A DNA stretch of 34,495 nt. It comes from a bacterium. GTDB taxonomy: Bacteria; Vulcanimicrobiota; Xenobia; Xenobiales; JADMJV01. The translations under genes were made by a program, and so were the position numbers. Positions 1 to 34,495 of this stretch are shown here, piece after piece. The stretch is from the NCBI GenBank assembly GCA_030149525.1, contig JASBRJ010000395.1, forward strand, positions 1 through 34,495. The letters are read 5' to 3'. The notes under the pieces are model-generated. The model worked only from the letters and a program-made list of their open reading frames with translations. It was not told the DNA's origin and did not search any database. Positions within the stretch are counted from its first letter, which is position 1. The number at the start of each line of letters is the position of its first letter.

Positions 1-3
1 GCC

Positions 4-1428
4 ATGCGGCTCATCGCTGCTCTTGAGGAGAAGACAAGAAGCCTGGAGGCAGGTGGGGGCGGAAGCTCACCGGTGCCGGCGCAGGCGGCTGTTCCCGATG
101 ACGGTCTCACGCCACCTCCAGGGGAGAGTCAGTTGAAACTCACCTTGCGAGATCTGGTTCGCGAGATGGTCAAGAATCGGGTCAGCGATCTCCATATCAA
201 GACGGGGCGGGCCATCACGGCCCGAATCGGTCGCGAATTGATCCAATTTTCCACTCCGCCGCTGTCTCCGGCTGACTCATACCAACTGATCGCGTCAGCT
301 TTAAGAGCTTCTCAGCGTAAGCGCCTTGTCGAGGAGCGCGACGTGGAGTTTGTTTATCAATACGAGTCCATTCGACTGCGGGCGAATGTCTTCTTCGATC
401 GTGGCAACCTCTCGGCCACCTTCAAAATGCTCTCGAATAGGCCGCCGGAACTTGAGAACCTCGGTTTGCCCAAGAGCTTTTCGGCGCTTTTGGGTCGGCC
501 CTCCGGACTGGTTCTGGTTTGTGGTCTCCCGGGCTCCGGGCGTTCCACAACTCTGACCGCGTCACTCGACTTCCTCAACAGAACAAAACAACTTCACCTG
601 GTCTCTTTAGAAGATCGCCTGGACTTCACCCACGAAGACCGGCGCAGTTTGGTGACTCAACGTGAATTGGGTTCGGATATCGTCTCTTACGGTCAGGGAA
701 CGAAGCGAGCTATCGGTCAGGACTCCGATGTGATTTTTGTGGCCGACTTGGGCCACATCGAGACCATGGAGGCTTGCTTCTCTGCCGTGGATTCCGGGCT
801 GTTAGTGGTTGGTGCCATCACCGCCCAGAGTGCCGAGAGTGCTATTCCCAAACTCATCAACCTGTTTCCCGAGGCGGAGCGTAAGTTGAGGGCGAGAATG
901 TTTGCTCGGGCCCTCCAAGGTATTCTCTCCTTGAAGCTTTTTGATCGAGCGGACGGGGATGGTCAGATTCCTGCCTCGGAGCTCCTCATAGCTACTCCGA
1001 CCGTGAAAAAGCTCATTGAGGACGCCAATCTCTCCGCTCTCGGTCGCCAGATCGCCTCCGGTGGAAGTGAGGGGATGCAAACCTTCTCAGACTCTATCGA
1101 GCGATTGATTGAGACCGGTTTGATCAAGCCTGAGGCAGGAAAAGCCGAACTGGAAAGGGTGGCCGGGAAAAGAAGGCCGCCCGGGCCTGCTCCGGCTGCC
1201 TCACCTCTTCCTCAACCGACACCTCCGGCGAAGACGCAGGCTCCTCCTCCGGTCAGGCCCACGTCGCCCCCGGTCACCGAGGCGCCTTCAGCGCCCGCAC
1301 AGACGGCTGCTGTCTCGCCGCCACCATCACAATCCTCCAGTGAGCAACCGCCGGCTGCTCCCCCTGCTAAAGGCGATAATGAGCCAGACGCATTCGGGGA
1401 AGAGGATACACTCATGAACTGGTTATAG
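4..1428 (+). CDS. PilT-like type IV pilus ATPase with degenerate nucleotide-binding site
   Basis: The fold matches PilT, the hexameric cytoplasmic ATPase that retracts type IV pili. A Pro/Gly-rich leader (1-45) is followed by the N-terminal domain (about 46-160), the RecA-like core (about 165-385) and a Pro/Ala-rich tail (390-460) that standard PilT (about 345 residues) lacks. Key motifs are altered. The Walker A region (GLPGSGRSTT, 174-183) has Arg180 where the family has Lys. The Walker B/catalytic segment reads VADLGHIET (246-254) instead of the usual GEMRDLET, so catalytic Glu becomes Asp. The His box, normally TLHT, reads AITAQ. The Asp-box acidic pair (Glu203-Asp204) and the GMQT segment near 358 are kept. 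I infer a regulatory or structural PilT paralogue rather than a normal motor. The ATG lies three bases from the window edge, so the true start may lie outside. The yggS homologue begins four bases after the stop, suggesting co-transcription. Confidence 0.85.
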   Translation: MRLIAALEEKTRSLEAGGGGSSPVPAQAAVPDDGLTPPPGESQLKLTLRDLVREMVKNRVSDLHIKTGRAITARIGRELIQFSTPPLSPADSYQLIASALRASQRKRLVEERDVEFVYQYESIRLRANVFFDRGNLSATFKMLSNRPPELENLGLPKSFSALLGRPSGLVLVCGLPGSGRSTTLTASLDFLNRTKQLHLVSLEDRLDFTHEDRRSLVTQRELGSDIVSYGQGTKRAIGQDSDVIFVADLGHIETMEACFSAVDSGLLVVGAITAQSAESAIPKLINLFPEAERKLRARMFARALQGILSLKLFDRADGDGQIPASELLIATPTVKKLIEDANLSALGRQIASGGSEGMQTFSDSIERLIETGLIKPEAGKAELERVAGKRRPPGPAPAASPLPQPTPPAKTQAPPPVRPTSPPVTEAPSAPAQTAAVSPPPSQSSSEQPPAAPPAKGDNEPDAFGEEDTLMNWL

Positions 1429-1432
1429 AAAT

Positions 1433-2185
1433 TTGTTTGGACCAAAAAGTTTTGGAGACCCGTTTGGCGACCCTGCGCCGCCCACACCTACCCGCCATCC
1501 CATCGTCAACGCAATCGCCGAGATTAGGGAGCAGATTCAGCGTACCTGCATTGAGATAGGTCGCGACCCCTCATCGGTGAAACTGGTTGCCGTCACCAAG
1601 ACCAGAACCGAAGATGAGATTCAGTTGGCTCTCGACGCGGGGGCTGAAGACCTGGGTGAAAATTATATTCAGGAAGCCCGTGAAAAGGCTCGAAAACTCC
1701 CCGGCGCTCGTTGGCACATGATCGGCAATCTGCAAAAGAATAAAGTGAATCTGGCCGTCGATCTTTTCGAGGTCATCCACTCCCTCGACAACGTGGGGCT
1801 GATTCGTCGGTTGGACAAGCGATGCAAGGCCCGTCACCGACGGCTCACCGGTCTGCTCCAGGTCAATATTAGCGGCGAGAAATCGAAGTACGGACTCAAG
1901 CCCGAGGGCGTCTTCGAATTGCTGGAAGAGTTGGCCCAGGAGCCGCCGGAGTATCTACGCCTATCCGGTTTGATGACCATCCCGCCACCGGTCGATACGC
2001 CTGAGGAGAATCGCCAGTTTTTTCGACGTCTGAAAGAACTCTTAGGTGAGATTACAGCGAAAGAATACCCCTTCTGGCACGGAGAAGAACTGTCCATGGG
2101 GATGAGTGACGATTATTTGGTGGCCATCGAAGAGGGGGCGACGATGATACGTCTTGGTCGCTGTATCTTCGGAGATCGTTCTTGA
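1433..2185 (+). CDS. yggS: YggS/PROSC-family pyridoxal phosphate homeostasis protein
   Basis: This family binds PLP without known enzymatic turnover and keeps free PLP balanced in the cytoplasm. The single alanine-racemase-type barrel is complete. The PLP lysine is Lys56 in LVAVTKT, followed by the family motifs GENYIQE, WHMIGNLQKNK, LLQVNISGEKSK, LSGLMTIPPP and the phosphate-binding end SMGMSDD...GATMIRLGRCIFG. The length (250) is slightly above the usual 225-235 because of a Pro-rich N-terminal extension of about 23 residues. The start is TTG at 1433, four bases after the upstream stop; a stop codon at 1415-1417 in this frame rules out an earlier start. No strong ribosome site is visible, so translational coupling is likely. 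A yggS-sepF pair also occurs in Firmicutes (ylmE-ylmF) and related lineages, which supports the sepF call next door. Confidence 0.93.
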   Translation: MFGPKSFGDPFGDPAPPTPTRHPIVNAIAEIREQIQRTCIEIGRDPSSVKLVAVTKTRTEDEIQLALDAGAEDLGENYIQEAREKARKLPGARWHMIGNLQKNKVNLAVDLFEVIHSLDNVGLIRRLDKRCKARHRRLTGLLQVNISGEKSKYGLKPEGVFELLEELAQEPPEYLRLSGLMTIPPPVDTPEENRQFFRRLKELLGEITAKEYPFWHGEELSMGMSDDYLVAIEEGATMIRLGRCIFGDRS

Positions 2186-2311
2186 AAAACTTTCCTCTTT
2201 GAAGAAGGTTTGAATACTTTTCACGCCAATAGCTTTGCCAGAGGAGTTATCGCTGGCGCCAATCTGCTAGAGTCCTCCTCTAATCAATCCGGGAAGCCCC
2301 GAGTTCATGGC

Positions 2312-2315
2312 AGGA
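2312..2315 (+). promoter_or_regulatory. Ribosome binding site favouring the 2322 start of sepF
   Basis: AGGA lies six bases before ATG 2322. The alternative ATG at 2307 has only a GGGAAG further upstream. Confidence 0.45.
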
Positions 2316-2321
2316 CGTGTG

Positions 2322-2780
2322 ATGGATAGTTTAAGACGTTTTTTTACTTTAGAGGAAGAAAGTTACAGCCCCGAGTCCCAGGACTCTGATCAGTTGGATC
2401 TCTCCGAGTATTCCGTGAGTGCAGCCGAGCACCCGGTTCCGGAGGTTCGAAGCGGGCGAAACGTCGTGAGTCTTCCTACCGCGAAAAAGCAAGAAATCGT
2501 CGTGCTTGAGCCTGCCTCCTTTGCCGACGCTCGTGAGATTGCCGAGACCCTGAAGCTCAAGAAGTGCATTCTGTTGAACATGCGCAAGACGGACAAAGAG
2601 TTGGCTCGCCGAATTGTGGATTTTCTCTCGGGAATCAGTTACGCCATCGAGGGGCAGTCGCAGAAGGTGGCCGACCAGATCTACCTTTTCACCCCCGGAC
2701 ACTTCGAAATCATCATCCCCAGCGAACAGTTCGGTGGGGCCAAAGATGATAGCGTTATGAAGAGCGGCGAAGGCTTCTAA
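2322..2780 (+). CDS. sepF: Cell division protein SepF
   Basis: SepF is a membrane-associated cytoplasmic protein that tethers and bundles FtsZ at the division ring. The product has the expected layout: a short amphipathic N-terminal helix (MDSLRRFFTLEEE) for membrane binding, a variable acidic linker, and the C-terminal SepF domain beginning near EIVVLEPASFADAREIA. The diagnostic stretches LLNMRKTDKELARRIVDFLSG and Y(A)IEGQSQKVADQIYLFTP are present. I chose the ATG at 2322 because an AGGA lies six bases upstream and the membrane helix then begins at residue 1. An in-frame ATG at 2307 would add five residues. A gap of 136 bases separates it from yggS. Its stop lies only two bases from the stop of the convergent FHA gene. 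FtsZ and FtsA are not in the window. Confidence 0.93.
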   Translation: MDSLRRFFTLEEESYSPESQDSDQLDLSEYSVSAAEHPVPEVRSGRNVVSLPTAKKQEIVVLEPASFADAREIAETLKLKKCILLNMRKTDKELARRIVDFLSGISYAIEGQSQKVADQIYLFTPGHFEIIIPSEQFGGAKDDSVMKSGEGF

Positions 2781-2782
2781 AG

Positions 2783-3478
2783 CTATATTTCACCCGGGCG
2801 AGGTTGCCAGGCTTCGGTGCCCTCTTCATCGTCGTCGTCCCAGTCACCGAAGCTTTGACCACTCGGGTCCAGACAAAATCCACCAGAACCGCTGGACGCC
2901 GCCTCTTTCTCCGGATTGATGCGTCCTCGTTTGGCCAGGTTCGGGCCCTGGCCGTCTTCGGCGGGAGCTTCAAACCAAAATTCACAGTCCCCGATAGAGA
3001 TACGGTCGCCGTCCTTGAGGAGGGCTTCCTGCACTCTGTGTCCGTTCACGTAAGTACCGTTGGACGAGCCCATGTCTTTGAGAAGGTAACCCTCGGCCAA
3101 TCGGGTGATGGAGGAGTGCTGTCGAGAGACGCTGTTGTCGTTGAGCATGATGGCGCATTTGACTTCTCGCCCCACGATAATGTGATCTTTATTGAGAGGG
3201 AATCCGCTTCGAACCCCGTCGCCGCTTGGTCGGAGCCAGGCCCAGGTTTGTCGACGAACTGCCGGCACAACCGATTCCGGCTCTTCAAAAGGGAAGAGCT
3301 TGTGGACGACCAGTTGACCTATGGCTAGGCAGAGCGCCATGAAAAGGGCGATAAGAACATACGAGAGCGGCTCAGGAATCACCAGGTGCCGGCTGGAAAG
3401 TTGGATAGCCAATATGGCAAGTCCGCCGCCAAGACAAAGCATGAACAGATGAAAGGTCATCCGCTTGAGATAGGTCAT
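2783..3478 (-). CDS. Membrane-anchored FHA-domain protein
   Basis: FHA domains bind phosphothreonine peptides, so this protein probably reads the output of the adjacent Ser/Thr kinase at the inner face of the membrane. Two hydrophobic segments (about 10-27 and 38-58) form a hairpin. The FHA domain follows at about 93-170 with all signature residues: Gly103-Arg104, Ser118..His121, and the SSNGTYVNG loop at 138-146. The C-terminal tail is acidic and low in complexity (about 171-231), rich in Asp/Glu/Gly. The gene overlaps the kinase upstream by four bases (ATGA, 3475-3478), so the two are co-translated. It is the last gene of a three-gene minus-strand operon and ends two bases from the sepF stop, with no terminator visible. 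The partner phosphosite cannot be named from sequence. Confidence 0.9.
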   Translation of the reverse strand: MTYLKRMTFHLFMLCLGGGLAILAIQLSSRHLVIPEPLSYVLIALFMALCLAIGQLVVHKLFPFEEPESVVPAVRRQTWAWLRPSGDGVRSGFPLNKDHIIVGREVKCAIMLNDNSVSRQHSSITRLAEGYLLKDMGSSNGTYVNGHRVQEALLKDGDRISIGDCEFWFEAPAEDGQGPNLAKRGRINPEKEAASSGSGGFCLDPSGQSFGDWDDDDEEGTEAWQPRPGEI

Positions 3479-5793
3479 GGTTGCTTTTCCTCTCCTCCAA
3501 GGCTCGGCAGCCAGTGGTCACCGTTCCATTTGTAAAGCATGGGTTTTTTAGGGGCAATCTCTCCTTGGGAGTTGCGCGTTAGGGTCATCCCCTCCACGGA
3601 GATCTCCCTCGGCACGGCAGCCAGCAGAAGAGCATCGAAAAGGCGAGCCTCCGGAAAGCTGAATGCTCTCGCCCCGTTGGGCAGCAGGTGCACTGAACCG
3701 GGAAGAAGATCGGGTTCGAAGGGGCTTGAGAGGACAAGAGCTGAGCCTTTTTGGTTGGAAGCGAGATCGGGGAGGCTCTTTGGCGTCACGGCCAAGAGCA
3801 GGACTTGACCTGGCGTTTTCAAGGCCGAGAGTTCTTTTCCGTCCTGGGCCAAGAGAGCCAGTCGTCCTCCTGCCGCTTCACTCTGCTGGAGCAGTTTCTC
3901 CAAAGACTCCTTGCTGAAGTCGAGAGCCTCCGGTTTGATCCCCTGTGTCGGGAGTGGTCCAGGCAGACCCCAGACGGTAGGCGGACTGCTGCTGTCGAGG
4001 TTCAGGGCGAACAGTTTTTGGTAGTCGGTCTGAGAGCTTTCCAGATCTTGAAGATGGCTTGAATCGGCCTTTTCGGAGGGGGTCAGAAAAATCAGGTTCT
4101 GAGGAGCCGGCTCGGTGAAAGTCTCATTCTCTCCGCCTAGCACCAGAAATCCGGCAACCACATCGGATTGTTCCGTACCGATCAGTTTCTTGAGGGCTAA
4201 TTCTAGACCACCGGGCTTGAAAGTTTTGGGAACCACAACCAGAAGTTCTCGATTGACGCCGCCGCGGGCATTGGCCGTCTCCACAACCTGGGTGGCCGTT
4301 TGCCATATATGAGACTTATCGGCTCCTTCCGGAACGAGGATGTGGACCATTTTGAGAGGTCGATCGTCGTGGGAGCCCGCCGCCAGCATATTCAGACGGA
4401 AGAGTTCCTGTTTCTCCTGCGAGAGCTCTTTGAATTCCGAACTTTGGAAAAGAGGGAGAAGAGCCTCCGGTTTGCCGTTGAGAAGAGCATCTCGGAGCAG
4501 GTCTTCGCTATCCGGACGCGCGTAAAGTTCTCCCGCCCAGGACTGGAATTGAATCCTGGCCTTTTGCAGCAGAGCGTCTCGGTCCTCAGCAGTGAGGTTG
4601 CCGATGTATGCGCCTCCCGCCAGAGTGATCAGTAGGCAGGCCACAAGGAGCAGGCCACCGATCCCGATCTTTCGCTTTTTACCAGGTTTGGCAGTTTGAT
4701 GAGCGGGGGGCTGGCTTTGCCCTTGAGCAGCGGCCAAAGAGCCGCTTCCCGAGGTCGCTCCGGCAGATGCCTGACTTGTGGTTCCGGCTTGGTTGGCGGC
4801 AGCGGGCGCCCCTGTTCCCTGAGCCGCAGGTGTCGCTGTCGAGGCGGCCGCCGGTTGCCCCTTTGGGCCGGCCGGAGACTGTGTCTGAGCGGCGGGCGCC
4901 TGAGCAGGCGTTTGGGCGTCCTTGTCGTCTTTTGCCTCGGACGGCAAGGCTGGCGGGGCGCCTACAACTCTTGTGCTCTGGCTGTTCCGGTTGAGAATGT
5001 GCTTGATGTCTTTTTTCAGGTCCAGAGCGGATTGATATCGATCGGATGGGTCCAGTTGGCAGGCACGGGCCAGCATGGCCGCTGTGGCTTCAGACAGGGC
5101 GGGGTTGAGATCGCGTGCCGGCGGAACCAGAAACGGAGTGTTGGTGGCCGTTGGGTCTCGGCCGGTGAGAGCATGGTGCAGAGTGACTCCGAGGGCGTAG
5201 ATGTCGGATCTAGGGTCGGTTTGGGCGGCGTATTGCTCGGGCGGGGCATAGCCCGGAGAACCGATGCGCATAGTGTCGCCTTTTTTCGCCTGGTCGAAAT
5301 GGCGGGCTATGCCGAAATCGATGAGTTTGACTCCTTGGGAGCTTATCATGATGTTCGAAGGCTTGACGTCTCGAAAAACAATGGGCGGTTCATGCTTGTG
5401 GAGATAAAACAGAACGGTAGCGATCTGTTCTCCCCATTCCAACACCTGCTTTTCCGGCAGGGGGCCGTTCTGCTCTTCTAATTTGACTGCAAGATCCACC
5501 CCGTCGATATACTCCATGGAGAGATAATATTTGCCCGCGAACTGGAAGTAGTCGAAGACTTTGGGGATGTGACGATGGTTGAGAGAGGCCAGCAACTTGG
5601 CCTCTCGGTGGAACAGATCGACGGCCATCTGTTGTTCTTTAGGATCGGAGTAAGAGGCCGTCATCTCTTTGACCACCACACTGGCGTTGGAGTACTTCCG
5701 GTCGTAGGCCAGATAGAGATTCGACATTCCACCTTGCCCCACCAGTCTTACCACCTGGTATCGCCCGGCTATGACAGCGTTGGGTTGAAACAT
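3475..5793 (-). CDS. Transmembrane Ser/Thr protein kinase with periplasmic-binding-protein-like outer domain
   Basis: This is a Hanks-type kinase with an intact catalytic core (about 12-268): Gly-rich loop GQGGMS (19-24), ATP lysine Lys42, helix-C Glu64, FRD at 140-142 (Phe in place of the usual His), Lys144, Asn147, DFG at 159-161 and PPE at 184-186. An Ala/Gln/Pro/Gly-rich linker (about 280-370) leads to one membrane helix (about 376-396). The outer part (about 400-772) contains a segment near 482-540 with ETANARGGVNRELLVVV and a following helix. This recalls the N-lobe of branched-chain amino-acid-binding-type (type 1) periplasmic binding proteins, and the end (LFDALLLAA...MLYKWNGDHWLPSL) recalls their C-terminus. 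There are no PASTA repeats. ATG 5793 is preceded by GGAGG inside the end of the pseudokinase gene, so translation is coupled. Kinase identity is sure; the sensor fold is an inference. Confidence 0.93.
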   Translation of the reverse strand: MFQPNAVIAGRYQVVRLVGQGGMSNLYLAYDRKYSNASVVVKEMTASYSDPKEQQMAVDLFHREAKLLASLNHRHIPKVFDYFQFAGKYYLSMEYIDGVDLAVKLEEQNGPLPEKQVLEWGEQIATVLFYLHKHEPPIVFRDVKPSNIMISSQGVKLIDFGIARHFDQAKKGDTMRIGSPGYAPPEQYAAQTDPRSDIYALGVTLHHALTGRDPTATNTPFLVPPARDLNPALSEATAAMLARACQLDPSDRYQSALDLKKDIKHILNRNSQSTRVVGAPPALPSEAKDDKDAQTPAQAPAAQTQSPAGPKGQPAAASTATPAAQGTGAPAAANQAGTTSQASAGATSGSGSLAAAQGQSQPPAHQTAKPGKKRKIGIGGLLLVACLLITLAGGAYIGNLTAEDRDALLQKARIQFQSWAGELYARPDSEDLLRDALLNGKPEALLPLFQSSEFKELSQEKQELFRLNMLAAGSHDDRPLKMVHILVPEGADKSHIWQTATQVVETANARGGVNRELLVVVPKTFKPGGLELALKKLIGTEQSDVVAGFLVLGGENETFTEPAPQNLIFLTPSEKADSSHLQDLESSQTDYQKLFALNLDSSSPPTVWGLPGPLPTQGIKPEALDFSKESLEKLLQQSEAAGGRLALLAQDGKELSALKTPGQVLLLAVTPKSLPDLASNQKGSALVLSSPFEPDLLPGSVHLLPNGARAFSFPEARLFDALLLAAVPREISVEGMTLTRNSQGEIAPKKPMLYKWNGDHWLPSLGGEEKQP

Positions 5794-6768
5794 TTAGCCT
5801 CCAATCCCCTTAGTGAGGACTTCGTAAACAGCGTAACTCCCCACGCCCAAAAAGAGAAGCACCAAAGCGACGGCTAACCAGGCCGAAAGGGGAGGCGGCG
5901 AGTCCAGTGGTTGGGTGTCGGAATCTCTTTTCTGGTTCCGTTCGCGACCTCGCCCTTTCTGGATGTTCGCCCGCGCCTTCTTAATATGTTTTACCAACTC
6001 TTCGGGGGAGGAGAAACGGTCGGCCGGTTTGTGTTGAAGAGCTTTCTCCACGATGCGCAGGGTTGTGCTTGAGGTTTCCGGGGCCCAAAAATCCAGCGGC
6101 TCCAGATTAAATGGGGACTCACCGGGATTGAAACCGGAGATCAGGTGATACAGAATGGCCCCCAGGTTGTAAACCAGAGTTCGGCCGTCTGTCGCTTCTC
6201 CGGAAAACTGTTCGGGTGAGGCGTAGTCAACCGGACCGAGGGTGTTGGCTTTTCCGAAAAGCCTGGTGAAGCCGAGATCGACCAACTTGATCTGCCCGTC
6301 CGGGGTGATGATCAAGCTGTCCAGGGAAAGTTCTCGAAAGATCGCCGGTCCCGCCTTTTTTTGCATCAAGAAGCCGAAGAGTTCCGCGATAGGTTGGGTC
6401 AGGCGCAAGGCGTCGGCCTCAGAGAAGTTACCCCCCTCAAAGGCAAGTAAGGTCCTCAGATCGGTTCCGGGAATGTATTCCCGGATGAGATAGAAGCATC
6501 GGTCCTTGAAAAAATAGTCCAGAAGCTTCGGTATAGCCGGATGATCCAGGGAAGAAAGGGAACGCGCCTCCTGTTCAAAGCGTCGCCGGACAGAGGCCAT
6601 GTTGACCCCGTCTGTACCGACCGGCAACATCTGTTTAGCTACCCAGGTGTTTCCACGCAAGTGGAGGTCCTGAACCAAATAGATGTTGCGCAAGGGCGAC
6701 GCATCCAGCACCTTGAAAATCTGGTACCGGTTGCGTAGCTGGCTCCCTTCAGGAAGCAGCAGTGGCAC
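5794..6768 (-). CDS. Membrane-anchored pseudokinase of the Ser/Thr kinase family
   Basis: The protein keeps the overall Hanks kinase fold (about 14-268) but lacks key catalytic residues. The Gly-rich loop is replaced by LDASPLRN (21-28). The HRD-x-K-x-x-N catalytic loop reads FRELSLDS (144-151), so the catalytic Asp is Glu146, Lys is Ser148 and the metal-binding Asn is Ser151. The ATP lysine (Lys45), helix-C Glu67, the DFG-equivalent DLG (164-166) and SPE (184-186) remain. A basic stretch (about 264-281) precedes a single C-terminal membrane helix (about 295-317) with only a few residues beyond. It is the first gene of the operon with the active kinase and FHA genes; GTG is the start. I infer an allosteric partner or scaffold for the kinase. 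Residual nucleotide binding is possible. Confidence 0.87.
   Translation of the reverse strand: MPLLLPEGSQLRNRYQIFKVLDASPLRNIYLVQDLHLRGNTWVAKQMLPVGTDGVNMASVRRRFEQEARSLSSLDHPAIPKLLDYFFKDRCFYLIREYIPGTDLRTLLAFEGGNFSEADALRLTQPIAELFGFLMQKKAGPAIFRELSLDSLIITPDGQIKLVDLGFTRLFGKANTLGPVDYASPEQFSGEATDGRTLVYNLGAILYHLISGFNPGESPFNLEPLDFWAPETSSTTLRIVEKALQHKPADRFSSPEELVKHIKKARANIQKGRGRERNQKRDSDTQPLDSPPPLSAWLAVALVLLFLGVGSYAVYEVLTKGIGG
5798..5802 (-). promoter_or_regulatory. Ribosome binding site of the Ser/Thr kinase gene
   Basis: On the minus strand GGAGG is formed by the last codons of the pseudokinase gene, four bases before the kinase ATG, with the pseudokinase stop between them. This arrangement implies translational coupling. 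Confidence 0.7.
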
Positions 6769-6818
6769 GTTCCGTTAACCTTTCTTGGGGACCGAAATCC
6801 CAGTTCTTCAACCTAAAA

Positions 6819-6862
6819 ATCTTCCTTTACCTGGTCGCAATCCCTTCATGTATCTTCCTTTA
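6819..6862. repeat. Direct repeat pair upstream of the kinase operon
   Basis: The 11-base word ATCTTCCTTTA occurs at 6819-6829 and again at 6852-6862, 33 bases apart start to start (about three helical turns), in the 126-base gap between rocD and the pseudokinase gene. It may be a paired regulator site for the minus-strand kinase operon. No convincing -35/-10 pair could be assigned nearby. Confidence 0.4.
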
Positions 6863-6894
6863 AGAAGCCCGCAAAGGCAAGACTTTCTAGGGTT

Positions 6895-8121
6895 TTAGAA
6901 GCTCTCCAGAGTCGATGTGATGATGTTGAGAGCCTCCTCCAGTTGCTCGTCGGTCATGATGAGAGGAGGGGCAAAGCGAATGATCGTGTCGTGAGTGGGC
7001 TTGGCCAGAAGTCCGTTATCTCTCAATTTGACGCAAACATCCCAGGCTTCCACTCCCGCCTCCGGGTCCACTTCCAAGGCGTTGAGTAGCCCCTTGCCGC
7101 GAACATCTTTGATCCAAGGTTTGTTGATCTCTTTGAGGGCCTGGCGAAATCGTTGGCCCAGGACCTCTGCCCGTTGGGCCAGATTCTCATCCTTGAGAAT
7201 CTGGAGGGCTTCCATAGCCACCCGGCAGGCCAGCGGGTTTCCGCCGTAGGTCGAACCGTGTTCTCCTGGTTTGATCCCCAGGATCACCTCGCTATCGGCC
7301 AGCACGCAGGATACCGGCAGCATGCCGCCTGACAGAGCTTTGCCCAGGATGACGAGGTCCGGTCGCACTTCTTCGTGATCGCAGCAAAGCATGCGACCGG
7401 TACGGCACAGACCGGTCTGTACTTCATCGGCAATCATCAGAACACGATTTTCGCTACAAACCCGGCGAACTTCTTGGAGATATCCTGGAGAAGGAACGTT
7501 GACTCCAGCTTCTCCCTGAATCGGCTCGAACATAAAACCGCAGACGTTGGGATCTTTCAAGGCTTTTTCCAGAGCGGGGACGTCGTTGTACGGGATGACG
7601 TCGAATCCAGGCATGTAGGGGCCGAAGCCGTCGCGGCAGGTGGGATCCGTGGAGGTGCTGATGGCGGAGAGAGTTCGACCCCAGAAGTTGCCCTCCACGA
7701 AGACCACCCGAGCCTGTGTGTCCGGTATGTTCTTGTGCAAATAGCCCCAGCGGCGCGCGAGTTTCACCGCCGTCTCTCCACCCTCGACTCCGGTGTTCAT
7801 GGGAAGGACTCTCTCGTAGCCGAAGTATTCGGTGATGTACTTGCAATACTCACCCAGTGCGTCGGAGTAGAAGGCTCTGGAGGTGAGGGTCAGGCGTGAG
7901 GCCTGCTCTGTCATGACTTTGATCAGGCGAGGATGACAATGGCCTTGGTTGACCGCAGAGTAGGCGGACAGGCAGTCGATGAATCTCTCTCCCTCGGGGT
8001 TCCAAAGATAGATGCCCTCGGCTTTCGAGAGCACCACCGGGAGAGGATGGTAATTGTGGGCTCCATATTTGTCTTCTAACTCCATGGCGTCTGCGGAGCT
8101 TATGCTGGTTTTGGTGGCCAA
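6895..8121 (-). CDS. rocD: Ornithine-oxo-acid aminotransferase
   Basis: This PLP enzyme transfers the delta-amino group of ornithine to 2-oxoglutarate, giving glutamate semialdehyde and glutamate (arginine/ornithine to proline route) in the cytoplasm. The sequence is a full-length class III aminotransferase (408 residues) with the ornithine-specific pattern. It has Tyr24 and Tyr54 in the positions of the human OAT substrate tyrosines, Arg149 in [10 protein letters not shown], the PLP aspartate in ADEVQTG (Asp232), the PLP lysine Lys261 in LGKALSGG, and [17 protein letters not shown]. The end ([18 protein letters not shown]) is also typical of OAT. The start is TTG, supported by a strong GGGAGGTG just upstream. 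It stands alone on the minus strand, divergent from the DNA glycosylase gene. No other arginine catabolic gene is in the window. Confidence 0.95.
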
Positions 8122-8125
8122 AAGG

Positions 8126-8133
8126 CACCTCCC
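8126..8133 (-). promoter_or_regulatory. Ribosome binding site that fixes the TTG start of rocD
   Basis: GGGAGGTG on the minus strand; its GGAGG core lies six bases before TTG 8121. No ATG at this spacing competes. Confidence 0.75.
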
Positions 8134-8237
8134 TTAGTTGTGAAATCTCTTGTCTTATCTTTCGGAGCATGCACTCTCATACCCTAGAAGTCTAACCGGA
8201 AGGTTTTCTGCAGGGTTGCCCCGGGAATATTTTTGTT

Positions 8238-9149
8238 ATGCCCGAGTTGCCCGACGTGGAAAACTATTGTTCGGCCTTGAATCGAATTGTTCGTGGACAG
8301 ACCTTAGAGCGAGTCACTCTGAAGAGTCCCTTTCTGCTTCGTACGGTGGAGCCGGCGCTGTCGAGCTTCGAGGGGCATGTTTTGAAAGCGGTCCACCGAG
8401 AGGCCAAGCAGATTGTTCTCACTTTCGAGGATGGAAGGCGATTGCTGATTCATCTGATGATCGCCGGTCGCCTGCGCTGGCGAGATAAGGGAAAAAAGGT
8501 TCCCGCCAGCAATCTGATGGCGCTTTTTGAGTTCTCCGCAGGCACGCTGATCTTCACCGAGGCCGGCAAGAAGAAGAGGGCTCGGCTTTACGCTCTCGAT
8601 TCAGGGGAAGACGCACTCGAGCCGTTTCGCAAAGGCGGGTTGGAGGTCTTGCAGGCGAGCTTCTCGGAATTTGAGGAACGTCTTCGCCTTCGCAACCACA
8701 CTCTTCGCCGGGCTTTGACCGATCAACGGCTATTCTCCGGCATAGGAAACGCCTACTCTGATGAAATCTGTTTTAAAGCGGGCATCTCGCCTCTCAAGCA
8801 GACTCAGAAGTTGAGCGACCAGGAGTGCAAAACTCTCTACGAGGCATCTCGTTCGGTATTGAAGTCTTGGTGTCGACTTTTGGCAGACGAGGTGGGCGAA
8901 GGCTTTCCCGAAAAAGTTACCGCTTTTCATCCCAAGATGTATGTCCACGGTCGTTACGGCGAGCCCTGTCTCGTGTGCGGTCAGACGGTTCAGAGGATTC
9001 GCTACGCCTCCAATGAGACCAATTATTGTCCCCAATGCCAGAACGAAGGAAGACTTTTAGCCGATCGCTCGCTCTCCCGACTCCTTAAGTCGGACTGGCC
9101 CAAGACCGCCGATGAGTTGGAATACCACATGGAAGCCCGGCGGAGTTGA
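8238..9149 (+). CDS. Formamidopyrimidine-DNA glycosylase family protein (Fpg/MutM/Nei-like)
   Basis: Fpg/Nei enzymes excise oxidised bases and nick the abasic site using the N-terminal proline. After Met removal the product starts PELPDVE, giving the catalytic Pro2 and Glu3. HLMIAGRLRW (72-81) matches the core segment after the beta-hairpin. The helix-two-turn-helix DNA-binding region includes LFSGIGNAYSDEI (165-177). The C-terminal zinc finger has Cys244, Cys247, Cys264 and Cys267. The length (303) is slightly above E. coli MutM (269). The PELPDVE start and the EKVTAFHPKMYVHGRYGEPC region resemble a distinct Fpg-like subfamily, so I do not assign mutM; 8-oxoguanine as substrate is likely but unproven. 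The ATG at 8238 is fixed by the need for Pro at position 2. It converges on the dehydrogenase gene. Confidence 0.9.
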   Translation: MPELPDVENYCSALNRIVRGQTLERVTLKSPFLLRTVEPALSSFEGHVLKAVHREAKQIVLTFEDGRRLLIHLMIAGRLRWRDKGKKVPASNLMALFEFSAGTLIFTEAGKKKRARLYALDSGEDALEPFRKGGLEVLQASFSEFEERLRLRNHTLRRALTDQRLFSGIGNAYSDEICFKAGISPLKQTQKLSDQECKTLYEASRSVLKSWCRLLADEVGEGFPEKVTAFHPKMYVHGRYGEPCLVCGQTVQRIRYASNETNYCPQCQNEGRLLADRSLSRLLKSDWPKTADELEYHMEARRS

Positions 9150-9152
9150 AAC

Positions 9153-9172
9153 TTGGGCCCGACCGGGCTCAA
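9153..9172. terminator. Hairpin between convergent genes, possible terminator
   Basis: TTGGGCCC and GGGCTCAA pair (8-9 base pairs including one G-T) around a very short loop. The hairpin lies between the convergent Fpg-family and dehydrogenase genes and includes the dehydrogenase stop. There is no clear T-run on the plus side, and only a GTTT on the minus side, so intrinsic termination is uncertain. Confidence 0.4.
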
Positions 9173-10104
9173 AGCTTGAGAAGAACCTTGGCGGCCCCGC
9201 GCCTTGCTGCGTGTTCGAAGGCGGCCATAGACTCCTCAATGGGGTAAATCTTTTCAATGAGAAAGCGTGGGTCGACCCGATTCTCGGCTAGAGCTTCGAG
9301 GGCCGGGGCGAATCGTCCGCAACGGGATCCCAGAACTTGGATTTCATTGATGACTATAAGGGATAGATTCAACTGGTGAGGATCGGCGACGGTTGTCTTC
9401 AGGATGACGGTGCCCTGAGGTTTGACATCGGACAGGGCTCTTTCCAGGCCGCTCACCGAGCCGGTCGCTTCCACAACCAGAGGAAACGCGTGAGGAGACG
9501 GCTGGTCCGCGGTAAGAGTTTCGACCTTGTGAGCCAGAGCTTCCAGCTTTGAAGTGTGTTTGCCCACCCAGGTGACCTTGCATCCAAGGTCTTCGAGGGC
9601 TAAAGCGCACAGAGCTCCAAGCTTGCCGTCTCCTAAGACGAGAGCTTCGTTGGGGAGCTCGCCCATCTGTTCTTGAATCTGATAGGCAGCAGCTAAAGGC
9701 TCGGCAAAGACCGCCACTTCATCGGGAACGTGGGGGGGGACTTCCAGCAGATTTTCCAACGGCAAGGTAAATCTTTCGGCCATAACTCCATCCCGATTGA
9801 GAATGCCGAGCACGGTTCTTCCCTCCTGGTGTCGGGGGTCTTTCACGATGTTGTCCCGGGGGGAGCAGTTGATCTCTCCAACCACCCGTTTGCCCACCCA
9901 GCTTGGATCCGAACATTCTTCCACAATTCCTACGAACTCGTGACCAAGCACTCCCCGGAAACCCATGTAGCCCTTCACCAATTCCAGATCGGTTTTGCAG
10001 ATGCCGACCATGGTCGGTCGGATGACGGCTTCCTGGTCCAGGGGGGTAGGAGCGGCTCGCTCGGTGGTGTACTGGAGTTTTTCTTCAAGTAAGACGGCTT
10101 TCAT
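9169..10104 (-). CDS. Zinc-type alcohol/polyol dehydrogenase-like protein (MDR superfamily)
   Basis: This is a medium-chain dehydrogenase: an N-terminal GroES-like catalytic domain (1-130) and a Rossmann domain (about 150-280) with the dinucleotide motif GDGKLG (158-163). The catalytic zinc ligands are present: Cys36 in GICKTD, His55-Glu56 in GHEFVG and Glu135 in FAEPLA. The structural-zinc lobe that normally carries four cysteines is shortened to the region near Cys80 and has no Cys cluster, so only one zinc is expected. The length (311) is shorter than classic family members (about 340-350) for this reason. The substrate cannot be told; threonine, sorbitol or other sugar alcohol dehydrogenases are the nearest classes. 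It is divergent from the trehalase gene (80-base gap), which only weakly hints at carbohydrate metabolism. Confidence 0.85.
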   Translation of the reverse strand: MKAVLLEEKLQYTTERAAPTPLDQEAVIRPTMVGICKTDLELVKGYMGFRGVLGHEFVGIVEECSDPSWVGKRVVGEINCSPRDNIVKDPRHQEGRTVLGILNRDGVMAERFTLPLENLLEVPPHVPDEVAVFAEPLAAAYQIQEQMGELPNEALVLGDGKLGALCALALEDLGCKVTWVGKHTSKLEALAHKVETLTADQPSPHAFPLVVEATGSVSGLERALSDVKPQGTVILKTTVADPHQLNLSLIVINEIQVLGSRCGRFAPALEALAENRVDPRFLIEKIYPIEESMAAFEHAARRGAAKVLLKL

Positions 10105-10184
10105 GAGGGAATTCTTTTGAGGGGTTGGCGGGAAACCCCCTCTCCTGAGAAGGTCGATATCCGGTACACGCTCAATTTGTCTGA

Positions 10185-11702
10185 ATGGAAACCTCGCTGG
10201 TCACCATCGAAAACTACATAGAGAAAACCTGGCAAACCCTGACCCGGACGACCGCCGACTTGGTGGAGGCCGCCTCCGACCCAAAACTTGAGGGGGAAGC
10301 CCCTCTCCTTTACATCGCCCCTACCCAAGATCGTTCTCAAGTTGAGGAGTCGCTCAAAGAAGCCGGGAAGTCTGTAGAGCTGAGGGTTCTTCCGGCGGAT
10401 ATTCTCTCTCAGCCAAACTTTCCAGGACCTCACGGGCTTCTATACCTACCGCACTCCTACATCGTCCCCGGGGGGCGGTTCAATGAGATGTACGGCTGGG
10501 ACAGTTATTTCATCAATCTTGGTCTCTTGATTCAAGACAGAGTGGACGAAGCTCGCAAGATGGTGGAAAACCACCTCTATCAGGTTCGACACTACGGTTG
10601 TGTTCTCAACGCCAATCGTACCTACTATCTCACCCGCTCACAGCCTCCGTTTCTGGCCACCATGGTTCGAGACGTCTATCGGCGGACCCGCGATCTCAGG
10701 TGGCTGGGTGAGGCTTTCGAGGGTCTAGAGTCAACCTATCGTTTCTGGATGACCGAGCCTCATTTAACCCCAGAAACAGGACTCAGCCGCTACATCGATC
10801 TCGGCTCGGGACCGGCCCCGGAGGTGCTCGCTTCCGAGCGAGACGAGGAAGGGTTGACCCACTACCAGAGGATCGCAAAGGAATACGGTCGAGTGGTGAC
10901 CGAAGGGCCGGAAACCGAAGCTTGCCTCGGGTACGATATCGACCTTTTCTACGATAGAGGTTCGATGGCTTTGAAGCCTCTCTTCTATATTGGGGACCGA
11001 AGCATGCGTGAGTCGGGCTTTGACCCTTCCGACCGTTTCGGCAGGTTCAATGTGGATGTGATTCATTACAATCCCGTTGATCTCAACAGCTTGCTTTATC
11101 TCTTTGAACAGGATATGGCGGAAATTTCTCAAGAGCTAGGCTTTCCGGAGTCGCAAGTGTCTCGCTGGACTCAGGCTGCAGATTCTCGGCGTGTGGCCAT
11201 GCAAACGTATCTGTGGAATTCCCGGTCGGAGATGTTTGAGGACTATAACTTTCTCACTCAGAAGAGGCGCGCTTATCCGTTTGCTACCGCATATTTTCCG
11301 CTCTGGACGGGTTGGGCCACTCAGCAACAGGCAGATTCGCTGGCCGCTCATCTTAAGGATTTTCTCAAGCCCGGCGGATTGGTAACGTCTCTCAACGTGA
11401 GCGGAAATCAATGGGATAAGCCGTTCGGATGGGCTCCGCTCCAGCTAGTGGCAGCAGAGGGGCTGCAGAAATACGGCTACGAGGCCGAGGCCAAAGAGAT
11501 CGCAAAAAGATTCCTGGGCATGGTTGAGTCGGAATATCAGCGCACGGGAACCATCCTGGAAAAGTACGATGTGGAAGCGAGATCCTCATCGGTGTCCGAC
11601 GATATTCAGTTCGGATATTCCTCCAATGAAGTGGGCTTCGGCTGGACCAACGGTGTCTATTTAGCTCTGAAAGAAAGAATACTAGATCGACAGAGTCAAT
11701 AG
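10185..11702 (+). CDS. Cytoplasmic trehalase, GH37 family
   Basis: GH37 trehalases hydrolyse trehalose to two glucoses by inversion. Both family signatures are present: PGGRFNEMYGWDSYF (95-109) and QWDKPFGWAP (409-418). The general acid corresponds to Asp280 in RESGFDPSDRF. The region for the catalytic base differs from E. coli TreA: the GGGGEY segment is absent. Instead GYSSNEVGFGWTNGV (477-491) offers Glu482 two residues before GFGW, close to where the base lies in yeast Nth1-type enzymes. No signal peptide is seen, so it should act in the cytoplasm like TreF. The length is 505, with an unusual N-terminal segment of about 80 residues before the catalytic (alpha/alpha)6 barrel. The stop overlaps the stop of the convergent secreted-protein gene by seven bases. 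No trehalose synthesis genes are in view. Confidence 0.9.
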   Translation: METSLVTIENYIEKTWQTLTRTTADLVEAASDPKLEGEAPLLYIAPTQDRSQVEESLKEAGKSVELRVLPADILSQPNFPGPHGLLYLPHSYIVPGGRFNEMYGWDSYFINLGLLIQDRVDEARKMVENHLYQVRHYGCVLNANRTYYLTRSQPPFLATMVRDVYRRTRDLRWLGEAFEGLESTYRFWMTEPHLTPETGLSRYIDLGSGPAPEVLASERDEEGLTHYQRIAKEYGRVVTEGPETEACLGYDIDLFYDRGSMALKPLFYIGDRSMRESGFDPSDRFGRFNVDVIHYNPVDLNSLLYLFEQDMAEISQELGFPESQVSRWTQAADSRRVAMQTYLWNSRSEMFEDYNFLTQKRRAYPFATAYFPLWTGWATQQQADSLAAHLKDFLKPGGLVTSLNVSGNQWDKPFGWAPLQLVAAEGLQKYGYEAEAKEIAKRFLGMVESEYQRTGTILEKYDVEARSSSVSDDIQFGYSSNEVGFGWTNGVYLALKERILDRQSQ

Positions 11703-12586
11703 TTCTTGGCTCGAAGGACCTCTTCGGAGTCGGCGCTGCCCTTAGCCCTCAGTGGATCTTCAGGGTAAGTGACCCGTCTTTCTTTTCGAACACTTAAAGG
11801 GTCCTTGCTTTCATCTCCGGAGCGGGCCCGAAGTTCCGGCGAGCCCCATGTGTAGGGATCGGCTTGCAGTGGGTCTTTGGCTTTTTCCACAGGGGTGCGA
11901 TCGGGCGGTCCAGGTAAGGCAACCATCTCCTTGCTGACCCGAAAATACCTGTCCGGGGGGAGAGCGGACAAGAAGGGGCCGTTGGGCAGAGGGAGTCTGA
12001 CCGAAATGGGCCCCTGGTCAAGGGAAAAGCCTCTCACCAGGTAGAGATGTTGGTCGATCTCAGGACCGTCGAAACGTTCCAGCTTCCCCTTGTCGTTGAT
12101 CAGAGCATCGGTCGTACCGGCTCCGCTCTCCAAAGTGATTCGACCCGCCAGAGTTTGGCGTCGGAGCCGCAGAAAGTCGTTGGGGCCTGCCACTTGACTG
12201 ACCGTGCCGCCGCGAGTTCGGAAGTAGATCTGTTGATCGGGAAGCAGCCAGCTGACCTCTGAGCGAGTGGTCTTGAATTTGTAAGTCTGGCCGTCGAGAT
12301 AGGCGGTCACGGTGCTCATTCGCCGGCTGACCGTTTCCGTTTCCAGGCGGAGGGTGGAAGTGGGAAAAAGAATTCGTGCCCGGTCCTTGTCCCAGTTGAT
12401 ACGCACTCTCTGGCCTGCCTGCTCGACCACCATAAGCGTTTGGTAGCCTCGGTCCTGGCGACTGACCACCTTGGAGCCGGGAGTGAGATAGATTTCATAG
12501 TGATCGTTCTTCAGGACCGGCTGGTCGGCCGCGGCAAGTCCCGCCGTGAGCAGGAGGAGCATGAGACTCAAAATTCTTGTGCGCAT
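11696..12586 (-). CDS. Secreted protein of unknown function with C-terminal DPL repeats
   Basis: I do not recognise a family. A clear Sec signal peptide (hydrophobic 5-18, cleavage probably after AAA at 20) precedes about 275 exported residues. The middle (about 25-215) is rich in beta-prone segments with alternating charged and hydrophobic residues, and contains no Cys. The C-terminal quarter (from about 235) is charged, probably disordered, and repeats a short motif: KDPLQ, KDPLS, EDPLRAK and the related EEVLRAK. The gene is convergent with trehalase and their ends overlap (11696-11702). It is divergent from the histidine kinase gene across an 88-base gap. A periplasmic or extracellular structural role is possible but not shown. 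Confidence 0.75.
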   Translation of the reverse strand: MRTRILSLMLLLLTAGLAAADQPVLKNDHYEIYLTPGSKVVSRQDRGYQTLMVVEQAGQRVRINWDKDRARILFPTSTLRLETETVSRRMSTVTAYLDGQTYKFKTTRSEVSWLLPDQQIYFRTRGGTVSQVAGPNDFLRLRRQTLAGRITLESGAGTTDALINDKGKLERFDGPEIDQHLYLVRGFSLDQGPISVRLPLPNGPFLSALPPDRYFRVSKEMVALPGPPDRTPVEKAKDPLQADPYTWGSPELRARSGDESKDPLSVRKERRVTYPEDPLRAKGSADSEEVLRAKNY

Positions 12587-12595
12587 GCCTTCTCG

Positions 12596-12611
12596 TTCCC
12601 AAATCTGGGAA
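12596..12611. promoter_or_regulatory. Inverted repeat in the divergent promoter region
   Basis: TTCCCA-AATC-TGGGAA is a perfect 6-base dyad between the secreted-protein gene and the histidine kinase gene. Its position ten bases upstream of the minus-strand start fits an operator or a small 5'-UTR hairpin. A TTGACA at about 12637-12642 could be a -35 element for the kinase gene, but no good -10 follows. Confidence 0.35.
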
Positions 12612-12674
12612 TTTCACACACTCAGAGCCCTTGATTTTGACAGGGCAGAAGCCAGGCTCCAAGAACTCTAGCCC

Positions 12675-15344
12675 GTGCGCTCTTATGCTTTGAAATCCAC
12701 TCTGATCATGCTTACCATCGACTTCTTCTTTATGTCGATCCTTTGTTATGCACTGGGATTGCTGGTGGGGGTGATCCCGGATGCCAGGGCCGAATTCCTC
12801 AAAGTGGCGGCCTTATCGTACGGCGTGAAAACAATCATTTGGCTTGTTATGCGCGTTCCACTCCTGCTCCCTATCGACCGATGGATCAAGAGAGGCATGC
12901 CCGCTGAAGACAACGACCCGGGCCTGGTGCGAAGCATCTATTTTTTTCCTTATGATTTTTCCGTTTTCTACGGATTCCTTATTTTCGGATACTTTGCGGT
13001 CATGATGCTACTTATGATCTCCGGCAAAGCGGGCGTTCATCTTTCCAACGATATGATGCTCCCCGGTTTGCTCTTTGCCGGAGCTATCGGTTGCGGAGCG
13101 ATCGCCATCGGTGTACCGGTCAATCTTTTGCTCACGGCGAAGTTCTCCAAGAGGCTCTCGGAGCGGAAGACGTCCTCTTTTGCCGACATCCCCGGCAAAG
13201 AGATCTCCCTCCAGAAAAAGATGGGAACGGTCGCTCTGGCCCTTGGCTGTGCGCCCAGTTTGCTTCTCTTCAGCTTCGCCAGTTTTCTCCAGTACGAAGG
13301 TCTTTACAAGGAGGCGGAAAGATTGGCCGGCAATGTGGCTCAGAGGCTGCAAGTCGAGCGGAGAGAGGACTTGGGCCGTTGGTCCATGGAGAATACTTTC
13401 CCCTTTGCCGTTGAGAGCCGGGGACCGGTTTTTGACGGCGCACACACTCCTGAGCCGGTAGCCCTAACGCTTTTCGACGACGAGACCTATGTGGGCGGAG
13501 AGACCAAGCTGATTCGGGAGCGGCGGGTTGGATATGTTTTAAAATACGCCGAGGGTGGTGAGACAGGCGTTTTGGTTCGGGTACCACGGCCCGACAACAA
13601 CTATCTTGCCTTGAGCTTGATTATGGTTCTAGCCTGCCTCTGGCCCCTGCTGACCTCATTTCTCACGGTGCAGACCATCGTAAAACCAGTCTCCGTCATC
13701 GCTGGAATCTTTCATCGAATCATAGGCCGCGGACGCACCGAAGACGCCGACACCGTTCCCATCTTCTACAAAGACGAAGTGGGGAGACTGGCCTACAACG
13801 CCAATCGCACCATCAACATCATCACCGAGGCTCGCCAGATGCTCGAGCACAACGCTCGGGATTTGGCGGCGAAGAATCGTGAGTTGAAAGAGGCCTATCG
13901 GACCAAGGGAGAGTTCCTGGCTAATATGTCCCACGAGTTGAGAACGCCTCTCAACGCCATCATCGGCTTCAGCCGCCTCATGAAGAGGAAATTAAAAGAC
14001 ACGCTACCGCCTCGCCAAAAGAAAAATCTCGACCTCATTCAGCAGTCGGGCGAACAGTTGCTGGTTCTGGTCAACGATCTTCTCGATTTCGAGAAGATTG
14101 AGGCTGGAAAGCTCACTGTGCGTCGGGAAGAGTTTGAATTGGCGCCGTTCTTCGAGTCGCTCTACTCCACCCTCGAGTCGACGGCTCAAGAGAAAGGGTT
14201 GGAATTGGTCTTCAAGACCGAGGACTGTCCTGCGGTGATTTCAAGTGATAAAGAGCGATTGCGACAGATCCTCACCAACCTGATCACCAATTCGTTGAAG
14301 TACTCAGATGAGGGCAAAGTGGTATTTGAGGCAGCTCAAGAAGAACTCCACCTGGTGCTCACCGTTACCGATGAGGGGATCGGTATGACAGCCGATCAGG
14401 TGGAGAAGATCTTTGATCCGTTTCATCAAGTGGACGGCAGCGAGACAAGGGAACGCGGTGGAGTCGGTTTAGGTCTGGCTATCGTGGGCCGGCTGGTGGG
14501 CCTTCTGAGAGGGCAGATTAACGTTGTTTCCGAGAAAGGCGTGGGGTCGACCTTCACGGTCACTCTTCCGCTTCAGGCCGGGACCGGTCACTTGAAGCCG
14601 AAAGGCCGTGGCGCCGAGGTCCTTGTGGTGGACGATAACGTGGATTACCTGGAGTCGATGCATAACGAACTCACAGAGGCGGGATTTCGGGTCACCGTGG
14701 CTGAGAGCGGTAAAGAGGCTCTGGAGAAGCTAGAACTCTTTTCGCCCAGCATTATTCTGCTGGATATCATTATGCCGGAAATGGACGGCTGGCAAGTTCT
14801 GCAAGAGATTCGCAAAAAGGGCGGCTTTGCTAAAGTTCCCGTGGTCATAACGAGCGTGGTGGACGAAAAGCCGGCCGGACTCGATCTTGAGATCACGGGT
14901 TGGCTGACCAAACCCTTTGACTTTCAGTCGCTCAAGGAGCTTCTGGCGGGTCAGGCCGCCCAATCAGGGGAAGCTTTCGAAGGAAGTCTTTTGATCGTTG
15001 AGGACGATCCGCACACGGCCCAGTTGTTAGAGCAAACCTTTGAGGAGAGCGGTATCGCCTCCACCACCGTATCCACTGAGAAAGAAGCCCTAAAGCTCCT
15101 CGACGAGTCTCTTCCCCAGGCGATGATCTTGGATCTGAATCTAGCTCAGGGGAGTGGCTGGGCAGTCCTTGCTCATTTGAGAACTATGCCGGGCCACGAA
15201 AACACCCGGGTCTTTGTTTATACGGCAAGCGATCTGCAAGATTCTGAGCGTGATAAGCTCAACGAAACCCTGGTCACCATTGTTCACAAACACGGCAACA
15301 ATAGCTTGAGTGATCTTGTGGGTTCAATTTTGAACGATAGCTGA
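12675..15344 (+). CDS. Membrane-bound hybrid sensor histidine kinase with two receiver domains
   Basis: The N-terminal part has about six hydrophobic segments (roughly 8-33, 45-65, 98-117, 128-155, 183-208, 308-331). A loop of about 100 residues lies between the last two and is probably the sensing region; a HAMP-like linker follows (335-390). The kinase core has the phosphorylated His420 in NMSHELRTPLNAIIGF, Asn539 in the N box, DEGIG (567-571) and GVGLGLAIV (596-604). Receiver 1 (about 648-760) has phospho-acceptor Asp697 and Lys746-Pro. Receiver 2 (about 772-885) has Asp820, Thr850 and Lys872 followed by His, not Pro. No Hpt or output domain is attached, so phosphate must pass to a separate protein. 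The start is GTG. Its end overlaps the convergent DUF4132-like gene by 21 bases. The single-domain regulator at 19449-19844 is a possible but unproven partner. Confidence 0.93.
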   Translation: MRSYALKSTLIMLTIDFFFMSILCYALGLLVGVIPDARAEFLKVAALSYGVKTIIWLVMRVPLLLPIDRWIKRGMPAEDNDPGLVRSIYFFPYDFSVFYGFLIFGYFAVMMLLMISGKAGVHLSNDMMLPGLLFAGAIGCGAIAIGVPVNLLLTAKFSKRLSERKTSSFADIPGKEISLQKKMGTVALALGCAPSLLLFSFASFLQYEGLYKEAERLAGNVAQRLQVERREDLGRWSMENTFPFAVESRGPVFDGAHTPEPVALTLFDDETYVGGETKLIRERRVGYVLKYAEGGETGVLVRVPRPDNNYLALSLIMVLACLWPLLTSFLTVQTIVKPVSVIAGIFHRIIGRGRTEDADTVPIFYKDEVGRLAYNANRTINIITEARQMLEHNARDLAAKNRELKEAYRTKGEFLANMSHELRTPLNAIIGFSRLMKRKLKDTLPPRQKKNLDLIQQSGEQLLVLVNDLLDFEKIEAGKLTVRREEFELAPFFESLYSTLESTAQEKGLELVFKTEDCPAVISSDKERLRQILTNLITNSLKYSDEGKVVFEAAQEELHLVLTVTDEGIGMTADQVEKIFDPFHQVDGSETRERGGVGLGLAIVGRLVGLLRGQINVVSEKGVGSTFTVTLPLQAGTGHLKPKGRGAEVLVVDDNVDYLESMHNELTEAGFRVTVAESGKEALEKLELFSPSIILLDIIMPEMDGWQVLQEIRKKGGFAKVPVVITSVVDEKPAGLDLEITGWLTKPFDFQSLKELLAGQAAQSGEAFEGSLLIVEDDPHTAQLLEQTFEESGIASTTVSTEKEALKLLDESLPQAMILDLNLAQGSGWAVLAHLRTMPGHENTRVFVYTASDLQDSERDKLNETLVTIVHKHGNNSLSDLVGSILNDS

Positions 15345-17012
15345 GACGGCGCGAAAGAGGCGCAGATCTCGCGCCACTTCAGATAAGACCCGCGGTGGGA
15401 TTTGATCCAATGGAGGTTCCGATTCTAGGCCGGTAAATCTGGCCTGTATGGAGAGGCCCTCTCGGCTGAAGGGGCCCTGATCGGCGGCTCGCTCCAGGTG
15501 CAGGGTTATTCGGCATCCGGCCAGGCCAAGGACGGCTCGGGAGGTCGCCCGGAACCGGCCCACCGGCGCGTAGTGCCAATCTCGCTGGCGAAAAAGAGCG
15601 GCGCATTGGTACTGTTTTACAAGGCACGGCTTGAAGTCGAGTTGGAAGAACAGATCGCGGTCCCATTGGGGAAACAAGGTGGTGGGAGAGTTCGACCCCA
15701 GAGCCACCTGATGAGCATCCGCCGGGTGCCACAATCGCACATGCCCCGCAGGTTGAACGGGTCGACCGTCAGGCTCCCGCCAGGCCTCATCTGCCCACCA
15801 GAAAGCTCGACCGGTTCGGTCCTCCCAAATGAGTTTTCGACCCATGGCCCCCAGCAGAGGAGATTCTTGATAAGACTCCTTCCAGTCGGGGTAAGACCAC
15901 TCTTTTCCTGTTCGCAAGCAACGCTCCAGGCGTCGCAGATGGGAGCGCCAGAGTCTTCTGCCAAGCGGTGAGTCGGGAGACCAGTGGGCAGTATCGACCT
16001 CCACCAGGTCGTGCAGAGAGCCATCTCGTTTCTTGGCCAGTTTGCGAAGAGCCTTTAGGAGTTCCTCGGTGGCGCTGGGGTATCTGAGTTCAGAACCGAG
16101 GATAACAAGATAGGCCACAGCCAGCCTCGAACCCAGGCGGGCAAGCGAGCGGATGGCCGAACGGGCAAGCGTAGTATCTCGCGCACCATGTCCCTGGCGA
16201 CGCTGATAGGACCAGCCGGCGATGAAGGCCAGGCACTCCACGCTGAGTTGAGAGGGGAGGCTGCCGAGTACCACAACCAGGCCTCTGAGGAGGCGAGAGT
16301 GGTCTCGGTGCAGATTGGGCAGTTCTTGCCGGATCCAGGGGATGAGGCTCTCCTCCGTCTCTTTTCCGCCCAACTGTTTAAGAAGAGCCTCGCCTTTTCG
16401 GTACCAGCGTCTGGAGACGGTGTCCGGTAAGCGTCGGGCGTGGGCGAAAAGGTTGCGAAGTTGCCGCTCCTTTAAGAGGCTCGAAGCCTCTGGAAGAAAG
16501 ACGTCGTGGCTTAGGAGTGGTTCGATTTCGGACTGGAACTCCCCGGCTTTCTTCAGTCGTTTTAAGGCTCGACGAACGGGCTCCGAGGGGCGACCTTTCC
16601 ACCTGACCTGTCGGAGAACGAGGGCTCCCAGTTCCGGGGCCAGATTGGGATGGGCGGTGAGGAGGACGAGAACCGTGAGGGTATCTTTGTTCCAGGGCAA
16701 CTTCCGGCTCAAAAGAAGCTTGGCAGCCTCCAGGAGCAAGAAAAATCGAGCCACGGCGGGCTGTCCTCGGCATTCCAATTGCCAAAGGCTTCGGGTGAGA
16801 ACGGCCAGGAGAAAGCGTGCCTGGAATTCCCGTCGTCGTACAAGGATGGCCTTGAGGGTGGGGCAGTCGGCGGCCGGTCGATGCCATCTGTGAGAATTGA
16901 TCCCTTCCCTTAGAAAACAATCGAGGCTTTGCTGATAGCTGTCATGACTGGGGAAGAGATCGGGTGACATTTCCCGATTTGTTTGTGAGTGTCGAACATA
17001 GTCCCCCTGCAC
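15324..17012 (-). CDS. DUF4132-like protein with helical N-terminal region
   Basis: The N-terminal two-thirds (about 50-335) is Leu/Arg-rich and helical with a HEAT-like look. The segment at about 375-505 resembles DUF4132, the domain at the C-terminus of MolR/WGR-type proteins: SPLLGAMGRKLIWED (384-398), VRLWHPADAH (425-434) and LDFKPCLVKQYQ (458-469), the last standing where family members have a QPFKQ-type motif. Function of the domain is unknown. There is no signal peptide or membrane segment. The start is uncertain: GTG at 17012 is used here, and ATG 14 codons later (16970) is possible; neither has a clear ribosome site. The gene end overlaps the histidine kinase gene end by 21 bases on the opposite strand. 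It is divergent from the PHA depolymerase gene. Confidence 0.75.
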   Translation of the reverse strand: MQGDYVRHSQTNREMSPDLFPSHDSYQQSLDCFLREGINSHRWHRPAADCPTLKAILVRRREFQARFLLAVLTRSLWQLECRGQPAVARFFLLLEAAKLLLSRKLPWNKDTLTVLVLLTAHPNLAPELGALVLRQVRWKGRPSEPVRRALKRLKKAGEFQSEIEPLLSHDVFLPEASSLLKERQLRNLFAHARRLPDTVSRRWYRKGEALLKQLGGKETEESLIPWIRQELPNLHRDHSRLLRGLVVVLGSLPSQLSVECLAFIAGWSYQRRQGHGARDTTLARSAIRSLARLGSRLAVAYLVILGSELRYPSATEELLKALRKLAKKRDGSLHDLVEVDTAHWSPDSPLGRRLWRSHLRRLERCLRTGKEWSYPDWKESYQESPLLGAMGRKLIWEDRTGRAFWWADEAWREPDGRPVQPAGHVRLWHPADAHQVALGSNSPTTLFPQWDRDLFFQLDFKPCLVKQYQCAALFRQRDWHYAPVGRFRATSRAVLGLAGCRITLHLERAADQGPFSREGLSIQARFTGLESEPPLDQIPPRVLSEVARDLRLFRAVSAIVQN

Positions 17013-17116
17013 GACCAGGACTCTCGATTATGATCGCGTAATACTGGGCCGTGTTTCTGTACAATCCCTTCTTTTCGTTGTTTAGCTTATTAGGTAGTTC
17101 CGCGGTTGATGAATCC

Positions 17117-18448
17117 ATGAGGACTATCATTCCTCGCCACCACAACCCCGCACTCTACACGGGGTTTGAGGCACGACGGACCTTGCGGCGCAGCGTGACG
17201 AGATGGGCTTCGTGGGGTCTTGAGTATCAGCTGTCCGCCTTGAGATGCATGCGCATGCTGGGCAATCCGTTCACCGGGCGAGGCGAGAACTGGCTCAGCG
17301 CTATGCTCACCATGAACGAGCGGTTGGGCCGTGATTATCACAAGCCGCACTTCGGCATCGACGACGTGACCACACCGGAGGGTACGGTTTCGGTCACCGA
17401 AGAAATGATCTGCGATAAGCCGTTTGCTTCTCTCTTGAGATTTCGGCGAAACTCTCAGCGAAAAGATCCCAAGGTGCTGGTGGTGGCTCCCATGTCGGGT
17501 CATTATTCCACTCTTTTAAGAGACACCGTACAGACTTTGCTCAAGGACCACGATGTCTACATCACCGACTGGCACAACGCTCGTGATATTCCCACCGATG
17601 AAGGCACCTTCGGCTTCGACCACTACGTTCAGTACATCGTTGACTTTCTGAATGAGTTGGGTCCTAAGACCCATCTCCTGGCCGTTTGCCAACCCACCGT
17701 TCCTGCACTCGTGGCCACGGCCCATATGGAGGAAGTGGATCACCCCTGCCGGCCCGCCAGTCTTACCGTCATGGGCGGACCCATTGATGTGGGCGCGGCT
17801 CCTACCGAGGTCAACCGCTACGCCGAAAAACACTCTCTAGAGTGGTTCGAGAAGAATGTGATCGCCGAAGTGCCGTTTCCTTACCATGGGGCGGGTCGGT
17901 TGGTCTATCCCGGTTTCTTGCAACTCTCCGGCTTCATTTCTATGAACCCGGAGAAGCATCTCAATTCTCATGTGGAGCTTTTCCAGAATCTGGTGGCCTG
18001 TGAGCACGAGGCATCGGAAAAAACTCAAAAATTCTACGACGAGTATCTGGCGGTTTGCGATCTCCCGGCGAGATTCTATCTGGAGACGGTGGACCGGGTC
18101 TTTCTGCGAAAAGATCTGGCCAACGGCACCATGTATTTTAAAGGGAAATTGATCGACGCGTCAGCCATTCGCCGGGTGCCGCTTCTCACCATAGAGGGCG
18201 AGAACGACGATATTTCGGCACCGGGTCAAACCATCGCCGCCCACCGTATCTGTTCGGGGCTCCCTTCCGAGCTTCGTTACAACTATCTGCAGCCGGGTGT
18301 GGGTCATTACGGAGTCTTCAGTGGAAGCCGCTTCCGAAAGCAGATCGCTCCTCGGGTCACCAACTTCATTCGCAAGTTCACTCAGGGTGAGGTGAGTGAG
18401 CCGTCGGCCTCTATTGAAGTTCCTCTGTTTGAGGACTTGAATTCTTAA
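17117..18448 (+). CDS. phaZ: Intracellular poly(3-hydroxyalkanoate) depolymerase, PhaZ type
   Basis: Enzymes of this alpha/beta-hydrolase family degrade stored polyhydroxyalkanoate granules inside the cell. The match is to the Ralstonia eutropha PhaZa1 type, which uses Cys as nucleophile: here LAVCQPTVPA (Cys at about residue 191 of this start). Asp in GENDDIS (about 364-365) and His in GVGHYGVFSG (about 397) complete the triad. VAPMSGHYSTLLRDTV and DVYITDWHNARDIP are also family-typical. I use ATG 17117 because the next residues line up with the family N-terminus. A GTG at 17051 would add 22 hydrophobic residues and would run through a TACAAT (17060-17065) that could be a -10 element. No PHA synthase, phasin or phaAB genes are in the window. 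Confidence 0.9.
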   Translation: MRTIIPRHHNPALYTGFEARRTLRRSVTRWASWGLEYQLSALRCMRMLGNPFTGRGENWLSAMLTMNERLGRDYHKPHFGIDDVTTPEGTVSVTEEMICDKPFASLLRFRRNSQRKDPKVLVVAPMSGHYSTLLRDTVQTLLKDHDVYITDWHNARDIPTDEGTFGFDHYVQYIVDFLNELGPKTHLLAVCQPTVPALVATAHMEEVDHPCRPASLTVMGGPIDVGAAPTEVNRYAEKHSLEWFEKNVIAEVPFPYHGAGRLVYPGFLQLSGFISMNPEKHLNSHVELFQNLVACEHEASEKTQKFYDEYLAVCDLPARFYLETVDRVFLRKDLANGTMYFKGKLIDASAIRRVPLLTIEGENDDISAPGQTIAAHRICSGLPSELRYNYLQPGVGHYGVFSGSRFRKQIAPRVTNFIRKFTQGEVSEPSASIEVPLFEDLNS

Positions 18449-18461
18449 AAGCTTGAGTTAT

Positions 18462-19349
18462 CTAACGACTTAGAAGCTCTCGGAGCTCGTCGGTGGCCGC
18501 CGCGTCTCGGGCGGTCTGCCCTTGGGAATCTCGTTCCTCCAGATCGGCTCCGTTTTGTACTAGGAATTCCACCACATCTTCATTGCCGATGGAGCGAGCC
18601 AGGGCGTGGAGAATGGGTTGCCCGTCCGCCAGGACAAGATCCCGGAGTTGCGCCTTCCCCTTGGTGAAATTGGAAATGGAGTCTCCTCCGCTAAAGCCGT
18701 ACTGGCACAAATAGAGAAGCTTGACGTATCCTAAAGGCATGGAAGAATGGGGCGCCCAGACGGTGCCGGGTCCGCTCAAGTTGCTGGGAAAAACCTGTTG
18801 AGCCTTCTCCAAGCTCCCTGTGGTGAAGCCAAAGACCTTACCGTCTCTGACCTGCATCTCGATATCTGGGTGGCTCCAGTCTGGAGCATCGGCTCCCGCT
18901 GACAAGACAATCTCGTTCCGGTGAACCAGAGTTGTGCCTTGAAGGAAGACGAATTCTCTCGTGTCCCGTTCTCGAACGGCGATAAGGTCACCGTAAGGAG
19001 TTTCTAAACGAATCCAGCACTCGCTTTGTTCAATGGTGCGTCCTAGAGGGGCAGCCACCGTGGACCCCCCCACGCTCAGTTGTCCCGAAAGGGCGTTGAG
19101 TTCGTCGGCGGTTGCTTCTACAACAGGAATTGCGGGCTTTTCTTCTTGCTCCTGTAAAATCTCCGGTGGAGCTTCGGCTGTGCCTACGTAGAAATTCTTG
19201 ACCAGCAGGAGGCCCATCAGCACAAGGCCGAGGGTCAGGCTGATATCGCGAAACAGAGGTCGTTTTCGGATGACCTTTTCCTCTTCCATAGAAACAACAG
19301 CGGTCTCTTTGGGGTCTACAGAGTCTGACATTCGAGTCTCATTCGCCAA
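18462..19349 (-). CDS. Single-pass membrane protein with C-terminal ankyrin-type repeats
   Basis: I do not recognise a named family. A charged N-terminus (1-34) is followed by one membrane helix (about 36-54). The outer part begins with an acidic/Pro-rich linker and a beta-rich domain (about 100-215). The C-terminus (about 240-295) reads as one to two ankyrin repeats: QPILHALARSIGNEDVVEFL, then VQNGADLEERDSQGQTARDA. With positive residues before the helix, the ankyrin end should lie outside the cytoplasm, which is unusual but known in secreted ankyrin proteins. The start is TTG 19349 with AGG six bases upstream; an ATG six codons later (19331) is possible. It ends 13 bases from the phaZ stop and lies 99 bases downstream of the response regulator on the same strand. 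Confidence 0.75.
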   Translation of the reverse strand: MANETRMSDSVDPKETAVVSMEEEKVIRKRPLFRDISLTLGLVLMGLLLVKNFYVGTAEAPPEILQEQEEKPAIPVVEATADELNALSGQLSVGGSTVAAPLGRTIEQSECWIRLETPYGDLIAVRERDTREFVFLQGTTLVHRNEIVLSAGADAPDWSHPDIEMQVRDGKVFGFTTGSLEKAQQVFPSNLSGPGTVWAPHSSMPLGYVKLLYLCQYGFSGGDSISNFTKGKAQLRDLVLADGQPILHALARSIGNEDVVEFLVQNGADLEERDSQGQTARDAAATDELRELLSR

Positions 19350-19448
19350 ATGTTGCCTAAACCCTGAGTAATACGAAAGGTTCCCTGACCCAGACTCAAA
19401 CCGCTTTTCGAACCCGGCTTTCCAAGGTCAATTGCGGTCGTTGGGCTT

Positions 19449-19844
19449 CTAGTGCTTAGTCTGAGAGAGGTACTTTTCCACCGTGTCGAAGAGCAGATCT
19501 TCATCGATAGGCTTGGTAACATAGTCGTCGAAGCCGATTCGGAGAGCTTTCTCACGATCGCCCTTGATGGCGTGGGCGGTGAGGGCGATGATGGGCATAA
19601 CTTCTTCACCCAACGTCTGCTTGAGTTCCTCGCAAACTTCCCAGCCGCTTTTCTTGGGCAAGGAGAGGTCTAACAGAATCAGATCCGGCCTCTCCGCCAA
19701 AGCGATGTCGATTCCCGACTGCCCGTCTTCGGCGGTGAGAAGTTCGTAATCGTCTTCCAGGAGTTGCATGACCAGGTCAAGATTGACGGGGTTGTCTTCT
19801 ACTATGAGAATTCTCACACCATCGAAGTTCCCATCCGGAGGCAT
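19449..19844 (-). CDS. Single-domain response regulator (DivK/CheY-like)
   Basis: The protein is one receiver domain without an output domain. The features are complete: the acidic pair in VRILIVEDNPVN, phospho-acceptor Asp in LILLDLSLPKKSGW, Thr in IIALTAHAIKGD and Lys in YVTKPIDED. The AHA(I)KGDR stretch and the PVNLDLV start are typical of DivK-like regulators and receivers of hybrid kinases. It probably acts by protein contact. The start is unclear: ATG 19844 is used here, with GGGAG almost touching it; GTG at 19817 (giving MRILIVEDN) is equally good, and TTG 19907 is unlikely. It is divergent from the ABC ATPase gene. A partner could be the hybrid kinase at 12675-15344, but five kilobases separate them. 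Confidence 0.9.
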   Translation of the reverse strand: MPPDGNFDGVRILIVEDNPVNLDLVMQLLEDDYELLTAEDGQSGIDIALAERPDLILLDLSLPKKSGWEVCEELKQTLGEEVMPIIALTAHAIKGDREKALRIGFDDYVTKPIDEDLLFDTVEKYLSQTKH

Positions 19845-19945
19845 TCTCCCTGCCGATATCGCCCTTATGTTTGGTCCGGTTAATCGCATCAGACAACCGT
19901 TGGACAAAAGGGAAATCTTTCAAGCCCGCAGAACGCGCGTCACCC

Positions 19946-20887
19946 ATGATCTGTGTGAAGAACCTCACCAAAACCTTCGGGGACAAGCATGCGGTGAAAG
20001 ATCTTTCTTTCGATCTGGATAGCGGCGAGATTCTTGGTTTCCTCGGACCCAATGGGGCCGGGAAGACCACCACTATGCGGATTTTGACCGGCTTTTTTCC
20101 TCCAACCTCGGGCACGGCCACCGTGAACGGGGTCGATGTGTGTGATGATCCCCTGGCTGTGCGCAGTATGGTCGGATACTTACCCGAGCATGTGCCCCTC
20201 TACCACGAAATGACGGTGCGCGAGTTTCTGAGCTTTGCCGCTCAGGCAAAGAAGGTTCCGGCCCCCGATCGAGTCGCCGCCGTGAAAGAAACCATCGAGA
20301 GATGTAACCTGGAGAAAGTCGCCGACCAACTGATCGGAACCATTAGTCGCGGCTACAAGCAGCGGGTCGGTCTGGGCCAGGCCATCATCAACAAGCCCAA
20401 GGTTCTCATCCTGGACGAGCCTACGGTCGGTCTCGACCCTACTCAGGTGAGAGACATCCGAGCCTTGCTCAGGGAGATCGGGCGCGATGCGACCGTCATT
20501 CTGTCAAGCCACATTCTGTCGGAAGTTCAGCAGATGTGTAGCCGCGTGATCATCATCGCCGACGGTGTTATGCAGGCTATGGATACTCCGGCCAACTTGA
20601 CGGCGGCTCTGCAAGGAGAGACCAGGATCAGCCTTAAGATTCAAGGCGCCCCGGACTCCGAAGTTCTGGAATCTCTGCAGAAACTCGAAGGTGTGGGGAA
20701 AGTTGAAAGACTGGACAAGGGAGCCTTTCGGGTGGTTTCTCTGGCCGGAGAAGGCGAAGGGCTGGCTCCCAAGCTCGCAAGTAGCGTGGTTGGTGCGGGT
20801 TGGGAACTCCATGACTTGAGCGCCCAGACCGCCAACTTGGAAGATATCTTTATTGAACTGGTGGAGGCTGAAAAGAAAGCGACATGA
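19946..20887 (+). CDS. ABC transporter ATP-binding protein, gliding (GldA) type
   Basis: This is the nucleotide-binding subunit of an ABC-2-type transporter. From the ATG at 19946 (313 residues): Walker A GPNGAGKT (34-41), Q-loop near 80, signature SRGYKQR (134-140, in place of LSGGQ, as in GldA-type proteins), Walker B LILDE (154-158), and a C-terminal extension (about 215-313). An upstream in-frame start at 19871 would add 25 residues that show no ABC similarity, so I reject it. The stop overlaps the permease ATG (ATGA, 20884-20887). It heads a compact operon of ATPase, permease, GldG-like and DUF4340-like genes. In Flavobacteria related proteins support gliding; in non-gliders the cargo is unknown. 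Confidence 0.92.
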   Translation: MICVKNLTKTFGDKHAVKDLSFDLDSGEILGFLGPNGAGKTTTMRILTGFFPPTSGTATVNGVDVCDDPLAVRSMVGYLPEHVPLYHEMTVREFLSFAAQAKKVPAPDRVAAVKETIERCNLEKVADQLIGTISRGYKQRVGLGQAIINKPKVLILDEPTVGLDPTQVRDIRALLREIGRDATVILSSHILSEVQQMCSRVIIIADGVMQAMDTPANLTAALQGETRISLKIQGAPDSEVLESLQKLEGVGKVERLDKGAFRVVSLAGEGEGLAPKLASSVVGAGWELHDLSAQTANLEDIFIELVEAEKKAT

Positions 20888-21645
20888 TTGCCATTTTCAA
20901 GCGTGAAATATCTGCCTACTTCAATTCTGCCCTAGCCTGGATCATGATGGCCGTCTTCATGTTTGTCCTGGGGATGGTGTTCGTTTCGATGCTGGGCTAC
21001 TACTCCGAGGCCTCCATGATCGCGGCCTCGTCTCCTTTCGGTGCCCAGCAGCAACTCAATCCCACCGACAAAGTGATCGTGCCCACCTTCAAATGGGTGG
21101 GCTACCTGATGATGTTCATTCTTCCCGCACTGACCATGCGTTTGATTGCCGAGGAAAGCCGGCAAGGAACGCTAGAGATGCTCTTCACCTACCCTGTCAC
21201 CGATACCGAGATCGTGCTGGGCAAGTTTTTCGGTTGTCTCAGCGTGGTGGGAGTTATGATGGGCCTGACCTCCGGTATGTTCATCGCTCTCAACCGCGTT
21301 GTCTCTATAGAATGGAAGGTTGTGGCCGCCGGATATCTGGGAGTCCTACTGCTGGGCTCAGCTTTCATTTCCTTCGGCTTATGGGCTTCGAGTCTGACTT
21401 CCAGCCAATTGATTGCGGCCGCTGTTACCTATTGCGGTTTGTTGAGTTCCTGGCTCGTGGTGATCGTGGGTAAGGAGTTTGAAAGCGCAAAAGAGATCTT
21501 CGGTGATCTCTCTTCCATGTCTCATCTCAGCGAGATGGCTCAGGGAACAGTTTCCACCCACCATCTTGTCTACTACCTGGCTTGGACCGGCCTTTTCCTC
21601 TTTCTCACGGTGCGGACTTTAGAAAGCCGGAAGTGGAGCGCCTAG
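20884..21645 (+). CDS. ABC-2-type permease, GldF-like
   Basis: This is the integral membrane subunit that pairs with the preceding ATPase. About six hydrophobic segments are visible (roughly 11-38, 71-85, 110-135, 145-170, 172-195, 225-245). The segment EESRQGTLEMLFTYPVTDTE (about 90-109) is the cytoplasmic loop typical of this family, where it contacts the ATPase. The length (253) matches GldF-like permeases (about 240-250). The start overlaps the ATPase stop by four bases and the next gene begins three bases after its stop, so all are translated from one transcript. The substrate is not known. Confidence 0.9.
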   Translation: MIAIFKREISAYFNSALAWIMMAVFMFVLGMVFVSMLGYYSEASMIAASSPFGAQQQLNPTDKVIVPTFKWVGYLMMFILPALTMRLIAEESRQGTLEMLFTYPVTDTEIVLGKFFGCLSVVGVMMGLTSGMFIALNRVVSIEWKVVAAGYLGVLLLGSAFISFGLWASSLTSSQLIAAAVTYCGLLSSWLVVIVGKEFESAKEIFGDLSSMSHLSEMAQGTVSTHHLVYYLAWTGLFLFLTVRTLESRKWSA

Positions 21646-21648
21646 GCC

Positions 21649-23088
21649 ATGGAACGTCGTCGTAAACAGTTTTACTCGACGCTTTTCTCGGTCAGCCTTG
21701 CTCTGATTTGTTATCTGTTGGTGCTGGCTATCTCTCATGATTTCCAGAAGACATGGGATTTGACCACTGAGGGACGGCACAGCCTGAGTGAGAAAACCAT
21801 TGACTTTATGGGGACTCTCAATCAGAAGGTGAAGCTCTACGCTTTCGTGGATCCTCGAGGGGACAGTTCGGTTATCGAGGCCATGCTGGAGCGCTACCAG
21901 AAATTGTCTCCACGATTCTTCGAATATGAAATCGTGGACCTGCAAAAGAATCCCACTCTCTCCGAGCGTCTTCAAGTGAGAAGTTACGGGCAGGGGGTCC
22001 TGGAAAGGGTTGAAGAGCTTCCCGAGGGCGAAATCCCCCGTCGGGAAAGAGTGGGCAAATTCGACGAGGCCTCCATCACCAACGGCCTGACCAAGCTTTT
22101 GCGCAACGAAGAGAAAAGTGTCTACTTTCTCGTAGGCCACGGTGAACGGCGTCCCGATCAAAATGCGGATCAAGAGATGTCTCATCTGAGAGAGTCGCTT
22201 CAGAACGAAGGGTATCTGGCCAAGCCGCTCAAGCTCGCCGAAACGGGAGAGATCCCCGCGGATACCACCGTGCTCGTCATCGCAGGTCCCACCGGCGAAC
22301 TCTTGGACTCGGAAAAAGCTCTCCTGGATGCCTATCTGAGAGACAACGGCAAGCTTTTCTTTATGGCCGATTTGCGAACGCCTGACTCCTACAATGATTG
22401 GCTGGGTCGGTACGGGCTCAAGATGGGGGACAGTGTGATCGTGGATGAGTCGTCCCAGCAGGTGAACGCCGAACCGGTGACTCCCTTAGGACTCAAGTAC
22501 TCTCCCGACCATCCCATCACCAAAGGATTTCTCTCCTATACGGCTTTTCGGCTAGCTCGTCCTTTGGAGTTGAGAGAGAGTCAGATGGAGGGATGGAGCG
22601 GAAACACAACTGCGCTTGTGAACACGAATGATTCGGCCTATCTGCTCCCTCTCAAAGATATTCTTTCGGGCAAGGGTGTGGAGTTCAACGCTGCCGGACA
22701 AACTCCGAAGTCCTATGTTCTGGCGGCCTCGGGCAAATACACGGCGGCCGGCGCGGATGAACCGGAACCCTCACCCTCTCCCGACGCAGAGCCCAAGCCT
22801 GCTCCGCCGAGCGCCAGGATCGTCCTGGCCTCGAGTGCTGAAACCTTTAGCAATTCCTGGCTCGGATTAGCCAGTAACCGAGACTTTGTTCTCAACGCCT
22901 TCAACTGGCTGGCGGAGACTGAAAATCAGATCACCATCCGACCGAAGGACCCAAAGATTAAGCCTATCTCACTGTCTCGGCAGTCTCAACTCTGGCTGTT
23001 CTTCACATTTTGTGCTCTCATCCCGTTTCTCTCGACACTGACAGGTCTTCTGATCAGTTACTATCGTCGAAAAGGCACCCGCTTGTGA
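21649..23088 (+). CDS. GldG-like ABC transporter auxiliary membrane protein
   Basis: GldG-type proteins have an N-terminal membrane helix, a large outer domain and a C-terminal helix, and work with GldA/GldF-type ABC subunits. Here the helices are at about 10-30 and 447-470. The outer region contains the expected early pattern (SLSEKTIDFMGTLNQKVKLYAF, starting near residue 44), the loop VYFLVGHGERRP (about 160-171) and LLDAYLRDNGKLFFMADLRTP (about 225-245). A Pro/Ala/Glu linker (about 362-385) interrupts the domain near its end. The C-terminal tail is basic (YYRRKGTRL). The stop overlaps the GTG of the next gene by four bases (23085-23088). The domain is thought to resemble a sugar- or ligand-binding fold, but no ligand is known. 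Confidence 0.88.
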   Translation: MERRRKQFYSTLFSVSLALICYLLVLAISHDFQKTWDLTTEGRHSLSEKTIDFMGTLNQKVKLYAFVDPRGDSSVIEAMLERYQKLSPRFFEYEIVDLQKNPTLSERLQVRSYGQGVLERVEELPEGEIPRRERVGKFDEASITNGLTKLLRNEEKSVYFLVGHGERRPDQNADQEMSHLRESLQNEGYLAKPLKLAETGEIPADTTVLVIAGPTGELLDSEKALLDAYLRDNGKLFFMADLRTPDSYNDWLGRYGLKMGDSVIVDESSQQVNAEPVTPLGLKYSPDHPITKGFLSYTAFRLARPLELRESQMEGWSGNTTALVNTNDSAYLLPLKDILSGKGVEFNAAGQTPKSYVLAASGKYTAAGADEPEPSPSPDAEPKPAPPSARIVLASSAETFSNSWLGLASNRDFVLNAFNWLAETENQITIRPKDPKIKPISLSRQSQLWLFFTFCALIPFLSTLTGLLISYYRRKGTRL

Positions 23089-24449
23089 ATCGTACCCATA
23101 TCGTTCTCAGCGTCGCCGTTCTCACGCTTGCTTCTTTCTATGTTTGGTCCAAGCTCCACAAGATGGAGACCACCGAACGGGAGTATCAAGCGGCACGTTA
23201 CTTTTCTCATGTTGAGGAGAAAGATGTGCGGACTATCAAGGTTTTCAGCAAGGACCCGGAATTTGACTATGTCCTCACCCGTAAGGGAGATCAGTGGTAC
23301 ATCGGACAGCATCTTCTCGACGTTTCTCAGACTCATCAACTGGTGAGCTCTGTCTTGGAGCTCAATCACGAGAGGCAGATGTTCGCCGAACCCACAGCCA
23401 AAGAGGAAAGTGAGTTCCGCCTGGACGATCCCCAGTACCGGCTCACTGTGATCAACAATGAAGGTCGTGAACTCGGAACTGTTAAGTTGGGTAAGCGCAC
23501 TCCGGACTACAACCACTTTTACGGACAGCTGGCCGAAGGTGGAGAGATCTCAACAGTGCCGGCTTATACCCTGGGAGTTCTCGAAAAGCCGCCCAAGGAA
23601 CTCACGGAGGAGGCTTTGCTACCGGTGGAAGTCGCTGCGGTAGAGCTTTTTGAAGTGTGGTTCAAGGGTGAAAAGATCTGCGGGATGGAGAAGAGAGACG
23701 ACGATCAGTTTTTCTTTCAGTCCAAGGAGCGGGAGCGAGCCGACGAGACCCGGGTGGAGAGTTTTCTCAATCAGCTTAAAGATCTGAAGGTCGGGCGTTT
23801 CCTCGATGCCGAAGAGAAGCCGGCTATGGGGGATGTTCGGGTTAAGTATCTCGCTAAAGTCGCCTACTCCGAGTACCAGGTTGTCACCGAACTCATGCAG
23901 CGAGTGGCTGTAAAGCGGCAGTTGATGTACGGACAACGATACTTGCAGAAGGTGGGTGAGACTTCTCCCGAGGAGGGGACTCTGGAGCGATTCGTGGTCG
24001 AGATCCCAACCTCCAGTAAGGTCGCCCAACCCACTGTAGAGATTTTTGAAGATCGACGTGCCGCTGTGATTGAGGTCGACAATGTGGATAGCCTGAAGTT
24101 GGAGAAGGCGGGCCGGACCCTTGAAGCGTCGAGAGACGCCTTTGGCAAGTGGAGCTTGAAGGGCTCGGAAACCGAACTCCCCGAGGACCTGGCCAACGGT
24201 GTTCTATGGGCTCTCAAGGATCTGCGTTACCAGAAGGCTTTGAAAGAGAGCCCAGGGCAGCCGAACGAGAAGGGTTTCCACCTGGTTGTCAAGCAGAAAA
24301 GCGGCAAAGACGCCGATCTTCGTTTCGGGCTGCTCCAAAATGGGAAACCGTACCTGTGGCGCCAAACTCAGGCTTTTAGCCTGTCCGACTCGTCTTGGAA
24401 GACTCTGGACGAGGCGGTGACCAAAATTTTGAAATCGACCCAAAACTGA
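23085..24449 (+). CDS. DUF4340-like membrane-anchored protein
   Basis: The product (454 residues from this start) has one N-terminal membrane helix (about 4-24) and a long outer region with repeated beta-rich units: DYVLTRKGDQWYI near the start, then YRLTVINNEGRELGTVKLGK, and a late copy near the C-terminus (ASRDAFGKWSLKG). This matches the DUF4340 pattern, commonly found next to GldG-like ABC genes. I place the start at GTG 23085, which gives GTGA overlap with the previous stop. The longer reading from 23010 would run inside the GldG gene and has no support. It probably works at the outer face with the ABC complex; the biochemical role is not established. Confidence 0.83.
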   Translation: MNRTHIVLSVAVLTLASFYVWSKLHKMETTEREYQAARYFSHVEEKDVRTIKVFSKDPEFDYVLTRKGDQWYIGQHLLDVSQTHQLVSSVLELNHERQMFAEPTAKEESEFRLDDPQYRLTVINNEGRELGTVKLGKRTPDYNHFYGQLAEGGEISTVPAYTLGVLEKPPKELTEEALLPVEVAAVELFEVWFKGEKICGMEKRDDDQFFFQSKERERADETRVESFLNQLKDLKVGRFLDAEEKPAMGDVRVKYLAKVAYSEYQVVTELMQRVAVKRQLMYGQRYLQKVGETSPEEGTLERFVVEIPTSSKVAQPTVEIFEDRRAAVIEVDNVDSLKLEKAGRTLEASRDAFGKWSLKGSETELPEDLANGVLWALKDLRYQKALKESPGQPNEKGFHLVVKQKSGKDADLRFGLLQNGKPYLWRQTQAFSLSDSSWKTLDEAVTKILKSTQN

Positions 24450-24451
24450 TT

Positions 24452-24457
24452 GAGGAG
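24452..24457 (+). promoter_or_regulatory. Ribosome binding site that fixes the PfkB-family gene start
   Basis: GAGGAG lies six bases before GTG 24464, in the 14-base gap after the DUF4340-like gene. It overrules in-frame upstream starts such as ATG 24395 inside that gene. Confidence 0.8.
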
Positions 24458-24463
24458 ACTATT

Positions 24464-25444
24464 GTGAGTAACAACTCTTGCCGAGTCCTGGTGACAGGCT
24501 CGCTGGCCTACGACTTTATCCTGACTTACCCCGGAAAGTTTCAGGACCACATTCTGCCCGACAAACTACACATGATCAATGTTTCGTTTCTGGTGGATAA
24601 AGTAAAGAAACAGCGAGGCGGAGTGGCCGGCAATATCGCCTACACCATGTCTCTCATGGGCGAGCAGGCCAGGATTCTGGCTGCTGCGGGCAACGACTTT
24701 GACGGCTACATGAAGTTCCTCAACAAGCACAACGTGGCCACTGAGAGCATCCAACTCCTGGAAGACGAGATGACCGCAACCTGCTTCATCACCACCGACA
24801 TGAAGCATAATCAGTTCACCGGTTTTTACCCCGGCGCCATGAGTCACGCCCGCGAACTTTCTGTGACCGACAATCTCAAAGGCGCCCAGTACGTTATTGT
24901 TAGTCCCGACGATCCTGAGGCCATGAAACGCCACTGCAAAGAAGCCAAAGACGCCGGAGCCACCCTCATCTACGATCCCTCTTTTCAGGTCCTTGCCATG
25001 GACGGTGAGTTCCTTTGGGAAGGTGCTCGAGGTGCCAAAGCGCTCATTCTCAACGATTATGAGTTCTCTATGTTCTGCGAGAAGACGGGAAAGTCTATAG
25101 AAGAACTGCACAAAGAGATCGAAATCCTGGTTGTCACCCTGGGCGATCAGGGAAGTAAGATTCTTCCTCGAGGGGGCGACGAAATTCGCGTCAAGCCTGT
25201 TAAAACGGAGAGCGCCGTCGATCCCACAGGTTGCGGAGACGCCTATCGCGGTGGCTTTCTCACCGGATTGGTGAACGGGTGCTCTTTGCAAGAGTGTGGA
25301 CAACTGGGCAGCGTGGCCTCGGTTTTTGTGGTGGAGCAATACGGAACCCAGAGCCACTCTTATTCCAACGCAGACTTCTGTAAGCGCTATCAGGCGAACT
25401 ACGACGGTCTGCCTGAGTTTTTGCGGCAGAAGACCACAGCTTAA
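24464..25444 (+). CDS. PfkB-family sugar or nucleoside kinase
   Basis: PfkB (ribokinase-like) kinases phosphorylate sugars or nucleosides. The N-terminal RVLVTGSLAYDFI, the GGVAGNIAYTMSLMG substrate segment, the middle GFYPGAMSHA and VIVSPDDPEAM, and the C-terminal signature VDPTGCGDAYRGGFLTGL with catalytic Asp are all present. The overall pattern resembles proteins annotated as bacterial adenosine kinases or 'carbohydrate kinase', but the substrate cannot be fixed from sequence. A GAGGAG six bases before GTG 24464 decides the start (326 residues). It begins 14 bases after the DUF4340-like gene, so it is probably the last gene of that operon. A hairpin follows at 25482-25503. Its link with the transporter is unexplained. 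Confidence 0.9.
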   Translation: MSNNSCRVLVTGSLAYDFILTYPGKFQDHILPDKLHMINVSFLVDKVKKQRGGVAGNIAYTMSLMGEQARILAAAGNDFDGYMKFLNKHNVATESIQLLEDEMTATCFITTDMKHNQFTGFYPGAMSHARELSVTDNLKGAQYVIVSPDDPEAMKRHCKEAKDAGATLIYDPSFQVLAMDGEFLWEGARGAKALILNDYEFSMFCEKTGKSIEELHKEIEILVVTLGDQGSKILPRGGDEIRVKPVKTESAVDPTGCGDAYRGGFLTGLVNGCSLQECGQLGSVASVFVVEQYGTQSHSYSNADFCKRYQANYDGLPEFLRQKTTA

Positions 25445-25481
25445 AACACGAAATCAGCAGTTGAGCTGCTTGAACTGAAGG

Positions 25482-25503
25482 AGCATCGCTATTTGGCGGT
25501 GCT
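25482..25503 (+). terminator. Probable terminator of the ABC-PfkB operon
   Basis: AGCATCGC pairs with GCGGTGCT (8 base pairs, one T-G) around a 6-base loop, followed by TTCTTCG on the plus strand. It lies about 40 bases after the PfkB-family stop and overlaps the last codons of the convergent RND gene. The T-tract is interrupted, so confidence is moderate. Confidence 0.5.
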
Positions 25504-28500
25504 TTCTTCGTTGAGAGGCTTGGTTCGCTTGATAAGGATCACCAGGCGAAAACAAGCCGGGCAGAAGTAGAGGGCAAGGATCGTCGCCCCGGACACACCA
25601 CCTGCGATAGCCACCGCCAGGGGAGGCCAGAAGCTGCCCCCTGAGATGAGAAGCGGCAAGAATCCGGCTATGGTGGTCGCCGTTGTGGTGAGCACATGGC
25701 GAGAGGCGTTTAGGACGATTGTGACCATTCTGTCGGTGGCACCGGTCCGGGCGTCTCGGTCGGCAAGCAGGGCCGCCAGGACAACGATGCTGTCGTTGAT
25801 GGCAATACCTACCAAACCCATAGCTCCTACGATGGCCATAAATCCGAACGGATAGCCGAAGACGTAGAGCGCTCCAAGGCTCAAGCCGATGGAGCAGACA
25901 GCCACCCCACCGATGATAAAGGCCATGCGAAAGCTGGAGAAGCCTAAAACGAGCGTGGAACACATCAAGACCACAAGCGCCCCCGCAGAGGCCAGAAGAT
26001 TTCCCACCGCCTTATCTCGTTCAGCCGCTTCGCCACCCAGTTTCAGTTCGTAGCCGGGAGGGAGTTCTATGTCGGATTTCTCCAATTTCTCCAGGAATTG
26101 GCTCACGGCAACGCTCGGGAGGACACCCGATTGAAGAAAGCCCTGAATCGTGTTGAGCCGCCTTCGGTCGCGCCGGGTGATGACGGCCCGGTCGGGCTTC
26201 AGGTTCAGTTGACCTAACTGTTCCAGCGGGAGCAGAGGAGCGGGCTCCAGAGTCTTTAAGGCGTTGAGTTCACCTCTGTGGGCATCGTCGAGCCGCACTC
26301 TCACCTCAACTTCCTCTGTGTTTTCAAGGATGGAACCTGCCACCAAACCTTCGGTGGAGCTTCTAAGAAATTCGGAAAGAGCTAGAGAGTTCAGTCCGGC
26401 CGTCCTAAGTTGAGTGTAGTCGGGTTGGAAAGTCAGGGTTACCAGATCCTCGTCAAGAGATGCCTGAGTGTGGGTGATTTCTGGAACTTCGGCCAGAAGC
26501 AATCTCATTTTCCCCCCCAGTGCTCGGAGAACTTCCAGATCCGGCCCGTACAGTCGCAGTTCCACCGGGGCATCAAAAGGAGGTCCCTGCTCCAGTTGTC
26601 GCAGCAGAATTCGGGCGTTGGGAAACTTTTTATCCAATTCGTTTTGTAACTCTCGCTGAACACCGTAGATGTTCTCTTCGTTAGCTAAAACCACCATGGC
26701 CTGAGCATAGTTGGTCACTCCGCGTCGCGTTCCGATGAGATTGTAATAAAACGCGGGAGAAGAACGACCGAGGTACCAGTCCATGCGCGCGATTTCCGGC
26801 TTTTTCAAGAGGAATTCTCGCACCTGGCCGACCACGGCTTCGGTCTCTTGAAGTGAGGTCCCTGAGGCCAGTTCCACGGTGAGTTCGCACTGGGCTCGAT
26901 CGGATGGTGGGAAGAATTGCTCTTTGAGTAGCCCGCCTGCGAAGAATCCTAGCACGGGTAAGACGAGGCCCACGGAAATTCCCAGAACGGGGAATTTGTA
27001 GCAAACTCTCAGACTCTCTCGAAAAGGAGCGAGCAGAGGACCGGCCCCAATCCCCTTATTCCAGATGGCGCGAGGGGACCCGAATTGGGGCAGATGTCCT
27101 CTCATATAAGCGTAGATGACCGGAATTATGAAAAGCGACAGCAGAAGTGAGCCGATTAGGGCAGCGATTACAGTGAGAGAGATCGAGCCCACGAATTCCC
27201 CCGCCGGGCCGGGCATCAGCACGAGCGGCATGAAGGCGAGCACTGTGGTGGCGGTAGAGGAGAGCAGGGGAGAGAAGAGATGGGAGAAGGTTTCACGAAT
27301 GCCCTCTTCCATCTCAGCACCGCGGTCCAGCGTTTGTTGCAGTTCATCGGTCACGACAATCGCGTTATCGATCAGTAGACCTAGAGCAATAATGAGGCCG
27401 GTGACGGACATCTGGTGAATAGGGATGTCCATAAACTTCATGGCCGACAGTACTACCAGGGTTGTGAGAGGAAGGGCTGAGGACACCGCCACCGCGGACC
27501 GCCAACCCATGGCTACGAAGACGGTTAGGGCCACCAGGGCCGCCCCTAGAAGAACATTGCGTTGGAGTTCATTGAGGCGTCGTTTCGTAAACTCGCTCTG
27601 ATCGAAGAGAATGTCAAGTTTGAGGCCCTCGGGGAGATTGGTCTGAAAAATCTTGAGGCGCTCTTGCACTCTGTCCGACCACAAGTCGACCCGTTGAGAC
27701 GGTACGACTTTGGCCCCCACCACCACGGCCCGTTCCCCTTCGATGAGAACCTTCTCCAGCGGTGGAGTGCGCTCGCCTCGCTGGAAACTTGCCACTTCCG
27801 ACAGGGGGACGGAGCGCCCTGTTGACTCGGCTCGTACCAGAACCTGGGAGAGGGCTTCCTGGGAGCTGAGTTCCGGCAATTGAAGGAGCAGGTCGACTTT
27901 TTCCGAGCGGAACCGCCCCGCGCCCGACTTTACATCGAAAGCGGCGACCTGACTTGCCACCTCTGCCGCTGTCATACGGTAGCGAGCCAGGTTTTCGGGC
28001 TCGAGAAGAACCTGAATCTCCTCTTTGGGAGCGCCGAACAAGTCGACTTCTTCGGTGCCGCTCACCGCTCTCAACAGATCCTCTAATTCTCGACCGTAGC
28101 GCTTGAGGATGGAGGGCCTGAAGGGAGCCGAACTGTCCCAACTTAGGGAGATGAGAGTGGCGTAAGCTCTGGCCTCTCGCTCGTCAAATTCCGGTTGGGA
28201 GGCTCCTTCCGGCAGGCGTGGTTCGGCATCTCTGAGGGCGGCCCGAACCTTGCTCCAGACCGAAACGAATTCATCCAGTTCGTCTTTCACCTCAATGATG
28301 ACGGTGGACTGCCCAGGACGACTCTCGGTTCGAATGAATTTCAGGTCATCGACCTCAGCCAATTCTTCCTCTATCGGGATGGTGACCAGGGCTTCTACGC
28401 GCTCGGCCGACGCTCCGGGGTAGGTTGTGATAATGAGGGCGGCACGAGGGCTGAGGACCGGGTCTTCCATCCTGGGCAGAGTGAAAAGCCCGGCCAAGCC

Positions 28501-28563
28501 GTCTACCAGAATCAAAAGGAGGAGGAGAATGGTGGCCCGTGGGCGCCTATAAAAAAAAGTCAC
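25489..28563 (-). CDS. RND-family efflux permease
   Basis: This is a full-length (1024 residues) AcrB/HAE-type inner-membrane pump driven by the proton gradient. An N-terminal helix (about 8-28) is followed by a porter domain with TYPGASAERVEALVTIPIEEEL. Helices then cluster at about 338-500, and a second porter domain and helix bundle follow. The proton-relay region in TM4 is ALGLLIDNAIVV: Asp399 is kept and the second Asp of AcrB is Asn400. In TM10 the segment GIAINDSIVV has Asn-Asp where AcrB has Lys-Asn, which is seen in several RND subfamilies. The start is GTG, overlapping the adaptor stop by four bases. No TolC-like gene is nearby. Substrate (drug, lipid or metal) cannot be stated; the MdtB/MdtC and heavy-metal motifs are not clear. 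Confidence 0.93.
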   Translation of the reverse strand: MTFFYRRPRATILLLLLILVDGLAGLFTLPRMEDPVLSPRAALIITTYPGASAERVEALVTIPIEEELAEVDDLKFIRTESRPGQSTVIIEVKDELDEFVSVWSKVRAALRDAEPRLPEGASQPEFDEREARAYATLISLSWDSSAPFRPSILKRYGRELEDLLRAVSGTEEVDLFGAPKEEIQVLLEPENLARYRMTAAEVASQVAAFDVKSGAGRFRSEKVDLLLQLPELSSQEALSQVLVRAESTGRSVPLSEVASFQRGERTPPLEKVLIEGERAVVVGAKVVPSQRVDLWSDRVQERLKIFQTNLPEGLKLDILFDQSEFTKRRLNELQRNVLLGAALVALTVFVAMGWRSAVAVSSALPLTTLVVLSAMKFMDIPIHQMSVTGLIIALGLLIDNAIVVTDELQQTLDRGAEMEEGIRETFSHLFSPLLSSTATTVLAFMPLVLMPGPAGEFVGSISLTVIAALIGSLLLSLFIIPVIYAYMRGHLPQFGSPRAIWNKGIGAGPLLAPFRESLRVCYKFPVLGISVGLVLPVLGFFAGGLLKEQFFPPSDRAQCELTVELASGTSLQETEAVVGQVREFLLKKPEIARMDWYLGRSSPAFYYNLIGTRRGVTNYAQAMVVLANEENIYGVQRELQNELDKKFPNARILLRQLEQGPPFDAPVELRLYGPDLEVLRALGGKMRLLLAEVPEITHTQASLDEDLVTLTFQPDYTQLRTAGLNSLALSEFLRSSTEGLVAGSILENTEEVEVRVRLDDAHRGELNALKTLEPAPLLPLEQLGQLNLKPDRAVITRRDRRRLNTIQGFLQSGVLPSVAVSQFLEKLEKSDIELPPGYELKLGGEAAERDKAVGNLLASAGALVVLMCSTLVLGFSSFRMAFIIGGVAVCSIGLSLGALYVFGYPFGFMAIVGAMGLVGIAINDSIVVLAALLADRDARTGATDRMVTIVLNASRHVLTTTATTIAGFLPLLISGGSFWPPLAVAIAGGVSGATILALYFCPACFRLVILIKRTKPLNEESTAK

Positions 28564-29849
28564 GAGCGACGAACCTTTTGACCGGGAACGACTCGTTGAA
28601 TTCCCTCCACGATGATGTCCGGCCTACCCACAAGCGTTCCCCGAACAAAGGCTTTTTCTCCGGTGGTTTTGACCACCTCCACGGCTTGCTTCTTCACTTC
28701 AAAAAGATCGCTCTGCCCATCGACCGGGCTGAGAGTATAACAAGTGAAGAGTCCACGCTCACCCGGCAGCAGCGCGGTGGAGGGAAGCCAGTACCCTTCT
28801 TCCTTTTCCTCGGTGGGGATTTGAACCCGCAGAAGCTGGCCTGGATGAAGGCGACCCGAGGCCGGCAAAGAGAGCAAAACGCCTCGGGTTCCGCTGGTGG
28901 TATCGACTAGCGGAAGACCTTTTTTCACTGTCGCCTGGTAGCTTTCCCCTTCGATGAGAACGTCGATGGTGTCTCCGGGGGAGAGTCGCTCAGCCTGTCG
29001 AGGTGGAAGAAATAACTCCGCCTCAAGGACTGAGGAAGTCACCAGACGGTAGACGGGCTGACCGGTGGAGACGATAGCTCCTTCGTCGATCAAACGCTTG
29101 GCCACTTTGGCGTTATAGGGCGAGATGAGGACGCTGTTTTCGAAATCGACCTGTAAGGACTGGAGAGAAGCTCTGACTTGTTCCACCTGGGTCTGGGCCA
29201 CCCGGCGAGTTTCGGGTCTTGCTCCTGCTTCGAGATCCTTGAGTTGATTGCGAGCGGCTTCCAACTGATTGGAGGTCAGGGTGACCGTGGTTCTAGCTTC
29301 GTCGAGCTGTTCTTTAGGGATAGCTCCGTTTTTGTAGAGTTCCTCCCGTCGTTGAAGCTTGGTCCGGGCCAGTTGCAGTTCCGACTTTAGCTGATCGATT
29401 CTGTCCTGAGAGGCGGCTCGTTCGTATCGGCGTGGCGGGGCGGACACTTCTTGAGAGTTAGCCTCGGCACCGGCTAGTTGGGCGCGCAACTCGCTTTCTC
29501 TGGCGGCCAGGCTATCGGTGTCCAGCCGCCCCAAGACCTGGCCTGCGCTCACGCGGTCTCCCTCGTCGACGGTCAACTGTAAGACTCGTCCGGACCTCAA
29601 GAATCCCAGGTCGGTGGACTTTGCCGCCCGTAAGTGGCCGCTAAATTCCAGGGTTTGAACTCCGGACGCTTCGGGCTCCACTGTAGTGGCGGATACGGTA
29701 AGGAAGTCTCTTTCTTCAACCTCGGGCTGAATGGTGGACTTGTTGGTACAACCATAGATGAAGATCAAGCTGCCTAAGACCAGCAGCCACCCTCGTCGTA
29801 TTGTAATTGCCCCCCCAAAGTCTCTGGAATGCAACCAAGGATTGGGCAT
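28560..29849 (-). CDS. RND efflux periplasmic adaptor lipoprotein (MFP family)
   Basis: Membrane fusion proteins link an RND pump to its outer-membrane channel. The N-terminus has two Arg residues (18-19), a hydrophobic stretch (21-31) and Cys34 in FIYGC, a plausible lipid-attachment site. A split lipoyl/barrel-sandwich domain flanks an alpha-hairpin: the first half has SGRVLQLTVDEGDRVSAGQVLGRL (about 86-109), the coiled coil runs about 112-225, and the second half is VLISPYNAKVAKRLIDEGAIVSTGQPV. A beta-barrel and membrane-proximal domain follow to residue 429. It overlaps the RND gene by four bases. ATG 29849 is used, with AGGGGGG very close upstream and a TTATAGAA sequence at about 29861-29868 that may be a -10 element. 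Confidence 0.92.
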   Translation of the reverse strand: MPNPWLHSRDFGGAITIRRGWLLVLGSLIFIYGCTNKSTIQPEVEERDFLTVSATTVEPEASGVQTLEFSGHLRAAKSTDLGFLRSGRVLQLTVDEGDRVSAGQVLGRLDTDSLAARESELRAQLAGAEANSQEVSAPPRRYERAASQDRIDQLKSELQLARTKLQRREELYKNGAIPKEQLDEARTTVTLTSNQLEAARNQLKDLEAGARPETRRVAQTQVEQVRASLQSLQVDFENSVLISPYNAKVAKRLIDEGAIVSTGQPVYRLVTSSVLEAELFLPPRQAERLSPGDTIDVLIEGESYQATVKKGLPLVDTTSGTRGVLLSLPASGRLHPGQLLRVQIPTEEKEEGYWLPSTALLPGERGLFTCYTLSPVDGQSDLFEVKKQAVEVVKTTGEKAFVRGTLVGRPDIIVEGIQRVVPGQKVRRS

Positions 29850-29873
29850 GCCCCCCCTGTTCTATAATCTTTC

Positions 29874-29895
29874 GCCGATCTCTTTTCGGCTTTTT
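29874..29895. promoter_or_regulatory. Dyad with T-run upstream of the efflux operon
   Basis: GCCGA-TCTCTTT-TCGGC is followed by TTTTT on the plus strand. It looks like a small plus-strand terminator, yet no plus-strand gene precedes it. It sits just upstream of the candidate -10 of the efflux operon, so it may instead be an operator for a local repressor. Confidence 0.3.
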
Positions 29896-29904
29896 GACGT
29901 TTGC

Positions 29905-29933
29905 TTGAGGCTCATTTAATCCTGAGCTTGTAT
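29905..29933 (+). promoter_or_regulatory. Candidate promoter of the 29968 gene
   Basis: TTGAGG (29905-29910) and TTGTAT (29928-29933) are separated by 17 bases, 35 bases before the start codon. The -10 element matches the consensus only at three positions. Confidence 0.3.
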
Positions 29934-29955
29934 CCTTATTTCAAATCGGCCAACC

Positions 29956-29960
29956 AGGAG
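29956..29960 (+). promoter_or_regulatory. Ribosome binding site of the 29968 gene
   Basis: AGGAG lies seven bases before ATG 29968. It is one of the clearest ribosome sites in the window and supports a real, translated gene. Confidence 0.75.
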
Positions 29961-29967
29961 AAAAACT

Positions 29968-31017
29968 ATGTTGAGAACCTCAAGACTGCAAAGAAAATTT
30001 CAAAGCCCCCCCAGATTGAATTCCCCTAAGAGCTTTACGTTTTCTCCTTCCGAGTCACGATTTGCCGGGGCCAGAACCAGTGACAACAAGTCGATGAAAA
30101 CGGCGGCCATGGTTGCCGCCGGCGTGGGTCTAGCCGTAGGCGCCGTGGCCTTGTTCAGTGGAGAACCGGTCGCTCCCGCCGAAGACCCAGGGGCCTACAC
30201 CTTGGAGAACCCGGACGTCGTAGTGATGGATGATTCTCTCGACCGCATCGACCTCTCTCGAGAGACGGACACGCAGTGTAGCGGCACCGGAGAAGACGAG
30301 GTCTGTGTTGAAGTCTCGCGCGACTACCACAGGGTCGGTCTCCATATAGGACACGGTGTGGTCCAGGATCTCAACGGAAATCTTTTTGTAGCCCCTCAAC
30401 TGGCTGCCCCTGATGCTCCTGGGAAGGCCGCCGTGAACCCCAACAGTGTGGACCTGGAAGCACCGCTTTTTAGCGAGGGACACTTGAAGCAAACTTCTCC
30501 CGGTCATTACGAAGTGAGTGGAAGTCTGTTCGGATTCCGACATGAGATCGACATCAACGGTAACGAAGCCAGAGTGACTCAGCGAGGTCTGCTGGGAAGC
30601 TATGAGAGCATGCGAATCGAGAACGACAACGGAGTGGTGACGGTTGTGGAAGACGGATGGTCCAGGCAGGAGATCGTTCAGTCCCAGGGCGATCATCTCT
30701 TGATTCAAGGACAGTGGGGTGGAAAGTACGGAGAGATTCGTCATAATCCCGAGGCCGGAGAGTACAGTCTGACCAGACCGAGTCTCTTTAGCAATTGGGA
30801 ATACGAGGTGAGTTATTCGCCCGAACAATACACCCGTTCATCCAACACCGGTGCCTCCACCGTGTCTGCGACCTCCAACGGAGATGGCTCGACCACAACG
30901 CAACTCGGTTGGTTGCAAGGCGGATATGACAGTAACGATACTTCGACCGGTTGGACCACGAAGGCTCATGGACTCCTGAGCGGGACCTACACCTACACCG
31001 TTGACGGCGGCCGATAA
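29968..31017 (+). CDS. Membrane-anchored protein of unknown function
   Basis: I do not recognise a family. The N-terminus (1-43) is basic and rich in Ser, Pro, Phe and Arg, like a cytoplasmic disordered tail. One hydrophobic Ala/Gly/Val segment (about 45-63) could be a membrane helix or a late signal peptide. The remainder (about 65-349) is acidic and beta-prone, with two Cys at about 104 and 113 (QCSGTGEDEVCVEV) that could form a disulphide outside the cytoplasm. Short Gly-rich repeats occur: GLLGSYES near 207, WGGKYGEI, then LGWLQGGYDSN and HGLLSGTYTYT near the end. The Thr/Ser/Asn-rich C-terminus resembles surface or adhesive proteins. A strong AGGAG supports the start. The next gene begins 55 bases downstream on the same strand. 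Confidence 0.75.
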   Translation: MLRTSRLQRKFQSPPRLNSPKSFTFSPSESRFAGARTSDNKSMKTAAMVAAGVGLAVGAVALFSGEPVAPAEDPGAYTLENPDVVVMDDSLDRIDLSRETDTQCSGTGEDEVCVEVSRDYHRVGLHIGHGVVQDLNGNLFVAPQLAAPDAPGKAAVNPNSVDLEAPLFSEGHLKQTSPGHYEVSGSLFGFRHEIDINGNEARVTQRGLLGSYESMRIENDNGVVTVVEDGWSRQEIVQSQGDHLLIQGQWGGKYGEIRHNPEAGEYSLTRPSLFSNWEYEVSYSPEQYTRSSNTGASTVSATSNGDGSTTTQLGWLQGGYDSNDTSTGWTTKAHGLLSGTYTYTVDGGR

Positions 31018-31071
31018 GTCAAGCGGTTCAAGGGCCTGTTTAGCCGGCTCGTTCTGGTGGAATCAGACCCT

Positions 31072-31770
31072 ATGAGATTTCCAACGATTTTAGCTTTTGG
31101 CCTGGCTCTGACAGTCGGGCTGAGTTGCGCTCTGGCCGAGCAAGCGGGTGAGCACCAACACGGTGGTCATAAGCATCACGGGAAACACCACGGTTTCGGC
31201 GACACGGAAAAGTATATCCAACGGTTTGAGGAGCCTGCTCGCGCAGAGTGGCAGAAACCCGATCTTGTGGTGGAGATGCTCCAACTGAAGCCCGGCATGA
31301 ATGTTGCCGATATCGGAGCCGCCACCGGTTACTTCGCCCGTCGCATGGCGAAGAAGGTTATGCCCGGGGGTTATGTGGCCGCCGTTGATCTGGAGGAAGG
31401 CTTCGTACCGTACCTCCGCCGACGGGCCTACCAGGAGGGCGTGTTTAACGTGTTCCCGGTGAAGGGCCTTCCCGACGACCCGCTGCTGCCTGCCGAGAGT
31501 ATCGACCTCATCCTTATCGTGGACACTCTTCATCATATCGATGAACGCGAAGCTTACTATGAGAAGCTCAAGTCGGCCCTGCGTGAGTCGGGTCGTGTGG
31601 TGGTGGTAGATTTCTACAAGGAGAAAGAGATTCCGGTCGGTCCAGGCCCGGAGATGCGTCTGCGGGCAACAGATCTTAAAAAGGAATTTGAGGCCGCCGG
31701 TTTCGTGGTCGAAATCGATAGCGCCACTTTGCCCTACCAGTACATCTTGACGGCGACCAAAAAGTCGTAG
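31072..31770 (+). CDS. Exported SAM-dependent methyltransferase-like protein with His-rich leader
   Basis: From ATG 31072 the protein has a signal peptide (hydrophobic 4-20, cleavage probably near ALA at 20-22), then a His-rich stretch (28-40, about nine His) that could bind Zn, Cu or Ni, then a class I methyltransferase domain (about 60-230). SAM motif I is VADIGAATGYFA (78-89) and the acidic residue after beta-2 is Asp106 in AAVDLEE; LILIVDTLHHI is motif IV-like. SAM is not known to be available in the periplasm, so catalysis there is puzzling. A family of exported proteins with this His-rich plus methyltransferase plan seems to occur in diverse bacteria. A GTG at 31057 would add five residues. 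A strong terminator follows the gene. Confidence 0.83.
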   Translation: MRFPTILAFGLALTVGLSCALAEQAGEHQHGGHKHHGKHHGFGDTEKYIQRFEEPARAEWQKPDLVVEMLQLKPGMNVADIGAATGYFARRMAKKVMPGGYVAAVDLEEGFVPYLRRRAYQEGVFNVFPVKGLPDDPLLPAESIDLILIVDTLHHIDEREAYYEKLKSALRESGRVVVVDFYKEKEIPVGPGPEMRLRATDLKKEFEAAGFVVEIDSATLPYQYILTATKKS

Positions 31771-31787
31771 TCTCGTTCCGGATAACA

Positions 31788-31815
31788 AAAAACGGTGGGG
31801 TGACCCACCGTTTTT
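31788..31815. terminator. Strong bidirectional intrinsic terminator
   Basis: AAAAACGGTGGG and CCCACCGTTTTT are perfect complements around the loop GTGA. The T-run on either strand fits termination of the methyltransferase gene (plus) and of the small gene at 31840 (minus). Confidence 0.9.
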
Positions 31816-31839
31816 CTTGTTTGCTCAAGATTGACTTTG

Positions 31840-32145
31840 TTAGGCGACTTTTTTCTTGGCCAGGCCCTTCAGCGCGGCAATAGCCACAGCGGCACGAGGG
31901 CGAGGGTAGTGAGGGAACTTGGCCATGACTTCCAGCGCTTTGGCGGCCTCCGGTGCGGCCGAGGAGGGGCCTTCGGAGATATTCTGCAGCAGTTGAGCGC
32001 CGATATCGGCTTTTTGCTGAGCGTCGGCGAATCTTTCGAGATGGGGTAGGGCGCAAGTGGCAACCTCTTCAGCGGGAAGTTGGTTGACGCTTTCTAGCAG
32101 ATATACGAGTTCCACGGGAAGGCAAAAACTTGGTGCGGCGGTCAT
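31840..32145 (-). CDS. Small helical protein of unknown function
   Basis: The 101-residue product is not a family I recognise. It has no signal peptide or membrane segment. The sequence is mostly helical with Ala/Glu/Leu pattern (VELVYLLESVNQL, KADIGAQLLQNI, AAPEAAKALEVMAKF) and ends in a basic Lys-rich tail (KGLAKKKVA), loosely like a single HEAT or TPR-type pair. ATG 32145 has a GGAG 12 bases upstream, which is long. Support for the gene is its own terminator at 31788-31815, the 154-base promoter space on its upstream side and codon use like its neighbours. It is convergent with the methyltransferase gene. Confidence 0.6.
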   Translation of the reverse strand: MTAAPSFCLPVELVYLLESVNQLPAEEVATCALPHLERFADAQQKADIGAQLLQNISEGPSSAAPEAAKALEVMAKFPHYPRPRAAVAIAALKGLAKKKVA

Positions 32146-32280
32146 ATCTGGTGTTTACTCCTCAGTCAATCTGTCTGTGTTTGTTTGGATGTTCCTAATT
32201 TATTGCATGGCCCTTAACCGAATCTGAAATTTTCTTTACACTTTCTCCGAATGCTCAAAGTCTTCTCCGACCAGGGGTGA

Positions 32281-32291
32281 GGGCGACGCCC
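32281..32291. repeat. Short GC-rich palindrome upstream of the SbcD-like gene
   Basis: GGGCGACGCCC is a perfect inverted repeat around one base, nine bases before GTG 32300. It occupies the place of a ribosome site; no AGGAG is visible. It may be an operator, a small hairpin that masks translation, or chance. Confidence 0.25.
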
Positions 32292-32299
32292 CCGAAACG

Positions 32300-33406
32300 G
32301 TGTCGGTGCGTTTATTGCATACCTCAGATTGGCATTTGGGACGTCGATTTTTTGGCCGTTCTCTTCTCAGTGACCAGGAGTATGTTTTGGACCAGATGCT
32401 CAATCTGGTCCGAGATCTGAACCCGGACACTCTGGTTGTGACCGGCGACATTTTCGATCAACGCCGTCCCGATGAGGAGGCCCTGGCTCTCTTTCACGAC
32501 ACTCTCAATCGTTTACTCGAGCTCGGTACTGTCGTCATTTTCTTGGCCGGGCCGTCGGATGATTTTCGTCACCTTCACCTTGGGGCCCGCTGGGTTCGCG
32601 ATGCCGGTGTTTATCTCTTCGAAGACGCCACCCAGGTGCTTTCGCCGTTGAGTCTCAGGGGAGCCCGGGACAGTTTTGATGTCAACACCTGGTGCCTTCC
32701 TTTTCCCAAGACGACGGAGTTGAGCCGACCGGACGAGCATCCGGCTCTTTTTTCCCATTCTCTGGTAGAGAAAGTCGTCCAGCGGCTCAATCCTAATGAG
32801 GTCAACATCTTTTTGGGCTACGCGTGGGCTCAGGACGCCGGTCGGCCGGAGGAGCTGGGCGCGTTGGTCAAGCCCGGTGGGCAACCCTTGGAAAAGCGGT
32901 TGTTAGATTTCTTCGATGTCTCGGCTTTGGGAGGAAGACACTCGCCACATTCTTTGGGGTCTCAGGCTTTCTATTGCGGCAGTCTTCTCTGCTATGAGGC
33001 GGAGTCGGAAAGCCCGGGCCGCTCTGTCACCTTCTACGACATTCTCAGTAAAGGTGAGGTGATGGTCGACCACTACCCTCTCCGACCTCGCCGCTCTCTG
33101 AAAGTTCTGACCGGCAGTTGGGAAGAGCTTATGGAGAAGGGGCGGGAACTTCGCTCCGACGACTTGATCGTTCTCCGCTCTGATGAATTCGACCTCACTC
33201 CCGAACAGCGAGCCGATCTGAGAGTTCTTGGGCCCAACATCGTGTCGTTGGAGATGCCGGCCTTGGAAGGGCCCCAAGAAGAGGAGAGGGATGAATCCGT
33301 CCCACTTTTGGTCAAGCTTTTTCAGAAGTTTGCCCTGGAGTCGGCGGGTAAAGAGCTCTCTCCTGAATGTCTTGAACTCTTGCTCGAGTTGGAAGAGAAA
33401 CTATGA
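32300..33406 (+). CDS. SbcD-like nuclease subunit with degenerate active site
   Basis: The start RLLHTSDWHLGR and TLVVTGDIFDQRRP clearly place this in the SbcD/Mre11 calcineurin-like phosphoesterase family, and it precedes SbcC. Retained metal ligands are Asp10, His12 and Asp50. Others are lost: the family GNHDS motif reads GPSDD (84-88), so the bridging Asn and catalytic His are Pro85 and Ser86; the AH-type His near 174 is Gly/Tyr (FLGYAWAQ); and GHIH reads GGRH (211-214), keeping only the last His. The capping and C-terminal regions (about 240-368) are shorter than in E. coli SbcD (400). GTG is the start; its stop overlaps the sbcC ATG by four bases. I infer a SbcC-binding protein with reduced or no nuclease activity. 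Confidence 0.88.
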   Translation: MSVRLLHTSDWHLGRRFFGRSLLSDQEYVLDQMLNLVRDLNPDTLVVTGDIFDQRRPDEEALALFHDTLNRLLELGTVVIFLAGPSDDFRHLHLGARWVRDAGVYLFEDATQVLSPLSLRGARDSFDVNTWCLPFPKTTELSRPDEHPALFSHSLVEKVVQRLNPNEVNIFLGYAWAQDAGRPEELGALVKPGGQPLEKRLLDFFDVSALGGRHSPHSLGSQAFYCGSLLCYEAESESPGRSVTFYDILSKGEVMVDHYPLRPRRSLKVLTGSWEELMEKGRELRSDDLIVLRSDEFDLTPEQRADLRVLGPNIVSLEMPALEGPQEEERDESVPLLVKLFQKFALESAGKELSPECLELLLELEEKL

Positions 33407-34495
33407 AGCTTTTGCGCCTGAAATTGGAGGCGTTTGGGCCCTACGGCGGTTCGGAAATTATCGACTTTCGAGCCTTGCGATACAGCAAGCTTTTTCTCAT
33501 CCACGGTCCGGTAGGGAGTGGGAAGACATTTCTATTGGACGGGATCTGCTTTGCTCTTTACGGCCGATCGTCGGGTGGGGAGAGAAGTCGGAAGGGTCTT
33601 CGCAACCTAACGGCCGCCGACAGCCAGGACACCATCGCTTGTCTGGATTTCCAATCAGGCTCCAATAGCTATCGTGTGGAGCGGAGATTCAACTCGCAAA
33701 GCGATGAGGTGGTCCTCTATCGGTTGCCCGAAATCGGTGAACCCGGTCGACGCGATATCCTGAGTGCCACGGAAGGGGGAGTTTCCTCTATGATCGTGCG
33801 GCTCTTGGGGTTGACAGCCGAACAGTTCTGTCAGGTCGCCATCTTGCCCCAAGGCCGTTTCCGACGTTTTCTACTGGCTGCCGGGGACGAGCGTCGCCAC
33901 ATCCTCTCCAACATGTTCAAGGCCGAGCGCCATCGAAGACTTCAAGAAGCCATTTCCAACGGGGCTCAAAGTGCCAACAACTCCCTGAAAGAGGCCTGGG
34001 GAAGACGGGAGTCGCTGATCGGAGGCTACCAGGCCGACGGAGGGGACCCCCACACCAGTCTCCATCGATCGCTTGAGGAATTGGAGGCTGTTCAAGAAGC
34101 TTGCAAGAGCCATCAGGAGCGGAGCATTGAGTGGGAAAAATCTCTGGAAGAGGCTGTTCGCTACGAGGTGCTCGACCGTCAGAGAGATGTGTCGCAACGA
34201 GAGCTTCAGGCTCTCAATGGGGAGGTGGAAACAACGGAGGAAGCTCTCAACGACCAGCTTCGCCGCAGTCTGCCTGACTACGAGAAGTGGCGGTCACTTC
34301 GTGAGGAGTCGGAGGAGATCGAAGAGGAGCTTCAGAGCCAGAGAGCCCAGTATGAGAAGCTGCGAACCGATACGAATTTTCTGGAGGCCGAGGTGGAGAG
34401 AGCTCGCCTTCTAGAGGAGGAGCGATTCACCTTAAGATCGGCACAGGAACGACTTCGAATGCTCTACGACGACACGCGCGGCCTGGACCTTCTAT
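33403..34495 (+). CDS. sbcC: SbcC/Rad50-like ATPase, N-terminal part (runs off the window)
   Basis: SbcC is the SMC-like ATPase that, with SbcD, binds and processes DNA ends and hairpins. The 364 visible residues have the expected start LKLEAFGPYGGSEIIDF, Walker A GPVGSGKT (35-42), LLDGICFALYG and the Q-loop region QVAILPQGRFRRFLLA (144-159). From about 190 the sequence becomes a charged coiled coil rich in Glu, Arg and Leu. There is no stop before the end at 34495, so the zinc-hook and C-terminal ATPase lobe lie outside. Unlike its partner SbcD-like protein, the motor motifs seen here are intact. The ATGA overlap (33403-33406) implies tight co-translation. Confidence 0.93.
   Translation, partial: MKLLRLKLEAFGPYGGSEIIDFRALRYSKLFLIHGPVGSGKTFLLDGICFALYGRSSGGERSRKGLRNLTAADSQDTIACLDFQSGSNSYRVERRFNSQSDEVVLYRLPEIGEPGRRDILSATEGGVSSMIVRLLGLTAEQFCQVAILPQGRFRRFLLAAGDERRHILSNMFKAERHRRLQEAISNGAQSANNSLKEAWGRRESLIGGYQADGGDPHTSLHRSLEELEAVQEACKSHQERSIEWEKSLEEAVRYEVLDRQRDVSQRELQALNGEVETTEEALNDQLRRSLPDYEKWRSLREESEEIEEELQSQRAQYEKLRTDTNFLEAEVERARLLEEERFTLRSAQERLRMLYDDTRGLDLL

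Follow-up and report, generated by a model that had tools for sequence, protein, structure and literature searches.

The sbcD-sbcC Locus

The window, that is, the whole stretch of 34,495 nucleotides that was analysed, derives from a bacterium of the order Xenobiales and ends with a homologue of sbcD followed by the first part of sbcC. The genes and their junction are as follows.

32300..33406, forward strand: sbcD homologue of 368 amino acids with the metal-2 site lost (TIGR00619, alignment, AlphaFold2 model and solved-structure match)
33403..33406, forward strand: ATGA, in which the stop of sbcD and the start of sbcC overlap (sequence)
33403..34495, forward strand: sbcC, N-terminal 364 amino acids with the Walker A motif GPVGSGKT, cut by the contig end (TIGR00618, 142 bits)

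The protein encoded at 32300-33406 matches the NCBIfam model TIGR00619 with 98.2 bits (cut-off 77.65), which places it by sequence among the SbcD/Mre11 proteins, and it also has a Pfam Metallophos match. A GTG at 32306 is the more likely start of the gene, giving a protein of 366 amino acids that begins MRLLHTSDWHLG, as in the relatives. The coupling of sbcD to sbcC by ATGA, which had been described in a sequence-only reading of this DNA, is indeed present. Elsewhere in the window, a methyltransferase-like gene (31057-31770) encodes a protein whose signal-like N-terminus is followed by a His-rich stretch (HQHGGHKHHGKHHG).

SbcC had been called intact in the same reading. This cannot be read from the window, whose contig stops 364 amino acids into the protein, but the motifs are present if the gene continues on contig C359 of the same genome. 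C359 contains an open frame of 604 amino acids which runs off the contig end and carries the hook CPLCG, LSGGE, and DEGF, and this frame is the only match in the window genome to the SbcC C-terminus. We infer the join, because no overlapping sequence exists between the end of the window contig and that of C359. Together, the two parts amount to about 968 amino acids, and the SbcC of the relatives has 972. In the five relatives whose SbcC is readable, Walker A, the zinc hook, the signature, and Walker B are all kept, and in a further one (G005) the gene is interrupted by a run of Ns. The composition is that of an SbcCD operon, with a Rad50-like SbcC bearing Walker A, hook, signature, and Walker B, the second half being supplied in the window genome by the putative continuation on C359.

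Active-Site Residues

The window SbcD was compared with an E. coli SbcD sequence that agrees at the motifs with the E. coli chain against which it was checked. In the alignment, Asp10, His12, Asp50, Asp87, and His214 are unchanged, whereas Asn83, His84, His184, and His222 of E. coli SbcD are replaced by Pro85, Ser86, Tyr174, and Gly212, respectively. The corresponding codons are located as follows.

32327..32335, forward strand: Asp10 and His12, metal-1 ligands, kept (invariant in all aligned rows)
32447..32449, forward strand: Asp50, bridging both metals, kept (invariant in all aligned rows)
32552..32557, forward strand: Pro85-Ser86 in place of the Asn-His of GNHD, so that the metal-2 Asn and the catalytic His are lost (alignment)
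32819..32821, forward strand: the mid-domain His, a metal-2 ligand, lost and replaced by Tyr174 (alignment)
32933..32935, forward strand: the first His of GHIH, a metal-2 ligand, lost and replaced by Gly212 (alignment)
32939..32941, forward strand: His214, the last His of GHIH and a metal-1 ligand, kept (invariant in all aligned rows)

The four changes that had been proposed at the Asn and His of GNHD, the mid-domain His, and the first His of GHIH are thus borne out (N85P, H86S, H174Y, and H212G), as is the retention of Asp10, His12, and Asp50. According to what is reported of the Mre11 structures (Hopfner, 2001), the ligands that remain make up metal site 1 in full, whereas those that have been replaced are the three that serve metal 2 only. 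It is therefore one site that is lost, and not most of the ligands. In this regard, the description of a protein "missing most metal ligands" was inaccurate and overstated: four of the seven metal ligands of SbcD/Mre11 are kept, including His214, which had not been listed, and only the three metal-2-only ligands are replaced.

Conservation and Phylogeny

Orthologues of full length are found in six further species, five from the sister genus (G001-G005) and one from the sister family (G006), and the metal-2 loss is common to all seven species. The motifs read GQQD or GQHD, GY, and GYLH in the sister genus and GFQD, AH, and GYFH in the sister family. The metal-1 ligands and Asp87 are invariant in all seven, whereas the metal-2 positions drift. 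The catalytic His is Ser in the window and Gln in four species (five of the seven together), while two sister-genus species keep it; this position differs even between sister-genus species that are about 90% identical. Position 174 is Tyr in six members, G006 keeping His, and position 212 is Gly in the window and Tyr in the other six.

The alignment comprises 117 rows, of which seven belong to the clade; the 110 others correspond to about 102 distinct cellular SbcD genes, since eight were fetched twice, and include paralogues from the same genomes. All nine active-site residues are canonical in every one of these 110 rows, and chance is excluded because of this and of the same loss in six other species. 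The order also contains canonical SbcD members (G014), as does the phylum (G033). The same degeneracy was not found elsewhere in 149 genomes of the phylum (matches with E 1e-20 or better) and, among the matches listed, in 80 SbcD loci from other bacteria. A sequencing or assembly error was also considered and is ruled out by the occurrence of the same loss in seven species with separate assemblies. Close relatives with canonical motifs, which would have spoken against the original proposal, were not what was found, the orthologues in the sister genus and sister family being degenerate. No earlier report of this SbcD variant was found in the literature searched, the coverage of which was incomplete.

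Viral contigs gave 65 SbcD matches, 63 of them readable. The His of GNHD and the mid-domain His are lost in none of these 63, and in 12 just one metal-2 ligand is changed (to Ser, Asp, Ala, or Gly). The latter (L208, L212, L215, L222, L216, L204, L218, L219, L221, L229, L236, and L242) show GDIH, GGIH, or Ser or Ala in place of Asn, the other ligands and the catalytic His being kept.

The degenerate set forms one clade both in the SbcD tree (SH-aLRT 92) and in the SbcC tree (88). In a joined SbcD and SbcC tree built without columns 85, 86, 174, and 212, support for the clade drops to 72/84, and the branches are long. A single origin of the metal-2 loss is favoured by these trees, although not proven.

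Selection and Predicted Fold

In the sister genus, the dN/dS of the degenerate sbcD is 0.035-0.11, with synonymous sites near saturation, and that of the canonical paralogue is 0.033-0.20. The degenerate gene is under purifying selection, as measured in this genus. A pseudogene is ruled out by these ratios and by the intact frames. The sequence-only reading had proposed a distinct class of SbcCD if the variant were conserved; it is indeed conserved in two sister genera and a sister family, with purifying selection in the sister genus and with SbcC intact. Divergence is unevenly distributed along the protein. Conservation of the N-lobe is nearly that of canonical proteins (44% among clade members versus 51%), whereas the nuclease C-lobe, in which two of the lost ligands lie, is the most diverged part (21% versus 43%).

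The AlphaFold2 model of the window SbcD has a pLDDT of 85.5 and a pTM of 0.80. Its best solved-structure match is S. aureus SbcD 7dog (TM 0.87, target-normalised), followed by E. coli SbcCD structures. The model contains a calcineurin-like nuclease domain and a capping domain, its best solved matches being SbcD and Mre11, and the SbcD fold is predicted to be kept in full. Two further features were placed on the gene from this model.

33098..33253, forward strand: capping domain, about residues 267-318 (model secondary structure and confidence)
33305..33400, forward strand: predicted C-terminal helix pair, putative SbcC-binding part of SbcD (helices predicted at 336-349 and 355-367, SbcD being modelled alone)

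Other Nucleases and Neighbouring Genes

A canonical second SbcCD is present in all six related genomes. In the window genome, a 97%-complete draft in 398 contigs, no canonical second SbcCD was found with TIGR00619 and the paralogue alignment, and the same search gave only the window sbcD and one YhaO-like gene. AddAB-like frames are present in this genome at C310. Besides the second SbcCD of the relatives, cutting capacity is left to these frames and to a YhaO/YhaN-like pair with a canonical active site. Two sister-genus species have yet another SbcD gene, their third, in which all nine positions are canonical (L157, G002:C119; L158, G003:C61).

A replacement nuclease was sought beside the operon, and none is common to all three lineages. 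In all five sister-genus species, a gene for a HipA-family kinase lies directly upstream of the degenerate sbcDC (L043:10654-12015; L042, L044, L046, and L047). In G001, 11 bases separate its end from sbcD; the window and G006 are without this neighbour. Neither the HipA-like protein nor SbcD matches a defence model, and SbcC matches generic ATPase models only. In G006, sbcD is closely preceded on its own strand by a frame of 813 residues with PLD-like domains (L041:2963-5404), whose protein weakly resembles DrmC-type defence proteins.

A Probable Non-Cutting Complex

The window protein is a descendant of SbcD by sequence and predicted fold. It is probably a pseudo-nuclease variant and is not filed here as an SbcD exonuclease, because it departs from two traits by which SbcD is defined as a nuclease: of the seven metal ligands, three are replaced, and so is the catalytic His of GNHD. 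The His of GNHD is held to be essential for catalysis (PMC4996933). It has been reported that E. coli SbcCD-H84Q is nuclease-deficient with an ATPase only about 15% lower (PMC6265447) and that P. furiosus Mre11-H85S is nuclease-inactive (PMC8007570). Since Ser or Gln at this position is dead in the laboratory mutants and the metal-2 ligands are lost as well, the most likely outcome is a complex that can bind and bridge ends but does not cut them. The lineage is probably, judging from its sequences, a conserved nuclease-dead SbcCD serving as an ATP-driven DNA-end clamp or tether. The chances appear about even that it constitutes a conserved bacterial class of SbcCD without any DNA cutting, acting as an end clamp or tether and being the sole SbcCD of one genome.

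In the mechanism proposed, metal site 1 (Asp10, His12, Asp50, and His214) probably holds one metal ion with a structural role or a role in binding the DNA backbone, whereas the absence of site 2 and, in most species, of the catalytic His would block two-metal hydrolysis. SbcD is predicted to retain the N-lobe through which it dimerises, the capping domain, and the pair of C-terminal helices, and would still be seated on SbcC. The ATPase motifs and zinc hook of SbcC would allow ATP-dependent binding, clamping, and bridging of DNA ends with no cutting. End processing may be left to other enzymes: in the related genomes to their canonical second SbcCD, and in the window genome to an AddAB-like pair. 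What we infer for the complex as a whole is that it has lost nuclease activity, holds a single metal, and clamps and tethers ends. The earlier suggestion that it tethers or senses ends without cutting is therefore the best-supported reading, from the sequence and the published mutants, with the activity itself deduced from these. In yeast, some functions are said not to need the Mre11 nuclease (Moreau, 1999, as cited in PMC11661359).

Some observations speak against full inactivity. The catalytic His is still present in two sister-genus species, and the mid-domain His in G006. Moreover, the viral SbcDs with a single metal-2 change and all else kept indicate that one change alone need not abolish activity. 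The protein might still be a phosphoesterase, with one metal or with a second site rebuilt from Gln and Tyr, perhaps slow or directed to another substrate. Gln and Tyr can in principle serve as metal ligands, and a Tyr ligand is used by other phosphoesterases; in the sister genus, the metal-2 positions are uniformly Gln/Tyr/Tyr, and the metal-1 ligands and Asp87 do not vary in the clade. This is nevertheless unlikely, given that no replacement set is common to the clade, the residues being Pro/Tyr/Gly in the window and Phe/His/Tyr in G006, and that the catalytic His drifts between close species. Gene decay, with sbcD redundant beside the second SbcCD of the related genomes, would fit the long window branch. 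It is already disfavoured and scarcely credible in view of the low dN/dS, the intact frames in seven species, the preserved operon, SbcC motifs, and metal-1 ligands, and a window genome without a second SbcCD of that type.

Other explanations assign the complex a partner. It may sense or hold ends while a separate nuclease cuts in trans, for which the canonical second SbcCD in six genomes, the AddAB-like frames of the window genome, and the PLD-like gene of G006 could provide candidates. The earlier idea that another nuclease is used is possible in this form, but no nuclease gene lies consistently beside the operon and the partner is only hypothetical, which makes this explanation quite improbable. 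A shift to defence or stress signalling, for example, with the HipA-like kinase, is suggested by the position of that gene in all five sister-genus species. It is very improbable, as the window and G006 have no such gene beside sbcD and defence models match neither the HipA-like protein nor SbcD.

The non-cutting end clamp, if confirmed, would bear on a question that has mostly been studied with engineered mutants of SbcCD and Mre11-Rad50, that is, the separation of cutting from end binding and tethering. A natural lineage in which selection did away with one metal site and the catalytic His, yet preserved the ATPase and the rest of the fold, would indicate independently that the non-cutting role alone can be worth keeping. 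It would also supply ready-made proteins with which end recognition could be studied structurally while the DNA is not degraded.

Comparison with Known Systems

Canonical SbcCD (E. coli SbcD 6s6v, 6s85, and 7yzo; S. aureus 7dog) shares with the present complex the predicted fold, the operon order, the ATGA overlap, the SbcC motifs, and the metal-1 ligands. It differs from the clade, in which all metal-2-only ligands are replaced (except the mid-domain His kept by G006) and five of seven members carry Ser or Gln instead of the catalytic His. A YhaO/YhaN-like pair (G000:C278, L049, in the window genome) also places an Mre11-like phosphoesterase beside a large Rad50-like ATPase. However, its nine active-site residues are canonical, its ATPase has neither a CxxC hook nor LSGGE and DEGF, and it is distant by sequence.

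Calcineurin-like phosphoesterase domains that are regarded as having lost catalysis are found in the B-subunits of eukaryotic DNA polymerases, which are kept as structural subunits. A relation of these B-subunits to archaeal DP1 and to Mre11 has been described (PMC4996933). They belong to another complex and have another role, whereas the window SbcD has a complete metal-1 site and an SbcC partner. A further parallel is given by the nuclease-dead laboratory mutants SbcD H84Q and Mre11 H85S, in which the same residue carries the same replacements (Gln and Ser) as in the clade. Unlike in these mutants, the change in the clade is natural and conserved, and it is accompanied by the loss of the metal-2 ligands.
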